Shown: in pieces, positions 1-64,000 of the stretch | Numbering within the stretch: the stretch's first letter is position 1 | Layout: each line of letters opens with the position of its first letter | NCBI RefSeq assembly: GCF_015354405.1 | Contig: NZ_JADKYP010000006.1 | Location: 124,001-188,000 of the forward strand | DNA: 64,000 bases | Source: Nocardia sp. BSTN01 | GTDB lineage: Bacteria > Actinomycetota > Actinomycetes > Mycobacteriales > Mycobacteriaceae | Reading direction: 5' to 3' | Made by a program: the position numbers and the translations under genes | Notes under the pieces: model-generated | What the model saw: only the letters and a program-made list of their open reading frames with translations | Told to the model about the DNA's origin: nothing | Databases searched by the model: none

Positions 1-23
1 AGACGGACAGAAACGCTTTCGCT

Positions 24-3000
24 GTGGCCCCGGACGCATCGGGTCGCGCCGCCGACACCGATGCCGACGGGCGGCGCAGTGGTGGTGAATTCGAGCTCGC
101 CGACTGCGAACCGGGAACAGCGAATGCCGAGAAGCGCTCGGCCGGCCGCGGTGCCGATGACGTGCCACATGCGGATGGTCGTGTGGCCGTGCGATACGTC
201 GCCGTGGAACCCGAACCGGCGCCGGTCCGCTCGCCGTCGAACGGCCGTGACACTGCCGCAGGAAATACCGGGCGCACGAACGCGCGGCGTTCGGCGGGCG
301 TCGCCGCACGGCGTTCCGCCTCGTTCGGCCAATTCGATCTGTGTGGTGACTTGCCCACGGGGACAACGGTTCTCGAAGCCAGCGCGGGGACCGGCAAGAC
401 CTACGCCATCGTCGGGCTCGCGGTGCGGTTCGTCGCCGAGGGGCTGGTCGACATCTCGCAGCTGCTGCTGGTGACCTTCAGCCGGGCGGCGACCCAGGAG
501 TTGCGGGAACGCACGCGGGAGCGGTTCGTCACGGTCGCGGCCGCGCTCGACGATCCGGAGGCCGCGCGCGCCGGAACCGACGAGCTGATCGCCCATCTGG
601 CCGCTGCCGATCCGGCCGAGGTGGTGCGGCGGCGCCGGCGGCTGGTCGCGGCGCTGTCGGATTTCGATGCCGGGACCATCTCCACCACGCACGGGTTCTG
701 TCAGCGCATGCTCGACGAACTCGGCATCGCGGGCGAACACGATCCGCGGGTGCGGCTGGTCGAGGGCATCGAGGAACTGGTGAGCACGGTCGCCGAGGAC
801 CTGTACCTGGCCCGTTACGCCCGTGGCGGCGCGCCGATGCCGGTGCGCCAGGCACTGTCGCTGGCGGCGGCCGCGGTGGCGGACCGGCGCGCGCGGCTGG
901 TGCCGGGGGAGGAGCTCGGCGATCACCCGGCGGCCGAGGCGGCGGCGTTCGCGGCCGCGGTGCGCGCGGAAGTCGATCGGCGCAAACGGCTTTCGGGCAT
1001 CCGCGACTTCGACGACCAGCTGGTGCTGCTGCACGACGTACTCGCCGACCCGGTGCACGGCGAGCGCGCGTGTCGCCGCATCCGCGACCGCTTCCGCGTG
1101 ACACTGGTCGACGAATTCCAGGACACCGACCCCCTGCAATGGGACATCCTGCGGCGGGTCTTCCACGACCACACCACCCTGGTGCTGGTCGGCGATCCGA
1201 AACAGGCGATCTACGCCTTCCGCGGCGCCGAGGTCCTCAGTTACCTGGACGCCGTCGCCCACGCCGACACCCGCCGCGAACTCGATACCAACCGCCGCAG
1301 CGACGCCGGTCTGCTGGCGGCACTGCACCACATGCTCGGCGGCGCCGCCCTCGGACATGCGCAGATCACGGTGCCGCCGGTCACGGCGGTGCGTCCGCAC
1401 AGCCGGCTCACCGGGCCCGGCGGCGCGGCGGTTCCGTTGCGGCTCAGGTGCTTTCCCCGCCAGGGCGCGGGAGCGTTGAACGGCAGCGGGTTCCCGGTGG
1501 TGGGCCGCCAGCGCGATCGGGTGGCCACCGACCTCGCCGCCGATATCGTCCGCACCCTCGAGTCCGGCGCGCGCATCGGCGACCGTGCGCTGGGACCCGG
1601 CGATATCGCCGTGCTGGTCCGCACCCGCGCGCAGATCGACCTGGTGCGCGCGGAACTGGACCGCGCCGGAGTCGCCTCCGTACTCGCCGGTGGCGCCAGC
1701 GTTTTCGCCACCCGCAGCGCCACCGACTGGCTGTGGGTGCTGCGCGCGCTGGAACAACCGCACCGCGGTGACCGGGTGCGGCTGGCGGCCACCACCCCAC
1801 TGCTCGGACTGTCCGCGGCCGATATCGACGCCGGTGGCGCGGATCTGGTGGGCCGGCTCAGCACTCAACTGCGCGATGCGGCCCGGCTGTTCGCGCGCTC
1901 CGGTTTCGCGGCGGTGTTCGACCGGCTGTCCGCCCAGGCCCAGCCCGCGCCGCGACTGCTGGCCCAGAGCGGCGGCGAACGGCGCCTGACCGATCTGCGG
2001 CATATCGCGCAACTGCTCGACGAGGTCGCCGCGCGGGAATCGCTCGGGCTCACCGCGCTGACCCGCTGGCTGGCCGACCGGGTGCGCGATCCGGCCTCGG
2101 GCGCGGTCGCGGGACGCAGCCGCCGCCTCGACCGCGATGCCGCCGCGGTGCAGATCGCCACCGTGCACGCCAGTAAGGGCCTGGAATTCCCCGTCGTCTA
2201 TCTGCCCTTCGCGTGGGACGGCGCGAAGAACCCCAATCCGTCGACGCTGCTGTTCCACGACGGCGAGGAACGGGTCCTGGACGTCGGCGGCCCCGAGGCG
2301 CCCGGTTACGCCGAGCACCGCCGTCGCTGTGAGTCCGAGGAAGCGGGGGAGGAACTGCGGCTGTTGTATGTCGCGGTGACCCGGGCGCAGTGTCAGGTGG
2401 TGGCGTGGTGGGCGCCGGCCTACGGTACGGCCGCCGCGCCGCTGCACCGGATGATCCTGGGCCGCGACCCCGGCAGCGCCGAGGTGCCGGCCCGCAGTGA
2501 GGTGCCCGCGGATCCGATCGTGCTGCAGCAGTTGCGCGAATGGGCCGCGGCCGCCGGCCCCGGCCTGATCGAGATCGAGCCCGTCCGCGCGGCGGTGGAG
2601 GCGCAGCTGCGCACCGAACGCGGTCACACCGGCGACAAGGCACTCGAGGCCGCGCGGTTCACCCGCTCCGTCGACCACGACTGGCGCCGTACCTCGTACT
2701 CGGCGCTCACCGCCTCCGCGCACGAAACCGCCCACGCTGCAACGGATTTCGTGACGCCGGATACCGTCGAGGGCGGCACCGACGAGCCGCTGTCCCCGGC
2801 GCCGGAACTCGGTCCCGGCCTCGGAGCTGGGGACGAATTCGCCGGTGCGGCACCGTCGTTGATGAACGACCTGCCCTACGGCGCCGAATTCGGCACGCTG
2901 GTGCACGGCGTGCTCGAGCGGGTCGACACCGATGCGCCGGATCTGGCCGCCGAGGTCCGGTTGCGCTGCGAAGAGGCCGTCGAGCAACTCATGGCCGGTA

Positions 3001-3638
3001 TCGATCCCGGTGAACTCGCCCGCGCGCTCGTCGCGGTGCTGCGCACGCCGTGCGATCCGGTCGCGTTGGCCGACATCCGGTCACGGGATCGGTTGAACGA
3101 ACTGGAATTCGAACTGCCGCTCGCGGGCGGTGACGATCCGGTGGCGGAGCGGGTGACGGTCCGGCGCATCGGCGCCCTGCTGCGCGAACATCTGCGGCCC
3201 GACGATCCGTTCGCCACCTACGCCGACGCCCTCGACCTGCTCGACGACATTCCGTTGCGCGGATATCTGACCGGAAGTATCGACGCGGTGCTGCGGATCG
3301 ACGGCCCCCGCTTCCTCGTCGTCGACTACAAGACCAACCGGCTCGGCACCGGTGAGCTCACCGTCGCACACTATCGGCGCGACCGCATGGCCGAGGAGAT
3401 GATGCGCTCGCACTACCCACTGCAGGCGCTGCTGTATTCCGCGGCGCTGCACCGCTATCTGCGCTGGCGCCTGTCCGACTACGACCCGGCTCGCCACCTC
3501 GGCGGGGTGCGCTATCTGTTCGTGCGCGGCATGATCGGCCCCGCCACCCCGCCCGGCCACGGTGTCTTCGACTGGGATCCACCGGCCGAACTGATCGTGG
3601 AGCTGTCGGATCTGCTGGCCGGCCGGGAGGGCCGATGA
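24..3638 (+). CDS. recB: RecBCD exodeoxyribonuclease V, beta subunit (helicase-nuclease)
   Basis: RecB is the 3'-5' helicase and nuclease subunit of RecBCD, which processes double-strand breaks and foreign linear DNA. The 1204-residue product has a UvrD-type Walker A (A-S-A-G-T-G-K-T, about 119-126), a DEAD-like box with V-D-E-F-Q-D-T-D, and a C-terminal nuclease core with D-Y-K-T-N near residue 1100. Family homology starts only around residue 104 (F-D-L-C-G), so the first 100 residues are an unusual low-complexity extension, or the true start lies further in. A GTG start at 24 is used. recD overlaps the 3' end by 4 nt (ATGA). recC is expected just upstream, outside the window. Confidence 0.93.
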   Translation: MAPDASGRAADTDADGRRSGGEFELADCEPGTANAEKRSAGRGADDVPHADGRVAVRYVAVEPEPAPVRSPSNGRDTAAGNTGRTNARRSAGVAARRSASFGQFDLCGDLPTGTTVLEASAGTGKTYAIVGLAVRFVAEGLVDISQLLLVTFSRAATQELRERTRERFVTVAAALDDPEAARAGTDELIAHLAAADPAEVVRRRRRLVAALSDFDAGTISTTHGFCQRMLDELGIAGEHDPRVRLVEGIEELVSTVAEDLYLARYARGGAPMPVRQALSLAAAAVADRRARLVPGEELGDHPAAEAAAFAAAVRAEVDRRKRLSGIRDFDDQLVLLHDVLADPVHGERACRRIRDRFRVTLVDEFQDTDPLQWDILRRVFHDHTTLVLVGDPKQAIYAFRGAEVLSYLDAVAHADTRRELDTNRRSDAGLLAALHHMLGGAALGHAQITVPPVTAVRPHSRLTGPGGAAVPLRLRCFPRQGAGALNGSGFPVVGRQRDRVATDLAADIVRTLESGARIGDRALGPGDIAVLVRTRAQIDLVRAELDRAGVASVLAGGASVFATRSATDWLWVLRALEQPHRGDRVRLAATTPLLGLSAADIDAGGADLVGRLSTQLRDAARLFARSGFAAVFDRLSAQAQPAPRLLAQSGGERRLTDLRHIAQLLDEVAARESLGLTALTRWLADRVRDPASGAVAGRSRRLDRDAAAVQIATVHASKGLEFPVVYLPFAWDGAKNPNPSTLLFHDGEERVLDVGGPEAPGYAEHRRRCESEEAGEELRLLYVAVTRAQCQVVAWWAPAYGTAAAPLHRMILGRDPGSAEVPARSEVPADPIVLQQLREWAAAAGPGLIEIEPVRAAVEAQLRTERGHTGDKALEAARFTRSVDHDWRRTSYSALTASAHETAHAATDFVTPDTVEGGTDEPLSPAPELGPGLGAGDEFAGAAPSLMNDLPYGAEFGTLVHGVLERVDTDAPDLAAEVRLRCEEAVEQLMAGIDPGELARALVAVLRTPCDPVALADIRSRDRLNELEFELPLAGGDDPVAERVTVRRIGALLREHLRPDDPFATYADALDLLDDIPLRGYLTGSIDAVLRIDGPRFLVVDYKTNRLGTGELTVAHYRRDRMAEEMMRSHYPLQALLYSAALHRYLRWRLSDYDPARHLGGVRYLFVRGMIGPATPPGHGVFDWDPPAELIVELSDLLAGREGR

Positions 3639-5515
3639 CCGCGATCGCCTTGGCGCAGCGCGCCACCGGACTGCTGCGGACCTTCAACACCGCCGGGGTG
3701 TTGTCGGCGGCCGATGTGCACGTGGCGTTGCGGCTGGGCAGGCTCGGCGGTGAATCCGGGGAGCAGGTGCTGCTGGCCGCCGCGCTCGCGGTGCGTGCGG
3801 TGCGGTCGGGATCGGTGTGCCTGGAATTGCGGCGCATGCACGAAATCGGTGTCGACGGTGAGGGTTTCGATCTCGGCGAGGCGGAACCGATCGATCCCGC
3901 TCTGCTGCCCTGGCCGGATGTCGACAGCCTGTGCGAGCAGTTGCGCGTGAGCCCGCTGGTGTGCGGCAGCCCGGCCGGACCGCTGTGCCCGCTGCGGCTG
4001 GTCGACTCCGAGGGCGGCCCGCTGCTGTATCTGGACCGCTACTACCGGCAGGAGCAGACGATCCGCGAGGTGCTCGCGGAGCGTGCGCACGGGCATCCGC
4101 TCGTCGACCCGGACACCGTGCGCCGGGAACTGGACCGGCTGTTTCCCGGCACGGGCGGGCCCGGCGCCGCCCCGGACCGCCAGCGCATCGCCGCCGCCGT
4201 CGCCGCCACCAGCTGGACCACGGTGGTCGCCGGTGGGCCCGGCACCGGTAAGACGCACACCATCGCCCGCATCCTGGCACTGCTGGTCGCGCATCAGCGC
4301 GCGGTCGCCGACACCGCGCCGCTGCGTATCGCGCTGGCCGCGCCGACCGGCAAAGCCGCTGCGCGCCTACAGGAATCGGTGCGTGAACAGGCCGGCGATC
4401 TCGACCTGCCGGAGCTGACCGCGGCCACCGTGCACCGGCTGCTGGGCTGGCAGCGCGGCGGCACCACCCGCTTCCGCCATCACGCCCACAACCGGCTGCC
4501 CTACGACGTCATCGTCGTCGACGAAACCTCCATGGTGTCGCTGACCATGATGAGCAGGCTGCTGCCGGCCGTGCGCCCGGACGCCCGCCTGGTCCTCGTC
4601 GGCGATCCGGACCAGCTCGCCTCGGTCGATGCCGGTGCCGTCCTCGCCGATCTGGTCGCGGGCCCGGTGGCCGGCCCGCCGAATCCGATCCTCGAGCGGA
4701 TCCTCGACACCGGTTCGGGCCCGGTGGCCGGTGCCGAAGACCTCAGTGAACGGGAACAAAACCGATTGCGCGGCGGCATGATTCGCCTGACCCGCGGCCG
4801 CCGGTTCGGTGGCCGGATCGCCGACCTGGCGGTAGCGGTGCGCGCCGGCGACGCCGAGACGGCGCTCGCGCTGCTGCACGACGGCGGTGCGGAACTGTCG
4901 CTGCACGAACCCGACGACATCGCCGATGTGCGCGCCGACGTGGTGCGCGCCGCCCGCGAATCCACCAGCGCCGCCGAGGCCGGGCACGCCGCGGCGGCGC
5001 TGCGGGCGATGGAATCGCATCGCCTGCTGTGCGCGCACCGGCAGGGACCGTTCGGTGTCGAACGGTGGGACCGGATGGCCGGCGGCTGGGTCGCCGCGGC
5101 CGGAATCGGCACGGAATCCGCTGCCGGACAGTGGTTTCCCGGACAACCCCTGCTCGTGACCGCCAACGACCACGAGGCCCGCATCTACAACGGCGACACC
5201 GGTGTCATCGTGCGGTCCGCCGACGGTGGCCTGCGTGCGGCGCTGCAGCGCGGCAGCGAACCGTATCTGGTGCATCCCACGCAGTTCCCGGGTGTCACCA
5301 CGGTGTACGCGATGACCATCCACCGCAGTCAGGGCAGCCAGTACGGTGCGGTGACGATCGTGTTGCCGGGCCCGGAGTCGACGCTGCTGACCCGTGAACT
5401 GCTCTATACCGCGATCACTCGCGCCCGGCAGCGGGTGCGGATCATCGGTACCGCCGAGGCGCTCGAGGCCGGGATTTCCCGGCGGGTGCTGCGGGCGAGC
5501 GGGTTGCGCGGCTGA
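3635..5515 (+). CDS. recD: RecBCD exodeoxyribonuclease V, alpha subunit (5'-3' helicase)
   Basis: RecD is the 5'-3' motor of RecBCD. The 626-residue protein carries a superfamily 1 Walker A (G-G-P-G-T-G-K-T, about 200-207), a Walker B-like V-D-E-T-S-M, V-G-D-P-D-Q-L, and the late helicase motif around T-I-H-R-S-Q-G-S-Q followed by L-Y-T-A-I-T-R-A. The length is normal for the family. Its ATG overlaps the recB stop as ATGA, indicating translational coupling. The following TetR gene is convergent. Confidence 0.95.
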   Translation: MTAIALAQRATGLLRTFNTAGVLSAADVHVALRLGRLGGESGEQVLLAAALAVRAVRSGSVCLELRRMHEIGVDGEGFDLGEAEPIDPALLPWPDVDSLCEQLRVSPLVCGSPAGPLCPLRLVDSEGGPLLYLDRYYRQEQTIREVLAERAHGHPLVDPDTVRRELDRLFPGTGGPGAAPDRQRIAAAVAATSWTTVVAGGPGTGKTHTIARILALLVAHQRAVADTAPLRIALAAPTGKAAARLQESVREQAGDLDLPELTAATVHRLLGWQRGGTTRFRHHAHNRLPYDVIVVDETSMVSLTMMSRLLPAVRPDARLVLVGDPDQLASVDAGAVLADLVAGPVAGPPNPILERILDTGSGPVAGAEDLSEREQNRLRGGMIRLTRGRRFGGRIADLAVAVRAGDAETALALLHDGGAELSLHEPDDIADVRADVVRAARESTSAAEAGHAAAALRAMESHRLLCAHRQGPFGVERWDRMAGGWVAAAGIGTESAAGQWFPGQPLLVTANDHEARIYNGDTGVIVRSADGGLRAALQRGSEPYLVHPTQFPGVTTVYAMTIHRSQGSQYGAVTIVLPGPESTLLTRELLYTAITRARQRVRIIGTAEALEAGISRRVLRASGLRG

Positions 5516-5536
5516 TCCGGGGCGTCGTCGCGGGGT

Positions 5537-6241
5537 TCAGCTCTGTACGGGCAGGAAGATGCCCGGAATCGTCAGGGCGAGTTCGACATCCTCGCGTCGG
5601 CCGAGGGTGACCAGCACCGTGCGGATCATCGTCAGCCGGGCCTCGGCGACCGCCTCGGGATCCGGGTCCGCGCCCGGTGCGGTGGCCAGCGACACCTGGT
5701 AGACCACGAATGCGCAGACCTGCAGGGCGGTGTCGAGGTCCAGCGGTGCGGGCAACTGCCGTCCCAGCACCGCGAACTTCTCCCGCACCAGCGCGCGGAT
5801 ATCGTCGAAGGCCTGCTCCCGGTACGCCGAGACCGGTGAGGCCGGATCGTGCAATTCCGCGAACACCGGGCGCAGCATCGGCCCGTGTCCCCGGGCCCAG
5901 TCCAGGTAGGCGTCGATGATGCCGATGCCGAGTGCCACCGGCTCCTCGGACTCCTCCAGGGCCCGGCGGATACCGCCCACCAGGCCCTCGTTGGACTGCG
6001 TGAGGACCACGTCGAGCGGGGCCGTGGCGTTGGCGAAATAGCGGTAGAAGGTGGGTCGCGAGATCCCGGCCTGTTCGATGATGCGCGCGACACTCAGTCC
6101 GCGCGAACCGGATTCGGTGAACACCGCGGCGGTGGCGGCGACGATGCGGGAACGCACCTCGTCGGCCTGTGCGGGCGTCTGCGGCGGCCGGCCCCGGCGA
6201 GCCGCGCCGTTGTGAGTGGTGACCACCCCGTCCTGCGGCAT
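5537..6241 (-). CDS. TetR-family transcriptional regulator
   Basis: A 234-residue TetR-type repressor. The N-terminal HTH runs through T-E-S-G-S-R-G-L-S-V-A-R-I-I and G-I-S-R-P-T-F-Y-R-Y-F, and the C-terminal ligand-binding half is all helical. The ATG at 6241 is chosen because GGGAGGT sits 8 nt upstream; a longer start at 6289 has no good RBS. It is divergent from the aldehyde dehydrogenase/SDR pair, and two tandem dyads lie in the shared intergenic region, so autoregulation plus control of that pair is the obvious inference. The ligand is unknown. Confidence 0.9.
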   Translation of the reverse strand: MPQDGVVTTHNGAARRGRPPQTPAQADEVRSRIVAATAAVFTESGSRGLSVARIIEQAGISRPTFYRYFANATAPLDVVLTQSNEGLVGGIRRALEESEEPVALGIGIIDAYLDWARGHGPMLRPVFAELHDPASPVSAYREQAFDDIRALVREKFAVLGRQLPAPLDLDTALQVCAFVVYQVSLATAPGADPDPEAVAEARLTMIRTVLVTLGRREDVELALTIPGIFLPVQS

Positions 6242-6295
6242 CCGTGGTACCTCCCTGATCGGTTGTGCGGACTTGACATGGCCCGGCATCGCCCC

Positions 6296-6345
6296 GTTAA
6301 TCTAACATCGGTGTTAATCTAACACTGGTGTTCAACAAATTGTTG
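6296..6345. promoter_or_regulatory. Tandem operator dyads between TetR gene and aldehyde dehydrogenase
   Basis: GTTAATCTAACA occurs twice, at 6296-6307 and 6313-6324, a 17-bp period. Each copy forms a dyad TAACA-N4-TGTT(A/C) (6303-6316 and 6320-6333). A third palindrome, CAACAA-A-TTGTTG, follows at 6333-6345. Position in the divergent promoter region suggests binding by the neighbouring TetR protein. Confidence 0.7.
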
Positions 6346-6371
6346 ACGCCTGCCGACCGAGAGGGCCGACA

Positions 6372-7943
6372 ATGACGACCGCCCCAGACCTCGCCGCTGC
6401 TGCGGCCCTGCCGCAGGAGTTGGTGGATCGCCTGCTCGCGCACGCCACCGCGGGTGGCGCTCCCTCGGTAGTGGTCTCCGCCCCGGCCACCGGCGCGAAG
6501 ATCGCCGATCTGCCGCAGTCGTCCACCGCCGATATCGAGTCCGCCTTCGCGACCGCCCGCAGCGCGCAGCGGCAGTGGGCGCGGGTTCCCGTGCGTGAGC
6601 GCGTGGCGGTGCTGCGCCGTTTCCACGACCTGGTCCTGGCCGAACAGGACACCATCCTCGACATCGTCCAGACCGAGGCCGGCAAGTCCCGCGTGCACGC
6701 CTTCGACGAGGTCGGGGATGTGGTGGTCAACGCTCGCTACTACGCCGCCGCGGCCGAACGGCTGCTCGCCTCGCGCAACCCGCGCGGTGTGCTGCCGGTG
6801 CTCACCAAGGTCGAGGTCCGCAATCGGCCCAAGGGTGTGGTCGCGGTGATCTCGCCGTGGAACTACCCCTTGGCCCTCGCCGTGTCCGACGCGCTGCCCG
6901 CGCTGATGGCCGGTAACGCCGTCGTCGCGCGACCCGACAACCAGACCGCGCTCACCGCACTGTGGGCGATCGACGCCGCCGAACGCGCCGGCCTGCCCGC
7001 CGGGCTCTGGCAGGCGGTACTGGGCCGCGGCTCGGTGATCGGCGGTGACGTGATCGCGCGCGCCGACTACGTCGACTACACCGGTTCCAGCGCCACCGGC
7101 CGGACCATCGCCCGGCAGGCGGGGGAGCGGCTCATCGGTTACTCGCTCGAACTGGGCGGCAAGAATCCGCTGCTGGTACTCGCCGACGCCGATGTGAGCG
7201 CGGCCGCCAAGATCGCGGTGCGCGCCTGTTTCGCCTCGGCCGGGCAACTGTGCGAATCCATCGAGCGCATCTATGTGCACGACCGCGTCTACGATCGATT
7301 CGTCCGCGAATTCACCTCCGCCACACAGGCTTTGCGGCTCGGCTCGGCGCTCGACTACTCCTACGAGATGGGTTCGCTGACCTTCCCGCGCCAGCTCGAC
7401 ACGGTCACCGAACACGTCCGGGACGCCGTCGCCAAGGGCGCGACCGTACTGGCCGGCGGCCGCGCGCGGCCGGACCTCGGCCCGTACTTCTACGAGCCGA
7501 CCGTCCTGGCCGGGGTGCGACCGGGGATGACCGTCTACCGCGAGGAGACCTTCGGCCCGGTCGTCTCGATCTACCGCGTCCACAGCGACGACGAGGCCGT
7601 CGACCAGGCCAACGACACCGCCTACGGTCTCAACGCCAGTGTGTGGAGCCGCGATACCGGACGCGCCCGCGAGATCGCCGCCCGCATCCACGCCGGATCG
7701 GTGAATGTGAACGAGGGCTTCATCGCCGCGTGGGGCAGTGTCGCGGCCCCCTCCGGCGGGCTCGGCATCTCCGGCAGCGGTCGTCGCCACGGGCCGGAGG
7801 GGCTGCTCAAATACGTCGACACCCAGACCATCGCGGTCCAGCGCGCGCTGCCGATCGCGCCGCTGCCGGGCATGTCGGAAGCGCTGTGGGCGAAGACCAT
7901 GACGCTCTACTTCGGCGTGATGAAGGCGTTGCGGCAGAAATGA
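6372..7943 (+). CDS. Aldehyde dehydrogenase, succinate-semialdehyde dehydrogenase (GabD2) type
   Basis: A 523-residue NAD(P)-dependent aldehyde dehydrogenase that would oxidise an aldehyde to its acid. Catalytic residues are visible: N164 in S-P-W-N-Y-P, E260 in L-E-L-G-G-K, and C294 in G-Q-L-C-E-S. The closest remembered relatives are actinobacterial GabD2 enzymes (R-P-D-N-Q-T-A-L-T-A-L is typical), so succinate semialdehyde is possible, but the substrate cannot be fixed from sequence. The SDR follows 37 nt downstream and TetR is divergent, so the pair is probably a small alcohol/aldehyde catabolic unit. Confidence 0.88.
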   Translation: MTTAPDLAAAAALPQELVDRLLAHATAGGAPSVVVSAPATGAKIADLPQSSTADIESAFATARSAQRQWARVPVRERVAVLRRFHDLVLAEQDTILDIVQTEAGKSRVHAFDEVGDVVVNARYYAAAAERLLASRNPRGVLPVLTKVEVRNRPKGVVAVISPWNYPLALAVSDALPALMAGNAVVARPDNQTALTALWAIDAAERAGLPAGLWQAVLGRGSVIGGDVIARADYVDYTGSSATGRTIARQAGERLIGYSLELGGKNPLLVLADADVSAAAKIAVRACFASAGQLCESIERIYVHDRVYDRFVREFTSATQALRLGSALDYSYEMGSLTFPRQLDTVTEHVRDAVAKGATVLAGGRARPDLGPYFYEPTVLAGVRPGMTVYREETFGPVVSIYRVHSDDEAVDQANDTAYGLNASVWSRDTGRAREIAARIHAGSVNVNEGFIAAWGSVAAPSGGLGISGSGRRHGPEGLLKYVDTQTIAVQRALPIAPLPGMSEALWAKTMTLYFGVMKALRQK

Positions 7944-7980
7944 TCTCGCCCGCTCGGGCATATCGGGAAAGGGAACGAAT

Positions 7981-8808
7981 ATGGATACGGTCGCGGGCAA
8001 GCGGGTACTGATCACCGGCGCGGCGATGGGCCTGGGCAAATCCTTCGCCCAGCGGGCGGTACGCGAACAGGCCGCCGACGTGGTGCTGTGGGATGTCAAC
8101 GAGACCGCGCTGAAGCAGACCGCGGCCGAACTGTCCTCCGGATCGGTGAGCCGGGTGCACCAGTACGTGGTCGACGTCTCCGACCAGCAGTCGATCATCG
8201 AAGCCGGCGCCGCGGTGCGCTCGGAGGTCGGCGACATCGACGTGCTGGTCAACAACGCCGGAATCGTGCGCGGCAACGGCTATTTCTGGGAAACCGGGAA
8301 CCGCGCCGACATCGACAAGACGATGGCGATCAATGCACTGGCGCCGATGTACATCGCGCTGGAATTCCTGCCCGCGATGGTGAACCGCAGGACCCCGGCG
8401 CGAGTGCTGAACATCGCCTCCTCGGCGGCGCTGGTCGCCAATCCGCGCATGAGCGTCTACGCCGCGTCCAAATGGGCGGCGCTGGGCTGGTCGGATTCGG
8501 TGCGCCTGGAACTCGAGCAGTCCGGCAACGAGCACGTGAAGGTCACCACGGTGTGCCCGACCTACATCAACACCGGAATGTTCGACGGCGCCAAGGGTTT
8601 CTTGTTCACGCCGATCCTGGAGCAGGAAGAGGTCGTCGACACCGCGTGGCGGGAGATGAAGAACGGTGCGGCGCTGGTCGTGCTGCCGTGGACCTCCCGG
8701 CTCAACCGCGCCATCTCCGGTCTGCTGCCGCTGAAGGTGCGCGACTACTACCTGAACAAGGTGGGCGTCTACCACTCGATGGACGAATTCACCGGTCGCA
8801 AGTCCTGA
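7981..8808 (+). CDS. Short-chain dehydrogenase/reductase
   Basis: A 275-residue classical SDR with the nucleotide-binding T-G-A-A-M-G-L-G-K motif near the N-terminus, N-N-A-G, and the catalytic S / Y-A-A-S-K motif. The C-terminal part (L-L-P-L-K-V-R-D-Y-Y) is longer than in minimal SDRs and resembles membrane-associated fatty alcohol or retinol dehydrogenase relatives. A good RBS (AAAGGGAA) precedes the ATG. It is probably co-transcribed with the upstream aldehyde dehydrogenase, giving a two-step alcohol to aldehyde to acid route (inference). Confidence 0.88.
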   Translation: MDTVAGKRVLITGAAMGLGKSFAQRAVREQAADVVLWDVNETALKQTAAELSSGSVSRVHQYVVDVSDQQSIIEAGAAVRSEVGDIDVLVNNAGIVRGNGYFWETGNRADIDKTMAINALAPMYIALEFLPAMVNRRTPARVLNIASSAALVANPRMSVYAASKWAALGWSDSVRLELEQSGNEHVKVTTVCPTYINTGMFDGAKGFLFTPILEQEEVVDTAWREMKNGAALVVLPWTSRLNRAISGLLPLKVRDYYLNKVGVYHSMDEFTGRKS

Positions 8809-8838
8809 GGCCCAGTCGATTCCAGTGGCTTCGCCGAT

Positions 8839-9363
8839 TCACGAGGTGTCGCCGGGCCGGTCGCGCCACGGGAGCGTGACCGGTTCGGGGGGAATCCGCC
8901 CCGCCAGCAGCTCGCCGAGGAGCCCGGCGAGTCCGAGTGGGTACACCTCCTGATCGGTGCTCGCGAGCTCATCGACACTCCACCAGCGGAATTCGTCGAT
9001 GGCCGTACTCTCGTAGGCCAGCAGGCCGCTCGTGTCCAGGTCGGCGCCGCCGGCGGGCAGCCGGTAGAAGAAATAGTCCTCGCGGAACATGCCCGACAGC
9101 CATCCGGGAATCTCCAGATGCCCGGCCGCCACCGCGACCTGCGGTCCGAGATCGGCTGCGCTGACCCGCAATCCGGTCTCCTCGCCCAATTCCCGCGCCG
9201 CGGCCTCCGCCGGCGACTCGGCCGCATCGATCCCGCCGCCGGGGGTGATCCAGTACAGCGGATCCAGCGTGCCGCGATAGGCGATGAGCAGAATCCGGTC
9301 GTCGGCGTCCGCGAGGATCACCCGTCCCGACCTGCGCACGTATCGCTGCTCCACAAGCCTCAT
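8839..9363 (-). CDS. NUDIX hydrolase
   Basis: A 174-residue protein with a complete NUDIX box (G-x5-E-x7-R-E-L-x-E-E-x-G-L, in the region G-G-I-D-A-A-E-S to E-E-T-G-L). It would hydrolyse a nucleoside diphosphate linked to another moiety; the substrate cannot be inferred. It is convergent with the SDR and divergent from the SPFH gene. Confidence 0.9.
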   Translation of the reverse strand: MRLVEQRYVRRSGRVILADADDRILLIAYRGTLDPLYWITPGGGIDAAESPAEAAARELGEETGLRVSAADLGPQVAVAAGHLEIPGWLSGMFREDYFFYRLPAGGADLDTSGLLAYESTAIDEFRWWSVDELASTDQEVYPLGLAGLLGELLAGRIPPEPVTLPWRDRPGDTS

Positions 9364-9437
9364 GCTAGCGGCCGCGGCGAATCCGTTTGTGCCATACTCT
9401 GCGCGGCGGAATGCGCCGAGGGAGGACGGGAGTACGC

Positions 9438-10610
9438 ATGGGCCTGATGGACAAGATCCGCGGTGAATTCGTCGACATCATCGAATGGCTCGACGATACG
9501 AATTCCACGCTGGCGTGGCGATTTCCGCGCTACGACAACGAGATCAAGAACGGCGCCGAACTGATCGTGCGCGAGGGCCAGCAGGCCGTCTTCGTCTACC
9601 GGGGGCAGCTCGCCGACCGCTACGAGCCCGGCCACTACGCCCTGACCACGGAGAACATGCCGATCATGTCCACCCTGCAGGGGTGGAAACACGGGTTCAA
9701 CAGCCCGTTCCGGTCGGAGGTGTATTTCGTCAACACCCGACCGGTCACCGATTTCCGCTGGGGCACACCGCAACCGGTGACGGTGCGCGATCCCGACTTC
9801 CGCATGGTGCAGGTCCGCGCCAACGGCACCACCATCGTGAAGGTGGTCGACCCGGCCGTCTTCCTGCGCCAGGTGATCGGCACCGAGAGCGTCGTCGACA
9901 TGGAGCAGATCACCGATCTGCTGCGGCGCACCGTCGCGCTCGCGTTCTCGGACATGGTGCTCGCCACCGGTCTCGGCGCGATCGATCTGCAGGGGCGCCA
10001 GGTCGAATTGTCCGACAAGCTACGCGAATTCGTGGCGCAGCGGGTGGCGTCGTTCGGACTGGGCGTCGACGCGGTCACCATGACCATCTCGCTGCCGGAG
10101 GAGATCCAGCAGGCGATGACCCGCGGTGTGGCCCGCGGTGTCGAGGCCAGTGGATTCGCCGACAATGTCCGCGATCCGAACCGGTACCAGCAGGTGCAGG
10201 CGGCCGACGCGATGCTCGCCGCCGCACAGAATCCCGGCGGCGCTGCGATGGGCGCGGCGATGCAGGCCGGGATGGGCGTCGCCCTGGGCGGGCAGATGGC
10301 GGGCGCGATGCAGGGCGCATTCGCCCAGCCCGCCGCCGGTTACGCCCAGCCGGGTCATGGGCAGCAGCCGCCGCCGCTTCCGGTGCACCAGCAGTTCCAC
10401 ATCGACCTCGACGGGCAGGCCGCGGGTCCCTTCCCGGTGGATCAGTTGCGCCAGTTCGTCGCCGCCGGACGTCTCAGCCCGCAGACCAACGTCTGGACCA
10501 CCGGCATGTCCGCGTGGGCAGCGGCCTCGACCGTGCCCGCACTGCAGTCGTTGTTCGGCGGTCCGCCGCCGCTGCCCGGCACGCCGCCCCCGCCGCCTCC
10601 CGCAGGCTAG
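9438..10610 (+). CDS. SPFH-domain protein with C-terminal GYF_2 (DUF4339) domain
   Basis: A 390-residue protein. The N-terminal two-thirds matches the bacterial SPFH / virion-core-protein-like family (YdjI type): a short amphipathic start, then a band-7-like domain ending in S-L-P-E-E-I-Q-Q-A. An Ala/Gly/Met-rich linker follows, then a GYF_2 domain (about 325-375: D-G-Q-A-A-G-P-F, W-T-T-G-M-S-A-W). A proline tail closes it. The ATG at 9438 has GGGAGGAC upstream; an upstream in-frame ATG (9387) lacks one. It starts a tight three-gene set with a zinc-ribbon membrane protein. A role in membrane organisation is inferred from family only. Confidence 0.85.
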   Translation: MGLMDKIRGEFVDIIEWLDDTNSTLAWRFPRYDNEIKNGAELIVREGQQAVFVYRGQLADRYEPGHYALTTENMPIMSTLQGWKHGFNSPFRSEVYFVNTRPVTDFRWGTPQPVTVRDPDFRMVQVRANGTTIVKVVDPAVFLRQVIGTESVVDMEQITDLLRRTVALAFSDMVLATGLGAIDLQGRQVELSDKLREFVAQRVASFGLGVDAVTMTISLPEEIQQAMTRGVARGVEASGFADNVRDPNRYQQVQAADAMLAAAQNPGGAAMGAAMQAGMGVALGGQMAGAMQGAFAQPAAGYAQPGHGQQPPPLPVHQQFHIDLDGQAAGPFPVDQLRQFVAAGRLSPQTNVWTTGMSAWAAASTVPALQSLFGGPPPLPGTPPPPPPAG

Positions 10611-10637
10611 CCGCACACCAGCCGACCCGGGGGACCG

Positions 10638-12095
10638 ATGAAAGACCCACGCCCACAATCGAACTCGTATCCGGTGCCGCCACCGCTCCTGGGCAGCCAC
10701 GGCGAACCCGAGGGCATGACGCCGCCCCCGCTGCGCCCACCTGCGCTCGACGGCTATCACCAGGCAGAGGGTATGACGCCGCCTCCGTTGCGGCCGCCCG
10801 CGCCGGGTGGTTATCGGGGGACACCGCCACCGGTGGGCGTCGGTGCGGGATATCCTGCGCCGGTCGCCGGTCGTCCCGGACCGCCACCGGTCACGAATCG
10901 CGGGCCAGGACTGGGCGGCGGCCCGGCCGCAGACCCGGCGATGCTGCACCGGACCGAGCTCACCCGGACCTACCCCTGTGCCGCCTGTGGCGGCCAGTTG
11001 GTGTTCGATATCGCCTCGCAGCAGTTGCGGTGTCCCAGTTGCGGAAACTACTCGCCACTGTCGGCGCCGCGGGCACCGGTCGTCGCGCGGGATCTGCGGC
11101 AGGCGATGGGGGAGTTGCGTGCGCTGCAGGCCGTGACCACCGGACCGGAGGTCACCGGGGAACGAGAAGTAAAGTGCCAGAATTGCGGTGGCACCACCAC
11201 ATTCGTCGGCAGTCTGACCGCGACCCGCTGCCCCTACTGTGCCACCCCGATCCAGCGCGACGACGTGCACAACGCTCCCGCCCGGTTGCCGGTGGACGGA
11301 GTCGTCCCGTTTCGCATCGACGAAAAGGCCGCGCGCGAACGCGTCGAGAAGTGGGTCTCCGGACGGTGGTTCGCGCCGACCGCGTTCAAGAAGTACAAGC
11401 GGCTCGGTTCGCTGGCCAGCGTCTACCACGCCTATTTCACCTATGACGCCGACGTGCACACGTGGTATCGCGGTGAACGCGGCGAGGAGTACACCGAACG
11501 GTACTGGGACGACGGAGAGCTGAAGAGCCGCACCGAAATCCGCTGGTATCCGGCGATGGGCGAGGTCGGCAACCGGTTCGACGATCTGCCGATTCTCGCC
11601 AACGACATCGACGACAGCGCCCGCGTGGCCGAACTCGAACCCTGGCCGGTCGCCGACGCCACCGGCTATTCGCCGGAGTACGTCGCCGGGCATCTGGCCC
11701 GCACCTACGATCGCGACGCCGAGCAGATGTTCCCGCTCGCCCGCACCCGGATGGAGAAGGTCATCGAGCAGACCGTGCGCGCGGACATCGGCGGCGACCG
11801 CCAGCGCGTCCACGATCTGCGGTCGAGCTGGAATTCGCTGGCGTACAAGCACATTCTGCTGCCGATCTGGCTGCTGACCGTGGTCTACGCGAACACCCCG
11901 TTCCGGGTCTACATCAACGGCCTGACCGGTGAGGTGGTCGGGCAGCGGCCGTGGAGCAAGGTCAAACTCGCCGCCTTCGTCACGGTTGTCACGCTGCTGA
12001 TCATCGGCGCGGTCGTCGCCTTCTCGATGTGGCACGGCGGCGGAACCCACTATCACAGCACCGGCCACACCACCGTCGTTCATCACGGGAGCTGA
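10638..12095 (+). CDS. TFIIB-type zinc-ribbon, tail-anchored membrane protein
   Basis: A 485-residue protein with a Pro-rich N-terminus containing two near-identical G-M-T-P-P-P-L-R-P-P repeats. Two four-cysteine zinc ribbons follow (C-A-A-C ... C-P-S-C and C-Q-N-C ... C-P-Y-C), then a conserved central domain, and one C-terminal transmembrane helix (A-A-F-V-T-V-V-T-L-L-I-I region) with a His-rich tail. It follows the SPFH gene by 27 nt. In other bacteria SPFH/YdjI-like proteins often neighbour zinc-ribbon proteins of this kind, but no reaction is established. Confidence 0.82.
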   Translation: MKDPRPQSNSYPVPPPLLGSHGEPEGMTPPPLRPPALDGYHQAEGMTPPPLRPPAPGGYRGTPPPVGVGAGYPAPVAGRPGPPPVTNRGPGLGGGPAADPAMLHRTELTRTYPCAACGGQLVFDIASQQLRCPSCGNYSPLSAPRAPVVARDLRQAMGELRALQAVTTGPEVTGEREVKCQNCGGTTTFVGSLTATRCPYCATPIQRDDVHNAPARLPVDGVVPFRIDEKAARERVEKWVSGRWFAPTAFKKYKRLGSLASVYHAYFTYDADVHTWYRGERGEEYTERYWDDGELKSRTEIRWYPAMGEVGNRFDDLPILANDIDDSARVAELEPWPVADATGYSPEYVAGHLARTYDRDAEQMFPLARTRMEKVIEQTVRADIGGDRQRVHDLRSSWNSLAYKHILLPIWLLTVVYANTPFRVYINGLTGEVVGQRPWSKVKLAAFVTVVTLLIIGAVVAFSMWHGGGTHYHSTGHTTVVHHGS

Positions 12096-12096
12096 C

Positions 12097-12603
12097 ATGT
12101 TCGTGCTGCTACTGCTCGTGCTGGTCTTCCTGGTGATCGTGGGCGGGGCGGTCGCGGTCGGCGCGGTGGCCCTGGCGCATCAGCGCCGCCGTATCGCCGC
12201 CGAGAACCAGGTGGTGCCGGGCACGGCCACCCGCGCCCCGTCCGCGTGGGCGCGATCCCACGACCCGGAGGCCCGCCTGCACCGGCGCCTGCGCGATGCG
12301 ATGGCGGCGTTGCGCGCGGTGACCGCGTACGACACGGCGGCAACGGTGACCCTCCGGGCCGATCTGGAGCAGTCGGCACTGGCGCTCGACGACCACCTGG
12401 TCGCGATCTCGATGCTGCGTCCCGACGCGCGGACCGCGCAGCGGGCACAGGCCGAACGTGCGGTCGCGGCGGTCGAGGCGGGTGTCGCCGACTATGCCAC
12501 GGCGGCAACCCGGCCGGATCTCGGTGCGCTCGAGTCGGATCTGGCGGGAGTGCGGGCGCGGTTGCGCACGGCCGACGAACTCCGCCGCGGCATCGGCAGC
12601 TAG
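12097..12603 (+). CDS. Small membrane-anchored protein with helical soluble domain
   Basis: 168 residues. An N-terminal transmembrane helix of Leu/Val/Phe (residues 1-25) is followed by basic residues and an Ala/Arg-rich helical domain, resembling LemA-like topology but without a motif I can name. The start lies 1 nt after the preceding stop, so it is the third member of the SPFH/zinc-ribbon unit. Function unknown. Confidence 0.75.
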   Translation: MFVLLLLVLVFLVIVGGAVAVGAVALAHQRRRIAAENQVVPGTATRAPSAWARSHDPEARLHRRLRDAMAALRAVTAYDTAATVTLRADLEQSALALDDHLVAISMLRPDARTAQRAQAERAVAAVEAGVADYATAATRPDLGALESDLAGVRARLRTADELRRGIGS

Positions 12604-12605
12604 CT

Positions 12606-12625
12606 CCCGCCGCTCAGCCGGCGGG
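12606..12625. terminator. Hairpin between convergent genes
   Basis: CCCGCCG (12606-12612) pairs with CGGCGGG (12619-12625) across a 6-nt loop, between two convergent reading frames. No T-run; it could serve both directions. Confidence 0.5.
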
Positions 12626-13438
12626 TGTCCTGGTTCCGCACACCACGGTCGCGCCGTAGTCGGACGATTCCGCGATCGCGGGCCGCAGCCCCGCTGCCGC
12701 GACGATCGCGGTCGCGGTGTCGATCTGGACGGTGCCGATCTCGACCAGCATCCAGCCGCCGACCGTCAGCCACCGCCCGGCGGCATCGGCGACGCGGCGC
12801 AGCACGTCGAGTCCGTCCTCGCCGCCGTCGAGGGCGGTGCGGGGTTCGTGGTCGCGGGCTTCCGGCGGCAACCGGGCGATCATCGCCGTCGGCACATACG
12901 GGGTGTTGGCCAGGAGCAGATCCACGCGTCCGATCAGTTCGCCGGGCAGGGCGGCGAACAGGTCGCCCTGGAACACCTGCGCGCCCAGCGGTTCCAGATT
13001 GCGCCGCGCGCACGCCACCGCGACGGTGTCGATATCGGCGGCGACCAGTTCGACGTCCACCCCGCCGGCGCGCAGGGCGGTCGTCGCCGCCAGGCCCAAT
13101 GCACCGGAGCCACAACACATGTCGACCACGGTGCGCCGTTCACCCGGCCGGGCGGCGGTGCGTTCGAGTGCCTCGTCGATCAGGAACGCGCTGCGCTGCC
13201 GCGGCACGAAGACGCCTGGGTCGAGCGCCACCCGTACGCCGCGAAAATCGGCCCAGCCCACCAGATATTCGAGCGGGATGCCGTCGACGCGGCGGGCGAC
13301 GAGGGCGGAGAGCTCGCCGGGTGCGGATGCGGCCTGCCGGAGCAGGGCCGCCTCCTCCTCGGCGAAGACGCATCCGGCGCGACGCAGATCCGCCACGATC
13401 GGGTCGGTGCCGGATTCTTCGGCTTCGGGGTCGATCAC
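12614..13438 (-). CDS. PrmC/HemK-like protein N5-glutamine methyltransferase
   Basis: 274 residues. The SAM-binding core is clear: D-M-C-C-G-S-G-A-L-G-L-A, an acidic residue after A-A-D-I-D, and the catalytic tetrapeptide seen as N-T-P-Y (in A-N-T-P-Y-V-P) rather than N-P-P-Y. Variants of this box occur in the second, PrmC-like paralogue group of actinobacteria, so release-factor methylation is not assured. GTG start. The end is convergent with the SPFH-set membrane gene. Confidence 0.82.
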   Translation of the reverse strand: MIDPEAEESGTDPIVADLRRAGCVFAEEEAALLRQAASAPGELSALVARRVDGIPLEYLVGWADFRGVRVALDPGVFVPRQRSAFLIDEALERTAARPGERRTVVDMCCGSGALGLAATTALRAGGVDVELVAADIDTVAVACARRNLEPLGAQVFQGDLFAALPGELIGRVDLLLANTPYVPTAMIARLPPEARDHEPRTALDGGEDGLDVLRRVADAAGRWLTVGGWMLVEIGTVQIDTATAIVAAAGLRPAIAESSDYGATVVCGTRTPAG

Positions 13439-13491
13439 CCCATCATTGTCGGCACGGCGTCAACCACATTCTTCCGTGCGCGAGCGCCGGG

Positions 13492-14364
13492 CTAGCGGGC
13501 CGACGGCAGCAGGAAGGTGCGGGTCGCGTCGAGATAGATACCGCGTTGAGCGGTCCTGCTCGGCGGCGGCAGCTGCGACACCAGCTGGTCGAGCGAGGTC
13601 ATCGCCCCGACCACACGGGTGCCGGCGACGATGAAATCGGCCACCGCGCGGCGGATGTGGTTCGGCGAGGTCACCACGACCGCACTGGTCGCTCCGGCGT
13701 CTCGCAGCATCTGGGTGCTGAACAGCGCGTTCTGCACGGTCGAATTGGCGCGGTCCTCGACCAGCACACGGGAGGCCGGAATGCCGTGGCCGATCAGCCA
13801 GCCCGCCATCGCGGCCGCCTCCGGCACGCCGTTCTGCGGATTGCCGCCGGTCACCACGATCGGCGACATCGGCGCCGCGACCGCCTGCAACCACGCGGCG
13901 GTGAGCCGGTTGACCAGTTCGGGGCGCAGACTGCCGTCGGGGAGCAGCCCGTAGCCGAGCACCACGATGCCGGTCTGCGGGCCGACCAGCGCCGGCAGCG
14001 GATTGGGCAGGGTGCCCACGGCCGCGCCGATGGCGCCGATGAGGTTGCGGGCTCCCTGAGCCATGCCGGGGTCGATGGTCGCCAGCCGGTTGAACGCGGT
14101 TTCGCGGGTGAGCAGATCGCCGGTGTAGTCGGACCAGATGCCCTGCAGGGCGAGCGCCTGCGCGTCGTCGGGAGTGCTGTCCAGCAGCGAGCGCAGGTCG
14201 GCGAGACCTGCCGCGTCGTTGCCGTTGACGAAGTTCTCCTGCGCGGAGTTGTACAGCGGCGCGGGTCCGTCGGCGGCCGTGGCCGTCGTGGTGAGCGGTC
14301 CGGCCAGCAGCGCGGCCGCCGAGGCCGCGACGAGCAGATGTTTTATACGTCTGGCGATGTTCAC
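13492..14364 (-). CDS. YdcF/SanA-like (DUF218) exported protein
   Basis: 290 residues from the GTG at 14364, which has GGAAAGG 11 nt upstream (an in-frame GTG at 14376 is an alternative). A signal peptide is evident (basic R-R-I-K-H, then an Ala/Leu core ending A-T-A-A). The DUF218 core shows I-V-V-L-G-Y-G, V-T-G-G-N and V-E-D-R-A-N-S-T, with the usual S-P-N-H-I-R-R. Relatives act in envelope maintenance or vancomycin sensitivity (SanA/ElyC). About 100 residues between signal and DUF218 core form a tetratricopeptide-like helical spacer. Confidence 0.82.
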   Translation of the reverse strand: MNIARRIKHLLVAASAAALLAGPLTTTATAADGPAPLYNSAQENFVNGNDAAGLADLRSLLDSTPDDAQALALQGIWSDYTGDLLTRETAFNRLATIDPGMAQGARNLIGAIGAAVGTLPNPLPALVGPQTGIVVLGYGLLPDGSLRPELVNRLTAAWLQAVAAPMSPIVVTGGNPQNGVPEAAAMAGWLIGHGIPASRVLVEDRANSTVQNALFSTQMLRDAGATSAVVVTSPNHIRRAVADFIVAGTRVVGAMTSLDQLVSQLPPPSRTAQRGIYLDATRTFLLPSAR

Positions 14365-14545
14365 TGCAGTTGTCACCTTTCCGGGCGAGCGGGATCCCGC
14401 GTGGGTGGGGTGGGGCGTGGGCACAGCCGTGCCCACCATACGACCCGAATCGGTGCGGGCCCCGGATTTGCCCCCGCTCGAGTCGGCATTCGCGGGGGGT
14501 GGCGGTGGCCGTCGGCGCAGGTGCGCGGCCCGATAGGGTGGCCGG

Positions 14546-15394
14546 GTGGACACCATACCGCTGACCGGCAAACAACTCGCCGCCGACCTCAACGCAGAGA
14601 CGAAGAACCGCGCCGCCGCACTGGCCGAAGCCGGGGCCGCCCCCCGCCTGGTGCTGGTGGTGGCCAACGACGATCCGGCCAGCGGGTGGTATGTCAACTC
14701 GTTGCAGCGTGCGGCCGGACGACTCGGAATCGACTGCGAGACAAACGATCTCGGTGCACAGGCGAGTGCCGCGGAGATTCGCGGAGCGCTGGCGAAACTC
14801 AGCGAGGATCCGGCGGTGCACGCGGTGATGTTGCAGACACCGCTGCCCGCCGGTGTGGAACTCAACGACGTCAGTTCCGCCATCGCCGCGGCCAAGGACG
14901 TCGACGGCGTCAGCCCGCTGTCGCTGGGACTGCTCGCCGCCGGACTGCCCGGCTTCCCGCCGGCCACCTCACAGGCGGTGGTGGAGCTGGCCAAGCATCA
15001 CGACATCGCGCTGTCGGGCCGGCATGTCGCGGTCGTCGGCCGGTCGAACGTGGTCGGCAAACCTTTGGCACAGCTGCTGCTGGCGGAGAATGCGACGGTG
15101 ACGGTGTGTCATTCGCGGACCACCGACCTGCCGGCGGTCACCTCGGCCGCCGATATCGTGGTCGCGGCGGCCGGGCGAGCCGGACTGATCGGTGGTGACC
15201 ACGTGCGCGAGGGCGCGGTGGTCATCGACGTGGGAACCAACGAGGGTCCTGACGGTGGCATCGTCGGCGATGTCGACGCCGGCTCGGTGGAAGGCCGGGC
15301 AGCGGCACTGAGTCCGGTGCCCGGCGGTGTCGGGCCGGTCACCACCGCGCTGCTGATGCGGCACGTGGTGGAGGCGGCCGAAGCGACGCGCTGA
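14546..15394 (+). CDS. FolD-family methylene-THF dehydrogenase paralogue lacking the cyclohydrolase lysine
   Basis: 282 residues, normal FolD length, GTG start. The NADP-binding half is intact (G-R-S-N-V-V-G-K-P, C-H-S-R-T, V-I-D-V-G-T-N, G-G-V-G-P-V-T). In the substrate-binding half, Y49 (E. coli Y52) and the K-D-V-D-G aspartate are kept, but the residue aligning with catalytic K56 is L53 (Y-V-N-S-L-Q-R instead of Y-V-x-S-K-x-K). The usual C-T-P loop reads A-T-S. The lysine is essential for cyclohydrolase in bifunctional enzymes, while the dehydrogenase can survive its loss. So this is probably a monofunctional dehydrogenase or a repurposed paralogue. Its stop abuts the convergent Ldt gene's stop with no gap. 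Confidence 0.85.
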   Translation: MDTIPLTGKQLAADLNAETKNRAAALAEAGAAPRLVLVVANDDPASGWYVNSLQRAAGRLGIDCETNDLGAQASAAEIRGALAKLSEDPAVHAVMLQTPLPAGVELNDVSSAIAAAKDVDGVSPLSLGLLAAGLPGFPPATSQAVVELAKHHDIALSGRHVAVVGRSNVVGKPLAQLLLAENATVTVCHSRTTDLPAVTSAADIVVAAAGRAGLIGGDHVREGAVVIDVGTNEGPDGGIVGDVDAGSVEGRAAALSPVPGGVGPVTTALLMRHVVEAAEATR

Positions 15395-16135
15395 TCACCA
15401 GTGGGTGGTCACCGGATCGCCCACACTCACGTTGTCGTAGTACCACTCGGCGTCGGCAGGGGCCAGGTTGATGCAGCCGTGGCTGACATTGGAATTACCC
15501 TGCTGGCCGACCGACCACGGCGCCGAATGCACGAAGACGCCGCCCGAGGTGAGCCGTTCGGCGAATTCGCCGGTCAGGTAGTAGCCCTCCGGATCGTCGA
15601 GCGGAATGCCGATGGTGCGCGAGTCGAAGATGATGGTGCGGTCCTTCTCCATCACGGGGAAGGTGCCGACCGGTGTCTCGCGCCCCGGCTTACCCATCGA
15701 GGCGGGCATGACCCGCGGCGCCTGTCCGGGAATGAACACGGTGAACGTGTGCGCGGACATGTCGGCATCGGCGCTGGTCCCGCCGTCGGTCCGGAATTCG
15801 GATCGGGCGTTGCCCGCGGTCACCGTGAATCGCGCGTCGGCCGGCAGGTATCCGGTGGAGTTCCAGACCAGTTCTCTGTCGTTGGTCCAGGAGAACGTTC
15901 CGGCCTGGGCGCCGACGTGCACGGACCGTTCGGCGCGGGCGCGATCGGTGACGGGTGCGGTGAATCGGACGGTGATCGGATGGGCGATTCCGACGACGGC
16001 GCCGTTGCCCGGTGAAATCGACGCCACGGATGTGGTCTGCGGTGTGGCCAGCACCGCTGCCGCGGTGCCCGTGGTGACTGCGGCCAGTACTGCGATGACT
16101 GTCGCCAGGAACACATGACGCATCATGTTCCTCAT
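15395..16135 (-). CDS. L,D-transpeptidase (YkuD) with Ig-like domain, exported
   Basis: 246 residues. It makes 3-3 cross-links in peptidoglycan or attaches proteins to it. Signal/anchor helix at residues 7-30 (F-L-A-T-V-I-A-V-L-A-A), then a mycobacterial-type Ig-like domain (S-P-G-N-G-A-V-V-G-I), then the YkuD catalytic domain with H-S-A-P-W and S-H-G-C-I-N (nucleophile Cys). It is shorter than Mtb LdtMt2-type proteins because only one Ig-like domain is present. ATG at 16135 with a purine-rich RBS. Confidence 0.92.
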   Translation of the reverse strand: MRNMMRHVFLATVIAVLAAVTTGTAAAVLATPQTTSVASISPGNGAVVGIAHPITVRFTAPVTDRARAERSVHVGAQAGTFSWTNDRELVWNSTGYLPADARFTVTAGNARSEFRTDGGTSADADMSAHTFTVFIPGQAPRVMPASMGKPGRETPVGTFPVMEKDRTIIFDSRTIGIPLDDPEGYYLTGEFAERLTSGGVFVHSAPWSVGQQGNSNVSHGCINLAPADAEWYYDNVSVGDPVTTHW

Positions 16136-16275
16136 GGCTCCACCCCCTCAGGTGGTTTGCGTATCAGGACCTCGATCCTAGTTCCGGATGATCATGGTCG
16201 CCGGAATAGTTTTCGCTTCGTAACGACAGTTACGGTGTGGCAAATGAGGTTTAGCTGAGGGGTGTGGTAGCGCGA

Positions 16276-16932
16276 TCAGCCGACGACGGCAGCGAGAACG
16301 TCCGTGTGCAGCGCGTCCGCGCGGGCGAAGATCTCCTCGATGCGCTGCAGCGCGGGCGCGAACTCCTCGGCCTCGTGGTCGCCGAGCGAGCCGACGTTGA
16401 TGGCGATATTCAATTGTGAACTGGCGGCGGCGGCACGGGCGGCATCGGCGGCGGCGCCGATGTCGGTGACCACGTTCGGATTGCCGATCGGCAGCAGATC
16501 CGCGGCCAGCGAGAGCACCTCGTCGGCTTCGGCGACCACCGCGGCCGGCACCCGCGCGGCCTGCAACAGCGCCGAGGCGACCGCCTCCTTGCGGGCCGCG
16601 ATCTGCTCGTCGGTGTCCTTGGGCAGTTTGTAGGCCGCCCCGACCGCGGTGAAGGCGGTGGCGTCGGCATCGGCCAGGGCGAGTGCGCGCTCACGGGCGG
16701 CGTCGGCCGCCGCGATGATCCGATCGATCGCCGGGCGGTTGTCGGCATCCTTGGCGCGGGTGGTGTAGCGGGCCACCATCGCCACCAGGGCGGCTCCCTG
16801 GGCGGCATGCAGGGCCGCGACCGCACCGCCGCCGGGGGCGGGGATCTTGGCGGCGAGATCGTCCAGGTAGCGGCCGATCGTCGACTCTCCGAACGTCGTG
16901 GTGTCCGGCGACGATGCGGTGTCCTGAGACAT
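16276..16932 (-). CDS. FTCD_C-family cyclodeaminase/cyclohydrolase
   Basis: 218 residues, the whole length of the small all-helical FTCD_C domain. I-P-A-P-G-G-G-A-V-A-A-L-H near residue 32 is the folate-binding signature. Family members are formimino-THF cyclodeaminases or methenyl-THF cyclohydrolases (FchA). It lies one gene away from a FolD paralogue that lacks its own cyclohydrolase lysine, so methenyl-THF hydrolysis is an attractive role (inference). No histidine-degradation genes are nearby. Same strand as the Ldt gene, 140 nt upstream of it. Confidence 0.85.
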   Translation of the reverse strand: MSQDTASSPDTTTFGESTIGRYLDDLAAKIPAPGGGAVAALHAAQGAALVAMVARYTTRAKDADNRPAIDRIIAAADAARERALALADADATAFTAVGAAYKLPKDTDEQIAARKEAVASALLQAARVPAAVVAEADEVLSLAADLLPIGNPNVVTDIGAAADAARAAAASSQLNIAINVGSLGDHEAEEFAPALQRIEEIFARADALHTDVLAAVVG

Positions 16933-17129
16933 GCTGCGGGGCCTCCCGTTTCGAGGAATCGGCGTGCGTACGCCGATAACCGTACCGGGCCGCGCGACCG
17001 GTCATCGAGCGGGCCGCGCCGCCCTGTCGCTGACGGCGTGCGGGCGGTGTGCAGGATGGAACCCGAGGCCACCCCGGCCGCGATCGCGGATCGCGGTTTG
17101 TGGCGGGCGGTGCAGTGCGATAACGTCAC

Positions 17130-17143
17130 TGCAACTAGTTGCA
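17130..17143. promoter_or_regulatory. 14-bp perfect palindrome upstream of Rv3520c-like gene
   Basis: TGCAACTAGTTGCA, ending 20 nt before the ATG at 17164. It satisfies the formal KstR consensus TnnAACnnGTTnnA, but its outer bases differ from the usual strong KstR sites, so another TetR- or MarR-type repressor is equally possible. Confidence 0.6.
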
Positions 17144-17163
17144 TATGAACGGAGTTGCATAAG

Positions 17164-18201
17164 ATGCGGATCGGGTTGGGCATCAACTATGCGGGGGGGT
17201 TCAAGGAGGTCGCGGCCGAGGTCGCCGACCTGGAACGAGCCGGCCTGGACATCGTCTTCGTGCCCGAGGCCTACTCCTACGACGCGGTCAGCGGACTGGG
17301 CTATCTGGCGGCCAAGACCGAGCGGGTGCAGCTGGCCTCGGGCATTCTGCAGCTCTACACCCGCACTCCCACGCTGACCGCGATGACCGCGGCGGGTCTG
17401 GACTACGTCTCCGACGGCCGCTACGTCCTCGGCCTGGGCGCCTCGGGTCCGCAGGTCATCGAGGGATTCCACGGCGTGCCCTACGACGCGCCGATCGGCC
17501 GCACCCGCGAGGTCGTGGAGATCTGCCGCAAGGTGTGGCGGCGCGAACGCCTGGAATACCAGGGCAAGTACTACACGATTCCGCTGCCCGCCGAACGCGG
17601 CACCGGACTGGGCAAGCCACTGAAGCTGATCAACCATCCGGTGCGTGACCGCATCCCGGTACTGCTGGCCGCGCTGGGGCCGAAGAACGTGCAGTTGGCC
17701 GCGGAACTGGCCGAGGGCTGGCAGCCGATCTTCTTCCTGCCGGAGAAGGCCTGCGACGTGTGGGGTGAGGCGCTGGCCGCCGGAAAGGCGAAACGCGATC
17801 CGGAACTCGGCGAGCTCGACATCTACGCCGGACCGGCGCTGGCGATCGGCGACAACGTGGAGCCACTGCGGGAGTTCGTCAAACCGCATCTGGCGCTCTA
17901 CATCGGCGGTATGGGCGCTAAGAGCAAGAACTTCTACCACTCGCTGGCCACGCAGTACGGTTACGGCGCCGAGGCCGACCGGATCCAGGAGCTGTATCTG
18001 GCCGGTAAGAAGGATGAGGCCGCCAAGGTCGTCCCCGACGAGCTGGTGCGCGACATCTCGCTGATCGGTTCGGCGAGCTTCGTCGCGGAGCGGGTGGCGG
18101 CGTTCCGGGAGGCCGGTGTCACGGTGCTGAACGTGGTGCCGCTGGCCGCGACCGCGGGGGAACGGGTGAAACTGATCGAACAGCTGCGCGAGCTGGTCTG
18201 A
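17164..18201 (+). CDS. LLM-class F420-dependent oxidoreductase, Rv3520c family
   Basis: 345 residues of luciferase-like TIM barrel. The family signatures G-L-G-I-N-Y-A-G-G-F, A-S-G-I-L-Q-L-Y-T-R-T-P and G-A-S-G-P-Q-V-I-E-G-F-H-G-V are those I recall for the Rv3520c group, which uses coenzyme F420 and is linked in mycobacteria to sterol/lipid catabolic loci. The ATG at 17164 is preferred over a TTG at 17155 because GGAG lies 9 nt ahead of it. A perfect palindrome just upstream implies repression. A strong hairpin follows the stop. Confidence 0.9.
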   Translation: MRIGLGINYAGGFKEVAAEVADLERAGLDIVFVPEAYSYDAVSGLGYLAAKTERVQLASGILQLYTRTPTLTAMTAAGLDYVSDGRYVLGLGASGPQVIEGFHGVPYDAPIGRTREVVEICRKVWRRERLEYQGKYYTIPLPAERGTGLGKPLKLINHPVRDRIPVLLAALGPKNVQLAAELAEGWQPIFFLPEKACDVWGEALAAGKAKRDPELGELDIYAGPALAIGDNVEPLREFVKPHLALYIGGMGAKSKNFYHSLATQYGYGAEADRIQELYLAGKKDEAAKVVPDELVRDISLIGSASFVAERVAAFREAGVTVLNVVPLAATAGERVKLIEQLRELV

Positions 18202-18208
18202 TCGGTCC

Positions 18209-18238
18209 GGCCGGCAGTCCGTTCCCGGTCTGCCGGCC
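18209..18238. terminator. Bidirectional hairpin terminator
   Basis: GGCCGGCAG (18209-18217) pairs with CTGCCGGCC (18230-18238) over a 12-nt loop, between the convergent LLM and STAS genes. Confidence 0.65.
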
Positions 18239-18246
18239 GTCTGCGC

Positions 18247-18627
18247 TCAGCCCTGGTGCAGCGCCGCGAGCGCGGCGTCGAGCGTGGGATGCAGGGCGAA
18301 CACCTGATCGAGATTGGTCAGTTTGAGCTGTCTGCTGGTGGCCGGTCCCTCGGCGACCAGGACGATGCGCGTCTCGGAGCCGGCCCGCTGATGGGCGGCC
18401 ACCAGCGCGGCCATTCCGGCCGAGGCCAGGAAACTCACCTGCAACAGGTCGATGATCAGTGCCGCGGGTTTACCGCCGAGGGTCGCCTCGATCGCACTCT
18501 CCAGTGCGGGAGCGGTCGCAAGGTCGACCTCGCCGGCCACCGTGAGCACGGTCGCATCGTCGTGCACGCTGACCGAGGTGGTCATCGCGTCGGCGAGGGG
18601 ATACGCGTCTCCGGAAGTATTGGTCAC
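18247..18627 (-). CDS. STAS-domain anti-sigma factor antagonist
   Basis: About 126 residues, a single STAS domain like RsbV/SpoIIAA. The phospho-acceptor region reads D-L-L-Q-V-S-F-L-A-S-A-G-M, with the serine in the usual D-x-S-F/G-L-x-S context. It would bind an anti-sigma kinase when dephosphorylated. The start is uncertain: GTG at 18627 has AGGTAG 10 nt upstream, TTG at 18636 and ATG at 18585 are also in frame. It stands alone, about 6.8 kb from the stressosome operon and its PP2C phosphatase, which are candidate partners. Confidence 0.82.
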   Translation of the reverse strand: MTNTSGDAYPLADAMTTSVSVHDDATVLTVAGEVDLATAPALESAIEATLGGKPAALIIDLLQVSFLASAGMAALVAAHQRAGSETRIVLVAEGPATSRQLKLTNLDQVFALHPTLDAALAALHQG

Positions 18628-18651
18628 GGTTGTCAATCTACCTGCTGGGTA
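18628..18651 (+). promoter_or_regulatory. Possible SigB/SigF-type promoter (GGTT-N15-GGGTA)
   Basis: GGTT at 18628-18631 and GGGTA at 18647-18651 with 15 nt between them, pointing toward the holin-like/DUF3618 pair about 200 nt downstream. The -35 is GGTTG rather than GGTTT, so this is weaker than the site at 29757-29781. Confidence 0.4.
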
Positions 18652-18855
18652 CTCGGGACTCTCTCCGGCCGGGCAATTGCTTTCCGGCGCAAGGAGTTAA
18701 CCGCCCGCCGCACGCTAAATCCGTCGCCCCCGCGCACCGGAGGAGGTGTCGTCACGGATTTCGCGGGTATCGCGACCGACAACGGGACAGGCGGTTCGCT
18801 CGCGGGCGGAGCGAGCTCGCCCGATTCGATCGGTGCCCGGAGGAGTGGTTGTCAG

Positions 18856-19269
18856 ATGTCGCATATCGAGAACGGCCGAGCGCCGGAGACGGCGTCGGTG
18901 GCCGAATTGGTCGGCACCACCACGGAGCAATTGAGCCGGTTGGTCCGCGAAGAGGCGAAACTGGCGGTCGTCGAGGCGCAGGGCAAGGCCAAGCGGCTGG
19001 GCGCCGGTGCGGGGATGCTCGGCGCCGCCGCCGTGCTGGGGCTGGCCGTCCTCGGCGCCCTGGTCGCGGCCGCGATCACGGCCCTGGCGCTGGTGCTGTC
19101 CGTCTGGGCTTCCGCGTTGATCGTGGCCGCGGCGCTGGCCGTGGTCGCCGCCGTCCTCGGCCTCCTCGGGCGGACGAGCATCCGCAAGGGGAGTCCGCCG
19201 ATACCCGAGCGGGCCGCCGCGAACGTCCGCGAAGACGTGGCCGTCATCAAGGAGAGGACTCGGCGATGA
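18856..19269 (+). CDS. Phage-holin-family (DUF1469-like) membrane protein
   Basis: 137 residues. A charged N-terminal helix (T-T-E-Q-L-S-R-L-V-R-E-E-A-K-L) is followed by two Ala/Leu/Val transmembrane helices (about 55-80 and 85-110) and a charged tail. This is the actinobacterial putative superfamily III holin family, which is usually chromosomal and not phage-derived; cell-envelope stress roles are suspected. The ATG at 18856 has GGAGGAG 11 nt upstream. The next gene overlaps its stop (ATGA). Confidence 0.82.
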   Translation: MSHIENGRAPETASVAELVGTTTEQLSRLVREEAKLAVVEAQGKAKRLGAGAGMLGAAAVLGLAVLGALVAAAITALALVLSVWASALIVAAALAVVAAVLGLLGRTSIRKGSPPIPERAAANVREDVAVIKERTRR

Positions 19270-19529
19270 ACATCCCTTCCGATCCGGAAGCGTTGCGTTA
19301 CGACCGCGATCTGACGCGCGAGGAGCTGGGCCGCACCGTGCAGGCGCTCAGCGACAAGCTCGACGTGCCCGGTCGCACCCGCGAGCGGCTGCACCGCGGT
19401 GCCCGATCCGCCCAGGACAATGCGGACCGGGCCGCGCAGGTCGTCAAGCAGATCCCGCTACCGGCGATCGGTCTGGGCGCGGCGGGCGCGGTCGCCGCGG
19501 TGTGGCTGGTGCGGCGGAAGCGGTCGTGA
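19266..19529 (+). CDS. DUF3618-type small membrane protein
   Basis: 87 residues: an N-terminal helix with R-E-E-L-G-R-T-V-Q-A-L-S-D-K-L-D typical of DUF3618, an Arg-rich middle, and a C-terminal transmembrane helix (P-A-I-G-L-G-A-A-G-A-V-A-A-V-W-L) ending in basic residues. Translationally coupled to the holin-like gene. The pair is common in actinobacteria, often in stress-induced units. Function unknown. Confidence 0.82.
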   Translation: MNIPSDPEALRYDRDLTREELGRTVQALSDKLDVPGRTRERLHRGARSAQDNADRAAQVVKQIPLPAIGLGAAGAVAAVWLVRRKRS

Positions 19530-19533
19530 CGGG

Positions 19534-19872
19534 TCAGACCGCGCCGCCGGCGCCGGGCGGCTCCCCGAGGGGCCAGCGCGCGTAGGTGCGTTCCGGCCGG
19601 ACAGTGATCACATCGGTCACCTCGATGAGTTCGGCGGGGACGATGGCGCCCGGGAAGTGGTCGAGACTCGGCACGATCACCGCTTCGGCATCCTGGGTGA
19701 TCGCCGCGCCGATCAGGAACTGCACCGGATTGTCGGTGCGATCGCCGAAGGTGACCGTTTCCGCGAGGGTGTATCCCAGACGTCTTGCCAGACAGCGGAT
19801 CTGCGCCGCATCCCATTCCTGGTGCAGGCGTGAGACTTCCGTGCGCAGAAAGCCGAGTGCCAGAAAAGTCAT
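19534..19872 (-). CDS. Conserved hypothetical protein, resolvase-fold-like
   Basis: 112 residues. The stretch L-A-R-R-L-G-Y-T-L-A-E-T-V-T-F, then A-E-A-V-I-V-P-S-L-D-H-F, followed by V-T-D-V-I-T-V, resembles the alpha/beta core of serine-recombinase N-termini and of small actinobacterial hypothetical proteins, but no catalytic serine context is present. ATG at 19872 with a good GGAGGA RBS. It converges on the DUF3618 gene. Function unknown. Confidence 0.65.
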   Translation of the reverse strand: MTFLALGFLRTEVSRLHQEWDAAQIRCLARRLGYTLAETVTFGDRTDNPVQFLIGAAITQDAEAVIVPSLDHFPGAIVPAELIEVTDVITVRPERTYARWPLGEPPGAGGAV

Positions 19873-20325
19873 GGCAGTCCTCCTCGCGTCGTCCGCAATC
19901 CGGAACCACCGGCGACGTGGTGTGCGCCCGCCGTTCGGTTCCGCCGCTGTACCTCTCGCGGACAGACCCGCGAATACCTAGCAAACTCAGAAGGTATTTC
20001 CCGATCGTGAAAGCGGGCAAACCCCTGTCCGGGGGTTGACGCCTGCGTTCGTCCGGTGCGGTTTGCTGGGATCTGCCGGGTCATTCTCGACGTGAAGGCG
20101 GGTTTTCCGTTGATCTTGGGAACGGCGGCGTCGCCCCGGGAGGGGTAGTGAGGTCATCTGCATCGCCTCATCGTGTCCGCTCCCCGGTGAAGCGAACACC
20201 CGCTAGCGACGGCGAGTGCGGGCGCGCTCCCGCGTGGAATGCCGTTCCTTCTCGAATCGGCCGCAGCAAATTCGCAGCTAACTTGCGGAAACGGCGCCAG
20301 TGGAGCCCGACAGCTGCCCGCCGGT
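19873..20325. other. 453-bp intergenic stretch without a gene
   Basis: No reading frame with family resemblance or a good RBS. It holds a short hairpin (AACCCC 20020-20025 / GGGGTT 20032-20037) without a T-run, and presumably the promoter of the leftward gene at 19872. I recognised no riboswitch or stable RNA. Confidence 0.5.
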
Positions 20326-20990
20326 TCAGATCTTGACGGCGTCGAACAGCGTGCGCGAGGAGTGAGCGACGAACGGCCCCTCCCGCCGGATCCGGTCGTC
20401 CAGTTCGCGCAGCCGGTCGCGATAGCGCTCGACGGTGAATCCGGGGACGAGCCAGATCACCTTGCGCAGGAGGTATACGACCGCTCCGATATCGAAGAAT
20501 TCCATCCGCAGCCGTTCGTGGCGCAGGTCGACGATCCGCAGCCCCGCGGCGCGCGCCACGGCGGCTTCGTCGTCGTGGTGCCGCCGGGCCGCAACACCCG
20601 GGCAATCTCGGCCCACCGGACCACGGCCGGATGCCGGCTGGTCACGAGATCGAAGGCGGCGTCGGCGAACGGGAGCGGTGCGTCGTCGGCGGTGGCGACC
20701 ACCACGGCCCCGCGCGGATGCAAGCGCGCGGTCGCCGCGGCGGCGTTCGGCGGCCACGATTCGGTCGCCGCCATCGTCGGCGGGAACGTGTCGGCCTCGG
20801 CGAGCACTTCGCCACCGCCGGTCTCGAGGTCGAGTGCCGCCGTCGCGGTCGCCAGACGCGCGCTCATCGATCGCTGATAGCCCCACGACGGCCGCTGTTC
20901 GGTGGCCCGCCCGCTCAGCCACTCGAAATCCCAGCCGTCCACCGGTGCGGCCGCGGCGGCATCGAGCAATTCCTCGAAAGTGCGCTCCAT
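20326..20990 (-). pseudogene. Broken SAM-dependent methyltransferase (internal deletion + frameshift)
   Basis: The first part (ATG 20990 down to about 20590) reads as a class I methyltransferase: M-E-R-T-F-E-E-L-L, G-W-D-F-E-W-L, E-S-W-P-P-N, L-P-F-A-D-A-A-F-D-L-V, ending V-L-R-P-G-G-T. At about 20580-20590 the frame is lost. The downstream frame resumes with the family's C-terminal part (H-E-R-L-R-M-E-F-F-D-I-G-A-V-V-Y-L-L-R-K) and runs to a stop at 20326. Intact homologues as I recall them have about 30 extra residues at the junction (Q-Q-V-G-P-A-S region), so a deletion plus frame change is inferred. It lies 46 nt downstream of the acyl-CoA dehydrogenase operon. Confidence 0.75.
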
Positions 20991-21036
20991 CCGTCGCATT
21001 CTGCCGCCGGACCGGAATCCGGCGGCAGCGAGGTCG

Positions 21037-21783
21037 CTAGGCGCGGTAGGCGTCGGTTCCCGCGCGGGACAGCACGATGTTCGGGACAACCGCCCGCGAC
21101 GACAACCGCAGCAGGGCATCGACTATTTCGACGATGTCGCCGACGGTGAGCATCTGCTCCGGCGGGATGCGATCGTGGATCCAGGCGCTCATATCGGTGT
21201 CGACATATCCGGGAGCGAGGGTGGTGGCGCTGATGCCGTTACCCGATTCCTCGGCGTTGAGGGTGGCGATCAGGGAGATGAGCGCTGCCTTGGCCGCGCC
21301 GTAGACGGCGAGTCCGGCTTCGGCGTAGACGCCCGTGATCGACGACAGCGCGATCACTTTCGCGCCGCGGTCGGGTGCGGCCGCGGCCGCGGCGCGCAGC
21401 ATCGGCAGTGCGCCCTGGATGAGCTGCAGCGGCGCGCGCAGATTGACCGCGAGGGTCTTGTCGAAGCGCCGCACGGAAGTGTCGGCGAGCGGACCGGCGG
21501 TGCCGACACCTGCGTTGAGGATCAGCGCCGACAGGGTGCCGAACCGGTTCGCGTGCTCGGCCACCACCCGCTCGACGCCGTCGGTATCGGACATGTCGGC
21601 GGCCACGGCGATGACGTCCGCCGCGCCGGCCGACCGCAGTTGCGCGGCGACCTCGTCGAGGCGTGCGGCATCTCGGGCGGTGACGGTGAGCGAATAGCCT
21701 TGTTCGGCAAGGCGATTCGCGATCCCGAGCCCGATGCCGCGGGACGCCCCGCTGATCAGGGCGGACTTGTGATTTCCGGTCAC
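21037..21783 (-). CDS. Short-chain dehydrogenase/reductase
   Basis: 248-residue SDR with S-G-A-S-R-G-I-G-L-G-I-A, L-N-A-G-V-G, and the catalytic serine / Y-G-A-A-K motif. GTG start overlapping the upstream kinase-like gene's stop (GTGA). Third gene of an acyl-CoA dehydrogenase / APH kinase / SDR operon; a hydroxyacyl-CoA or ketone substrate is plausible from that context. Confidence 0.88.
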   Translation of the reverse strand: MTGNHKSALISGASRGIGLGIANRLAEQGYSLTVTARDAARLDEVAAQLRSAGAADVIAVAADMSDTDGVERVVAEHANRFGTLSALILNAGVGTAGPLADTSVRRFDKTLAVNLRAPLQLIQGALPMLRAAAAAAPDRGAKVIALSSITGVYAEAGLAVYGAAKAALISLIATLNAEESGNGISATTLAPGYVDTDMSAWIHDRIPPEQMLTVGDIVEIVDALLRLSSRAVVPNIVLSRAGTDAYRA

Positions 21784-22802
21784 TTCCGGACTCCTTTCAG
21801 CGCGCGCAGCCCGGCGGCCATGAACTCCGGTGTCGCCTCGGCCGCGCGTTCGGCGGCGGAGCCCGCGTCCGAGCCCCGCAGCGCGCGGTGGGTGATGCCC
21901 TCGCCGATGACGCCGAGCTTGAAATTGGCCAATGCGAGGTAGAAACCCCAGTCACCGAGATCGCGGCCCGACGCCGTGGCGTAGGCCTGGGCGAGATCGT
22001 CGGCGCCGGGCATGCGGTCGCTGGTCCACGCGGCCGGCGATCCGAGCACCAGATCGAAGATCGGTGCCCGGTACACGCACATCAACGCCACATCGGTGAG
22101 CGGATCACCGAGGGTGGACAGCTCCCAGTCGACGACGGCGCGGACCCGGCCGGGATCGCGCGCATCGAGAATGGTGTTGTCGATGCGGAAGTCGCCGTGC
22201 ACGATCGAGGCCGCCGACCGGTCCGGCACCGCCTCGGCCAGCGCGGCGTGCAAGGCCGCTACGTCGGGAAGTTCGCGGGTCTTCACCCGTTCCCATTGGG
22301 AGGCCCACAGATTCACCTGCCGGGTCACGAATCCGTCCGGGCGACCGAACTTTTCGAGTCCGACCGCGACCGGATCCACGGCATGCAGCTCGGCCAGTAC
22401 CCGGACCAGTTCATCGACGGCGGTGTCGATCTGGGTGTCGGTGAGTGCGGCGAGATCGTCCTGATCGCGGATCACGGTGCCGTCGACGAACTCCACGACG
22501 GTCATCGGCGCGCCGAGTGTGGCGCCGTCGGCGTCGAAGGCGACCGTCTTCGCCACGGGCACCGCCGATTCGCGCAAGGCATGGGTCACCGTGAACTCGC
22601 GGGCCATATCGTGCGCGGACGGGGTCAGCCCGGCGACCGGCGGGCGGCGCACGACCCATCGCGACACCTCGTCGGCGGCGACGAAGGTCAGATTCGACCG
22701 GCCGCCGCTGATGAGCTCCACGCGCAGTTCACCGCGCATGTTGACGCCCTGCTCCCGCAGGAACCGCTCGAGCGCGGCGACGTCCATTCCGGGCAGGCTC
22801 AT
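21780..22802 (-). CDS. Aminoglycoside-phosphotransferase-like kinase, acyl-CoA-metabolism type
   Basis: 340 residues from ATG 22802 (ATGA overlap with the acyl-CoA dehydrogenase stop). APH fold: a glycine loop near G-G-R-S-N-L-T-F, the Brenner motif H-G-D-F-R-I-D-N, and V-D-W-E-L-S-T-L-G-D-P. This subfamily partners with acyl-CoA dehydrogenases, as in human ACAD10/ACAD11 and the Pseudomonas LvaA/LvaC pair, where the kinase phosphorylates the 4-hydroxyl of a 4-hydroxyacyl-CoA. Antibiotic resistance is unlikely in this setting. Confidence 0.87.
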   Translation of the reverse strand: MSLPGMDVAALERFLREQGVNMRGELRVELISGGRSNLTFVAADEVSRWVVRRPPVAGLTPSAHDMAREFTVTHALRESAVPVAKTVAFDADGATLGAPMTVVEFVDGTVIRDQDDLAALTDTQIDTAVDELVRVLAELHAVDPVAVGLEKFGRPDGFVTRQVNLWASQWERVKTRELPDVAALHAALAEAVPDRSAASIVHGDFRIDNTILDARDPGRVRAVVDWELSTLGDPLTDVALMCVYRAPIFDLVLGSPAAWTSDRMPGADDLAQAYATASGRDLGDWGFYLALANFKLGVIGEGITHRALRGSDAGSAAERAAEATPEFMAAGLRALKGVRK

Positions 22803-24013
22803 TCGGCTTCTCGCAATGCGCGCTTCGCGGCGCCGACCGCGCGCTTGGCGATCGCCCACCGATGGACCTCGGACGGTCCGTCGTAGATTCGGAAGGGCCG
22901 CACCTCACGCGACAGCCGCGCCAGCGGCAGGTCGCCGGACACGCCGAGGCCGCCGCACATCTGCATACTGCGGTCGACGATCCGGAAAATGGCCTCGGCG
23001 GCAAAGGTTTTCGCGATCGAGGTGGCGTTGGCGGCCGGTTCGCCGCAGTCGAGTTCCCAGCAGGCGCGGGTCAGCAGCGCGCGGGTGGCGGCGATATCGA
23101 TCTCGTTGTCGGCGATCATCTTCTGCACCATGCCGAGGTCGCCGAGGCGCGAACCGAAACCCTCGCGCCGGGCCACGTGCGCGACCGCGACGTCGTGTCC
23201 GCGGCGGGCGGCACCGAGCCAGCGCATCACATGCGTCATGCGGGCCGGGCCGAGGCGGACCTGCGCGTATTCGAAGCCGCGGTCGACCTCGCCGAGGACG
23301 GCCGCGTCCGGAACCAGCAGGTCCTCGAAGAAGACCTCGCAGTGCCCGCCGACCATCGAGCGATCCAGCGTGTCGAGGTGGCGTCCGACCCGGATGCCGG
23401 GAGTGTCGGCCGGTGCCAGGAACATGGTCGCGCCGCCGCGCTGTCCCGGTTCTCCCGAGGTGCGGGCCATGATGATGAAGAAGCCCGCGCCGTCGGCGCC
23501 GGTGATGAACCATTTGCGTCCGTTGATCCGCCATCCTCCCTCGGCGCGGACCGCGCGGGTGGCCAGCGCCGACGGATCCGATCCCGCGCCGGGCGCCGGT
23601 TCGGTCATCGCGAAGGCGGACCGCACGTCGCCGTGTGCGAGCGGCGCGAGATACTGCTGCTTCTGCTCCGGGTTCGCGATATGCGCGAGCATGTGCACAT
23701 TGCCCTCGTCGGGGGCGGCGATATTCAGTGCCGTCGGGCCGAACAGCGAATAACCGGCCTCCTCGAAGACCGGCGCGCGGTCCGACATCCCGAGACCGTG
23801 GCCGCCGTATTCGACCGGCGCGTGCGGCGCGAAGACACCCGCCTCGCGCCCGGCCTGCTGGAGTTCGACGCGGAACGCGTCGCCACCGGCCGCGGTGATG
23901 TCGCCGTCGTGCGCATCCTCGAGCGGCAGCACCCGGTCGCGGATGAAGTCGCGGGTACGTTCGGTCAGTTCGTGTACCTCGGGCGGCAGGGACAGCTCGA
24001 TCGCCACGTCCAC
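22799..24013 (-). CDS. Acyl-CoA dehydrogenase family protein (ACAD11/LvaC-like context)
   Basis: 404 residues with the acyl-CoA dehydrogenase layout: helical N-domain, beta domain with F-A-M-T-E-P and N-G-R-K-W-F-I-T-G-A, and helical C-domain with Q-M-C-G-G-L-G-V-S-G-D-L-P-L. GTG start at 24013 with GAGGA nearby. With the APH-like kinase it may catalyse elimination from a phosphorylated hydroxyacyl-CoA rather than classical alpha,beta-desaturation (inference from the ACAD10/11 and Lva systems). Its upstream region holds a 22-bp near-perfect palindrome. Confidence 0.9.
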   Translation of the reverse strand: MDVAIELSLPPEVHELTERTRDFIRDRVLPLEDAHDGDITAAGGDAFRVELQQAGREAGVFAPHAPVEYGGHGLGMSDRAPVFEEAGYSLFGPTALNIAAPDEGNVHMLAHIANPEQKQQYLAPLAHGDVRSAFAMTEPAPGAGSDPSALATRAVRAEGGWRINGRKWFITGADGAGFFIIMARTSGEPGQRGGATMFLAPADTPGIRVGRHLDTLDRSMVGGHCEVFFEDLLVPDAAVLGEVDRGFEYAQVRLGPARMTHVMRWLGAARRGHDVAVAHVARREGFGSRLGDLGMVQKMIADNEIDIAATRALLTRACWELDCGEPAANATSIAKTFAAEAIFRIVDRSMQMCGGLGVSGDLPLARLSREVRPFRIYDGPSEVHRWAIAKRAVGAAKRALREAE

Positions 24014-24026
24014 TCCTCGATCTCAG

Positions 24027-24048
24027 TCGCCGAACGATCGCTCGGCGA
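24027..24048. promoter_or_regulatory. 22-bp near-palindromic operator upstream of acyl-CoA dehydrogenase
   Basis: TCGCCGA (24027-24033) and TCGGCGA (24042-24048) flank a core with CGATCG at its centre; 20 of 22 positions are symmetric. It sits 14-35 nt upstream of the GTG start, typical of a TetR-type repressor site. Confidence 0.6.
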
Positions 24049-24116
24049 TCACCTGTCATGCAGACTCGCATGTCTCGATAAAGCCTGTCAATTCGGTGTT
24101 CTGCGCCCGCCCAGAG

Positions 24117-24135
24117 TGTTCAGGTATTCTGAACA
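24117..24135. promoter_or_regulatory. 19-bp inverted repeat upstream of XRE-TetR regulator
   Basis: TGTTCAG (24117-24123), 5-nt spacer GTATT, CTGAACA (24129-24135), a perfect 7-bp dyad ending 2 nt before the regulator's ATG. Likely autoregulatory. Confidence 0.65.
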
Positions 24136-24137
24136 TT

Positions 24138-25034
24138 ATGGACGGTGCGGAGCAGGATCGACACAATGTGGGCAGCCGGGTGCGGCAGGCGAGAACCGAT
24201 GCCGGGCTGTCGCTGCGCGCGACCGCGGAACGCATCGGTGTCAGCCCGGCCACCCTCAGCGCGATCGAGAACGACAAGACCGGCGTCTCGATCGCCCGGC
24301 TGCGTGCCCTGGCCGCGGCGCTCGGCACCACGGTCGCATGGCTGATCGACGAATCACCCGCGCCGCGGCCGGCCCGTCCGCGCCCACGAACGAGCGGTAC
24401 GCCCGAGGGCGACACCGCCCGTGCCTGGCGCGAGTTCCCGCCGCTGGACATCGATCCGGTCCTGGCCGCCGCCATCGATTCCTTCGTCGAGACCGGATAT
24501 CACGGCGCGACCATGCGGTCGATCGCCCACCGCGCCGGGATGAGCGTGCCCGGCGTTTATCACCACTACCGCGACAAACAGGAACTTCTCGTCCACGCGC
24601 TCGACCTCACCATGGACGAATTGCATTGGCGCACAAGGGCGGCGCGCGGCGAGGCGATCGGTGGCCGCGAGCGCCTGATCCGCGTGGTCGAGGCCCTCGC
24701 CCTGTTCCACACCCACCGCCGCGAACTGGCCTTCATCGGCGCGAGTGAGATGCGCAGCCTCATGCCGGACAATCGCCGGCGAATCACCGCATCCCGCAAC
24801 GAGATCCAGTATCTGCTCGACGCGGACATCGACACCGCCCTGGCCGAGGCGAACCTGCCCGCCGCGCACGCGCGTGTCGCGGGCCGGGCCATCGCCACGA
24901 TGTGCACGTCGCTGCCGCAGTGGTTCCGGCTCGACGGGCCCGCGACTCCCGAGCAGATCGCCACCGAGTACGCCGATTTCGCCCTCGGCCTCCTCGGCAT
25001 CGAGACGCGAAACCCGGTGCGGGCGACGAACTGA
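24138..25034 (+). CDS. Fusion regulator: XRE HTH followed by complete TetR protein
   Basis: 298 residues. Residues 12-66 are a Cro/C1-type HTH (R-V-R-Q-A-R-T-D-A-G-L-S-L-R, I-G-V-S-P-A-T-L-S-A-I-E-N). After a Pro/Arg linker, residues 95-290 are a full TetR repressor (HTH with G-Y-H-G-A-T-M-R-S-I-A-H-R-A-G-M-S-V-P-G-V-Y-H). Two DNA-binding domains in one chain could read a composite operator. It is divergent from the acyl-CoA dehydrogenase operon, and two unlike palindromes lie between them. The ATG at 24138 matches the N-terminus of the HTH family. Confidence 0.88.
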   Translation: MDGAEQDRHNVGSRVRQARTDAGLSLRATAERIGVSPATLSAIENDKTGVSIARLRALAAALGTTVAWLIDESPAPRPARPRPRTSGTPEGDTARAWREFPPLDIDPVLAAAIDSFVETGYHGATMRSIAHRAGMSVPGVYHHYRDKQELLVHALDLTMDELHWRTRAARGEAIGGRERLIRVVEALALFHTHRRELAFIGASEMRSLMPDNRRRITASRNEIQYLLDADIDTALAEANLPAAHARVAGRAIATMCTSLPQWFRLDGPATPEQIATEYADFALGLLGIETRNPVRATN

Positions 25035-25036
25035 GC

Positions 25037-27349
25037 TCAGACCCTGCTCGCCGCCGAAAACGTCACCAGCGGCAACTTCGCGGTCAACCGCACCCGCGTG
25101 CCGGCATCGGTCTGCTCGATCTCCACCTCATCGGCGAGGGCGCGCATCATGGACAGTCCGCGCCCGCGGGTGCCCGGATCCTCGGGCTGCGGCCGCCACG
25201 CCCCGGTGTCGACGATCTCGAGGCACACCGCGCCGCGCACATGGGCGGCGGTGAGTGTCACGTGGCCGGAAGCGTCCGGGGCATACGCGTGCTCGATACT
25301 GTTCGTGCAGGCCTCGTTGGCGGCGGCGACCAGATCGGCGGCGAGGTCGTGGCCGACGGCGGCCGCGGACAGCCACGACGTCAGCGCGCGGCGCACACCC
25401 GACAACCGTGCGGGTTCGGCGGGGATGTCCAGGTGCAGCGGCTGCGGCGGCTGGCGATAGACCACCATCGCGATATCGTCGTCGTAGCCTGCTTCCGGGC
25501 GCAGCCGCGACAGCACCGCGTCGGCCACCTCGCGCGGCAGATGCGTTGCGGCGCCGGACAATTCGTCGGCGATCTGCTCGAACCGGATGTCGATGTCGAT
25601 TCCGCGCTGCTCGACCAGGCCGTCGGTGAACAACACCAGCGTCGAACCGGGTTCGATCGCGGTGGTCGCCTCGGGCCGGTTCGGGGTGTCGAAGGTGGCC
25701 AGCGGGACCGCGCGCCCGCCTTCGAGCAGCCGGCCGGTCTGCCGGGGCGACGCGAGTACGGGCGGCATATGCCCGGCACTGGAGTACCGCACCAGCCCGC
25801 GCGCGGGATCGAGGATGGCGGCGCAGACCGTCGTGCACATGGCGCCGGGGATGCGGGCGGCCACCGCGTCCAGTTCGGCCAGCAGCTGGGCCGGCCCGGC
25901 GCCGCGCAGCAGCAGAGCCTGTGCGGCGGTGCGCAATTGGCCCATCACCACTGCCGCCGACAGGCCGCGGCCGACACAGTCGCCGACCACGATGCCCAGG
26001 GTTCCGTCGCGCAACTGCACCACGTCGTACCAGTCGCCGCCGATCTCGAGCGGGGGGAGTGCCGGTTCGTAGTGCACCGCGAATCCGGGCGGCAGTTCGA
26101 GCGGCCCCAGCATGGCCCGCTGCAACGTCAGCGAGGTCGAGCGGGCCTGGTCGAAGTTGCGGGCGCGCTGCACGGCGAGGCTGAGGTGGCCGACCAGCAG
26201 CGAGAACAGCGCCCAGTCACCGGAGCTGATCGCCCGCGGCGCCGCGAAGCGCACCCACAGTGCGGCGTCACCGGTTTCGCCCAGCGGCGCCACGATGCCC
26301 TCGGAACTCGCCGCGCCTTCGGGGATGGCGAACATGGCGCGATGCGGCCGCATCCGGGTGCGGTCCAGCAGCGCCCGCGCCCGCGCGTCGATCACCTGAC
26401 GGGAGACGGCGTCGCCGCCGGCCACCGGGCCCGAGACGTACAACTCGGGTGCGGTCTGGCGATTCGCCCACATCGACACCACCGCGGTTTCCGCGCCGAT
26501 GGCCCGGCGCAGTTCCTCGAGGCCCACCGACAGCACCTCGGCCACCGTGGTGGCGGCGCCGACGGCGGTGGCCAGCAGCGATACCGCCTGGTCGCGGGCC
26601 TGGGCGTCGTGTTCGGCGGTCACGTCGCGGATGGTGCCGACGAAGAGCCGCTCGTCGTCTTCCGGATTGCGCAGCGACGACGTACTCACCGCCAGCCACA
26701 CCCGCCGCCCGTCTCGGTGGCGGGCCGGCATCACGAATCGGGCGGCCTCGGTGCCCAGCGCCGGATAGTGCGTGGCCGATTCGTCGTCGGTCCACGGATG
26801 CGGCAGTGGGTAGGGGACAGAGTCGGGCCCGTAGCCGGTCAGCGCTCCGAAGGCCGAGTTGACCTCGGTGATGGTTCCGTCGTCGGCGGCGACGAAGAAG
26901 CCGTCCTGCAGCGACTCCACCAGGGCGGTGCGGAAGGCGTCGCGGCCCTCGAGATCCTCGGCGCGCAGCCGCTGCAATTCGTAGCTGCGGGTGCTGTCGA
27001 GAAAGCCGCGGGTGGCGACATCGAGCGCGGCGAGGGTTTGCAGCAGGAATTCGAGCGCCGCCTGCGCGCGCTGCGCGGCATCACCGTCGAGTTGCTGCGC
27101 CGCGGGGCCGGCGATCAGACCTTGTTCGTCGAGCAACCGGAAGTGGTGCTCGGTCAGATCCAGAATGCTCACCCCCTCGACCAGTGCGCGCCGGCCGAGT
27201 TCGTACCCTTCGGCGAGCGTGTTCTGCGTGGGTGAATCCATGTGCAGCCGAAGCGCATTCGCATACGCCTCGCGGAACGCGGCCAGCACCGCGCTCATCG
27301 CCGCATCCGGGCTGCGCTCGTCGGCCGGCCCGACCGGCTCACGACGCAC
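25037..27349 (-). CDS. RsbU-like PP2C phosphatase fused to PAS, GAF and RsbW-like ATPase domains
   Basis: 770 residues, last gene of the stressosome operon. In order: RsbU/RsbR-like N-terminal helical domain (18-115), PAS (143-245), GAF (255-398), SpoIIE/PP2C phosphatase (405-635, with G-G-D-W-Y-D at 438-443, V-G-D-C-V-G-R-G at 455-462 and a Y-D-D-D-I metal site near 622-626), and a histidine-kinase-like ATPase (640-760, N-box N-E-A-C-T-N-S-I-E-H, then G-R-G-L). The phosphatase would dephosphorylate a STAS antagonist; the ATPase domain looks like an anti-sigma kinase in cis. GTG start at 27349 overlaps the rsbX-like gene by 11 nt; ATG at 27298 is the alternative. Confidence 0.87.
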   Translation of the reverse strand: MRREPVGPADERSPDAAMSAVLAAFREAYANALRLHMDSPTQNTLAEGYELGRRALVEGVSILDLTEHHFRLLDEQGLIAGPAAQQLDGDAAQRAQAALEFLLQTLAALDVATRGFLDSTRSYELQRLRAEDLEGRDAFRTALVESLQDGFFVAADDGTITEVNSAFGALTGYGPDSVPYPLPHPWTDDESATHYPALGTEAARFVMPARHRDGRRVWLAVSTSSLRNPEDDERLFVGTIRDVTAEHDAQARDQAVSLLATAVGAATTVAEVLSVGLEELRRAIGAETAVVSMWANRQTAPELYVSGPVAGGDAVSRQVIDARARALLDRTRMRPHRAMFAIPEGAASSEGIVAPLGETGDAALWVRFAAPRAISSGDWALFSLLVGHLSLAVQRARNFDQARSTSLTLQRAMLGPLELPPGFAVHYEPALPPLEIGGDWYDVVQLRDGTLGIVVGDCVGRGLSAAVVMGQLRTAAQALLLRGAGPAQLLAELDAVAARIPGAMCTTVCAAILDPARGLVRYSSAGHMPPVLASPRQTGRLLEGGRAVPLATFDTPNRPEATTAIEPGSTLVLFTDGLVEQRGIDIDIRFEQIADELSGAATHLPREVADAVLSRLRPEAGYDDDIAMVVYRQPPQPLHLDIPAEPARLSGVRRALTSWLSAAAVGHDLAADLVAAANEACTNSIEHAYAPDASGHVTLTAAHVRGAVCLEIVDTGAWRPQPEDPGTRGRGLSMMRALADEVEIEQTDAGTRVRLTAKLPLVTFSAASRV

Positions 27350-27971
27350 CCGCGATCGGACCGCGGTGACGCGCGGCCAGCACCAGCGCGTCGTCGGTGT
27401 CCTTGACGTGATGGCGCAGGATGTCGTCGGCGATATCGGTGGTCGGCCGCGCCAGATCCAGGGTGTCGACGAAATCGCTGACGATGCCGTCGGTCGACAT
27501 CACCAGCACATCGCCGGGCCGGATCGCCACGGTCTGGGTCTGCAGATTCGGCGGCAGCAGATAGCCGACGATTCCGCCGGTCAGCAGCGCCGTCGCGCGG
27601 ACCGCGGGCTTGCCGGGACCGATGGCGACCACCCGCGATTCGACGTTGCCGACCCCGAGCCAGTGCAGTTCGTCGTCGCCGGTGAACAGCACCAGCGAGA
27701 CCGCCGCGCCCCGGGTGTCGGCCATCGCGCGATGACACAGCACCATCAGCACGTCGAGCGGTTCGGCGCGATTGTCGGCCAGGACCTGCGCGGCCCGGTC
27801 GGCGGCATCGGCGGCCGCGGCCCCGTGTCCCAATCCGTCGAGCACCGCGAACAGCACCGATCCGTCGCCGGCGTCGAGTACCACCGACCGGTCGCCGGAG
27901 ACGCGCTGACCCGGCAGGGGCCGGCCCGCCACCGCCCATTCGACAGTGCCGACCGATCCGTCCTCATGCAC
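27339..27971 (-). CDS. rsbX: RsbX-like PP2C serine phosphatase
   Basis: 210 residues, a minimal SpoIIE/PP2C domain: V-L-D-G-L-G-H-G, S-T-D-G-I-V-S-D-F and a late D-D-A. In Bacillus RsbX resets the stressosome by dephosphorylating RsbS and RsbR. The position directly after rsbT fits this. GTG start at 27971, overlapping the rsbT stop by 8 nt. Confidence 0.85.
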   Translation of the reverse strand: MHEDGSVGTVEWAVAGRPLPGQRVSGDRSVVLDAGDGSVLFAVLDGLGHGAAAADAADRAAQVLADNRAEPLDVLMVLCHRAMADTRGAAVSLVLFTGDDELHWLGVGNVESRVVAIGPGKPAVRATALLTGGIVGYLLPPNLQTQTVAIRPGDVLVMSTDGIVSDFVDTLDLARPTTDIADDILRHHVKDTDDALVLAARHRGPIAGAS

Positions 27972-28383
27972 CGGTGGGTACCCACTTCCACATCTCCACC
28001 AGCGTTCCCTGTCCGGGCGCCGACTCCACGATCAATCCGTCCATCAGCCGTCGCGCGCCGGGTAATCCCAGCCCGAGTCCGCGGCCGGTGGAGTAGCCGT
28101 CTTCCAGAGCCCGGGGGATGTCCCGGATACCCGGACCCTGGTCCTGGGCCTGTACGACCAGGGCGCGGCGGCCGTCGCGCTCCTGCACCGCGACCCGGAT
28201 CTCACCGGTTCCGGCGTAACTCGTGATATTTCGGGCGATTTCGGAGATGGCCGTGGAAATCATGGTGATGTCGGTCAACGTGAAACCCAGCTCGGCAGCC
28301 AGCTCCCGCCCTGCCTGTCGCGCGGTCACAATGTCGCCCGACACCTTCACCGCTATCACCATGTTGTCGGAGGCCACGATCAC
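27964..28383 (-). CDS. rsbT: RsbT serine/threonine kinase (stressosome switch protein)
   Basis: 139-residue HATPase_c protein. N-box E-I-A-R-N-I-T-S-Y-A, G1 D-Q-G-P-G-I, G2 G-R-G-L-G-L-G-L-P-G-A. RsbT phosphorylates RsbS and RsbR on stress, leaves the complex and then activates an RsbU-type phosphatase. A candidate target is encoded two genes downstream. GTG start overlaps the rsbS stop (GTGA). Confidence 0.92.
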   Translation of the reverse strand: MIVASDNMVIAVKVSGDIVTARQAGRELAAELGFTLTDITMISTAISEIARNITSYAGTGEIRVAVQERDGRRALVVQAQDQGPGIRDIPRALEDGYSTGRGLGLGLPGARRLMDGLIVESAPGQGTLVEMWKWVPTGA

Positions 28384-28754
28384 CGACCGCTTCGCCGGCC
28401 GTTGGGCAACTGTCTGTTGAGCCAGGCCAGCCCCTCCTCGAGGTCCAGAGCCGTATGCATGCCCTCGAAGGTGAGACCCAGCTGGACCATCGCGAACGCC
28501 ACTTCGGGCTGCAGACCGACGATTACCGTCTCCGCACCCCGCAGTTTGGTCATGTGCGCGATGGTACGCAGGGAGCGCGCGGCGAAGGAGTCCATGACGT
28601 CGATCGCCGTGACGTCGACGATGATTCCCTGGGCACGATACTTGCTGACGTAGGTCATCAAGTCGTCCTGCAGGCGTTCGGTATCGGCATCGGTGAGCGC
28701 CGATTGCACGGACGCGATCAGGTAGGTGCCCTGCTTCAGAATGGGTACCGGCAT
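28380..28754 (-). CDS. rsbS: RsbS stressosome scaffold (STAS)
   Basis: 124 residues, single STAS domain. The phosphorylatable serine is S56 in A-I-D-V-M-D-S-F-A-A-R (Bacillus S59). RsbS and RsbR co-assemble into the stressosome core that sequesters RsbT. ATG at 28754, 12 nt after the rsbR stop; overlaps rsbT by 4 nt. Confidence 0.92.
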   Translation of the reverse strand: MPVPILKQGTYLIASVQSALTDADTERLQDDLMTYVSKYRAQGIIVDVTAIDVMDSFAARSLRTIAHMTKLRGAETVIVGLQPEVAFAMVQLGLTFEGMHTALDLEEGLAWLNRQLPNGRRSGR

Positions 28755-28766
28755 GAGGGGCCTTGA

Positions 28767-29660
28767 CTACCGTCCGTCGCGGTCGGTGAGTCTCGAGATC
28801 TCGTAGCCGAGCAGTCGCTCGGCCTCCTCGATACCACCCTGTAGGTCACCGACCGCGTTCATCTTCGTCAGATCGAGGCCGATGGTGACCAGCGCGAGCG
28901 CGATCTCCGACGAGAGGCCGGTGATGATGACGTTGGCACCCATCAGATTCGACGCGTCGACGGTCTGTACCAGGTGGTTGGCGACCGTGGAGTCGATCAT
29001 CGGAACACCGGTGATGTCGATGACGACCACCTTGGCGCGGTTGGCGCGGATCGCGCGCAGCAGCTGTTCGGTGAGCTGCCGGGCGCGCTGGCTGTCCAGC
29101 ACGCCGATGATCGGCAGAATCAGCAGCTGCTCGCGCACCTGCAGTACCGGCGTCGAGAGCTCGCGGATGGCTTCCTGCTGCTGGCGGATGACGCGCTCGC
29201 GCTCCTGCACGAACGAGATGGCCACGGTGTTGGCGATCCGGTTGGCCGCGGGCTCGTAGGCGTCCAGTACCCGCTTGAGCAGTTCGAAGTCGGACTGGTA
29301 CTTCTCGAACAGGCTGCGCGCGAGCACATCTCGCAGCAGCAGCACGATGCCGACGACCTCGTCGGTTTCGACGCCTCGCGGGATGATGCGTTCGGACAGG
29401 TCGCGGGCGTAGGCCTGCAGTGCCTCGACGCTACCGGTCTGCAGCGCCTCGACGTAGTTGTCGTAGATGGAGGTGGCCTCGGAGAAGATCTCCTCCGGGG
29501 TCATCGCGGTCAGCAGTGCGGCGTCCCCGATACGACGTGCCCATTCCTCACGTAGTTCCGTGCGGTTTTGGCGCAGATGTTCGACCAGTTGTGGCAGCAG
29601 ATTCTCGACCGGACCTGCCGGTATGGAATCCGGAGAGAGGCCGATGGACACGTCGGACAT
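28767..29660 (-). CDS. rsbR: RsbR stressosome sensor protein (N-terminal helical/globin-like domain + STAS)
   Basis: 297 residues. Residues 20-160 form the helical N-terminal RsbR sensor domain (E-L-R-E-E-W-A-R-R, I-Y-D-N-Y-V); residues 170-285 form the STAS domain. Against Bacillus RsbRA, the T171 position aligns with S224 (M-I-D-S-T-V-A-N-H), and the T205 position appears to be Ala near residue 256. The ATG at 29660 has AGGAAAGG upstream; a much longer in-frame extension to 30137 overlaps the MarR gene and is rejected. First gene of the operon, behind a consensus stress promoter. Confidence 0.92.
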   Translation of the reverse strand: MSDVSIGLSPDSIPAGPVENLLPQLVEHLRQNRTELREEWARRIGDAALLTAMTPEEIFSEATSIYDNYVEALQTGSVEALQAYARDLSERIIPRGVETDEVVGIVLLLRDVLARSLFEKYQSDFELLKRVLDAYEPAANRIANTVAISFVQERERVIRQQQEAIRELSTPVLQVREQLLILPIIGVLDSQRARQLTEQLLRAIRANRAKVVVIDITGVPMIDSTVANHLVQTVDASNLMGANVIITGLSSEIALALVTIGLDLTKMNAVGDLQGGIEEAERLLGYEISRLTDRDGR

Positions 29661-29756
29661 GAAAACTCGTGCCCCTTTCCTAAGGGAGGTCGGTTCGTCG
29701 GGGTCGCTCGTACGTGGCTGCCGTCGAGAAGCCGCAGTCGAGCCTAGTCTCACTCG

Positions 29757-29781
29757 ATACCCGCTGGCGACCAATCGAAAC
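29757..29781 (-). promoter_or_regulatory. SigB/SigF-type promoter of the stressosome operon
   Basis: On the minus strand GTTT (29781-29778), 15 nt, then GGGTAT (29762-29757). This matches the actinobacterial SigB/SigF consensus GTTT-N15-GGGTA(T) exactly and lies about 97 nt upstream of the rsbR ATG. Confidence 0.75.
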
Positions 29782-29812
29782 ATGTCGCGAAGGTGTGTGC
29801 TCGGCCACCCCA

Positions 29813-30370
29813 TCAGCCGGGCTGCGGACTGGGCTCGCGAGGTACGGCGCCGCTGTGGTCGATGCAGGCCGCGCCGCCCGGGTCCGGCGCGCGATGATGG
29901 GTCAGCAACGTGTCGTAGATATCGGCGAGGGCGGCCAGCTGGTCGCGGTCGAGGACGTCGATCATGTGCCGGCGCACGCTCTCGACGTGGGCGGGAGCGG
30001 CGGTGGCCAGGACTTCGGCGCCCTTCGGAGTGAGGACGGCGGCGGTGCGGCGGGCATCGTCGGGGATGGCCTCGCGGGCGACCAGCCCGCGCTTCTCCAT
30101 GCGGGTGATCTGGTGGGAGAGCCGGCTCTGCGACCATTCCAGCACCGAGGCCAGTTCGGCGAAGCTGCGCCGGTGGTCGGTGGCGTCGGCCAGCCGGGCC
30201 AGCACCGTGTACTCGACGTAGGTGAGATTCGAGGCGCGCAGGGAGTCGCGGCCGACGGCGGCGGCGATGAGATCACGGGTGAAGACGAAGCCGAGCCACG
30301 CTCGCGTTTCGAGATCGTCGAGCCAACGGGGTTCGGTCACGATTCCTCTCCAGGGTTCTGCGTCGGTCAT
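29813..30370 (-). CDS. MarR-family transcriptional regulator
   Basis: 185 residues from ATG 30370 (GGAAGG upstream; an ATG at 30424 is in frame but lacks an RBS). Winged HTH: F-A-E-L-A-S-V-L-E-W-S-Q-S-R-L-S-H-Q-I-T-R-M-E and the wing R-E-A-I-P-D-D-A-R-R-T-A. Divergent from the fumarase gene, with a 13-bp palindrome between them, so fumarase control and autoregulation are likely. Confidence 0.88.
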   Translation of the reverse strand: MTDAEPWRGIVTEPRWLDDLETRAWLGFVFTRDLIAAAVGRDSLRASNLTYVEYTVLARLADATDHRRSFAELASVLEWSQSRLSHQITRMEKRGLVAREAIPDDARRTAAVLTPKGAEVLATAAPAHVESVRRHMIDVLDRDQLAALADIYDTLLTHHRAPDPGGAACIDHSGAVPREPSPQPG

Positions 30371-30434
30371 GGTATTGCCTTCCCGCTGCCGGCGATACCC
30401 GAACTCGCGGTATCGGATCGACACCTACACCCAC

Positions 30435-30447
30435 CACCTTGAAGGTG
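30435..30447. promoter_or_regulatory. 13-bp palindrome between MarR gene and fumarase
   Basis: CACCTT-G-AAGGTG, perfect arms around a central G, in the 221-bp divergent region. Probable MarR operator. Confidence 0.6.
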
Positions 30448-30591
30448 CAACCTTTGTGCTCCGCAATGAAGATTAGGCTGGCCTGACCTCGGTGTGACGC
30501 GGTGTGCTGATTAGAGTCGGAGCGTTGTTTCGGCCGAGAGCGGTTCTCCCGCCGGCCGAGTGCACCCGCAGACACACAAGGAGTGCGATTC

Positions 30592-32268
<1,677 letters not shown>

Positions 32269-32275
32269 GGTTCGG

Positions 32276-32303
32276 CCCGGGCCGCTGTCGACAGCGGCCC
32301 GGG
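32276..32303. terminator. Perfect 28-bp palindromic terminator after fumarase
   Basis: CCCGGGCCGCTG (32276-32287) pairs with CAGCGGCCCGGG (32292-32303) around TCGA, 8 nt after the fumarase stop and ahead of the convergent next gene. Confidence 0.7.
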
Positions 32304-32324
32304 ATCACCCGCGGCTGAAAGGGA

Positions 32325-32630
32325 CTAGAGGGCGCCCTTGTCCGGGTCGCCCGCGGGGACGGCTTCGAGGACCTGAACGTCCAGCGAGCCGGTGACCAGC
32401 CCTTGGAGTCCTTCGTTCAAGGCTTTGAGGTTGGGGGAGCCGCCGTGGGCGCCCAGCGCCGCCATGTCCCGCCACTTCTCGACGAATACGAAACGGTCCT
32501 TGCCCCGGTGCAGGGCGTAGCGCTCACACCCGTCCTCGTTGTGGACTTCCGGGATGAGGCGGGTGAGGACTTGCGCGACCTCGTCGAATTTGTCGGGCTT
32601 CGGGGTGATGGTGGCAACGATCACAGGCAT
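32325..32630 (-). CDS. Antibiotic biosynthesis monooxygenase (ABM)-fold protein, YgiN-like
   Basis: 101 residues, a single dimeric alpha-beta barrel ABM domain (V-A-T-I-T-P-K-P-D-K, C-E-R-Y-A-L-H, F-V-F-V-E-K-W-R). Family members are quinol or small-aromatic monooxygenases or have no known activity. ATG at 32630. Much longer in-frame upstream sequence (to 33518) is antisense shadow of the neighbouring regulator gene region. Confidence 0.85.
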   Translation of the reverse strand: MPVIVATITPKPDKFDEVAQVLTRLIPEVHNEDGCERYALHRGKDRFVFVEKWRDMAALGAHGGSPNLKALNEGLQGLVTGSLDVQVLEAVPAGDPDKGAL

Positions 32631-32686
32631 AACGCGGAGGGTAGCAGCCGGCCTCGATGGGCGGCCCGCGTCTCGGGTGGGGTCGG

Positions 32687-33502
32687 CTATCGCGGATCGT
32701 CGGTCGTTCCGCTCGTCTGGAAGAACCGCCGGGTCGTGAGATCGGCGGGGAAATAGGCTTCGATGGCGATCTCGTCCAGCGTGATGTCGAACGCCGCGCC
32801 GAACGTTGTCACGGTGTTGATCAAGCACAGCTCGGTTCCGCGATGTGCGAGCCGGATGTGCAGCGCGATCTCGGTGGGGTCCGGAGGCGGGGGCTCGTGC
32901 GCGGGGCCGAACTGCGCCAGTTCCGCGTACAACGCGTGCAGCCGCGGATCTCCCGTGCGTGCGGCCTGGTGGGCGAGCCGGGGCAGCAGATATCCGCGCA
33001 CCTGGTCCAGGTTGCGGAGTCTCGGCGCCAGCCCGTCCGGATGCAGTCCGACGCGCATCATGTTGATCGGCGGTCCCAGCAGCGCCGGGTCGGCTCCTTG
33101 CAGGAATACGTCGACGGCGCTGTTGGCCAGCAACAGATTCCAGCGACGGTCCACCGCGAGCGCCGGATACGGCTCGTGCCCCAGCAGCACCTGCTGGACG
33201 GTCTCCCGAGCTCGGGCCAGATCGGGGTCGTGCAGGGGATGCTCCCGGAAAACCGGCGCGTGCCCGGCGGCGACCAGTAGTCGATTGCGTTCCCGCAACG
33301 GCACCCGCAGCTGCTCGGCCAGGTGCAGGATCATCGCGCTGCTGGGAATCGTGCGTCCCGTCTCGACGAAACTGATGTGCCGAGGCGACACCTCCGCCTG
33401 AATGGCCAGATCCAGCTGACTCAACCGGCTGCGGTGCCGCCATTCGCGCAACAGTTCCCCGATCGGCCGGTCGCTCGTCATGCTCGGCGTCTGCTCTGTC
33501 AC
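32687..33502 (-). CDS. XRE-family regulator with MmyB-like ligand-binding domain
   Basis: 271 residues. The N-terminal HTH (L-R-E-W-R-H-R-S-R-L-S-Q-L-D-L-A, V-S-P-R-H-I-S-F-V-E-T-G-R) is followed by the MmyB-like domain (A-V-D-R-R-W-N-L-L-L-A-N, L-H-P-D-G-L-A-P). GTG at 33502, or ATG at 33481. Divergent from a SnoaL-like gene with a perfect 15-bp palindrome between them. Family members often control a divergent oxidoreductase or hydrolase. Confidence 0.88.
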   Translation of the reverse strand: MTEQTPSMTSDRPIGELLREWRHRSRLSQLDLAIQAEVSPRHISFVETGRTIPSSAMILHLAEQLRVPLRERNRLLVAAGHAPVFREHPLHDPDLARARETVQQVLLGHEPYPALAVDRRWNLLLANSAVDVFLQGADPALLGPPINMMRVGLHPDGLAPRLRNLDQVRGYLLPRLAHQAARTGDPRLHALYAELAQFGPAHEPPPPDPTEIALHIRLAHRGTELCLINTVTTFGAAFDITLDEIAIEAYFPADLTTRRFFQTSGTTDDPR

Positions 33503-33517
33503 CGCGCGCCGCCGCCA

Positions 33518-33532
33518 TTACATGGCATGTAA
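33518..33532. promoter_or_regulatory. 15-bp perfect palindrome between XRE regulator and SnoaL-like gene
   Basis: TTACATG-G-CATGTAA, in the 66-bp divergent gap. Probably the operator of the XRE/MmyB-like protein. Confidence 0.65.
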
Positions 33533-33568
33533 TCGACGCGCCCCGCGCATATCCGCAACAGTCGCCCC

Positions 33569-33934
33569 ATGGACAGAACCGACAAGCAACTCGTCGTCGA
33601 CGGATTCCGAGAGTTCGCGGCAGGAAATATCGACGTACTCCGCACCCTGCTGCACGAGAACTTCATCGAGCACAGCCCCGGAAACAAGAGCGGGCGTGAC
33701 GAATTCATCGAGTTCATCACCACCGCCCCGGTCGCCGGCGCAGCTCTCGACCTCGCGCGGGTCATCGCCGAGGACGACTACGTGGTGCTGCATTACCGCA
33801 TGTCTCCCGGCGGCGATGAGCCCGACGTCGCCGTGGTGGATATCTGGCGGCTCGAGGACGGGCGGATCATCGAACACTGGGATGTGGTCCAGCCCGTTCC
33901 GGAAGCCGATCGGATTCCGAACGGGATGTTCTGA
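33569..33934 (+). CDS. SnoaL-like / NTF2-fold protein
   Basis: 121 residues with the SnoaL pattern: F-R-E-F-A-A-G-N-I-D-V-L-R, F-I-E-H-S-P-G, V-A-V-V-D-I-W-R-L-E-D-G-R-I-I-E-H-W-D-V-V-Q. Possible polyketide-cyclase-like or ester/epoxide chemistry; many such proteins are uncharacterised. Divergent from the MmyB-like regulator, its probable controller. Confidence 0.87.
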   Translation: MDRTDKQLVVDGFREFAAGNIDVLRTLLHENFIEHSPGNKSGRDEFIEFITTAPVAGAALDLARVIAEDDYVVLHYRMSPGGDEPDVAVVDIWRLEDGRIIEHWDVVQPVPEADRIPNGMF

Positions 33935-33953
33935 ACTGCGGCCCGGCGGTGGT

Positions 33954-35177
33954 CTACCGCACGGCGGCCGATGACGTGGTCGGCGCGGCTGTGCTCCTGG
34001 AGTCGGGAACCCCCGCGTAGTCGGGCAGCTCGACACCGTTGAGCGCGCGTTCGATCAACTCGGCGAACCACTCGCCGGTGAAATCGGGGCTCGGCTCCGA
34101 GTCGGTGCCGGGGACCTCGCGGCTGCGCGCGTGCAATCGGCCGATCTCCTGGTTGGCCTCGACGTAGGGGCGCATCTGTTCCTCGTAGCGGGCGAATCCG
34201 ATTTTCGGGTCCCAGTCGGCGGCGGCCAGTTCTCCGGCCAGCAGGTAGGCACCGACCAGGGCCAGCCCGGTGCCCTGTCCGGACAGCGGTGAGGAGCTGA
34301 ACGCCGCGTCCCCGAGCAATCCCACCCGGCCGCTGGACCATCGGTCCATCACGACCTGGGCGACCTGATCGAGATAGAAGTCCGGAGTGTCGTCCAGGTG
34401 CGCGAGAATGCGCGGAGTCAACCAGCCCATGCCGGCCATCCGCTCTCGGAGCAGGCGCTTCTGGGCCTCGACGTCGCGGTAGTCGACGTCGAGGTCGGCG
34501 GCGGTGAAGGAGAACATGGCCATGGCCTTGGTGGCGTCGGGGATGGGTCGCAGACCGGCGGACCGCCCGGACTCCTGGTAATCGATCAGCCAGCGCTCGA
34601 GCCCGAACTCGTTGGGCACGGTGTAGAAGGCCAGTGCCTGCCCGAGGTGACGGATGAACTGCTCGCGCGGGCCGAAAACCATCGCGCGCAAAGCCGAGTG
34701 CAGCCCGTCCGCCCCGATCACCAGGTCGAAGCGCCGCCGATCGCCGCCCGCGAAGACGACGTCGACCCCGTCCGCGTCCTGGGTGATTTCGGCGATCCGA
34801 TCGCCGAACAGGTACTCGGCACCGTCGTGGGTGTCGTCGTAGAGCACCCGGGACAGGTCCCCGCGCAGGATCTCGATTTCGGAGATGTATCCGTCGCCGC
34901 CGTCGTCGTCCGCGCGAAAGGTCTCCAGCACTGTGCCGTTCGCGTCCACGGTGTACGCGCCGGCGGTCTCGGTGCGCGCGGCGCGCACCGCCGCGTCGAG
35001 TCCCATCCGCCGGATGACCTCTCTGGTCACTCCGCGCGCGTCCACGGCCTGACCGCCGGGTCGCAGTCCGGGCGCCCGCTCCACCACGGTCACCTCGGCG
35101 CCCCTTCGGACAAGCCAGTGGGCCAGCGCGGGCCCGGCGATGCTCGCCCCCGCCACCAACACTCTCGTGCCGCTCAC
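33954..35177 (-). CDS. FAD-dependent aromatic/drug monooxygenase (PHBH/TetX-like)
   Basis: 407 residues. FAD-binding G-A-S-I-A-G-P-A-L-A-H near the N-terminus, the D-G motif G-A-D-G-L-H-S-A-L-R, and the G-D motif L-L-G-D-A-A-F-S-S-S-P-L-S-G-Q-G. Class A flavoprotein hydroxylases act on phenols, tetracyclines or rifamycins; the substrate is not determinable. A second, similar gene lies at 36298-37509. GTG start at 35177. Confidence 0.88.
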   Translation of the reverse strand: MSGTRVLVAGASIAGPALAHWLVRRGAEVTVVERAPGLRPGGQAVDARGVTREVIRRMGLDAAVRAARTETAGAYTVDANGTVLETFRADDDGGDGYISEIEILRGDLSRVLYDDTHDGAEYLFGDRIAEITQDADGVDVVFAGGDRRRFDLVIGADGLHSALRAMVFGPREQFIRHLGQALAFYTVPNEFGLERWLIDYQESGRSAGLRPIPDATKAMAMFSFTAADLDVDYRDVEAQKRLLRERMAGMGWLTPRILAHLDDTPDFYLDQVAQVVMDRWSSGRVGLLGDAAFSSSPLSGQGTGLALVGAYLLAGELAAADWDPKIGFARYEEQMRPYVEANQEIGRLHARSREVPGTDSEPSPDFTGEWFAELIERALNGVELPDYAGVPDSRSTAAPTTSSAAVR

Positions 35178-35514
35178 AGCGCCCCCTGCTCATCCGTGCC
35201 GATTACCGAACTCATCTGCTCCCGCTCGGGTCCGTCGGTGCCCATCGTTGCCTCCCTGCGCTTGTCCCCGCGCTGGAACGGGCCCAGCGCTGTCGGTGTA
35301 TCCAGAGGTGTCGACGGCGGCATCGCAAAGAATTCATCGGTGCCGCCGGGATCGCTGTGCCTGCTCGGCTGGAACGGTCTGTGCAGCGTGCTGATTCGGG
35401 AGCCATCCGCAGTCCCGAAGCGGAAAATCTAGCAACACTAGACAATCTATCGGCATCTAGGTTACTGTCGCTCTAGTCGCTAGCGTTGGTAGATTTCATT
35501 GAGGAGTGATCGAC
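35178..35514. promoter_or_regulatory. 337-bp divergent promoter region with clustered CTAG sites
   Basis: No convincing gene. The right end holds five CTAG tetramers in 55 bp (35429, 35438, 35457, 35473, 35480), including the dyad TCTAG-CAACA-CTAGA (35428-35442). CTAG is normally scarce in such GC-rich DNA, so this looks like an operator array for the PPOX gene at 35515. Confidence 0.5.
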
Positions 35515-35913
35515 ATGACCTTCACCATCAACGAGCAGAAGTTCCTCGCCGAGGCCGGCATCGGCCGCTTGGCCACGGTGTCGCCCGACGGCGTCGTGCA
35601 GAACAATCCGACCAACTATCGGGTGAACGCCGACGGCACCATCGACATCGGGGGTATGCGGATGCGCGCCAGCCGGAAGTATCGCAACGTCGAGGCGGGA
35701 AGCCGCGTGTCGTTCGTCGTCGACCAGCAGGTTTCGTTGGAGCCGTACGAAATTCGCGGCATCGAGGTACGCGGTACGGCCGTCGCGCTCGACGACGAGG
35801 AGCCCCCGTTCCCGCCCCAGGAACGCGCGGTCATCCGCATCCACCCCGACCGGATCGTCTCCTGGGGCATCGACAGCGGATCCTTCGACTTCACCAGTCG
35901 CAAGGCCGAATAG
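35515..35913 (+). CDS. PPOX-class F420-dependent oxidoreductase
   Basis: 132 residues, split-barrel flavin/F420-binding fold (E-A-G-I-G-R-L-A-T-V-S-P-D-G-V-V, R-V-S-F-V-V-D). Start ATG 35515 has GAGGAG 8 nt upstream. Family members reduce small molecules with F420H2 or act on tetrapyrroles; actinobacterial versions are mostly uncharacterised. Divergent from the FAD monooxygenase. Confidence 0.88.
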   Translation: MTFTINEQKFLAEAGIGRLATVSPDGVVQNNPTNYRVNADGTIDIGGMRMRASRKYRNVEAGSRVSFVVDQQVSLEPYEIRGIEVRGTAVALDDEEPPFPPQERAVIRIHPDRIVSWGIDSGSFDFTSRKAE

Positions 35914-35988
35914 TCCCGCATATCGAACGCCGCCCCTCGATGATCTCGCGGCTCGTGTAAGAGCGGGACGGGCGGGAACCACTGCGGT

Positions 35989-36243
35989 ATGACGGAGAAC
36001 ACATCGGATTCAACCACGAAACCCGCCGAGACGGTCACGCCCGAGCCGGATGAGGAAACCCGCGAGCGGGCCAAGGAGGAAGCCGGCAAGCTGGACGAAA
36101 TCTACGAGCCGGGTGCACGCGCGAGTGTCGTCGTACCCGGGACCGACGGCATGGTCGCGGGCACCGCCTTCGCCGACTCGGTCGACGAACAGATCACCGA
36201 GAACAAACCGCCGGACGAACTGCGCAAGGACAAGGATTCCTGA
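35989..36243 (+). CDS. Small acidic hypothetical protein
   Basis: 84 residues, rich in Glu, Asp, Thr and Lys, with an N-terminal disordered stretch and a middle segment I-Y-E-P-G-A-R-A-S-V-V-V-P-G-T-D-G. It ends in K-D-K-D-S. Composition is unlike random antisense translation in this GC-rich DNA. It resembles small stress-type proteins common in nocardioform genomes; function unknown. 75 nt after the PPOX gene. Confidence 0.65.
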   Translation: MTENTSDSTTKPAETVTPEPDEETRERAKEEAGKLDEIYEPGARASVVVPGTDGMVAGTAFADSVDEQITENKPPDELRKDKDS

Positions 36244-36297
36244 TTTCGGACGACGTCGACCGACATCGACGGCGAGCCGGTCCGTAGCCGATTCGGC

Positions 36298-37509
36298 TCA
36301 TTCCGCGATCGAAGCTGCCGGCAGGTCGTAATCGGGAAGCTGCTCGGTGGCCCGGGGAGCCATGATGCGTTCCATTCCGGCCATCGATTCCAGCAGCGGC
36401 AGGCGAGCGATGAGATTGCGCACCGCGATGCCGACCCGTGTTTTCGGTGCCATGAGCCGCAGGTTGGGGCCGATCTGTTGTTTGCGGTCGACCAACGGCC
36501 GGTGGGCCTGCTCATAGCGACGGAAGGCGAGGCGATGGTCCCCGGCGGCGGCTGCGAGCTCACCGGCGAGCCGGTAGGCCCCGATCAACGCCAGCTCGGC
36601 CCCCGCGCCGGAGGCCGGAGACGCGCAGTAGGCGGCGTCGCCCACCAGGACGACCCTGCCGATCGACCATGACCGCATGTGGACCTGGCCGAGGGTGTCG
36701 ATGTAGGCGTCCGGATCGGCGAGTACACTTTTCAGCAATTCGGGCACGTGCCAGGCGTTTTCGTCACGGAACTCGGAGGCGAGCAGCGCCCGCGCCGCCT
36801 CCTGGTCGCGCGGATCGATATCGCGTCGTGGACTGCGGAACATGAGATACGCCTTGGCTCGAGTGTGATTGCCCGAGCGGTAGATCCCGGCAAAGCGTCC
36901 TGGCGTATTGAAGACCGTCATCCACCGATCGGGTCCCAGCGCCGAGTCGGCGTTCCCGAAGGCGAAGTAGTGGTCCATGTGCCGGACGTAGTCGGACTCC
37001 GGGCCGAAGACCAGTCGCCGGACCGTCGAGTGCAGGCCGTCGGCTCCGATCACCAGGTCGAAGCGTCGCCTCGGCGCGTGCTCGAAGGTGACGGTGACAC
37101 CGTCGTCGTACTGCTCGAGCCCGCGGATGGAGTCGCCGAAGATGTACTCCACGTTGTCGGCGGTGAGGTCGTGCAGGATACGGACGAGATCGCCACGCAT
37201 GATCTCCGCCTCGGTGCTGCCGTACTTGTCCTTGATGCCCTGCATATCGATCCGGGCGAGGTCGCGTCCGTCGGCACGGACGAACCTCATTCCCGCGACG
37301 TCGGCCGCGCAGTCCCGCACCCGTGCCATGATTCCCATCTTGTCGGCCACCTCGATCGCCTGATCGCGGATATCCACCCCTTGCCCGCCGGTCCGCAGCC
37401 CGGCTGCTCGCTCGACCACCGTGGGCCGGAACCCGTGTCGCGCAAGCCAGTACGCCAACACCTGGCCGGCGATACCGGCACCGGAAATCAGAATCCGCTC
37501 GTTCTTCAC
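36298..37509 (-). CDS. FAD-dependent monooxygenase (PHBH/TetX-like)
   Basis: 403 residues with I-S-G-A-G-I-A-G-Q-V-L-A-Y-W-L, D-G motif G-A-D-G-L-H-S-T-V-R and G-D motif L-V-G-D-A-A-Y-C-A-S-P-A-S-G-A-G. Same class as the protein encoded at 33954-35177; the two may be old duplicates. Divergent from the TetR-HTH regulator, whose two presumed operators lie in the 95-bp gap, so induction by a substrate sensed by that regulator is likely. Confidence 0.88.
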   Translation of the reverse strand: MKNERILISGAGIAGQVLAYWLARHGFRPTVVERAAGLRTGGQGVDIRDQAIEVADKMGIMARVRDCAADVAGMRFVRADGRDLARIDMQGIKDKYGSTEAEIMRGDLVRILHDLTADNVEYIFGDSIRGLEQYDDGVTVTFEHAPRRRFDLVIGADGLHSTVRRLVFGPESDYVRHMDHYFAFGNADSALGPDRWMTVFNTPGRFAGIYRSGNHTRAKAYLMFRSPRRDIDPRDQEAARALLASEFRDENAWHVPELLKSVLADPDAYIDTLGQVHMRSWSIGRVVLVGDAAYCASPASGAGAELALIGAYRLAGELAAAAGDHRLAFRRYEQAHRPLVDRKQQIGPNLRLMAPKTRVGIAVRNLIARLPLLESMAGMERIMAPRATEQLPDYDLPAASIAE

Positions 37510-37532
37510 CGCGTCCTCCTTGTTTCATAATT

Positions 37533-37581
37533 ACTGACCAATGGTCAGTGGCTACACGATAGGGTGCTGACCGCCGGTCAG
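37533..37581. promoter_or_regulatory. Twin TetR operators between FAD monooxygenase and TetR gene
   Basis: ACTGACCA-A-TGGTCAGT (37533-37549, perfect 17 bp) and CTGACC-GCC-GGTCAG (37567-37581, perfect 15 bp). They share the half-site CTGACC with centres 33 bp apart. The second spans a plausible -35 (CTGACC) spaced 18 nt from TAGGAT (37591), so it would block the regulator's own promoter. Confidence 0.75.
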
Positions 37582-37604
37582 TCAAGGGGTTAGGATCGAG
37601 AACC

Positions 37605-38366
37605 GTGACTGACGATTCGCGTACTCGAATCCTGCGCACCGCGCTGGAGATGTTCGCCGAACGTGGCTACCATGCGGTATCCGTGCGGGAAATCTCCGAG
37701 CAGGTCGGTCTGACCAAAACCGCTGTGCTCTATCACTTTTCGAGCAAGATCGACATCGTCGTCGCTCTGGTCGAACCATTGCTGGCAGACACCGAGGCCA
37801 TGCTCGAATCCGTCCGGTCCATCCGGAATGCGGACGCACGACGGTGGGCGGTGGCCGAAGGGCTCCTCGACACCTGGCTCCGGCATCGGTCAGTGCTGCG
37901 GATCCACATGCAGGACCAGGCGCTGTCGGCCGATACCGCGACCTATCGGCGGCTGCGTGACATCGCCCTGACCGCGCAGGGACTGCTCGCCGGCCCCGAC
38001 GCCGATTTCACCGCGCGAGTACGGGCCGCGCAGATCTACGCGGCGCTCAGCGACCCTGTGGTGTTCTTCGCCGACCAGCCCGAAAGGCAGGTGCGCGCAG
38101 CGATTCTCGACGGCGTGCACCGACTGTTGGGTGGGCCACCGCCTCGTGAGACTGTCAGTCGGCCGGAGCGGCCCGTCGACACCGCACGACCCCGAGCGGG
38201 CCGCGGCCGCCCGGGCGCGATGACCCCGGACATGGTCGAGTCCGCTCGCCGCATGCGGGATTCCGGCGAATACACCGTCGACGAGATCGCCGCGACCCTG
38301 GGCGTATCCCGCGCAACCGTCTACCGGAATCTCACAACTTCCCGCGATCGCCCCAACGTCTCATAA
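37605..38366 (+). CDS. TetR regulator with extra C-terminal recombinase-like HTH
   Basis: 253 residues. Residues 1-170 are a normal TetR protein (R-T-A-L-E-M-F-A-E-R-G-Y-H-A-V-S-V-R-E-I, G-L-T-K-T-A-V-L-Y-H-F). After an Arg/Pro linker, residues 200-247 form a second HTH of the Hin/Tn3-resolvase C-terminal type (G-R-P-G-A-M-T-P, V-D-E-I-A-A-T-L-G-V-S-R-A-T-V-Y-R). Such tails normally belong to serine recombinases. GTG start. Its 3' end overlaps the convergent nucleotidyltransferase stop by 6 nt. Confidence 0.85.
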   Translation: MTDDSRTRILRTALEMFAERGYHAVSVREISEQVGLTKTAVLYHFSSKIDIVVALVEPLLADTEAMLESVRSIRNADARRWAVAEGLLDTWLRHRSVLRIHMQDQALSADTATYRRLRDIALTAQGLLAGPDADFTARVRAAQIYAALSDPVVFFADQPERQVRAAILDGVHRLLGGPPPRETVSRPERPVDTARPRAGRGRPGAMTPDMVESARRMRDSGEYTVDEIAATLGVSRATVYRNLTTSRDRPNVS

Positions 38367-39020
38367 AGACTCTGTTTTTGATACGTGCAACTCCGGTTTT
38401 GGGGCGCCTTGATCCGAGAGTGCTTCCAGCCACGGATGGCCCGAGTGCACTCGCGACAGCCACCCGGACAATCGGGATCGCCGCGATGTGTCCAACGCGG
38501 GGAGCGCGTGCAGGAAGTCGGCCTCGTCCTTGGCTCGCCGGGCTTTCGCCTTGAACAGGAGTACGACCTCGGGGATCACGTAGGGGATGCCGTCGGCGGT
38601 GTGGAGAATCAGCTCCTCGTGGGACAGGGTGATCGAGGCGTCGCGGCGGCACACCCACCGGTCCCCGCAGTGTGGCTCGCGGAATACGTCGAGGCGATAG
38701 AGCCCCGTCGCGGGTTCGCGCAGCCACGTCTGATGGTGGTTGCCGGCTTGCTCCGGGTACGGCCAGGCGTGCCCGTCGCCGATGACGTCCCATTCGTAGC
38801 CGGGGAACGCCTCCGCGATGTCGTCGAACCGCTCACGGGGAATACCGATTTCGAGATCGGAATGCGTACGACCGAGGCCGCCGACGAACAGATCCAGCGC
38901 CCACCCCGCCGCGATGTACCAACATGTAGGGATACCCGACAGTCGTTCGGCGACTTCACTGGGCGTCCAAGCTTTCCAGAGGCGGTCGCATTCCTGGACC
39001 GACAACGGGCGTCCGGTCAT
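38361..39020 (-). CDS. Aminoglycoside-adenylyltransferase-like nucleotidyltransferase
   Basis: 219 residues. The N-terminal nucleotidyltransferase core A-A-G-W-A-L-D-L-F-V-G-G, then H-S-D-L-E-I-G-I, resembles ANT(2'')/Lin-type drug-modifying enzymes, where the H-x-D-x-E/D acids bind metal. The ATG at 39020 has AAGGGA upstream. It begins 1 nt after the methyltransferase stop, so the two are one operon. Drug modification is possible but unproven; many genomic members have no known substrate. Confidence 0.8.
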   Translation of the reverse strand: MTGRPLSVQECDRLWKAWTPSEVAERLSGIPTCWYIAAGWALDLFVGGLGRTHSDLEIGIPRERFDDIAEAFPGYEWDVIGDGHAWPYPEQAGNHHQTWLREPATGLYRLDVFREPHCGDRWVCRRDASITLSHEELILHTADGIPYVIPEVVLLFKAKARRAKDEADFLHALPALDTSRRSRLSGWLSRVHSGHPWLEALSDQGAPKPELHVSKTESL

Positions 39021-39021
39021 C

Positions 39022-39852
39022 TCAGGTCCCTTCACATCGGACGGGTCGACTGCTCGTCGCACATCCTGCCCTTCGCGGCTCACGACTGACCGCGAGTGTC
39101 GGGGCGTACAGGACGAAGAACAGGAAGCACAGGAATCTGTTGTCGGTGCTCTCTCCGAGCACCTCGGGAATCAGATCGCGAGCGGCGGGCAGGGCCGGCG
39201 GTTCGCTGATGACGCCGATGCGGAAGCCGGCTGCGGTGAAGGCGTCGGTCATCGCGTGTAATGGCCGGTCCCAGAAACTCAGTCGGGCGGTCTGCCCGCC
39301 CATGCTCCATTCGTCGATCCGGTTGCGGGTCCGGAAATAGTCGGTCGAATCCCCGGCCAGACGTTGTCCGAGGAAGTTGGCGAAAGGATGCTCGACCGAG
39401 ACGATGAGCCTGCCGCCGGGGACCAGCACGCGTCGCAGTTCGGCGAGAGCCGGTCCCCAGTCCCGCAGGTAATGCAACACCAGAGACGCGACGACGTCGT
39501 CGAACCCGCTGTCGGGAAAGGGCAGCGGGTCGGCCAGATCGGCGACTCGCAGGTCCGCGTCGGCGCCGAGGTGTTGTCGGGCCTGCTCCAGAATCCGGGC
39601 ACTCGAGTCGATGCCGGTCACGACGGCGCCACGGTCGCGCAGCGCGGCGAACAGGGGACCCGGACCGCAGCCGACATCGAGGATTCGCCGCCCTGAGACG
39701 TCCCCGGCGAGTTCCAGGATCGCGGGCCGGTTGTAGTAGGCGTGCACAAGGCCGGTCTCGTTTTCTGCCGCGTAGCCCTCGGCGATGCTGTCGTAGCCGC
39801 TCACCCGCATCGGATCGGCGGGACGTGCCTGGCCTTCCGGAACTGGAGTCAT
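39022..39852 (-). CDS. Class I SAM-dependent methyltransferase
   Basis: 276 residues. Motif I I-L-D-V-G-C-G-P-G-P-L, motif II V-T-G-I-D-S-S, then A-D-L-A-D-P-L-P-F-P-D-S and L-R-R-V-L-V-P-G-G-R, a Methyltransf_11 type acting on a small molecule. ATG at 39852 chosen for the AGGATGGGG just upstream. Directly precedes the nucleotidyltransferase gene. Confidence 0.85.
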   Translation of the reverse strand: MTPVPEGQARPADPMRVSGYDSIAEGYAAENETGLVHAYYNRPAILELAGDVSGRRILDVGCGPGPLFAALRDRGAVVTGIDSSARILEQARQHLGADADLRVADLADPLPFPDSGFDDVVASLVLHYLRDWGPALAELRRVLVPGGRLIVSVEHPFANFLGQRLAGDSTDYFRTRNRIDEWSMGGQTARLSFWDRPLHAMTDAFTAAGFRIGVISEPPALPAARDLIPEVLGESTDNRFLCFLFFVLYAPTLAVSREPRRAGCATSSRPVRCEGT

Positions 39853-39996
39853 GCCCCATCCTGACATGCAATCAGAGGTGCGCGGTGTAAAGCTTTGTCG
39901 GCCAACCATTTCGGGCAATCGGCTGAAAAATCAAAGAAGTTCTGTCGTGATTCGAGTGTGAAAGCTGCCTGAGCAGCCGCTCGATAGAGTCAGCAC

Positions 39997-40275
39997 ATGC
40001 CCGAGTTGATCGCGCCGACCGCACGCCTTCACCGCGCCTGGCTCGATGCGCATGCCGAGTGGGGCCCTGGCTTCCATGAAGACGGGTTCGGGTTGACGCC
40101 CGCCGACGAGGTCGACGCGCAGGCCGGCTTCACAAAGTGGGTGGAACGACTGGCCAGTGACTCACCCTCTTCGCGCGGTAGTGCCGATCGGCACGGGCTG
40201 CTCGAATATCCCTCCGGCACTTGGCAGGCTGTTGTTCATGACGCCGAGCGATCTCTTCTTCCAGCTGGGAGCTGA
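39997..40275 (+). pseudogene. Truncated GNAT acetyltransferase remnant
   Basis: The first 57 residues (L-I-A-P-T-A-R-L-H, W-L-D-A-H-A-E-W-G-P-G, H-E-D-G-F-G-L) match the start of a GNAT family of about 170 residues. The acetyl-CoA-binding part is missing; the remaining 35 codons to the stop at 40275 are unrelated. The downstream gene begins inside this frame. A deletion of the 3' two-thirds is the simplest reading. Confidence 0.65.
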
Positions 40276-40699
40276 GCGCAGACGACAGGTTCATCTGTCG
40301 CTGTGCGAGGATGCGCTGTCGATTTGGGTCGATTACGTCCGGGGGGAGCCCCGCGAGCTGCGCTATCGCGACTCGGTTGTCGGGATGCGGCATCTCGTGG
40401 AGGTCGAGCTTCCGGCCGATGCCCTTCGCTCCGCTCGGGCCGGGGTGGATCTCGCGGGGGTGCGCGATCGCTATCTCGAGCCCATTTGCGCGATGCAAGA
40501 CGATGATCTCGTCTTCCCCGATCCGGTCGAGTTCGCTTACTACGCGATCTACAACTGTTTTCGCAAGTACGCCCGCGGTGACGACATCGAGGATTGGCTG
40601 ATTGTCAACCAGGCCTTGTCGGCTCACGACATCGACGAGGCGGCGCCGCGTTTGACGCGCACGATCGACGATGTCGTCCGAACCGGGCTCGAGAACTGA
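40238..40699 (+). CDS. Conserved hypothetical protein
   Basis: 153 residues from ATG 40238. An acidic, Tyr/Phe-rich sequence with A-Y-Y-A-I-Y-N-C-F-R-K-Y and D-I-E-D-W-L-I-V-N-Q-A. The size, acidity and single-domain look resemble immunity-type proteins, but no toxin gene is adjacent, so this is speculation. It overlaps the end of the truncated GNAT frame. Confidence 0.6.
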   Translation: MTPSDLFFQLGAERRRQVHLSLCEDALSIWVDYVRGEPRELRYRDSVVGMRHLVEVELPADALRSARAGVDLAGVRDRYLEPICAMQDDDLVFPDPVEFAYYAIYNCFRKYARGDDIEDWLIVNQALSAHDIDEAAPRLTRTIDDVVRTGLEN

Positions 40700-40704
40700 T
40701 CGAC

Positions 40705-40742
40705 GGTCCGGCCGGCAGCTCCTCGCTGCTGTCGGCCGGACC
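40705..40742. terminator. Bidirectional hairpin terminator
   Basis: GGTCCGGCCG (40705-40714) pairs with CGGCCGGACC (40733-40742), with further partial pairing inside, between convergent genes. Confidence 0.6.
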
Positions 40743-40750
40743 GCCCGTTC

Positions 40751-41482
40751 TCACTTCAAATGCCGTGCGAAGAAACGACTTCCGTCGTCTCCCTCGAACT
40801 GCGGGACGCCCGTGTGGCCGCCCATATTGGCGTGCAGCGTCTTCTCCTTCGAGCCGAGGGCGTCGAACAGGTCCAGGGCCTGCTGCCGGTCGTTTCCTTC
40901 GTCGTCCCACTGCAGCAGGACCAGCAGCGGAATGGTGACCTGCCGGGCCTCCTCGAACATGCTGCGGGGCACGTAACTTCCGGCGAACAGAACGGCGGCC
41001 GCGATGCGCGGCTCGACGACCGCCAGCCGGACTCCGATGCCGATCACCCCTCCCGAGAACCCGACCGGGCCGGTGATTCCGGGCAGCGACAGGAGGGCGT
41101 CCAGGGTCGCCTGCCATTCCGGTACCGCCTTGTCGGCCAGCGGAAGGATGAGCCGGTCCACGATCTCGTCGTCGACCGGCTCGCCGGCCTGCACGGCTCG
41201 GCGCAGGTCGGCGCGGGCTTGTTCGGCGGCGGCGGAAGGGGGCCGGTCACCGCTGCCAGGGAGTTCGATGGTGGCTGCGGCGTAGCCTTCCGCCACGGCA
41301 TGCCGGGCCCGGCCCGCCAGCCGCGGATACATCCTGCGCAGTCCGCCGGGATGGCCGAGCAGGATCAGCGGTGTCGGTGCGGAGGCGGAAACAGGCGTCC
41401 ACAGGATGCCGGGGATCTCGCCGAGGGTGAACTCGTGTTCGAGGACGTCGTCGCCGAGACGCTGTTCGGAAGTGAAGTTCAT
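40751..41482 (-). CDS. Alpha/beta hydrolase (dienelactone-hydrolase-like)
   Basis: 243 residues. Oxyanion region L-L-G-H-P-G-G, nucleophile elbow G-F-S-G-G, later acid in the Q-W-D-D-E-G region, and a C-terminal histidine in G-G-H-T-G-V. Serine hydrolase of unknown substrate, cytoplasmic. ATG at 41482. Confidence 0.82.
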   Translation of the reverse strand: MNFTSEQRLGDDVLEHEFTLGEIPGILWTPVSASAPTPLILLGHPGGLRRMYPRLAGRARHAVAEGYAAATIELPGSGDRPPSAAAEQARADLRRAVQAGEPVDDEIVDRLILPLADKAVPEWQATLDALLSLPGITGPVGFSGGVIGIGVRLAVVEPRIAAAVLFAGSYVPRSMFEEARQVTIPLLVLLQWDDEGNDRQQALDLFDALGSKEKTLHANMGGHTGVPQFEGDDGSRFFARHLK

Positions 41483-41856
41483 GGTCGTGCCTTTCGGGAG
41501 TGCTCTCGCGGCGCTCCCGGACGACCTATCGCCCGACCGTGACCCCGGAGGGGAGCACCCATGTCGATACTGCGTTCACGGGTACCACCTCCTCGTTCTC
41601 TTGCACGGTCCCGGGAAAGGTAGCAGCGGTCCCAGTTGCCCGGCAACAGGTTTTCGTACCGATTTACGGCTACTTACACGTCTAGCGCGTCAAACTTCTT
41701 GGCAGGCAAAAGATTGACCCAAGACATTCAGGTGAGTGTTTGGGAGTATGTCGTCGGCGGTGTCGCGGGTCGACACAATCGCGTAGCCGTCGAAGCGACA
41801 GTCTCGCCGCACGGAAGAGATTCCTCCGCCCCGCCACAGGAAGTAGCCAGGTTGAT
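41483..41856. other. 374-bp intergenic region
   Basis: Between divergent genes. The part around 41630-41745 is clearly less GC-rich than its surroundings. No reading frame here resembles a protein; a short frame from 41636 overlaps the next start out of frame. It presumably holds the promoters of both neighbours. Confidence 0.5.
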
Positions 41857-42804
41857 ATGAGCGAAGAACCGACCACCATCGAACTCGACGAGGCCGTCTT
41901 CACCGGACCGCCCAAAACCCTGGCCAGCGGGCTGGTCAAAGCCTTGCGGCCACGTCAGTGGGTGAAGAATGTTCTGGTGCTGGCCGCGCCTGTGGCCGCG
42001 GGCACGATTCCGGGTACCGACACCTTTGCCGTCTCCGATCTCACCCGCGATCTGCACATCGGTATCGCGTTCGTGGTGTTCTGCCTGGCAGCGTCGGGCA
42101 TCTACCTGGTCAACGACTCGCTCGACGTGGAAGCCGATCGAGCGCATCCGACCAAACGCTTCCGCCCGATCGCCGCCGGCGTGGTTCCGGTGCGTGTGGC
42201 CTACGCGCTGTCGGTGGTGCTGCTGACCGCCTCGATCCTGATCTCGTTCGTGGCGACTTGGCAGCTGGCCGCGGTGATGGGTGCTTACGTCTGCATCCAG
42301 CTGGCCTACTGCTTCGGTCTCAAGCATCAACCGGTCCTCGATATCTGCGTCGTGTCATCGGGCTTCCTGTTGCGTACGGTTGCCGGTGGTGCGGCGGCGA
42401 GTATTCATCTGTCGCAATGGTTTTTGCTGATCGCGGCCTTCGGTTCGCTGTTCATGGCCGCGGGCAAGCGCTATGCCGAGTTGAAAATCGCGATGGACAC
42501 CGGCGCCAAGATTCGTAAGTCGCTGCAGTACTACACGCCCACCTATCTCCGTTTCGTGTGGACTTTGTCGGGCACGGCGGTGGTGGTCTTCTATGGGCTG
42601 TGGGCGTTCGAGGCCGATCACAAGGACAACCCGTGGTTCGCGATCTCGATGATTCCTTTTACGATCAGCATCCTGCGTTACGCGGTCGACGTTGATGGGG
42701 CCGGAGCTGGTGAACCAGAAGAGATCGTGCTGGGCGACCGCATTCTGCAGTCATTGGCCCTGGGGTGTGTCGCAACAGTCGGTGTGGCCGTCTACCTCAC
42801 CTGA
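41857..42804 (+). CDS. UbiA-family decaprenyl-phosphate phosphoribosyltransferase-like protein
   Basis: 315 residues, about nine transmembrane helices. The first Asp-rich motif N-D-S-L-D-V-E-A-D-R-A-H-P-T-K-R is that of Rv3806c (UbiA), which makes decaprenylphosphoryl-5-phosphoribose for arabinan synthesis. A second motif lies near A-G-K-R-Y-A-E-L. The housekeeping gene normally sits in the arabinogalactan cluster (glfT, fbp, aft genes); none of those is here, so this is a second copy or a relocated gene. ATG at 41857. Confidence 0.85.
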   Translation: MSEEPTTIELDEAVFTGPPKTLASGLVKALRPRQWVKNVLVLAAPVAAGTIPGTDTFAVSDLTRDLHIGIAFVVFCLAASGIYLVNDSLDVEADRAHPTKRFRPIAAGVVPVRVAYALSVVLLTASILISFVATWQLAAVMGAYVCIQLAYCFGLKHQPVLDICVVSSGFLLRTVAGGAAASIHLSQWFLLIAAFGSLFMAAGKRYAELKIAMDTGAKIRKSLQYYTPTYLRFVWTLSGTAVVVFYGLWAFEADHKDNPWFAISMIPFTISILRYAVDVDGAGAGEPEEIVLGDRILQSLALGCVATVGVAVYLT

Positions 42805-42976
42805 GCAGACATATGAGGCACTTGCCGCGTCATGAGCGGACGTCATCGCACTGGCTCGACACGCCGACGACCTGGAATCGGCATTACCGCACGTTGAGCG
42901 CGGTCGCTCCATCGCCAGCGTAAACCTCATGACCAGCGAGGTCCTGGCAGGATCTTGACGCAAGACTCACGCGGGA
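42805..42976. other. Intergenic stretch with a possible gene remnant
   Basis: A 40-codon open stretch on the plus strand (42836-42958, no start) reads like coding sequence (A-L-A-R-H-A-D-D-L-E-S, then a stop). It may be the tail of a deleted gene. No family assigned. Confidence 0.3.
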
Positions 42977-43690
42977 TCAAGGGTGCTGGTGGTCGCAGCA
43001 GTCGCAGGCGTGGTCGTCGGTCTGCTGTGCCGCTGGGGTGGGGCAGCAGGTGTCGCCGCGCCAGGCGTTCACTCCCTCCTTCACCGCGATCAGGGCGATG
43101 ACCAGTGCGGCGATCGGATCGGCCCACGACCATCCGAACAGGGCATTGAGTAGTAGGCCGACGAGTAGTACCGCGGACAGGTAGGTGCAGAGCAGGGTCT
43201 GTTTGGAGTCGGCAACCGCGCTGGCGGAGCCCAGTTCGCGACCGGTGCGTCGCTGCCCGGCCGACAGGATCGGCATGATCACCAAACTGACTGCGGCCAG
43301 CCCGATTCCGATGGGGGAGCGGTGCGCTTCATCGAGTCCGAGCAGGCCGCGGATCGAGTCGGCGGTGACGTAGAGCGCGAGAGCGAAGAACGAGAACGCG
43401 ATGATGCGCAGCGCGATCTTCTCCCGGGCCTCCGGGTTCGGTCCGGCGAACTGCCACGCCACCGCGGCGGCGGAGGACACCTCGATCACCGAATCCAGTC
43501 CGAATCCGATCAGCGCGGTCGACGACGCCCGGCTGCCCTCGGTGAGGGCGATGATCGCCTCGAGGACGTTGTAGGAGATGGTCGCGGCCACGAACCAGCG
43601 GATCCGCCGGGCCAGCACTGCGCGCCGCTGCGACGACGGACCGGCCGCCACGGCCGACGGTGTGCCCGGCATGCCCAGCGACCGCGACAT
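42977..43690 (-). CDS. Cation diffusion facilitator-type metal exporter
   Basis: 237 residues, about six transmembrane helices. CDF features: A-L-I-G-F-G-L-D-S-V-I-E-V in helix 2 (D as metal ligand) and W-A-D-P-I-A-A-L in helix 5. It lacks the usual cytoplasmic C-terminal domain and instead ends in a Cys/His-rich tail (C-D-C-C-D-H-Q-H). ATGA overlap with the upstream CmtR-like sensor points to Cd/Pb/Zn efflux. Confidence 0.88.
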   Translation of the reverse strand: MSRSLGMPGTPSAVAAGPSSQRRAVLARRIRWFVAATISYNVLEAIIALTEGSRASSTALIGFGLDSVIEVSSAAAVAWQFAGPNPEAREKIALRIIAFSFFALALYVTADSIRGLLGLDEAHRSPIGIGLAAVSLVIMPILSAGQRRTGRELGSASAVADSKQTLLCTYLSAVLLVGLLLNALFGWSWADPIAALVIALIAVKEGVNAWRGDTCCPTPAAQQTDDHACDCCDHQHP

Positions 43691-44040
43691 CAGCAGCAGC
43701 CCTCGCTCTCGGCGGCGGGGCAGCAGGCCGGATCGACCGCGAGCACCAGCCCGAGCAGGTCCCCGAGAGCGGCGGCGATGCGGCGGTCGGCGAGTTCGTA
43801 ACGGCTACGCCTGCCTTCGGGGACCGCCACGACCAAACCGCATCCGCGCAGGCACGCGAGATGATTGGACAGAATCTGCCGGGAGACCCCGATCTGCTCG
43901 GCCATCTCCGACGGATAGGCCGGGCCGGTGCGCAGGCTCAGCAGAATCCGGGTGCGGGTCGCATCCGAGAGGGCGTGCCCGAAACGGGCCAGCGCATCGG
44001 TATGGGCCACGGGCAGAGTCTGCATACCCGTACGGTACAT
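43690..44040 (-). CDS. CmtR-like ArsR/SmtB metal sensor
   Basis: 116 residues (or 111 from ATG 44025). The recognition helix contains S-N-H-L-A-C-L-R-G-C, matching mycobacterial CmtR, whose Cys57 and Cys61 bind Cd(II)/Pb(II). The C-terminal cysteines (D-P-A-C-C, E-G-C-C) correspond to Cys102 and more. It would repress itself and the CDF exporter until metal binds. A TCTGTATACAGA palindrome lies just upstream. Confidence 0.9.
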   Translation of the reverse strand: MYRTGMQTLPVAHTDALARFGHALSDATRTRILLSLRTGPAYPSEMAEQIGVSRQILSNHLACLRGCGLVVAVPEGRRSRYELADRRIAAALGDLLGLVLAVDPACCPAAESEGCC

Positions 44041-44045
44041 CGAAA

Positions 44046-44057
44046 TCTGTATACAGA
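44046..44057. promoter_or_regulatory. 12-bp perfect palindrome, probable CmtR-like operator
   Basis: TCTGTATACAGA, 6 nt upstream of the longest start of the sensor gene (21 nt from the alternative ATG at 44025). Confidence 0.65.
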
Positions 44058-44102
44058 AAATTATGAATGGTTCTGCATTGTCGTCCTCGGCTGAATCTCG
44101 AG

Positions 44103-44133
44103 TTGCATCCGGTACCGGGGTACAGGTTTACCG
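44103..44133 (+). promoter_or_regulatory. MerR-type promoter with long spacer and dyad
   Basis: A -35-like TTGCAT (44103-44108) and a -10-like TTTACC (44128-44133) are separated by 19 bp, and the spacer holds GTACC-GG-GGTAC (44112-44123). Overlong spacers with an internal dyad are the hallmark of MerR-activated promoters. The MerR gene is the second gene downstream. Confidence 0.6.
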
Positions 44134-44140
44134 TCGATCC

Positions 44141-44476
44141 ATGACGATTTCGCCGGCTCGGAACAGCTGGGTGCCGTCGGCCTGCACCCTGCCCACGGTC
44201 GAGCAGCCGATCCGTGTGGCCGAGTTCGATCGCTTCTTCGCTGATGCGGTCCGTGCTGTCCGTCGACCGGACCCGCACCGGCTCGAACTGATTCTCGCCT
44301 CCGACGCCGAGCCGCGGGCCCGGGACCTCGCGGCGCGGGAGACCAGCTGCTGTTCGTTCTTCGTGTTCGACTTCGGCGCCACCGAAGAAGGGCCGGTGCT
44401 GAGTATCGGTGTGCCACCGGCCTATTCGGCGGTGCTCGATGCATTCGCCGCGCGCGCCACCGGCGGTGCACGGTGA
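44141..44476 (+). CDS. Small Cys-Cys protein in MerR operon
   Basis: 111 residues. N-terminal C-T-L-P-T-V-E-Q-P-I-R-V-A-E-F-D-R-F-F, and a vicinal cysteine pair in E-T-S-C-C-S-F-F-V-F. Such proteins accompany MerR-type regulators in actinobacteria and are unnamed. The paired cysteines suggest soft-metal binding (inference). ATG at 44141; its stop overlaps the MerR GTG start. Confidence 0.68.
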   Translation: MTISPARNSWVPSACTLPTVEQPIRVAEFDRFFADAVRAVRRPDPHRLELILASDAEPRARDLAARETSCCSFFVFDFGATEEGPVLSIGVPPAYSAVLDAFAARATGGAR

Positions 44477-44892
44477 CCGCGTTGCGCACCGGCGAGCTCG
44501 CGGCCGCGGCCGGAGTGAACATCCAGACTCTGCGCTACTACGAACGCCGCGGCCTGCTGGCAGAACCGCAGCGCACCCTCGGCGGGCACCGCCTGTATCC
44601 AGAGGAGGCGGTGACGGTGCTGCGGGTGATCAAGGCTGCCCAGCGGCTCGGATTCAGCCTCGCCGAGGTCGCAAACCTGCTCTCCAGCACCGGCCACCAT
44701 CGGCGCGATGCCGGATTGCGCGCCCGTGCACGGGCCAAGCTCGCGGAGGTCGATGCCAAGCTGGCCGAACTCGGCGCGGTCCGCGACACCCTGCGCGCCG
44801 CGCTGGCCGCCGGATGCGAGGACCTACTCGCCTGTAGTGAAACGCGCTCTTGCCCAGTTTCTTTCGAGCTGCTGCCCGATTCCGGTACTTAG
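44473..44892 (+). CDS. MerR-family metal-responsive regulator
   Basis: 139 residues. MerR HTH (T-G-E-L-A-A-A-A-G-V-N-I-Q-T-L-R-Y-Y-E-R-R-G-L) plus dimerisation helix and a C-terminal Cys loop (G-C-E-D-L-L-A-C-S-E-T-R-S-C-P), close to the Hg-binding loop of mercury MerR. The separate helix cysteine (Tn501 Cys82) is not evident, with His residues in that area (T-G-H-H), so metal choice may differ. GTGA overlap with the upstream gene. Confidence 0.88.
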   Translation: MTALRTGELAAAAGVNIQTLRYYERRGLLAEPQRTLGGHRLYPEEAVTVLRVIKAAQRLGFSLAEVANLLSSTGHHRRDAGLRARARAKLAEVDAKLAELGAVRDTLRAALAAGCEDLLACSETRSCPVSFELLPDSGT

Positions 44893-45018
44893 CGGATCGG
44901 TAGTGCGAGGCCGCACGAAAATGTCAGTAGCCTTGGTGGCAACGCGACTGGCGTCGGGTGGGTGACCACCGGGGAGCGTGAGTAGGGACATCGACCGCCT
45001 GGGTGCTCCATCGCTTCG

Positions 45019-45555
45019 ATGACGGGAGCCTGTGTGCTGGAGATCGCCCGTGCCCAGATCTGCGATGTCGACCAAGTGATCAATTTGCGTCACGCCGTTG
45101 AAGATTGGCTCGCGAGTCGCCGGATTGTGCAGTGGGCCCCGCGCGAGATACCGGAGTCCGTGTTCTATGGTCAGGTCGCCGCCGGTGAGTACTACGTCGC
45201 GCGCATCGACGGCCGGCCATCGATTGTGGGTGCGTTCCGGCTGCTGTGGAGCGATCCGGTGATGTGGCAGGACGGCGTCTTCGCTGGATATGTTCATGGG
45301 CTGGTCGTCGACCGTGGTCATGCCGGCCGCGGGATCGGCCGTGCATTGCTCGGCTGGGCAGCCCGGACTTCTTGCGAGGCGGGGGCGAACTTGTTGCGGT
45401 TGGACTGCGTCGATACCAACGTTGCGCTGTGTGCGTACTACCGCGCTGCGGGGTTTGTTCGGGTTGGTCGCCGAGGCTTGGGGGGCTCTCGCGGGGTTGT
45501 GCTGTTTCAGCGGTCGCTCGCCGAGCCACCCTACGACGCGAGTAGGCGGGAGTGA
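45019..45555 (+). CDS. GNAT-family N-acetyltransferase
   Basis: 178 residues; acetyl-CoA motif in V-D-R-G-H-A-G-R-G-I-G-R-A-L-L (R-x2-G-x-G). ATG at 45019 lacks a clear RBS; GTG at 45034 follows a GGGAG and may be the true start. Substrate unknown. The 126 bp before it contains no gene. Confidence 0.82.
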   Translation: MTGACVLEIARAQICDVDQVINLRHAVEDWLASRRIVQWAPREIPESVFYGQVAAGEYYVARIDGRPSIVGAFRLLWSDPVMWQDGVFAGYVHGLVVDRGHAGRGIGRALLGWAARTSCEAGANLLRLDCVDTNVALCAYYRAAGFVRVGRRGLGGSRGVVLFQRSLAEPPYDASRRE

Positions 45556-45627
45556 GCGCGAGGCACGAGGCGATGTTCGCCAGGTGATCGATCCGTTGCC
45601 GAGCAGCACAGCGTTAGACTCGCGGCT

Positions 45628-46251
45628 ATGGGGGTACGAGCGGTCATACTCGATATCGGTGGAGTTCTCGAGGTGACCTCGGAGATGACGTTCATCGGGG
45701 AATGGCTCGACCGGCTGGGGTTGGCGCTCGATGAAATCGGGCCGGAGCTGGTCGAGATCTGGGGCGCGGGTGAGCTCGGTGCTGTCACCGAATCGCAAGT
45801 GCGAGAGGCGATCTGCACCGGTTTGTCGGTTGATCAGCAGGTGGCGGATGCGGTGATCGCAGACATGTGGGAGCAGTACCTCGGGGCCGCGAACACAGAA
45901 CTCATCGATTATGTGGCCATGTTGCGGCCTCGATTCCGGACGGGGCTGTTGAGTAACAGCTTCGTGGGTGCACGCCAACGCGAGAGCGCCGCTTACGGGT
46001 TCGAGGAACTCGTCGATGACATCGTGTACTCCCACGAGGTCGGGATGGCCAAGCCCAATCCCGGGATCTACCTCCTCGCATGTGAGCGACTCGGGGTCGA
46101 GCCCGGCGAGGCGATATTCGTCGATGACTCCGAGATGGCGGTATCCGGAGCTGAGTCGGTAGGCATGACCGCCATCCTTCACACGAGTAATGCGGTGACT
46201 ATCTCGACGCTCGAGGCACTGTTGCGGCAGAGCAGGTCCGATCCGCGGTGA
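45628..46251 (+). CDS. HAD-superfamily hydrolase
   Basis: 207 residues. Motif I appears as I-L-D-I-G-G-V-L near residue 7 (nucleophile Asp, second Asp replaced by Gly as in many D-x-G-G-V-L members). Motif II is in L-L-S-N-S-F, motif III K-P-N-P-G-I-Y, motif IV V-D-D-S-E-M-A-V. Probably a small phosphatase or haloacid-dehalogenase-like hydrolase. Confidence 0.85.
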   Translation: MGVRAVILDIGGVLEVTSEMTFIGEWLDRLGLALDEIGPELVEIWGAGELGAVTESQVREAICTGLSVDQQVADAVIADMWEQYLGAANTELIDYVAMLRPRFRTGLLSNSFVGARQRESAAYGFEELVDDIVYSHEVGMAKPNPGIYLLACERLGVEPGEAIFVDDSEMAVSGAESVGMTAILHTSNAVTISTLEALLRQSRSDPR

Positions 46252-46529
46252 ACTTCCGCAGCTTCGTCCGAGGCACGGAAGGCCGACTGACATCCCCGTA
46301 CGGCTTGTTCACTGACAGGTTCGTGCCGGTTTCGCAGGAGAGTGCCGTAGTCGATAGCGTCGGCGGTGGTGAGTGTGCGTTGCTGCTGGAGGTCGTGGCG
46401 GATCTGGTCGGTGCCGCGGCCGGTGATGTCGGCCAGTCGCTCCACCTGGGCGTCGGGCATGGCCCGCGCGTGTTGAATTCGCGGTTCGATGTCACCGACG
46501 GAGCGCGCCCGTATGGCGATACTTGTTCG
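46252..46529. other. 278-bp region with possible decayed gene on minus strand
   Basis: An open plus-strand frame runs through but looks antisense. On the minus strand the region about 46300-46480 translates to A-R-A-M-P-D-A-Q-V-E-R-L-A-D-I-T, then a Gln-rich helix, with coding-like composition but no plausible start or family. Possibly a relic. Confidence 0.3.
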
Positions 46530-47189
46530 ATGGTCGATGTTTTCCAGACGATCGCCGCACGGATATTGGAAGGCGCTGCACTCGGCCGTGCCTTTGTCGC
46601 TGTTGACGGCGTCGATGGCAGCGGGAAGACCACATTCACCACCGAACTCGTGAAGCGGCTTCACACTCGGCCCGTGATCGTGCTGCATGTCGATGATTTC
46701 CTGAACCCGTCCGTGGTCCGGCATGCGCGGGGCCGACGATCACCGCAGGGTTTCTGGCTCGATTCCTACAACTACCGCGCACTGCGGAGTGACGCACTCG
46801 ACCCACTGCGGTCCGGCGGTGATGGTTGGTATCGCACCGCTTCTTACGATCCCGGCTCCGACACCGTCGTCCGTCCGGCCGCGCGTCTCGCACCGCGTAA
46901 AGCGGTGGTGGTGGTCGAGGGACTGTTCCTGCATCGAGACGAACTCGTCGACATCTGGGATATGTCGGTTTTTCTGGACGTGCCGTTCGAGGTGACGGCC
47001 CAGCGGATGGCCGAACGCGACGGCACTCACCTGGACCCAGAGCACGAGACGATGCGTCGATACGTCGACGGACAGCGACTGTATTTCGAGCGTTCGCAGC
47101 CGTGGGCACGAGCCGACATCGTCATCGACAACTCCCGATTCGACCATCCACGCATCATCGCTCCGGAACACGCCCACCTCGCCCATTAA
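46530..47189 (+). CDS. P-loop kinase (uridine kinase-like)
   Basis: 219 residues from ATG 46530. Walker A V-D-G-V-D-G-S-G-K-T-T-F, then H-V-D-D-F-L-N-P-S, V-V-V-E-G-L-F-L-H, and R-Y-V-D-G-Q-R-L-Y-F as in uridine kinase/phosphoribulokinase-like proteins. It probably phosphorylates a nucleoside or sugar. A 282-nt in-frame upstream extension is rejected because it shows no family similarity. Confidence 0.83.
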   Translation: MVDVFQTIAARILEGAALGRAFVAVDGVDGSGKTTFTTELVKRLHTRPVIVLHVDDFLNPSVVRHARGRRSPQGFWLDSYNYRALRSDALDPLRSGGDGWYRTASYDPGSDTVVRPAARLAPRKAVVVVEGLFLHRDELVDIWDMSVFLDVPFEVTAQRMAERDGTHLDPEHETMRRYVDGQRLYFERSQPWARADIVIDNSRFDHPRIIAPEHAHLAH

Positions 47190-47347
47190 CCGGGCCGGCA
47201 CGCCGAGATCCGGCGCCGGTGGCGAGCCGCGCCGCTGCGCCGGGCAGGACTGTGGCGCAACACTTTTCGTCCTCAGCTGTTTCTGGAACCGGAGTAGTGC
47301 GGAATCACCGACTGCGAGCCGCCCGGCCGACTCGCTGCGCCGGCCGA

Positions 47348-47560
47348 CTACGCCTGCGGTTGGGAGAACCCGCCGTTCAGCATCGTGCCGGTGAAGGCGT
47401 CCCACTCATCGGCGGTGAAAACGAGGGCGGGGCCGCCCGGATTCTTGGAATCACGAACGCCGACGTCGCCCCTGTCGAGGAATGCGATTTCGACGCATTC
47501 TCTTGTGGCGGTGCTTCGGCTGCTCTTGAACCACTTCGCGCCGGATAGATCAACCGTCAT
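47348..47560 (-). CDS. DUF397-domain protein
   Basis: 70 residues, whole DUF397: W-F-K-S-S-R-S, C-V-E-I-A, V-R-D-S-K-N-P-G-G-P-A-L-V-F-T, E-W-D-A-F. These small proteins are encoded next to Scr1-type HTH regulators throughout actinobacteria (BldB/WhiJ-like systems) and behave as a regulatory or toxin-antitoxin-like pair. ATGA overlap with the upstream HTH gene. Confidence 0.9.
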   Translation of the reverse strand: MTVDLSGAKWFKSSRSTATRECVEIAFLDRGDVGVRDSKNPGGPALVFTADEWDAFTGTMLNGGFSQPQA

Positions 47561-48426
47561 CGCAAATACTCCTTCGCTACCTGTCGCAACAAGGCCCTGC
47601 TGGCCGTCGCATCCAGGGAGGCGAGCTGCATCTCCTCGTATACTCCAGCGTACCGGCGGACGGAAGCAGATTTTTCCAAATACAAATTGCCGGTGAAGGT
47701 TTCAACATAGACGACAGTGCGCGCGCGATCGTTGAACCGCAGAACGACGAAGGCGCCGACCGGATCACCCAGGGGGACTCCGGAGCTGAACGGAAGGACT
47801 CGGACCTCGACGTTCGCGCGGGTGCTCATGTCCGCGACGTGGCGAATCTGAGAGCCCATAACTTTGGCGCTTCCGACGATTCGCCGAAGCGCCCCCTCAT
47901 GAATCACCACCTGGAGTCCGGCGGGACGCACCTTACGGGTGATGAGAAGCTGTCGCCGGAGCTTCAGCCGCAGGCGACGGTCGACTTCTTCCTCGGCGGC
48001 TTCGGGCAGCGCAGTGCGAATCAGTGCTCGGGCGTAGTCCGGGATCTGGAGTAGACCGGGAATCAGGTCTGGTTGGTATGTGGCGACCTCCTGCGCTCCC
48101 GTCTCCAGCCCCACGTAGATGTCGAAGTCGGCGGGAATCAGGTCGTCCCATTCGTGCCACCAGTTCTCCGTATCAGCTTGCTGGGCAAGTCCTTTCATCG
48201 CCTCGATCTTCTCCGGATCGAACTCGTACAACCGGCAGTACGCCTCGATCTCGGGAACCGACAGCTTCTGCGTGAGCCCCTTCTCGATACGCATCAACGT
48301 GGGCGCTGAGCGTCCGATATGTGCCGCGGCCTCGGCCAGGCTCATGCCGGTTTCCTCGCGGGCCTGCCTGAGGTAGTAGCCGAGCTGGCGTTTCGGCAGA
48401 GACAGCGGTTCCCCGCGTTCGGCCAT
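47557..48426 (-). CDS. Scr1/WhiJ-type HTH regulator (XRE + DUF5753)
   Basis: 289 residues. XRE HTH at 15-70 (L-R-Q-A-R-E-E-T-G-M-S-L-A-E-A-A, I-G-R-S-A-P-T-L-M-R-I-E-K-G), then DUF5753 (Y-Q-P-D-L-I-P-G-L-L-Q-I-P-D-Y-A-R-A, V-L-P-F-S-S-G-V-P). ATG at 48426 with AAAGGGGG upstream. Forms a pair with the DUF397 gene. Confidence 0.9.
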   Translation of the reverse strand: MAERGEPLSLPKRQLGYYLRQAREETGMSLAEAAAHIGRSAPTLMRIEKGLTQKLSVPEIEAYCRLYEFDPEKIEAMKGLAQQADTENWWHEWDDLIPADFDIYVGLETGAQEVATYQPDLIPGLLQIPDYARALIRTALPEAAEEEVDRRLRLKLRRQLLITRKVRPAGLQVVIHEGALRRIVGSAKVMGSQIRHVADMSTRANVEVRVLPFSSGVPLGDPVGAFVVLRFNDRARTVVYVETFTGNLYLEKSASVRRYAGVYEEMQLASLDATASRALLRQVAKEYLR

Positions 48427-48764
48427 CGAATGCCCCCTTTCTATGCATTGCGAAGTGAAATGGTGCCTCTTGATTCCTGTAATCCGTCCTGGCGCTTTGC
48501 GGCACTTCCGGCGGGATTTCATGTCGCGTACCCGGACCAGGCCGGTCGATGGTCTTCTGGTGCTGCGACCACGACCGACGCGAAGCCATGACCGCCCCTG
48601 CGGTCGGCGCAAACAGAGGAACCTGACGAATCGCTAGTGCGGCTACAGGTGGAGTGCGCCACCTGTGCCACGGCTACCGCACATGATAGCCGAGTTGTAC
48701 CGGCGCGGCGAGTGTCGGTCGTGAATTGCCTTCCAGCCCAACGTCATCGAAGGAGATGCCACCA
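48427..48764. other. 338-bp divergent intergenic region
   Basis: Between the HTH gene and a rightward hypothetical gene. The minus-strand extension of the HTH frame covers part of it but has no RBS or homology. I see no clear dyad. Confidence 0.4.
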
Positions 48765-49118
48765 GTGCCGTACTCGCCGATCGACGAGGATGCTCTCCTC
48801 GCGCTACCGGGTATCTGCGATCTGTCGCAGATCGAACTGGCTCACGATCTGATGCAGCATCATCGGACCTGCCGAATCGAGCAGTGCGCGTGGAAACAGG
48901 TGGCCTACCGGACGCTGGTGCATTTCCGGAGGGTCGAGCCGCCGCGGTTGAGTCCGCGCGAGCGTGCGCACCGGCGCGGCGTCGAATTCCTGGTCGGCAG
49001 TGGCGTTTCCGATTCGTCACGTCAGAACGTCGTGCCGATCGAGACGTTCCAGCAGGTGCTCGCCGGGCTGACGGAACTGGCAAATAACATGCACCCGAAC
49101 GTCATTCGTGACCGGTAA
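48765..49118 (+). CDS. Hypothetical protein of DUF397/HTH island
   Basis: 117 residues from GTG 48765 (AGGAG 9 nt upstream; ATG 48756 abuts the RBS). His- and Arg-containing helical sequence with two Cys (H-H-R-T-C-R-I-E-Q-C-A-W-K). This kind of small gene is commonly found beside Scr1/DUF397 pairs in Nocardia; function unknown. Confidence 0.65.
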   Translation: MPYSPIDEDALLALPGICDLSQIELAHDLMQHHRTCRIEQCAWKQVAYRTLVHFRRVEPPRLSPRERAHRRGVEFLVGSGVSDSSRQNVVPIETFQQVLAGLTELANNMHPNVIRDR

Positions 49119-49121
49119 CCA

Positions 49122-49469
49122 ATGGGGACATGGAACGTCCTGTCGAGCGTTATCACGGTGCTGTCCGGGTGCGGCGTCGTGCTGCTCGCCGTCGGATGCT
49201 TCTGGCCCGGCGATGATCCTCCGCGTACGCGCCACGTCGATCGATGGGACGGCGCGAACCCAGGGCCGCCGATCGCGCGGCTCACGGACTGGAGTTGTGC
49301 CCCGCCCGTCCGGTCCTTCACTACGGCCGAGGCCCACCACTGGATGCAGATCCATCGCGATCACGACTGCCCGCGCAAGCGTGCGGCCTTCGCCGCGCTG
49401 GTCGCGGCCGGTCGCATTCGTCCCGATTCCACTCGCCCGAACACCCTCAGGAGCGAAGACGATGAGTGA
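49122..49469 (+). CDS. Small hypothetical protein with N-terminal membrane helix
   Basis: 115 residues. A transmembrane helix at about 8-27 (V-I-T-V-L-S-G-C-G-V-V-L-L-A-V) is followed by a soluble Pro/Arg-rich part with H-H-W-M-Q-I-H-R-D-H-D-C. Starts 3 nt after the previous stop. Function unknown. Confidence 0.62.
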   Translation: MGTWNVLSSVITVLSGCGVVLLAVGCFWPGDDPPRTRHVDRWDGANPGPPIARLTDWSCAPPVRSFTTAEAHHWMQIHRDHDCPRKRAAFAALVAAGRIRPDSTRPNTLRSEDDE

Positions 49470-49674
49470 AAGCGAGACGAATACCTCGGCAGCGCAGGCA
49501 GATTCGATGCCGGAACGAATTCGCGAGCTTACCGCGCGCGCCGAAACCGCCGACTACGTTCTCCTCCGCAGCCTCCGTCCGCAACCGGAATGGAAACTGC
49601 TGGACAGGGAAAGCGGGGAAGAGGTCTTCCGTGCCGACGAACTCGACGCGATCGAACAATGGCTCGATTCGTGA
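49462..49674 (+). CDS. Small acidic hypothetical protein
   Basis: 70 residues (E-R-I-R-E-L-T-A-R-A-E-T, then W-K-L-L-D-R-E-S-G-E-E-V-F). Overlaps the previous gene by 8 nt, making a three-gene unit with the genes at 48765 and 49122. Function unknown. Confidence 0.62.
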   Translation: MSESETNTSAAQADSMPERIRELTARAETADYVLLRSLRPQPEWKLLDRESGEEVFRADELDAIEQWLDS

Positions 49675-49757
49675 TCCGCACTGCTACGACGTCGCGAGGG
49701 GGATGCGGCAGCGGGTGACGTGAATACGGTGCGGTGGACGGGCTCGGTCACCGGCAG

Positions 49758-49985
49758 TCAGCGAAACGTCGATGTGGCCGTTGCCCACCGCGACCGTTTC
49801 GCGCGGTGCCGGCCGGTGGGTGCGACGCCGCCTTGGCGCACCATGCGCCGCCGGGTCACCTCGTCGGCCTGGGCGGGGATTCGTCGCGTTCGTCCCGGCG
49901 CGAGGGAGGCGACTGCGACCAGTGCGCTCGCCCCCAGCGCGGCGGCCAGCGGCACCAGGGCGTTCGCGGTCAGCGGAAGGGCCAT
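49758..49985 (-). CDS. Small membrane protein
   Basis: 75 residues. The ATG at 49985 is preceded by a strong GAGGAGG. N-terminal transmembrane helix (A-L-V-P-L-A-A-A-L-G-A-S-A-L-V-A-V), then a strongly basic tail. The frame is open much further upstream, but only this part has an RBS. Function unknown. Confidence 0.55.
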   Translation of the reverse strand: MALPLTANALVPLAAALGASALVAVASLAPGRTRRIPAQADEVTRRRMVRQGGVAPTGRHRAKRSRWATATSTFR

Positions 49986-50128
49986 GACTGCCTCCTCGTC
50001 GTCGGGTCGACAGAGCACACGACCGCTTCGCACGTTATCGGGTGATCGAGGCTCACGGCAGGGCGACACGCCGCCGCGCATTTCGCCCGGCGCGCCGAGG
50101 TTCCGCGGCGAACACCGGCCATGCTCTC

Positions 50129-50142
50129 TGTAACGTGTTCTA
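50129..50142. promoter_or_regulatory. KstR-type box upstream of serine hydrolase
   Basis: TGTAACGTGTTCTA fits the published KstR consensus TnnAACnnGTTnnA at every fixed position, including the favoured AACGTGTTCTA half. It lies 8 nt before the ATG at 50151. Confidence 0.7.
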
Positions 50143-50150
50143 ATTTCGGC

Positions 50151-51302
50151 ATGACCGACGTGCAGGGATGGGTGGATCCGGCCTTCGAGGCGGTCCGGGA
50201 GGTGTTCGCGGCCAACCTGGCCGAGGGACGTGATCTGGGCGCCTCGGTGGCGGTGTGTGTGGACGGACGACCCGTGGTGGATCTGTGGGGCGGCGTCGCG
50301 GACGAACGCACTGGGCGACCGTGGGAGCAGGACACGGCATGCGTGGTCTTCTCGTGCACGAAAGCGCTCACCGCGACGGCGGCCCTCGCCGTCGCGCAGG
50401 ACGTCGGCATCGACCCGGATGAGCCGGTCGCGCGGTGGTGGCCCGAATACGCGGTCGCCGGTAAGGAATCCACGACACTCACCGACATGCTGACCCACCG
50501 GGCCGGACTGCCCGTCTTCGAGCGGCCCATCACCGTCGCCGAGGCCGCCGATCCGGAACTGATGGCACGCACTCTCGCGGCGCAGCGCCCGATCTGGCGG
50601 CCGGGCGACGAACACGGTTATCACGCATTGACTTTCGGCTGGCTCGTGGGCGAATTCGTTCGCCGCCACGCGCATTCGACGGTCGGCGAGTATGTGCGCG
50701 GCCACTTCGGCGCGGATCTGCGCATCGGCGTCTCCGCGGAGGCGGCCGCGCAGGCGGCGCGTCTGGCCCGCCCGCCCGCTGCCGAGATGGTGTGGACGGA
50801 CGACAGCGGGCCGATCGATGCGGCCGCGGCGGCCCGGTTGGTGGAGGCGTATCGCGATCCGGATTCGCTGCTGATGCGCTCCTCGTCCAATCCTGCTGCC
50901 GCATACAACAATTCGGAGGTCCTGGCGGGCGGGTGGCCGGCGTCCGGTCTGGTCGTCACGGCTCGTGCTCTCGCCGGCTTCTATCGCGACCTCGTCGCGG
51001 GAACGCTGCTACCGCGGGCGGTCCTCGCGGAGGCCACACGAGAGCGGGTGCGCGGGGTGGACGCGGTGCTGCAACTCGAGACGGCCTTGGGCTGGGGATA
51101 CATGCTGCCGTCGCAGAATTTCGTGCTGCCGGATACCGCGGCACCCACCGCGTTCGGGCATCCCGGCGCGGGTGGCTCGATCGGCATGGGCGATCTCGAC
51201 AACCGGGTCGCGATCGCCTTCGTGCCGAATCTGCGCCGTGACTGGCTCGCCGGTGACCGGCGAGCCTACGAGCTGGTCGCCGCCGTCTACGATTGCCTCT
51301 GA
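50151..51302 (+). CDS. Serine beta-lactamase-like hydrolase / esterase (LipL-type)
   Basis: 383 residues from ATG 50151. Class C beta-lactamase fold with S-x-x-K as S-C-T-K (in V-F-S-C-T-K-A-L) and a Tyr motif near G-Y-H-A-L-T-F-G-W. C-terminal G-H-P-G-A-G-G-S-I-G-M corresponds to the H/KTG-equivalent box. No signal peptide, so cytoplasmic esterase rather than a drug beta-lactamase. A KstR-like box directly upstream suggests induction with sterol catabolism. Confidence 0.87.
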   Translation: MTDVQGWVDPAFEAVREVFAANLAEGRDLGASVAVCVDGRPVVDLWGGVADERTGRPWEQDTACVVFSCTKALTATAALAVAQDVGIDPDEPVARWWPEYAVAGKESTTLTDMLTHRAGLPVFERPITVAEAADPELMARTLAAQRPIWRPGDEHGYHALTFGWLVGEFVRRHAHSTVGEYVRGHFGADLRIGVSAEAAAQAARLARPPAAEMVWTDDSGPIDAAAAARLVEAYRDPDSLLMRSSSNPAAAYNNSEVLAGGWPASGLVVTARALAGFYRDLVAGTLLPRAVLAEATRERVRGVDAVLQLETALGWGYMLPSQNFVLPDTAAPTAFGHPGAGGSIGMGDLDNRVAIAFVPNLRRDWLAGDRRAYELVAAVYDCL

Positions 51303-51323
51303 TATCTCCGGGGTCTCGCGGAT

Positions 51324-51719
51324 TCAGGCGAATGCGGCCGCTCTGCGGAGGGCGTCGAGGGTGGTTTCGGGTGAAGTGTTGAAGCAGAACCGGATTCCCG
51401 GCGCTGCCGCGGCGACGAGATTGACGACGCGTTCGAACAACAGGGTGTGCTCGGGGACGGCTCGCACCGCCCCGCCCACCATGACGAGGTCGAACGATCG
51501 GTCCGCCAGCACCGCGCGGAGGTCGTTCTCGGCTTCGTCGGGCGAGGCGGAGACCAGGCACGGTGTGATGTCGAATTCGGTGTCCCGGAGGGCGGCGTTG
51601 GCGGCGTCGACCCGGGCTGTGAGTTGCTCCTCGTCCAGATCGGGAAAGCGACTGTAGTCCAGCGCTCGTGGATGCAGTCCGATGGTCAGTGCGCGGAGGC
51701 GGGCGGCGGGATCGGTCAT
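51324..51719 (-). CDS. Hypothetical protein, Rossmann-like
   Basis: 131 residues from ATG 51719 (AGAGGAG upstream). Contains L-H-P-R-A-L-D-Y-S-R-F-P-D-L and F-D-L-V-M-V-G-G-A-V-R, suggesting an alpha/beta fold. Divergent from the MarR gene, and a short dyad lies between them, so it may be the MarR target. Function unknown. Confidence 0.65.
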   Translation of the reverse strand: MTDPAARLRALTIGLHPRALDYSRFPDLDEEQLTARVDAANAALRDTEFDITPCLVSASPDEAENDLRAVLADRSFDLVMVGGAVRAVPEHTLLFERVVNLVAAAAPGIRFCFNTSPETTLDALRRAAAFA

Positions 51720-51786
51720 CGTGTCTCCTCTGGGAAAGGGAATGAGAGCTTGTGCACGTGGGACGATGGGCCTGCTCGGCGATTTA

Positions 51787-51797
51787 GCTTTGAAAGC
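51787..51797. promoter_or_regulatory. Short dyad upstream of MarR gene
   Basis: GCTTT-G-AAAGC in the 101-bp divergent region, 24 nt before the MarR ATG. Candidate MarR operator; short, so uncertain. Confidence 0.4.
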
Positions 51798-51820
51798 AAA
51801 GGTATTTGAGGGAGAAAGGT

Positions 51821-52279
51821 ATGTCAACGGAGAACGACGGCCTGTCCCTGGACGACAGCGTCCGGGCGATGGTGCTACTCATGCCGCGACTGGTCGGCCG
51901 GGCCAAACGCCTGCCGGTTCCCGAAGCCCTGCGATCATTCGATCTGGCACCGCGCCACCTGTCGTTGTTGACATATGTGCTGTTCGACGGGCCGCTCCCG
52001 GTCAACGAACTGGCGAGGCGACTGGAGGTGGCGCCGACCACCGTGAGCCTGATGATCGGCGACCTCAGCCGCCAAGGTGTCCTGGAGCGCCGCACCGACG
52101 ACAACGACCGGCGGCGCACCCTCGTCGCGATCGCCGACGCGCACCGAACGGCCGTGGCGGACTGGCTCGGCGGTGCGGATCGGGGGTGGCGCGCCGCGCT
52201 GGGCCCGCTGACCGCGGAGCAGCGGGCCCTGGTCATCACGACACTGCGCGCCTACGAGGAAGCCGTCTCAGCCGGCTGA
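51821..52279 (+). CDS. MarR-family transcriptional regulator
   Basis: 152 residues. HTH V-N-E-L-A-R-R-L-E-V-A-P-T-T-V-S-L-M-I and wing R-R-T-D-D-N-D-R-R-R-T-L-V. ATG at 51821 after GGAGAAAGG. Convergent with the SnoaL/FMN-reductase pair and divergent from the gene at 51324. Confidence 0.88.
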   Translation: MSTENDGLSLDDSVRAMVLLMPRLVGRAKRLPVPEALRSFDLAPRHLSLLTYVLFDGPLPVNELARRLEVAPTTVSLMIGDLSRQGVLERRTDDNDRRRTLVAIADAHRTAVADWLGGADRGWRAALGPLTAEQRALVITTLRAYEEAVSAG

Positions 52280-52295
52280 CACCGCGGAAGCCCGG

Positions 52296-52763
52296 TCAGG
52301 GTTCGAGATCGACGACGCCTGTGCCGCGGGCGATGTCGAACGGCACCGACACCTGGTCGTGCGCGATCAGCCAGACGCCGTCGATCTTTCGCATTCCGTA
52401 GGTGACGCGGACCCACATACCGCTGGTGGCCACCCCGTTCTTCATCGTGCCGTGCAGTCGCGCGAACCCGTGCCCGAATGCCACGTCCTCGCCCACGGTG
52501 AACGTCAGGTCGCGAATCTCGTAGTTCACGTCCTCGAAGAACAGGAACACCTTGGCCCAGTTGTCCAGTTTCGCCGCGATGCCGACGTGCTGGAGTGGCG
52601 GCTCGACATCGAAGGACACGACGTCGGTCGCGTACGCCTGCCGCACCGCGTCGAGATCCTTGGCGCGCAGTCCGTCGATCACCCGGTCGATCTGCCGGCG
52701 GATCTCGGCTTCCTCGGCCGCGATGCGGTCGGCGCGGGACTGAAAGTCGTTGGATACGGTCAT
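52296..52763 (-). CDS. SnoaL-like / NTF2-fold protein (SgcJ-type)
   Basis: 155 residues. Helical start R-R-Q-I-D-R-V-I-D-G-L-R-A-K-D-L-D, then V-S-F-D-V-E-P-P-L-Q-H and V-R-V-T-Y-G-M-R-K-I-D-G-V-W-L-I-A-H-D-Q-V-S-V-P. This is the ketosteroid-isomerase-like fold seen in many small stress or secondary-metabolism proteins. 11 nt after the FMN reductase gene on the same strand. Confidence 0.84.
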   Translation of the reverse strand: MTVSNDFQSRADRIAAEEAEIRRQIDRVIDGLRAKDLDAVRQAYATDVVSFDVEPPLQHVGIAAKLDNWAKVFLFFEDVNYEIRDLTFTVGEDVAFGHGFARLHGTMKNGVATSGMWVRVTYGMRKIDGVWLIAHDQVSVPFDIARGTGVVDLEP

Positions 52764-52774
52764 GTTTCGACTCC

Positions 52775-53359
52775 TCAGGAATTGGCGAGAGTGGTTTCGG
52801 CGCCGGCCCGCAGCGAGGCCAGCGCGGTGCTCCAGGCGATGACTTGGCCCAGTGTCTTGTCCAGCGCGGCGCCGTGATGGTCACGCGGGGTGAAGGTGGT
52901 GTGGTTCTCGAAATCGGTGAGCACCGAGATGGCGACCTGATAACCCACATCGGCCATGCCCAGCGACCCGCAGACGGCCCGCAGTTGCACGACCGCGCGG
53001 GCGCCGCCGTTCGCGCCGTAGGAGACGAATCCGACCGCCTTGTCGACCCACTCGGCGAACGCGTGATCGAGGGCGTTCTTCAGCACCCCCGGCATTCCAC
53101 CGTTGTATTCGGGCGTCACCAGGACGAAACCGTCGAACGGTGCGATCCGTTCTGCCCAGGCCCGGGTGTGCGCATGCACCGAGGGGCCGAACATCGGCGG
53201 CACCGGCTCGTCCAGATGCGGCAGCGGGTGATCGCGCAGATCGATCAGGTCGAACTCGGCGTCGCCGCGACGCGATGCCGAGTCCAGAACCCACTGCGCG
53301 ATCTGGGCACCGTTGCGGTTGGGGCGGGTACTGCCGAGGATGATGCCGATTCTGGTCAT
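52775..53359 (-). CDS. NADPH-dependent FMN reductase
   Basis: 194 residues, flavodoxin fold: L-G-S-T-R-P-N-R-N-G phosphate loop, T-P-E-Y-N-G-G-M-P-G-V-L-K-N-A-L-D and a late G-A-N-G-G-A-R-A. It would supply reduced FMN or reduce quinones/azo compounds. First gene of a pair with the SnoaL-like gene. Confidence 0.88.
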   Translation of the reverse strand: MTRIGIILGSTRPNRNGAQIAQWVLDSASRRGDAEFDLIDLRDHPLPHLDEPVPPMFGPSVHAHTRAWAERIAPFDGFVLVTPEYNGGMPGVLKNALDHAFAEWVDKAVGFVSYGANGGARAVVQLRAVCGSLGMADVGYQVAISVLTDFENHTTFTPRDHHGAALDKTLGQVIAWSTALASLRAGAETTLANS

Positions 53360-53517
53360 TTCCGGAACTCCTGGATGGCTGAAAACCTGTACGTCCTTCC
53401 GACGACGCAGCCGCCCGGAATGTCAGGCGGTGGGTGTGCCCGGCGGCTCGCGGTCGCGACGGTGGGTCGGGACCTGGTTGCGCGGTGTGCGGATCGGCGC
53501 TGGTTACGATCGTTTTC

Positions 53518-54006
53518 ATGCTGCGAGGACTTGCTGGTACAGCCGTGGTGGTCGGTGTGGCTCTGGCCGGGGCCGCGGGGCCGGGGCTGGCCGAACCCAC
53601 CCCCACCGCATTCGCCGCCGGCACCGAAGGACTGGATCCGCTGCTGGCCGCCGCCTACACGATGGCCGAACGCCAGGCTCATCAGCAGGGCGTGCCGCTC
53701 GAGATCGTGTCCGGTCACCGCACGCGCGACGAGCAGGAACAGCTGTGGGAGCAGGGCATCGCCACCTACGGCGGCCCCGACGCCGCGCGGCGGTGGGTGC
53801 TGCCGCCGGACGAATCCACGCACGTGAGCGGCAAGGCGATCGACGTCGGCCCGCAGCAGGGGGCGCAGTGGTTGCAGGACAACGGAAATCGGTGGGGGTT
53901 GTGCCGGACATTCGACAACGAGTGGTGGCACTTCGAGTTGCAGACCTTCCCCGGCGCCGCCTGCCCGCCCCGGTGGCCTGACGCCAGTGTCCGTCCGCAC
54001 CGATAG
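53518..54006 (+). CDS. Exported D-alanyl-D-alanine carboxypeptidase, VanY/M15 family
   Basis: 162 residues. Signal peptide (L-R-G-L-A-G-T-A-V-V-V-G-V-A-L-A-G-A-A-G, cleavage near L-A-E). M15 zinc ligands in S-T-H-V-S-G-K-A-I-D-V (H and D) and W-W-H-F-E-L (H). S-G-H-R-T-R-D-E-Q binds the substrate. It trims peptidoglycan stem peptides outside the membrane. Short, catalytic domain only. Confidence 0.9.
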   Translation: MLRGLAGTAVVVGVALAGAAGPGLAEPTPTAFAAGTEGLDPLLAAAYTMAERQAHQQGVPLEIVSGHRTRDEQEQLWEQGIATYGGPDAARRWVLPPDESTHVSGKAIDVGPQQGAQWLQDNGNRWGLCRTFDNEWWHFELQTFPGAACPPRWPDASVRPHR

Positions 54007-54162
54007 CGCGAAACTCGCGAATCGGATAGCTACCAACCGGTATTCAGCAAACTTTCGGAGACACGCCGATTGTCCTGTCCAATACCGGTGTGGCGCACTC
54101 GCGGATGGGGCACTGTAAATGTCTGGCGGTTTCCCGGCAGACGGGCCGGGACGCTCGAAGCG

Positions 54163-54468
54163 ATGGAGGTTCGGGTGCGAGGGCGGGTTCCGGTACGGCG
54201 GAGCGGTGCGATACGTGGCAATGCGGTGCACAGCGAGACCGGGCCGGAGATACCCACGGTCCAGCTGATCCCCGAGACCGGTCTGGCCTCGATTCCGTGC
54301 GGATGGCTGCTGCCGGAACTGCCCACCGCACTGCTCATCGCGGTCTTCGTCGGCACCGGCTGGGTCGGCTACGCCGCCTCCGACCGGCCGATTCCCGATC
54401 CGCCGCTGACCGTCGTGGTCGCACCCGGCGACCGGGATTCGTTGTCGGTCACCTTCGGCGATCGGTGA
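54163..54468 (+). CDS. Hypothetical protein with one membrane helix
   Basis: 101 residues from ATG 54163 (the frame is open from 54070). A helix at about 52-73 (A-L-L-I-A-V-F-V-G-T-G-W-V-G) is followed by a short Pro/Asp tail. Not recognisable. It occupies the place downstream of jetC where jetD would be expected, on the opposite strand. Confidence 0.5.
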   Translation: MEVRVRGRVPVRRSGAIRGNAVHSETGPEIPTVQLIPETGLASIPCGWLLPELPTALLIAVFVGTGWVGYAASDRPIPDPPLTVVVAPGDRDSLSVTFGDR

Positions 54469-54470
54469 GC

Positions 54471-54498
54471 CGCGCCGGGAGCGAATATGCCCGGCGCG
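54471..54498. terminator. Hairpin between jetC and convergent gene
   Basis: CGCGCCGGG (54471-54479) pairs perfectly with CCCGGCGCG (54490-54498) over a 10-nt loop, 13 nt past the jetC stop. It marks the end of the jet operon. Confidence 0.65.
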
Positions 54499-54511
54499 CA
54501 ACCGGTTACGC

Positions 54512-57500
54512 TCAGCTGGTCGGTTCCAGTGCCTCGTCGAAGGTGATGCCTCCCTCGACGGTGTGCGGGGTGCGGCGCCGGTTGGGCGAGCCCAGGGCGG
54601 TGGTCAGATCGGAGCCGTCGTGCTCGGCAAGCAGCGCCGAGGAATCCCAGACCAGCAGGGTCGCGCTGACGGTGTTCTCGGCCGCCGAATGGGCGAGATC
54701 GTAGTGCGCGCACGCGGGCACGTGATCGTAGGTGATCCACAGGTCGTAGCCGGTCATGAACAGGTCCAGATCGAAATCGACCGAAAGGCCGAGCAATTCG
54801 CTGCGACCGTTGTCGTCGACGCCGGCGAACGCCTCGTCCAGCGCGAGCAGTCGCGGCGCCTGCGGATCGGCCGAATCCAGCATCACGTGCGCGGCGGCGA
54901 ACAGCGGAAGATGCAGCGACACCGACTGTTCGCCACCCGAGAGCGCGCTGTGCCGCGCCACGGTGAGCCGATCCTCGGAGCCGTCGGCGGTCACCAGGGT
55001 GAACGAGAACACCCGCCAGGTGCGATAGTCCAGGGTGGTCGCCAGGATCTCCGGATAGGACCGTTCCGGATGGGCCGCGCGCGCCGCACGGATCTCGGCG
55101 GCGAAATGCGCACGCACCGTGGCCAATTCGCCGGGTCCCAGGTCGGCAGCGGCCCGGTCGAGCAGCTTGCACACCGCGCGCGCCGACTCCGACAGATTGT
55201 CGGCCAGCACCCAGTGCACGCCGATGGTGTTACCCGAGGACATGCGCCGCTGCTTCATCTCCGCGCCCATCCGGGCGATGAGATCGCGGGCATCGCAGGT
55301 GCGTTCGTGGATCTGCTGCGCGAGTCCGGTCAGCAGCGCGTCCTCGAGAATGCGGCGCTCGGCATCGGTGAGCAACAGTTCCTGATCGGCGCGGGCCGCG
55401 GCGATGCGGTCGGCGAAGTCGGCCAGCGCCGCCATCCCGTTGTCGTCGTGCACCTGCACCACGGTCAGGCCGTCGGCGGCATCCCACTGCAGGCGGTAGT
55501 CCTGGCGCGCGGAGGCCAGTGCGGCGTCGAATTCCTGCAGTGCCGCGGTCACCGCGCTGCGGGTCGACTTGCGGGCCGACTCCCCGGCGCGCACGGAAGC
55601 GGTGGCGGCGCGGAGGTTGTCGAACAACTCGTGCACCTCGACGGGCAGGACAGCGGTCTCACCCTCCGGCCCGCCGGATTCGATGCGATACAGCAGCTGA
55701 TCGGCGGTCGACCAGGCCGCCGGTGAACTCGGCCACCGGCTCTCGGTGGGCGCGCCCAGCAGCGAGAGCAGATCGGCCCGCGCGTAGGGGGCGAGTTGGC
55801 GGACGTCGCTGAGCAATTCGGTCAGCGCCGTGCCGAGGGACTCGTGAGCGGCGCGATAGGCGCCCTCGGCCGATCCGACCGCTTCGATCGCCTCGGCGGC
55901 GGCCTTGCGGGCGGCGCGCTGTTCGGCGCGGGCGGCGTCGATGCGCTCGCGGGCCTGCTCGAGTTCGCGGTCGATATCGGCGGCGTCGGCGCCCAACGCC
56001 TCGCGCAGCGTCTCGAGTTTGCGCGACTGCTCCTCGTAGCCGGCTCGGGCGGCCTCGGCCTCCTCGGCGAAAGCCTCGGCCAGATCCCGGGATTCGGCGA
56101 GCCGGTCGTTCGCCTCACGGGCGCGTTCGGCCTCACGCTGCTGGTCGCCGCGCAGCCGCAGCAGCGCGGTGCCGGTGTTCTCGAAATGGCGGACCGCCGC
56201 GGCGAGCGCGTCCAGTTCCGCGGGGTCGCGAGGCGCGTTGCGGGCGGCGGCGACCGCGCGCACCTTCTTGTCGGCCGCGGTGAACGCCGAGACGGCCTGG
56301 TCCAGATCATGTTCGGCCTGCGCGGCCGCCTCGGTATGCGAGCGCAGCACCCCCGCCGCCTCGGAGACCGACCGCAGCGCCGCGATCACCGCACTGCTGC
56401 GCGGCAACTCCTTCGCGGCGGCCGCCAGCCGGGCCAATTCGCCGGAGGCCTCGTCGGCGTCCGCGCGGGCGCTCTGTTCGGCCTGTTCGGCGGCGGTGAT
56501 CTCCTCGGTCAGCTCGGCCAGGCGCCGTTCCCGGCGCCGGGCCCGCGCGGTGGCGCCGATGAATTCCGCCTGCGGCTTGTGGTGGCGGCCGAGTTGCACA
56601 CCCTGCCGGAAACTCCCGTCGCCACCGACCGCGACGAGGTTCTCGGACACATGAGAGTCGTTGTCGCTCAGCGCGATCGAGGCCAGGATGTCGGCGAGAT
56701 GGATGCGCGAGACCGCGGCGATCGGCGAATCGGAATCGTCGCCGACACCGTCCTCGACGACCAGCAGTTGCGCGAGCGTGGGACCGACGGGCCGTGCACT
56801 GGGCGGGAGCGGCGTCAGGAAGACGTCCGAATCAGTCTGCGGCGCTTGGTCGTTCGCCGCGACCCAGGCGTCGAGCAAGCCCGCGGCCTGCACGGCGGCC
56901 TCGATCCCAGCGGCGCGCTCGGCGTCGACGTCGTCGGCGAAGCGCACCAGCCGCCACAGTGGCGCACCGGCACGGGTGGCCCGGGAGTCGGTGCGGCTCT
57001 GCGGTGCCGGGGGCGCGTCGTCCTGTTCGGCCGCGACCCGCTGGCGTTCGGCACGCAGCGCCGCGGCGCGGTCGCGCGCCTGATCGGCGGCCGCGCGAGC
57101 CTGACGGCGGCGGTCCCGCAGCGTTTCGGTGAGCGATTCGCTGTGCTCGGCCAGCACCTGCGGCAGCGGCGGCGCATCGTCACCGCCGGACTCTGCGAGT
57201 GCGGCGTCGAGCGCCTCGAACAATCCGGCGGCCACGGGGGAGTGCAGGTCGCGATGGATGTCCCACCAATTACGCAGGGACGCGGCGGTATTCGCGCGCG
57301 CCAACGCCACCGCGGCCTCCGCCTCGGCCAGTTCGGCGGTGGCGGTATCACGGTGGCGGCCCGCGCGTTCGACGGCGCGTTCCGCGCGGGTGCGGTCGGC
57401 CGCGGCGGCATCGGCCACCGTCAGCGCCTGGCGCACCGCGCGCACATCGGCGTCGCGTTCCTCGGCGTGACTGCGCACGGTAGTGGTGAGCTGTTCGGTG

Positions 57501-58735
57501 CGGGCCTGTTCCGGCAGCGCGGCCCAGGCGATTCCGGCTTCCTCGGCGGCCGCGCGCAGTTCGTCCTCACCTCGGGCCAGAGCCGCGGCGGCGGTGGTGA
57601 CCGCGGCGGCGGCGCGTTCGTATTCGTCGCCGCGCTGGTCGGCCGCCTGCTGGGCCTTGGTCGCCTTGTCGCGGTGGACCGCCGCCGAGGTCTCCAGCCG
57701 CCGCACCGCATCGGCCAGATCGTCGAGCTGCTGCTTGCCCTCGTAGGCGTTGGAACGCTGCAGCGTCTCCCGATCGGTCAGGGCCTGCTCGTAGGCGCGA
57801 TCGGCCTCCTCGGCTCGATGCTCGGCCGCGGTGCGCTCGGTCTCGCGTCGCTGCCGCAGTGCCGCGGCCGCGAACAGCGCCGTGCTGCCGTGGGTCACCG
57901 CGTCCAACCTTGAGCGCACCTGGTCCACATCCGACTTTGCCTGCACCGCAAGGTATTTACGATAGACGTCGACGAAGGTGCGAGTGGCGGAATCGGCGGC
58001 GACCAACCCCTCGAGCGTGCGGCCGACCTCCTCCATATCGCTGAACGAGCGGGCGGCGTCGAGGATCAGCTGATCGTCGAGCGGACGCAGACCGTCGGTC
58101 AGCGCCTGCGACAGTCCGCGCGGATCGAGGTTCTTGGCCAGCTGCGGGCGGCGCAGGGTCAGAATCAGATTGATCAACTGGTCGTAGCGCTGCACACCGA
58201 GACCGAACATGCGCGCGTCGATCGCGGCGCGATAGTCGACCGGGCGGTCCACGATCGCGTCGGTGCCGATCTGCTCGGCCAGCTGTTTGCGGGTGAAGGG
58301 CCGATCGTCGGGACCGATCAGCGAGAAGTCCACGCCCACCCGGCCGTCGGCCACGAAATACCACCGCGTCACCTTGTCCGAGGACCGGGTGGCACGCATC
58401 CCGATGCCGACGGTCACCACCTCGGGCTCCGACCAGCGCCCGCGCGCGAATTCCATCCAGACGTAGGAATAGGCCGAATCCTGTTTGCGATACAGCAGAT
58501 TCGACTTCATCGTGCGCTCTTCACCGGCGAACGGATTCAACCGGCGCGGCTCGATGCGGCCGTCGAAGACGAAGGGGAACAACACCTCCAGCGCCTTGGT
58601 CTTGCCGGAGCCGTTCGGCCCGCGCAGCACCAGCCGTCCGTCCGCGAAGCAGAATTCCTGATCCCGGTAGTCCCACAGGTTGACGATCCCGGCGCGGGTG
58701 GGAATGAAGCGGACACCACCGTGAATGAGGTCCAT
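54512..58735 (-). CDS. jetC: JetC-like SMC/MukB-type ATPase of Wadjet type II (TIGR02680)
   Basis: 1407 residues. Walker A G-P-N-G-S-G-K-T at 39-46, two long Ala/Glu/Arg coiled-coil arms around a hinge-like middle, then the ABC signature L-S-G-G-E-Q near 1275 and Walker B L-L-A-L-D-E-A-F-A-G-V-D. All ATPase motifs are intact. This is the SMC motor of Wadjet, which extrudes loops on circular plasmids so that JetD can cut them. Start 3 nt after the jetB stop. No jetD follows. Confidence 0.9.
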   Translation of the reverse strand: MDLIHGGVRFIPTRAGIVNLWDYRDQEFCFADGRLVLRGPNGSGKTKALEVLFPFVFDGRIEPRRLNPFAGEERTMKSNLLYRKQDSAYSYVWMEFARGRWSEPEVVTVGIGMRATRSSDKVTRWYFVADGRVGVDFSLIGPDDRPFTRKQLAEQIGTDAIVDRPVDYRAAIDARMFGLGVQRYDQLINLILTLRRPQLAKNLDPRGLSQALTDGLRPLDDQLILDAARSFSDMEEVGRTLEGLVAADSATRTFVDVYRKYLAVQAKSDVDQVRSRLDAVTHGSTALFAAAALRQRRETERTAAEHRAEEADRAYEQALTDRETLQRSNAYEGKQQLDDLADAVRRLETSAAVHRDKATKAQQAADQRGDEYERAAAAVTTAAAALARGEDELRAAAEEAGIAWAALPEQARTEQLTTTVRSHAEERDADVRAVRQALTVADAAAADRTRAERAVERAGRHRDTATAELAEAEAAVALARANTAASLRNWWDIHRDLHSPVAAGLFEALDAALAESGGDDAPPLPQVLAEHSESLTETLRDRRRQARAAADQARDRAAALRAERQRVAAEQDDAPPAPQSRTDSRATRAGAPLWRLVRFADDVDAERAAGIEAAVQAAGLLDAWVAANDQAPQTDSDVFLTPLPPSARPVGPTLAQLLVVEDGVGDDSDSPIAAVSRIHLADILASIALSDNDSHVSENLVAVGGDGSFRQGVQLGRHHKPQAEFIGATARARRRERRLAELTEEITAAEQAEQSARADADEASGELARLAAAAKELPRSSAVIAALRSVSEAAGVLRSHTEAAAQAEHDLDQAVSAFTAADKKVRAVAAARNAPRDPAELDALAAAVRHFENTGTALLRLRGDQQREAERAREANDRLAESRDLAEAFAEEAEAARAGYEEQSRKLETLREALGADAADIDRELEQARERIDAARAEQRAARKAAAEAIEAVGSAEGAYRAAHESLGTALTELLSDVRQLAPYARADLLSLLGAPTESRWPSSPAAWSTADQLLYRIESGGPEGETAVLPVEVHELFDNLRAATASVRAGESARKSTRSAVTAALQEFDAALASARQDYRLQWDAADGLTVVQVHDDNGMAALADFADRIAAARADQELLLTDAERRILEDALLTGLAQQIHERTCDARDLIARMGAEMKQRRMSSGNTIGVHWVLADNLSESARAVCKLLDRAAADLGPGELATVRAHFAAEIRAARAAHPERSYPEILATTLDYRTWRVFSFTLVTADGSEDRLTVARHSALSGGEQSVSLHLPLFAAAHVMLDSADPQAPRLLALDEAFAGVDDNGRSELLGLSVDFDLDLFMTGYDLWITYDHVPACAHYDLAHSAAENTVSATLLVWDSSALLAEHDGSDLTTALGSPNRRRTPHTVEGGITFDEALEPTS

Positions 58736-58738
58736 GGG

Positions 58739-60187
58739 TTACTCCGTCCCCTTTCCTGAGGTCCTGGATCCCGCCGCGCCGGCCGATGCGGTCGCCGGTT
58801 CCCCGGTGGCGTGCGCGCCCAGCGATCGCGCCGAGGCGAACAATTCGGATTCGGCCCGCGTGCGCACGGTGACCACCGCGCCACGGTAGCGAGCGAGCGC
58901 GGGCAGGGCCAGGACACCGCCGTCGACCGTCTCCACGAGGGACAACCGCGCCAGCAGACCGACCACCTCGGTGGTGAGCCCGCCCACATCGGCCTGCCAC
59001 TGGGCGGCGAAGGTCGAACCGTACCGCTCGGTGAGCGCGTGCACCGTCGCGCGAATCCACTCGTCGTCGACGAACGGATGGGTGATCGGCTCGGGGCCTT
59101 CTTCGTCGTCGGCCGGATCTTCGGCGTCGACGGGTTCCTGCGGCGCCGTGACCAGGGGCGCGAAGACCGTGGCCGCCGGAATGGCGGCATCGAGGCCGTC
59201 GGCGATGCCGGTGGCGGCGGGCGGGCGCGGTCGGCGTGGCAGCGGATCATCGATGTCGAGGACCCGGTCGGCGATCTCACCGATCAGCAGCAGCGCCACC
59301 TGCGCGAGCGTTCCGGTGCCGGGGAAGCGCACATCGGAGAACCGCCCCGAGGTGTCGATCAGGGCCACGCCCTCACCGCGGCGTTCGGCGCGCAGCCCGG
59401 TCAGCAACTCCACCTCCGCCACGATCTTCTCGCTGCCCAGCGCGGATTGCTCGGCCGCACCGAGGGTTTCGGTATAGACGACCGGCAGTTCGATCAGCGC
59501 CCGCCGTACCCGGCGCGCGGCCGCGGCCCGCGACGGCACGGAAGTCGTTGCGGCGGAATCGGTGTCGTCGGCGAGCAGCGTACGCACACTGTGCAGATGC
59601 TGCAACGCGCGCGGTGGCCGGAAGATCGCGAACACCACCGAGCGGTCGATGTCGTAGAGGGCCTCACCCGCTTCCGGGTCGGCCGCCCAGCCGCCGGCGT
59701 CGCCGTCGGCGAGGGACAACGCGCCGCGGGCGGCCAGCCACGCCACCGCGTCCACGAACGCGTCCCGGTCGGCGGCCCGTTCGGTCGACAGTTCCAGCCC
59801 CTCCACCCGCACGGCGTAGGCGGCGACCTGATCGGCCAACTCCGACAGCGTGATCTGGTCACCGGCGCGACCGAGCGCGGCCAGGGCGAGCGACAGATAG
59901 GCGTAGCGGCGCCGGTCGAAGACGCGATCGGCGGGGGTGCGGGCGGGCCGGCCGGTGTCGAGCCGGTCGGAGATCGGGAACAGCCGCGCCGTGGTCTCGG
60001 TGACCTCGAGCCGGTAGCCGAGCAGTTCGGCCATATCCTCGCGCAGTTCGGTGGCCCAGCGCCGAATCAGCGGCAGCGCAATGCGATCCGGGAAGGTCCG
60101 CGTCACCAGATGATTGGCCAGCATTACCCGGGCGGCGCGCTGGTAGCTGTCCAAGGCCAGCGGGTCGATGGTTGTCGCGTGCATCAC
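58739..60187 (-). CDS. jetB: JetB-like subunit of Wadjet type II (DUF2398/TIGR02678)
   Basis: 482 residues, winged-helix MukE-like accessory protein. Recognisable stretches are A-R-V-M-L-A-N-H-L-V-T-R-T-F-P-D, then R-R-Y-A-Y-L-S-L-A-L-A-A-L and the late Q-W-Q-A-D-V-G-G-L. GTG at 60187 or ATG at 60184; either overlaps the jetA stop, so translation is coupled. Ends 3 nt before jetC. Confidence 0.87.
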   Translation of the reverse strand: MMHATTIDPLALDSYQRAARVMLANHLVTRTFPDRIALPLIRRWATELREDMAELLGYRLEVTETTARLFPISDRLDTGRPARTPADRVFDRRRYAYLSLALAALGRAGDQITLSELADQVAAYAVRVEGLELSTERAADRDAFVDAVAWLAARGALSLADGDAGGWAADPEAGEALYDIDRSVVFAIFRPPRALQHLHSVRTLLADDTDSAATTSVPSRAAAARRVRRALIELPVVYTETLGAAEQSALGSEKIVAEVELLTGLRAERRGEGVALIDTSGRFSDVRFPGTGTLAQVALLLIGEIADRVLDIDDPLPRRPRPPAATGIADGLDAAIPAATVFAPLVTAPQEPVDAEDPADDEEGPEPITHPFVDDEWIRATVHALTERYGSTFAAQWQADVGGLTTEVVGLLARLSLVETVDGGVLALPALARYRGAVVTVRTRAESELFASARSLGAHATGEPATASAGAAGSRTSGKGTE

Positions 60188-61797
60188 GACCGCCCGGAGG
60201 CGGTACGGGCGCGGGAATTCTCGCGCACCTCGAGCCGGCGGTGATCGAGATACAGCAGACCCTGGGCGGTACGCACCACCGTGGACCCGGGATGTTCGCG
60301 GACCGTCAGCGTGACGCCGCTGTCGGAGCCGGTCGTGCTCACCCGGCCGCTCACCGGAACCCAGGCGGTGGAGGCGGCGTCGAGCAGTCGCAGCAAAACT
60401 TCGGTTTCACGTTCGTCCAGGACCCGATCGTGCACGTTGGCGGCGGCCAGCGACATCGCGGCCGCCGCGCGGGCCCGCTGCGTCTCCAGTTGTGCCTGGC
60501 GCAGCCGCCGCACCCCGGCGTCGTTGCGCACGAGCCGCGCGGGCGCGCCCGGAGTGGGCTGGCGGCCGGTTTCGGCGAGCGTGCGCGCGATCTCCAGCGG
60601 CGCTGCCTCCCACCAGGATCGGTGAGCGGGAATGATGTCGGCGTCGGGATGCTCCATCGACAGATGCCGCGGTTTGCCCAATCCGAATACGACGTCGAAC
60701 AGGGCGTGCGCGCTGTCGGTGGTGGGCGCGGCGGCGAACCAGCCGGCCAGATGCCGCAGCGCCGACTCCCGGCTCACCCCGCCCTTGCGCGTTTCGGTCA
60801 CGCGGCGCAGCAGCGACAGCACCGCGGCGATCGCGCTCATGGTCGCCTCCCGCAACCGTTCGGCCTCGGTCGCCGGCGCGGATTCGGCGCCGGGGTCGGG
60901 CGCACCGCGATCGCGGACCGCGACGAACCATCCGCGCAGCCCCTGCCAGCGGGCCCGCCAATCCGCCTCGCGCGCCGCGACGTCGAGCAACACCCGCTCG
61001 TCACAGGACGCGGCCCGGCTGATCAGCGACTCGGCGCCGGTGTCGTCGACCTCGGCGATCGCGGCCGCCAGCCGGGGCGCGTAGCGAGCCAGATCCATAC
61101 TGAATTCGCGCATATGCGCCAGCAGCGCATCCTTGTGTGCCAGAAAGGCTTCCGGCGTGGCCTCGGTCGTGCGGACCAGATCGCCGAGGGTCAGATAGAA
61201 ATGCGCCGCGCGGTCGGCCAATTCGGACAGCGCGGTGTCGAGCCGCTTCAGGATCCGATACACCCGCTCGGCGTCGCCGTCGCGATTGGCCTGCGCCAGC
61301 GCCTGCAGATCGGCCAGCAGTTCCGGAAGCACCAGCCGCGAGAGTGAGGCCTCGTCCAGGCGCGCGCCCAGTACCTCGTTCACCGCCCGATACGCCTGAA
61401 ATCCGGCCTGCGAGAACTGATAGACGTAGTGCCGGTTGCGATATTCGGCGAGCGTCGCCGCGCGGGTGCCGTCGTAACTGCGTTCCAGCACACCCCAGGT
61501 GTGCAACTGCTCGAGCAGCGGACCGATCTCGGTGGCGGTGGAATGCGGGGCATCCGGCATCCGAGCCAGGGTGTCGGCCACATCGGAGGCGTGCAGCAGC
61601 ACCACATAGGCGGCGCGGGCGTGGTCGAATGCGCGCAGCACCCACAGATAGTCGTTGCGTTTGTCGGCGGTGGCGAAGGAGAACAACCGCAGCCGGTCCG
61701 CGCCCTCGATCACGGTCTCACCCCGGGTGGGGGAGACGCCGTCGAACAGTGCGGGTTCGGCCGGCAGCAATCGGTCAGCGGACTCGGTCACCGGCAC
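60184..61797 (-). CDS. jetA: JetA-like kleisin subunit of Wadjet type II (DUF2397/TIGR02677)
   Basis: 537 residues from GTG 61797; GTG at 61833 gives 12 more. The MukF/kleisin-like protein would bridge JetC heads and recruit JetB. Family-type stretches: L-R-L-F-S-F-A-T-A-D-K-R-N-D-Y, Y-V-V-L-L-H-A-S, and the conserved end G-L-L-Y-L-D-H-R-R-L-E-V. Upstream on the same strand, 54 nt away, lies a DUF2127 gene. Confidence 0.87.
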   Translation of the reverse strand: MPVTESADRLLPAEPALFDGVSPTRGETVIEGADRLRLFSFATADKRNDYLWVLRAFDHARAAYVVLLHASDVADTLARMPDAPHSTATEIGPLLEQLHTWGVLERSYDGTRAATLAEYRNRHYVYQFSQAGFQAYRAVNEVLGARLDEASLSRLVLPELLADLQALAQANRDGDAERVYRILKRLDTALSELADRAAHFYLTLGDLVRTTEATPEAFLAHKDALLAHMREFSMDLARYAPRLAAAIAEVDDTGAESLISRAASCDERVLLDVAAREADWRARWQGLRGWFVAVRDRGAPDPGAESAPATEAERLREATMSAIAAVLSLLRRVTETRKGGVSRESALRHLAGWFAAAPTTDSAHALFDVVFGLGKPRHLSMEHPDADIIPAHRSWWEAAPLEIARTLAETGRQPTPGAPARLVRNDAGVRRLRQAQLETQRARAAAAMSLAAANVHDRVLDERETEVLLRLLDAASTAWVPVSGRVSTTGSDSGVTLTVREHPGSTVVRTAQGLLYLDHRRLEVRENSRARTASGRS

Positions 61798-61851
61798 GAG
61801 CGTAATACCTGCCCGCGCGCCGCGGCGGCGCACCCGGGCCTCGGCGTGCCG

Positions 61852-62616
61852 TCACCCCGCCTCGGTGGCGACCGCGGAGCGTTCCACGGTCAGCAGGCTC
61901 TCCTCGCTGTGCTCGCGGTGGTAGGCGGCGCCACCGCCGTTGAGGCCGAACAACCGCTTCGACCACAGCAACCAGAGCACCGCGGCGACATTGATCACCA
62001 GGGCACCGGCGCGGACGACGGTGATGCGCTCGGTGAGCTCATAGATCTCGAGCGGCAGGAACAGCGAGGTGGCGATCACCGCGAAATACTCACCCCAGCG
62101 CTGCACGTACCACAGGCCCACGGCCTCCACGAATTCGATGACGGCATACGCCAGCAACCCCACCGCGATCCAGGTGAGCACGGTCGGTGACAGCGTCCAG
62201 CCCTTCTCGATGAACGCGACGATCTTGGAATTGTCGGGATTCCAGCCGATCTGGTCGGCGAGCGGGCGGATCAGCGGCAGCTCCCGATCGAATGCGGCAT
62301 GCAGTTGCTCCTGCGAATTGCGTACCTTGAACACCCCGGCGGCCAGCACCACGAACACCAGCCCGCGGATCACCCGTTCGGCGGCCAGCAACCGCATGAT
62401 CAGCCGGTCGCGCAGCAGCCGCCCACGCGGCACCTCGGGCGCCGCATCGGCCGGGCCGCGCCCGCGCGGCTCGCCGATCACGAAATTCCCGCAGCGCAGA
62501 CACCGCCAGGCCTCACCGGCGGCCGTCGAAACATGCAGGCGCGCAGCCAGTTCCGCTTCGTCGGGGGCGTAGGTGGCGTGCCCGTGCCACGAGCAGCTGC
62601 GCAGACTGAAGTCCAT
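61852..62616 (-). CDS. DUF2127 membrane protein with N-terminal Cys/His motif
   Basis: 254 residues. An N-terminal soluble segment with C-S-W-H-G-H and C-L-R-C-G could bind zinc. About four transmembrane helices follow (G-L-V-F-V-V-L-A-A-G, L-T-W-I-A-V-G-L-L-A-Y, Y-F-A-V-I-A-T-S-L-F-L, V-I-N-V-A-A-V-L-W-L-L). Function unknown. It lies between the regulator and jetA on the same strand and could be co-transcribed. Confidence 0.83.
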   Translation of the reverse strand: MDFSLRSCSWHGHATYAPDEAELAARLHVSTAAGEAWRCLRCGNFVIGEPRGRGPADAAPEVPRGRLLRDRLIMRLLAAERVIRGLVFVVLAAGVFKVRNSQEQLHAAFDRELPLIRPLADQIGWNPDNSKIVAFIEKGWTLSPTVLTWIAVGLLAYAVIEFVEAVGLWYVQRWGEYFAVIATSLFLPLEIYELTERITVVRAGALVINVAAVLWLLWSKRLFGLNGGGAAYHREHSEESLLTVERSAVATEAG

Positions 62617-62647
62617 TCGTCGCAGCGTACAACCCCGGCGGCACCCT

Positions 62648-62673
62648 GCAATTCAGCGGCGCAATTCAGCGGC
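62648..62673. repeat. 13-bp perfect tandem duplication
   Basis: GCAATTCAGCGGC occurs at 62648-62660 and again directly at 62661-62673, in the 71-bp gap between the regulator and the DUF2127 gene. Confidence 0.8.
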
Positions 62674-62687
62674 GCAACGCCATCCGC

Positions 62688-63920
62688 TCAGCTCATCGAC
62701 AGCACCCGCAACTGCTCGAGATAGGTGCGGGTGCGGGGATCGGACGGATAGCGTTCGATCATCTCCCGCGCCGCCTCGCCCGCGATCCACAGCAGCGACG
62801 GCAGCGAGCGGCGCTTGCCCTCGAACGCGCGCATCGCCTCGTCGACCGCGAGCTCCAGATCGCGATCGCGAACCGCCACCACGGCCAGGGTCAGCTGTGC
62901 CTCGGAGACGCGCATCGGCTGACGGACCGAACCGTCGAGGCCCGTGGCGCTGCGGATCACCTGGCGGGCATAGGCTTCCGCCGGGCGATTGTCACCGGCG
63001 ACCCGGGAGCAATCCATGGCGTAGAAATCGAATTTCTGCGCGTCGACGACGAAATGGTTGTCCAAATTTGCCGGATTGTCCAATTGTCGCAAGATATCTC
63101 GGCCGCGTTCGAGCGCGCGTTCCATCGCCTCGCGATCGCCGATGCGCGCCCACGCCTTGGCCTGCTGCGCGGCCAGTTGCACGCCGACACCCATACCGCG
63201 GCAATTGTCGAGGGCGGACTCGGCCACCTCGATCGCGCCGCGGTAATTGCCCTGGGTGATGGCGAACCACGCCGCCATTTCCGCACCCCAGCCGACGATT
63301 TCGGGATGTTCGGCCTCCTGGCCCAGCGACAGCGCCGCGCGGCGGGTCGCCTCCGCGGCGGTGCGCCGGCCCAGGTCGTAGTCGACGCATCCGACCAGCA
63401 ACGCCACCCAGCCGGCGAGGACCAGCACTTCGCGATGCTGCGCCAGGGTCAGCCGCCCGTCGAGCAGCGAGGTGATGCGCCGCAGCCACGCGGTGCCCTC
63501 GGTATGCAGTTCGTGCGGGTCGGCGAAGGGATATTCGCAGCACAGCCGCTCGGCGGTGATGCGAATGGCATCCAATGTGGCCGAAGAGATGTCGGACATC
63601 CGCAGCCGGCCGATGAACTCCAGCGTGTCCATTCCCGTTGACGACAGAAGTTCGTCGTCCCGATTGGGGCGCGCCTTGGGGAAAAACGCCGCGGTGACGG
63701 TGTCGAATGCCGCGGCGATGATCGGCGCGTAGAAATCGTCCGGGCGCGACTCGCCCGATTCCCAACGGCGCCAATTGCGTAGGAGGGTACTGTCTGTCGG
63801 CAGGTTGTGGGATGACTTCGCGCGCATCGCGCGGACGGCATCCGCTTGGGACCACCCCCGCGCGTCTCGTTCGGAGCGCATCCTGACAGCCCAGACGGGT
63901 CGATCGTCACTCACGGCCAC
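62688..63920 (-). CDS. BldD/XRE-like regulator with TPR-like domain
   Basis: 410 residues. The N-terminal HTH (V-R-M-R-S-E-R-D-A-R-G-W-S-Q-A-D-A-V, N-W-R-R-W-E-S-G) is followed by about 300 residues of helical TPR-like repeats. This protein type is abundant and largely uncharacterised in Nocardia and Streptomyces. ATG/GTG region at 63920; the promoter would lie in the last 80 bp of the window. It may regulate the downstream DUF2127/jet genes. Confidence 0.84.
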   Translation of the reverse strand: MAVSDDRPVWAVRMRSERDARGWSQADAVRAMRAKSSHNLPTDSTLLRNWRRWESGESRPDDFYAPIIAAAFDTVTAAFFPKARPNRDDELLSSTGMDTLEFIGRLRMSDISSATLDAIRITAERLCCEYPFADPHELHTEGTAWLRRITSLLDGRLTLAQHREVLVLAGWVALLVGCVDYDLGRRTAAEATRRAALSLGQEAEHPEIVGWGAEMAAWFAITQGNYRGAIEVAESALDNCRGMGVGVQLAAQQAKAWARIGDREAMERALERGRDILRQLDNPANLDNHFVVDAQKFDFYAMDCSRVAGDNRPAEAYARQVIRSATGLDGSVRQPMRVSEAQLTLAVVAVRDRDLELAVDEAMRAFEGKRRSLPSLLWIAGEAAREMIERYPSDPRTRTYLEQLRVLSMS

Positions 63921-64000
63921 GTCTGTAGTATCCCACCAGTTAACGCCGGTGGACCCGATAGGGCACGCGGTTGTCCGTCATTGACATCTGCAATTGCATT

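Follow-up and report, generated by a model that had tools for sequence, protein, structure and literature searches.

Type II Wadjet jetABC loci lacking an adjacent jetD in Nocardia and Rhodococcus

The window (the whole stretch of 64,000 nucleotides of Nocardia sp. BSTN01 DNA analysed) carries the type II Wadjet genes jetA, jetB and jetC unaccompanied by jetD, and intact jetABC genes occupy a conserved chromosomal site in Nocardia and Rhodococcus relatives, broken exceptions being rare. We favour, with moderate confidence, the reading that JetABC is a nuclease-free form of type II Wadjet, inherited vertically, and most likely an accessory, non-essential condensin-like complex rather than a plasmid-destroying one. 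From what is known of its relatives, it probably functions as an auxiliary loop extruder. A natural JetD-free JetABC having close JetD-bearing relatives makes the motor's own cellular role testable. It also bears on transitions of SMC complexes between organising chromosomes and providing immunity, which the available part of PMC10586767 presents as a paradox.

The window locus and its flanks

The three genes are all open frames on the minus strand, and the block spans positions 54512-61833. The kleisin-type subunit (DUF2397/TIGR02677) is encoded by jetA (60184-61833; 549 aa counted from a GTG, although the actual start codon may lie downstream of this annotated one), the KITE-type subunit (DUF2398/TIGR02678) by jetB (58739-60187, 482 aa), and the SMC-type ATPase (TIGR02680) by jetC (54512-58735, 1407 aa). 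jetA and jetB overlap by 4 nt, and 3 nt separate jetB from jetC. All products exceed the curated cut-offs for type II subunits: JetA scores 238.6 bits with TIGR02677 (cut-off 165.85), JetB 139.3 bits with TIGR02678 (124.65) and JetC 764.1 bits with TIGR02680 (462.85). They also match the Pfam profiles DUF2397, DUF2398 and SbcC_Walker_B, and the PADLOC models JetA2, JetB2 and JetC2; the best JetC2 model gives 1456.8 bits with JetC, the best JetC1 (type I) model 37.6. ATPase motifs are complete in JetC, with Walker A (GPNGSGKT) at 39, the signature (LSGGE) at 1265 and Walker B (LLALDE) at 1296. The AlphaFold model of JetB is poor (mean pLDDT 56.7). The original prediction of an overlapping or abutting type II jetA, jetB and jetC set, with the three ATPase motifs in JetC, is thus upheld. 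It had also stated that jetD is not adjacent; JetD (TIGR02679, DUF2399, DUF3323), expected in a type II operon, is indeed missing from this one, as tblastn of the window with the genome's own JetD returned nothing significant (best E 1.7).

A perfect hairpin had been placed 13 nt beyond the jetC stop, and is there (54471-54498, minus strand), with a stem of 9/9 bp and a 10-nt loop. It lacks a T run, has a mildly unusual folding energy (z -1.5, 16 of 200 shuffles being equally good), and is not among the three sites returned by a terminator scan, against 2.7 expected; a scan for sigma-70-type promoters found none. The hairpin likely marks the operon end. Hairpins with stems of at least 8 within 80 nt past jetC were seen in 17/45 JetD-less and 0/23 JetD-carrying loci of the named set described below.

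Beyond the hairpin lie an ORF of 132 aa (54070-54468, opposite strand to jetC), matching none of the profile families searched, and a gene for a VanY-type carboxypeptidase (53434-54006, plus strand; profile match). On the other side, a DUF2127 membrane protein gene (61852-62616, minus strand), present in 9 of the 41 loci read, lies 18 nt upstream of jetA on the same strand, and is followed by a gene for an NsdA-family TPR regulator (62688-63920, minus strand; profile match). The latter is found upstream of jetABC in 26/27 Nocardia loci, and is retained in 18/19 Nocardia genomes without a jetA orthologue. The VanY-type gene is found downstream in 20/27 Nocardia loci within the stretch read, other genes sometimes intervening. 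At 11 of the 12 empty sites examined, fewer than 300 nt separate the NsdA-like gene from the VanY gene, and the module is therefore gained or lost as a unit. No gene constantly adjoining jetC, as would be expected of a substitute nuclease, was found among the 41 loci. The suggestion that a different nuclease is used hence receives no support from the neighbourhood; an unlinked enzyme is still conceivable.

JetD in Nocardia, Rhodococcus and allied genera

The window's genome, a member of the N. nova group (7.79 Mb, 99.65% complete), encodes a canonical SMC separately and, by whole-genome search, a single TIGR02679 JetD, located on contig C121. The earlier conjecture that jetD sits elsewhere is correct to this extent. 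However, the C121 JetD belongs to a second type II operon, complete and ordered jetD-A-B-C, and so cannot explain the conserved JetD-less pattern. This operon is of type II as the window copy, but differs from it in having JetD, encoded first, and in sequence (28%, 29% and 31% identity for JetA, JetB and JetC, respectively).

Orthologues of the window JetA occur in 100 of 119 Nocardia genomes, and the window JetABC is thus no accident; their absence from the other 19 species argues against an important chromosome role. In none of the 100 genomes does a TIGR02679 match lie within 1 Mb of the orthologue on the same contig, and in 56 (55 if a sub-cut-off PF11796 match in G072 is counted) TIGR02679, PF09664 and PF09983 have no match anywhere. 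These figures favour the proposal, made at the outset, that JetABC is used alone. A JetD too divergent to be called, or lying past a gap, was ruled out in the 41 loci with tblastn and with a JetD profile under hmmsearch --max, the best E being 3.3 outside the ten JetD carriers; one locus (G402), whose contig ends within jetC, was counted as undecided. A type I/III JetD (PF09983) was discarded as a partner, being found in 25/119 genomes but never near the locus when contigs and coordinates were inspected. Divergent matches in G086, G063 and G087, considered as orphan JetDs, turned out to belong to a third type II lineage with ABCD operons; the jetA of G086 is truncated by the end of the stretch.

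Outside Nocardia jetD is often in place. Named loci, chosen from 278 as the 80 most similar to a single Rhodococcoides JetA and hence unevenly sampled, include 23 with jetD after jetC, 45 without it (a call requiring at least 1.3 kb read past jetC) and 12 undecided. Of the 47 loci of Rhodococcus and allies that could be decided, those with jetD immediately after jetC are R. tibetensis and 22 of the 23 in the R. fascians-type branch; the 23 loci outside that branch and R. tibetensis lack it. Strains of one species may differ, as R. kyotonense JCM 23211 has jetD and KB10 does not. Within the stretch read, metH- or PAC2-type genes lie upstream of jetABC in 39 of 49 non-Nocardia loci and an mshC-type gene lies downstream in 41, and jetD is located between jetC and the mshC-type gene in 23/23 carriers. 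Another family also yielded a jetABC locus, of a divergent subtype, without JetD. When plasmids were searched for JetC, 18 records matched, none covering 80% of the query.

Loss of jetD and maintenance of jetABC

The JetABC tree, which omits 13 of the 112 loci because their genes are short or broken, gives 6 losses of jetD, and at least 4 once weak branches are collapsed; the counts become 4 and 3 if the R. tibetensis JetD was regained. The trees fit an ancestral jetD that would have been lost at least four times (three with regain in R. tibetensis) while JetABC was kept. Loss of jetD, one of the options first envisaged, is borne out by synteny and trees as repeated losses. It is doubtful that jetD was originally absent, or lost once early, and was acquired later by the R. 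fascians-type branch and R. tibetensis. Fitch parsimony, which permits loss then regains, needs a minimum of 4 changes against 6 losses under Dollo. The R. tibetensis JetD is equally near to R. kyotonense JCM 23211 (45.2%) and to the outgroup G196 (45.7%), the corresponding JetC values being 69% and 49%; in the JetD tree it sits on a long branch, and the program flagged long branches. Yet outgroups sharing this JetABC subtype carry jetD at the corresponding position, adjacent in 9/10 (in the tenth JetA and JetD lie on different contigs; G143, with a truncated JetA and no JetD match, is left out of the count). Moreover, R. tibetensis groups with the R. fascians-type branch in the JetD tree (support 100/99.7), and a topology uniting it with G196 is rejected (p-AU 8.8e-07).

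Within the N. nova group JetABC has a dN/dS of 0.05-0.25, comparable with neighbouring genes. Medians are 0.17-0.24 in JetD-less and 0.05-0.11 in JetD-carrying groups, over a wide range of dS, but since the closest Nocardia pairs give 0.05-0.12, nothing is drawn from this contrast. Judged from these substitution rates, JetABC is under purifying selection. ATPase motifs are retained in nearly all loci examined; a Walker A gap in 11 alignment rows was due to start mis-calls in 10, and the motif was not found in the remaining one, N. crassostreae L140. It is highly improbable that JetABC is a functionless, decaying Wadjet remnant. Decay would account for a jetC broken into three frames in G072 and into two in R. 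jostii NBRC 16295, for jetB matches split over two frames in L140, and for the species without orthologue. On the other hand, dN/dS is well under 1, and the other 11 short jetC frames among the 112 loci stop at contig ends. Three short JetA models were traced to start-codon choice.

Few residues conserved in JetD carriers are lost in Nocardia (JetA 8/148, JetB 3/100, JetC 10/323), and no loss is common to Nocardia and JetD-less Rhodococcus. Erosion of JetD-contact residues was considered, and the residue comparison gave no clear case. Since nearly every residue conserved in carriers persists in the JetD-less proteins, a dropped JetD contact left no visible footprint, which counts against a nuclease-free complex and leaves room for a nuclease acting in trans. 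JetABC could recruit one from elsewhere, be it a JetD encoded in a different operon or some unrelated enzyme. Besides the uneroded putative contacts, a TIGR02679 JetD encoded elsewhere in 29/100 jetABC genomes, including the window's, would suit this option. We deem it quite unlikely, given the 56 (or 55) genomes devoid of matches to the three JetD families and the want of a gene constantly next to jetC; furthermore, JetDs found elsewhere own a JetABC, a paralogous JetA lying within about 7 kb of JetD, by inspection, in 24 of 36 TIGR02679 genomes, and those of G086, G063 and G087 being in ABCD operons. In a fourth genome, G019, the gene caller recovered jetABC but missed the JetD.

Possible function and relation to known systems

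According to the nuclease-free reading, JetC, JetA and JetB would still assemble into an ATP-driven complex, which would load on DNA and extrude loops in the manner of known JetABC. Lacking a JetD to be activated at the end of extrusion, it would compact or tether DNA, not cut it. The complex would work alongside the canonical SMC, as is assumed for P. aeruginosa MksBEF. Alternatively, JetABC may retain an anti-plasmid action without cutting, reeling in and compacting small circles and thereby lowering transcription, copy number or segregation. Human Smc5/6 acts likewise on episomes. Motor and conserved residues nearly unchanged, gain or loss of the module as a unit in the manner of defence genes, and nearest JetD-bearing relatives of plasmid-defence type all agree with this alternative. 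Small circles are nonetheless resident in R. erythropolis NI86/21 (5.9-kb plasmid, reported in the available text of PMC12915292) and R. opacus B4 (4.4 and 2.8 kb), strains recorded as Wadjet-bearing in the literature, the JetD-less loci read (L089, L097) being from the same species; silencing of this sort seems improbable.

There is an even chance, in our estimate, that Actinobacteria repeatedly made a nuclease-free SMC complex from a plasmid-killing one through loss of jetD from a conserved site in the chromosome. Such losses would have occurred several times in Nocardiaceae and, it appears, separately in another family, within a divergent type II lineage. The product would be a bacterial SMC complex of a third kind, distinct from both canonical SMC-ScpAB and Wadjet, organising or silencing DNA without cutting it. 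'Wadjet' annotations in Nocardia and Rhodococcus may often be nuclease-free. Wadjet counts in Actinobacteria may be inflated, because one published DefenseFinder result, in the accessible part of PMC12915292, lists such a three-gene locus as Wadjet_II. In the available sections of PMC10482375, Wadjet is assigned to 42% of Actinobacteria, and Wadjet plus an RM system plus either Eleos or PD-T4-3 to 73% of Rhodococcus genomes; these percentages are as published.

The window locus shares with type II Wadjet (JetABCD) the JetA, JetB and JetC families, the A-B-C order and the ATPase motifs, but has no adjacent JetD, and over half of the orthologue-bearing Nocardia genomes have no JetD match at all. 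The PADLOC definition of type II, as it appears in the part of PMC9252829 at hand, demands all four genes. Among solved type II structures (9qe0/9qe1), JetC matches 9qe0_A (E 1.6e-69) and, in a profile search, JetA matches chain 9qe0_E (E 1e-19), while no solved JetB was matched by the window JetB; 9qe0 would correspond to the N. vireti type II structure (nvJET) cited in the portion available of PMC12647877. The three-protein 'Wadjet_II' of R. erythropolis NI86/21 (DefenseFinder, Table 4 of PMC12915292) is probably the same locus as the window type, published as a defence system, with no remark on the absent JetD in the available text. R. opacus B4 is similarly in print as Wadjet-carrying. As a nuclease-free kleisin-KITE-SMC operon the locus resembles MksBEF/MukBEF condensins, but its SMC is not of the MksB/MukB (type I-like) family, and its proteins fit type II models far better. 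From what is available of PMC7083940, MksBEFG of C. glutamicum, acting on plasmids, is contrasted with MksBEF of P. aeruginosa, assumed to be a chromosome organiser. The analogy is loose, since a four-gene mksFEBG operon occurs also in Pseudomonas, as stated in the accessible part of PMC10123090.

Gene content of the locus and of the genome

The three minus-strand genes jetA (60184-61833), jetB (58739-60187) and jetC (54512-58735) encode proteins all exceeding the curated cut-offs for type II Wadjet, with Pfam and PADLOC matches, in accordance with the original prediction; Walker A, signature and Walker B motifs are all present in JetC, as had been proposed. No trace of JetD was found in the 64-kb window, so that jetD is indeed not adjacent to jetC. 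A 132-aa ORF without family match, found 3' of jetC, and a downstream VanY-type gene are both on the opposite strand. Of the proposed terminator hairpin, a perfect 9-bp stem does begin 13 nt 3' of jetC; it has no T run, and its folding energy (z -1.5) is only mildly unusual. Upstream, a DUF2127 membrane-protein gene (61852-62616) lies 18 nt from jetA on the same strand, and an NsdA-family regulator gene (62688-63920) is found beyond. The DUF2127 gene, possibly co-transcribed with jetA, precedes it in only 9 of 41 loci read.

A jetD located elsewhere in the genome (7.79 Mb, 99.65% complete) had been envisaged, and whole-genome searches identified one: exactly one TIGR02679 match, on contig C121, at the same place retrieved by DUF2399. 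It is the first gene of a complete second type II operon, jetD-A-B-C (L005:9195-17356), whose JetA, JetB and JetC are 28%, 29% and 31% identical to those of the window. The canonical SMC is encoded on a separate contig, C134.

JetB proteins of N. mikamii, N. africana, N. kruczakiae, N. aobensis, N. elegans and N. nova are 95-97% identical to the window JetB, which places the genome in Nocardia. JetA matches occur in 106 of the 119 Nocardia genomes, 6 of which host a distant paralogue only; orthologues (72% identity or more) are found in 100. TIGR02679 matches were detected in 36/119 genomes, 29 of which also have the orthologue, at a distance never below 1.04 Mb when on the same contig. DUF2399 and PF09983, the type I/III JetD domain, match in 39 and 25 genomes, respectively. 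Matches to these three models are missing in 56 of the 100 orthologue genomes, or in 55 if DUF3323 (35/119 genomes) is included, which adds one sub-cut-off match only, in genome G072. In a close reading of 41 loci (27 from Nocardia), JetD was found in nine outgroups and in G417, a genome of the same family outside Nocardia, and nowhere else. In Nocardia, weak JetD matches also revealed a third lineage of type II JetABCD, a divergent one (L158, L159 and L161, in genomes G086, G063 and G087).

Chromosomal site and conservation of jetABC

The NsdA-family gene is found upstream of jetABC in 26/27 Nocardia loci; on the downstream side, VanY follows in 20/27 within the stretch read, at times with other genes intervening. 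The former is kept in 18 of the 19 genomes lacking the orthologue. In 11 of 12 empty sites read, less than 300 nt separate the NsdA-like and VanY genes (about 3.4 kb in the remaining one, G115), and none contains JetABC traces; jetABC is therefore gained or lost as one unit.

By sequence comparison, JetABC remains under selection. Comparison of the window with five close relatives gives dN/dS values of 0.05-0.11 (JetA), 0.11-0.25 (JetB) and 0.10-0.14 (JetC), resembling those of neighbouring genes; the adjacent NsdA-family gene has the lowest or near-lowest among the genes compared (0.03-0.06). ATPase motifs are retained nearly throughout. Exceptions to intact JetABC are the broken jetC of G072 (L048, split over three frames) and R. 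jostii NBRC 16295 (L100, over two), due to either decay or sequencing error, and L140, in which jetB matches in two frames.

Distribution and history of jetD

A JetA-alignment scan of 84,980 species genomes identified 278 relatives. Among the best 80 of these 278, jetD is directly 3' of jetC in 23 and missing in 45, in which at least 1.3 kb past jetC was read; 12 are undecided. JetD-less loci are from Nocardia (21) and from Rhodococcus, Prescottella, Antrihabitans and others (24). In the 49 non-Nocardia loci of this set, genes presumably of metH or PAC2 type lie upstream in 39, and a presumed mshC-type gene downstream in 41; in all 23 carriers jetD sits between jetC and the latter. The 22 carriers other than R. 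tibetensis group together on the JetABC tree, in the 'Rhodococcoides' branch of R. fascians and its allies, the 23rd member of which, R. kyotonense KB10, lacks jetD. In a synteny comparison, of the kind suggested at the outset, KB10 and R. kyotonense JCM 23211 differ exactly at the jetD position (52 nt vs about 1.2 kb), between flanks 81-82% identical. In more distant same-subtype relatives within the order, jetD is 3' of jetC in 9/10; in the remaining one, JetA and JetD are encoded on separate contigs. Of five genomes of the family outside Nocardia in the order survey, G183, G276, G364 and G402 have no TIGR02679 match and G417 has jetD.

In the concatenated JetA-JetB-JetC tree (99 of 112 loci), an ancestral jetD requires 6 losses (at least 4 with weak branches collapsed), and free regain 4 changes. 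The favoured reading is that jetD was ancestral and then probably lost repeatedly, loss being one of the options originally listed. Later regain seems unlikely, yet deserves some weight because R. tibetensis JetD lies on a long branch and is equally distant from a Rhodococcoides JetD (45.2% identity) and from that of outgroup G196 (45.7%), unlike its JetC (69% vs 49%); still, in the JetD tree it groups with Rhodococcoides (100/99.7) and is separated from both the outgroups and the paralogues. Were it regained, losses would be 4 (at least 3).

Hairpins with stems of at least 8 within 80 nt 3' of jetC were found in 17/45 JetD-less and 0/23 JetD-carrying loci (Fisher p 0.0003, without correction for relatedness), as though a new operon end had formed once jetD was lost. 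In R. erythropolis and R. opacus relatives (L090:17088-17150, L096:17013-17070), perfect hairpins of about 20-23 bp (z about -9) follow jetC directly.

A second JetD-less case, seen in gene order, is provided by genus g39, of another family in the same order. Its eight loci (L162-L169), which have a short JetA and were chosen non-randomly, so that they yield no frequency, all host jetABC of a different subtype without jetD 3' of jetC. Six have no nearby JetD match; G284 and G213 have one about 6 kb upstream, apparently part of a separate operon. The position of the jetABC locus is conserved; a conserved 150-aa gene precedes it in all eight, and a regulator-like gene of about 1000 aa follows in six.

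Annotation and putative role

The PADLOC Wadjet definition requires all four genes (PMC9252829), whereas a printed DefenseFinder result enters three proteins as Wadjet_II (PMC12915292). No description of JetD-lacking Wadjet, including Nocardia and Rhodococcus, was retrieved by a full-text search, most subscription papers and all preprints being outside its scope.

Known JetABC extrudes DNA loops, and JetD is activated once extrusion of the circle is complete (PMC10586767, PMC12647877). Without JetD, extrusion should persist and cutting be absent. No imprint of a lost JetD contact was seen, JetD-less proteins retaining almost all carrier-conserved residues, which counts against a nuclease-free reading. 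The main rival to a chromosomal function is that JetABC silences plasmids without cutting. Small circular plasmids are known in R. erythropolis NI86/21 (5.9 kb; PMC12915292) and R. opacus B4 (4.4 and 2.8 kb), which fits with lost plasmid killing, if both carry JetD-less jetABC. Favoured by analogy is an accessory condensin-like role. The model is found in type I systems, in which MksBEFG acts on plasmids, whereas P. aeruginosa MksBEF is assumed to have a chromosomal role (PMC7083940); JetD-less JetABC would resemble the latter.
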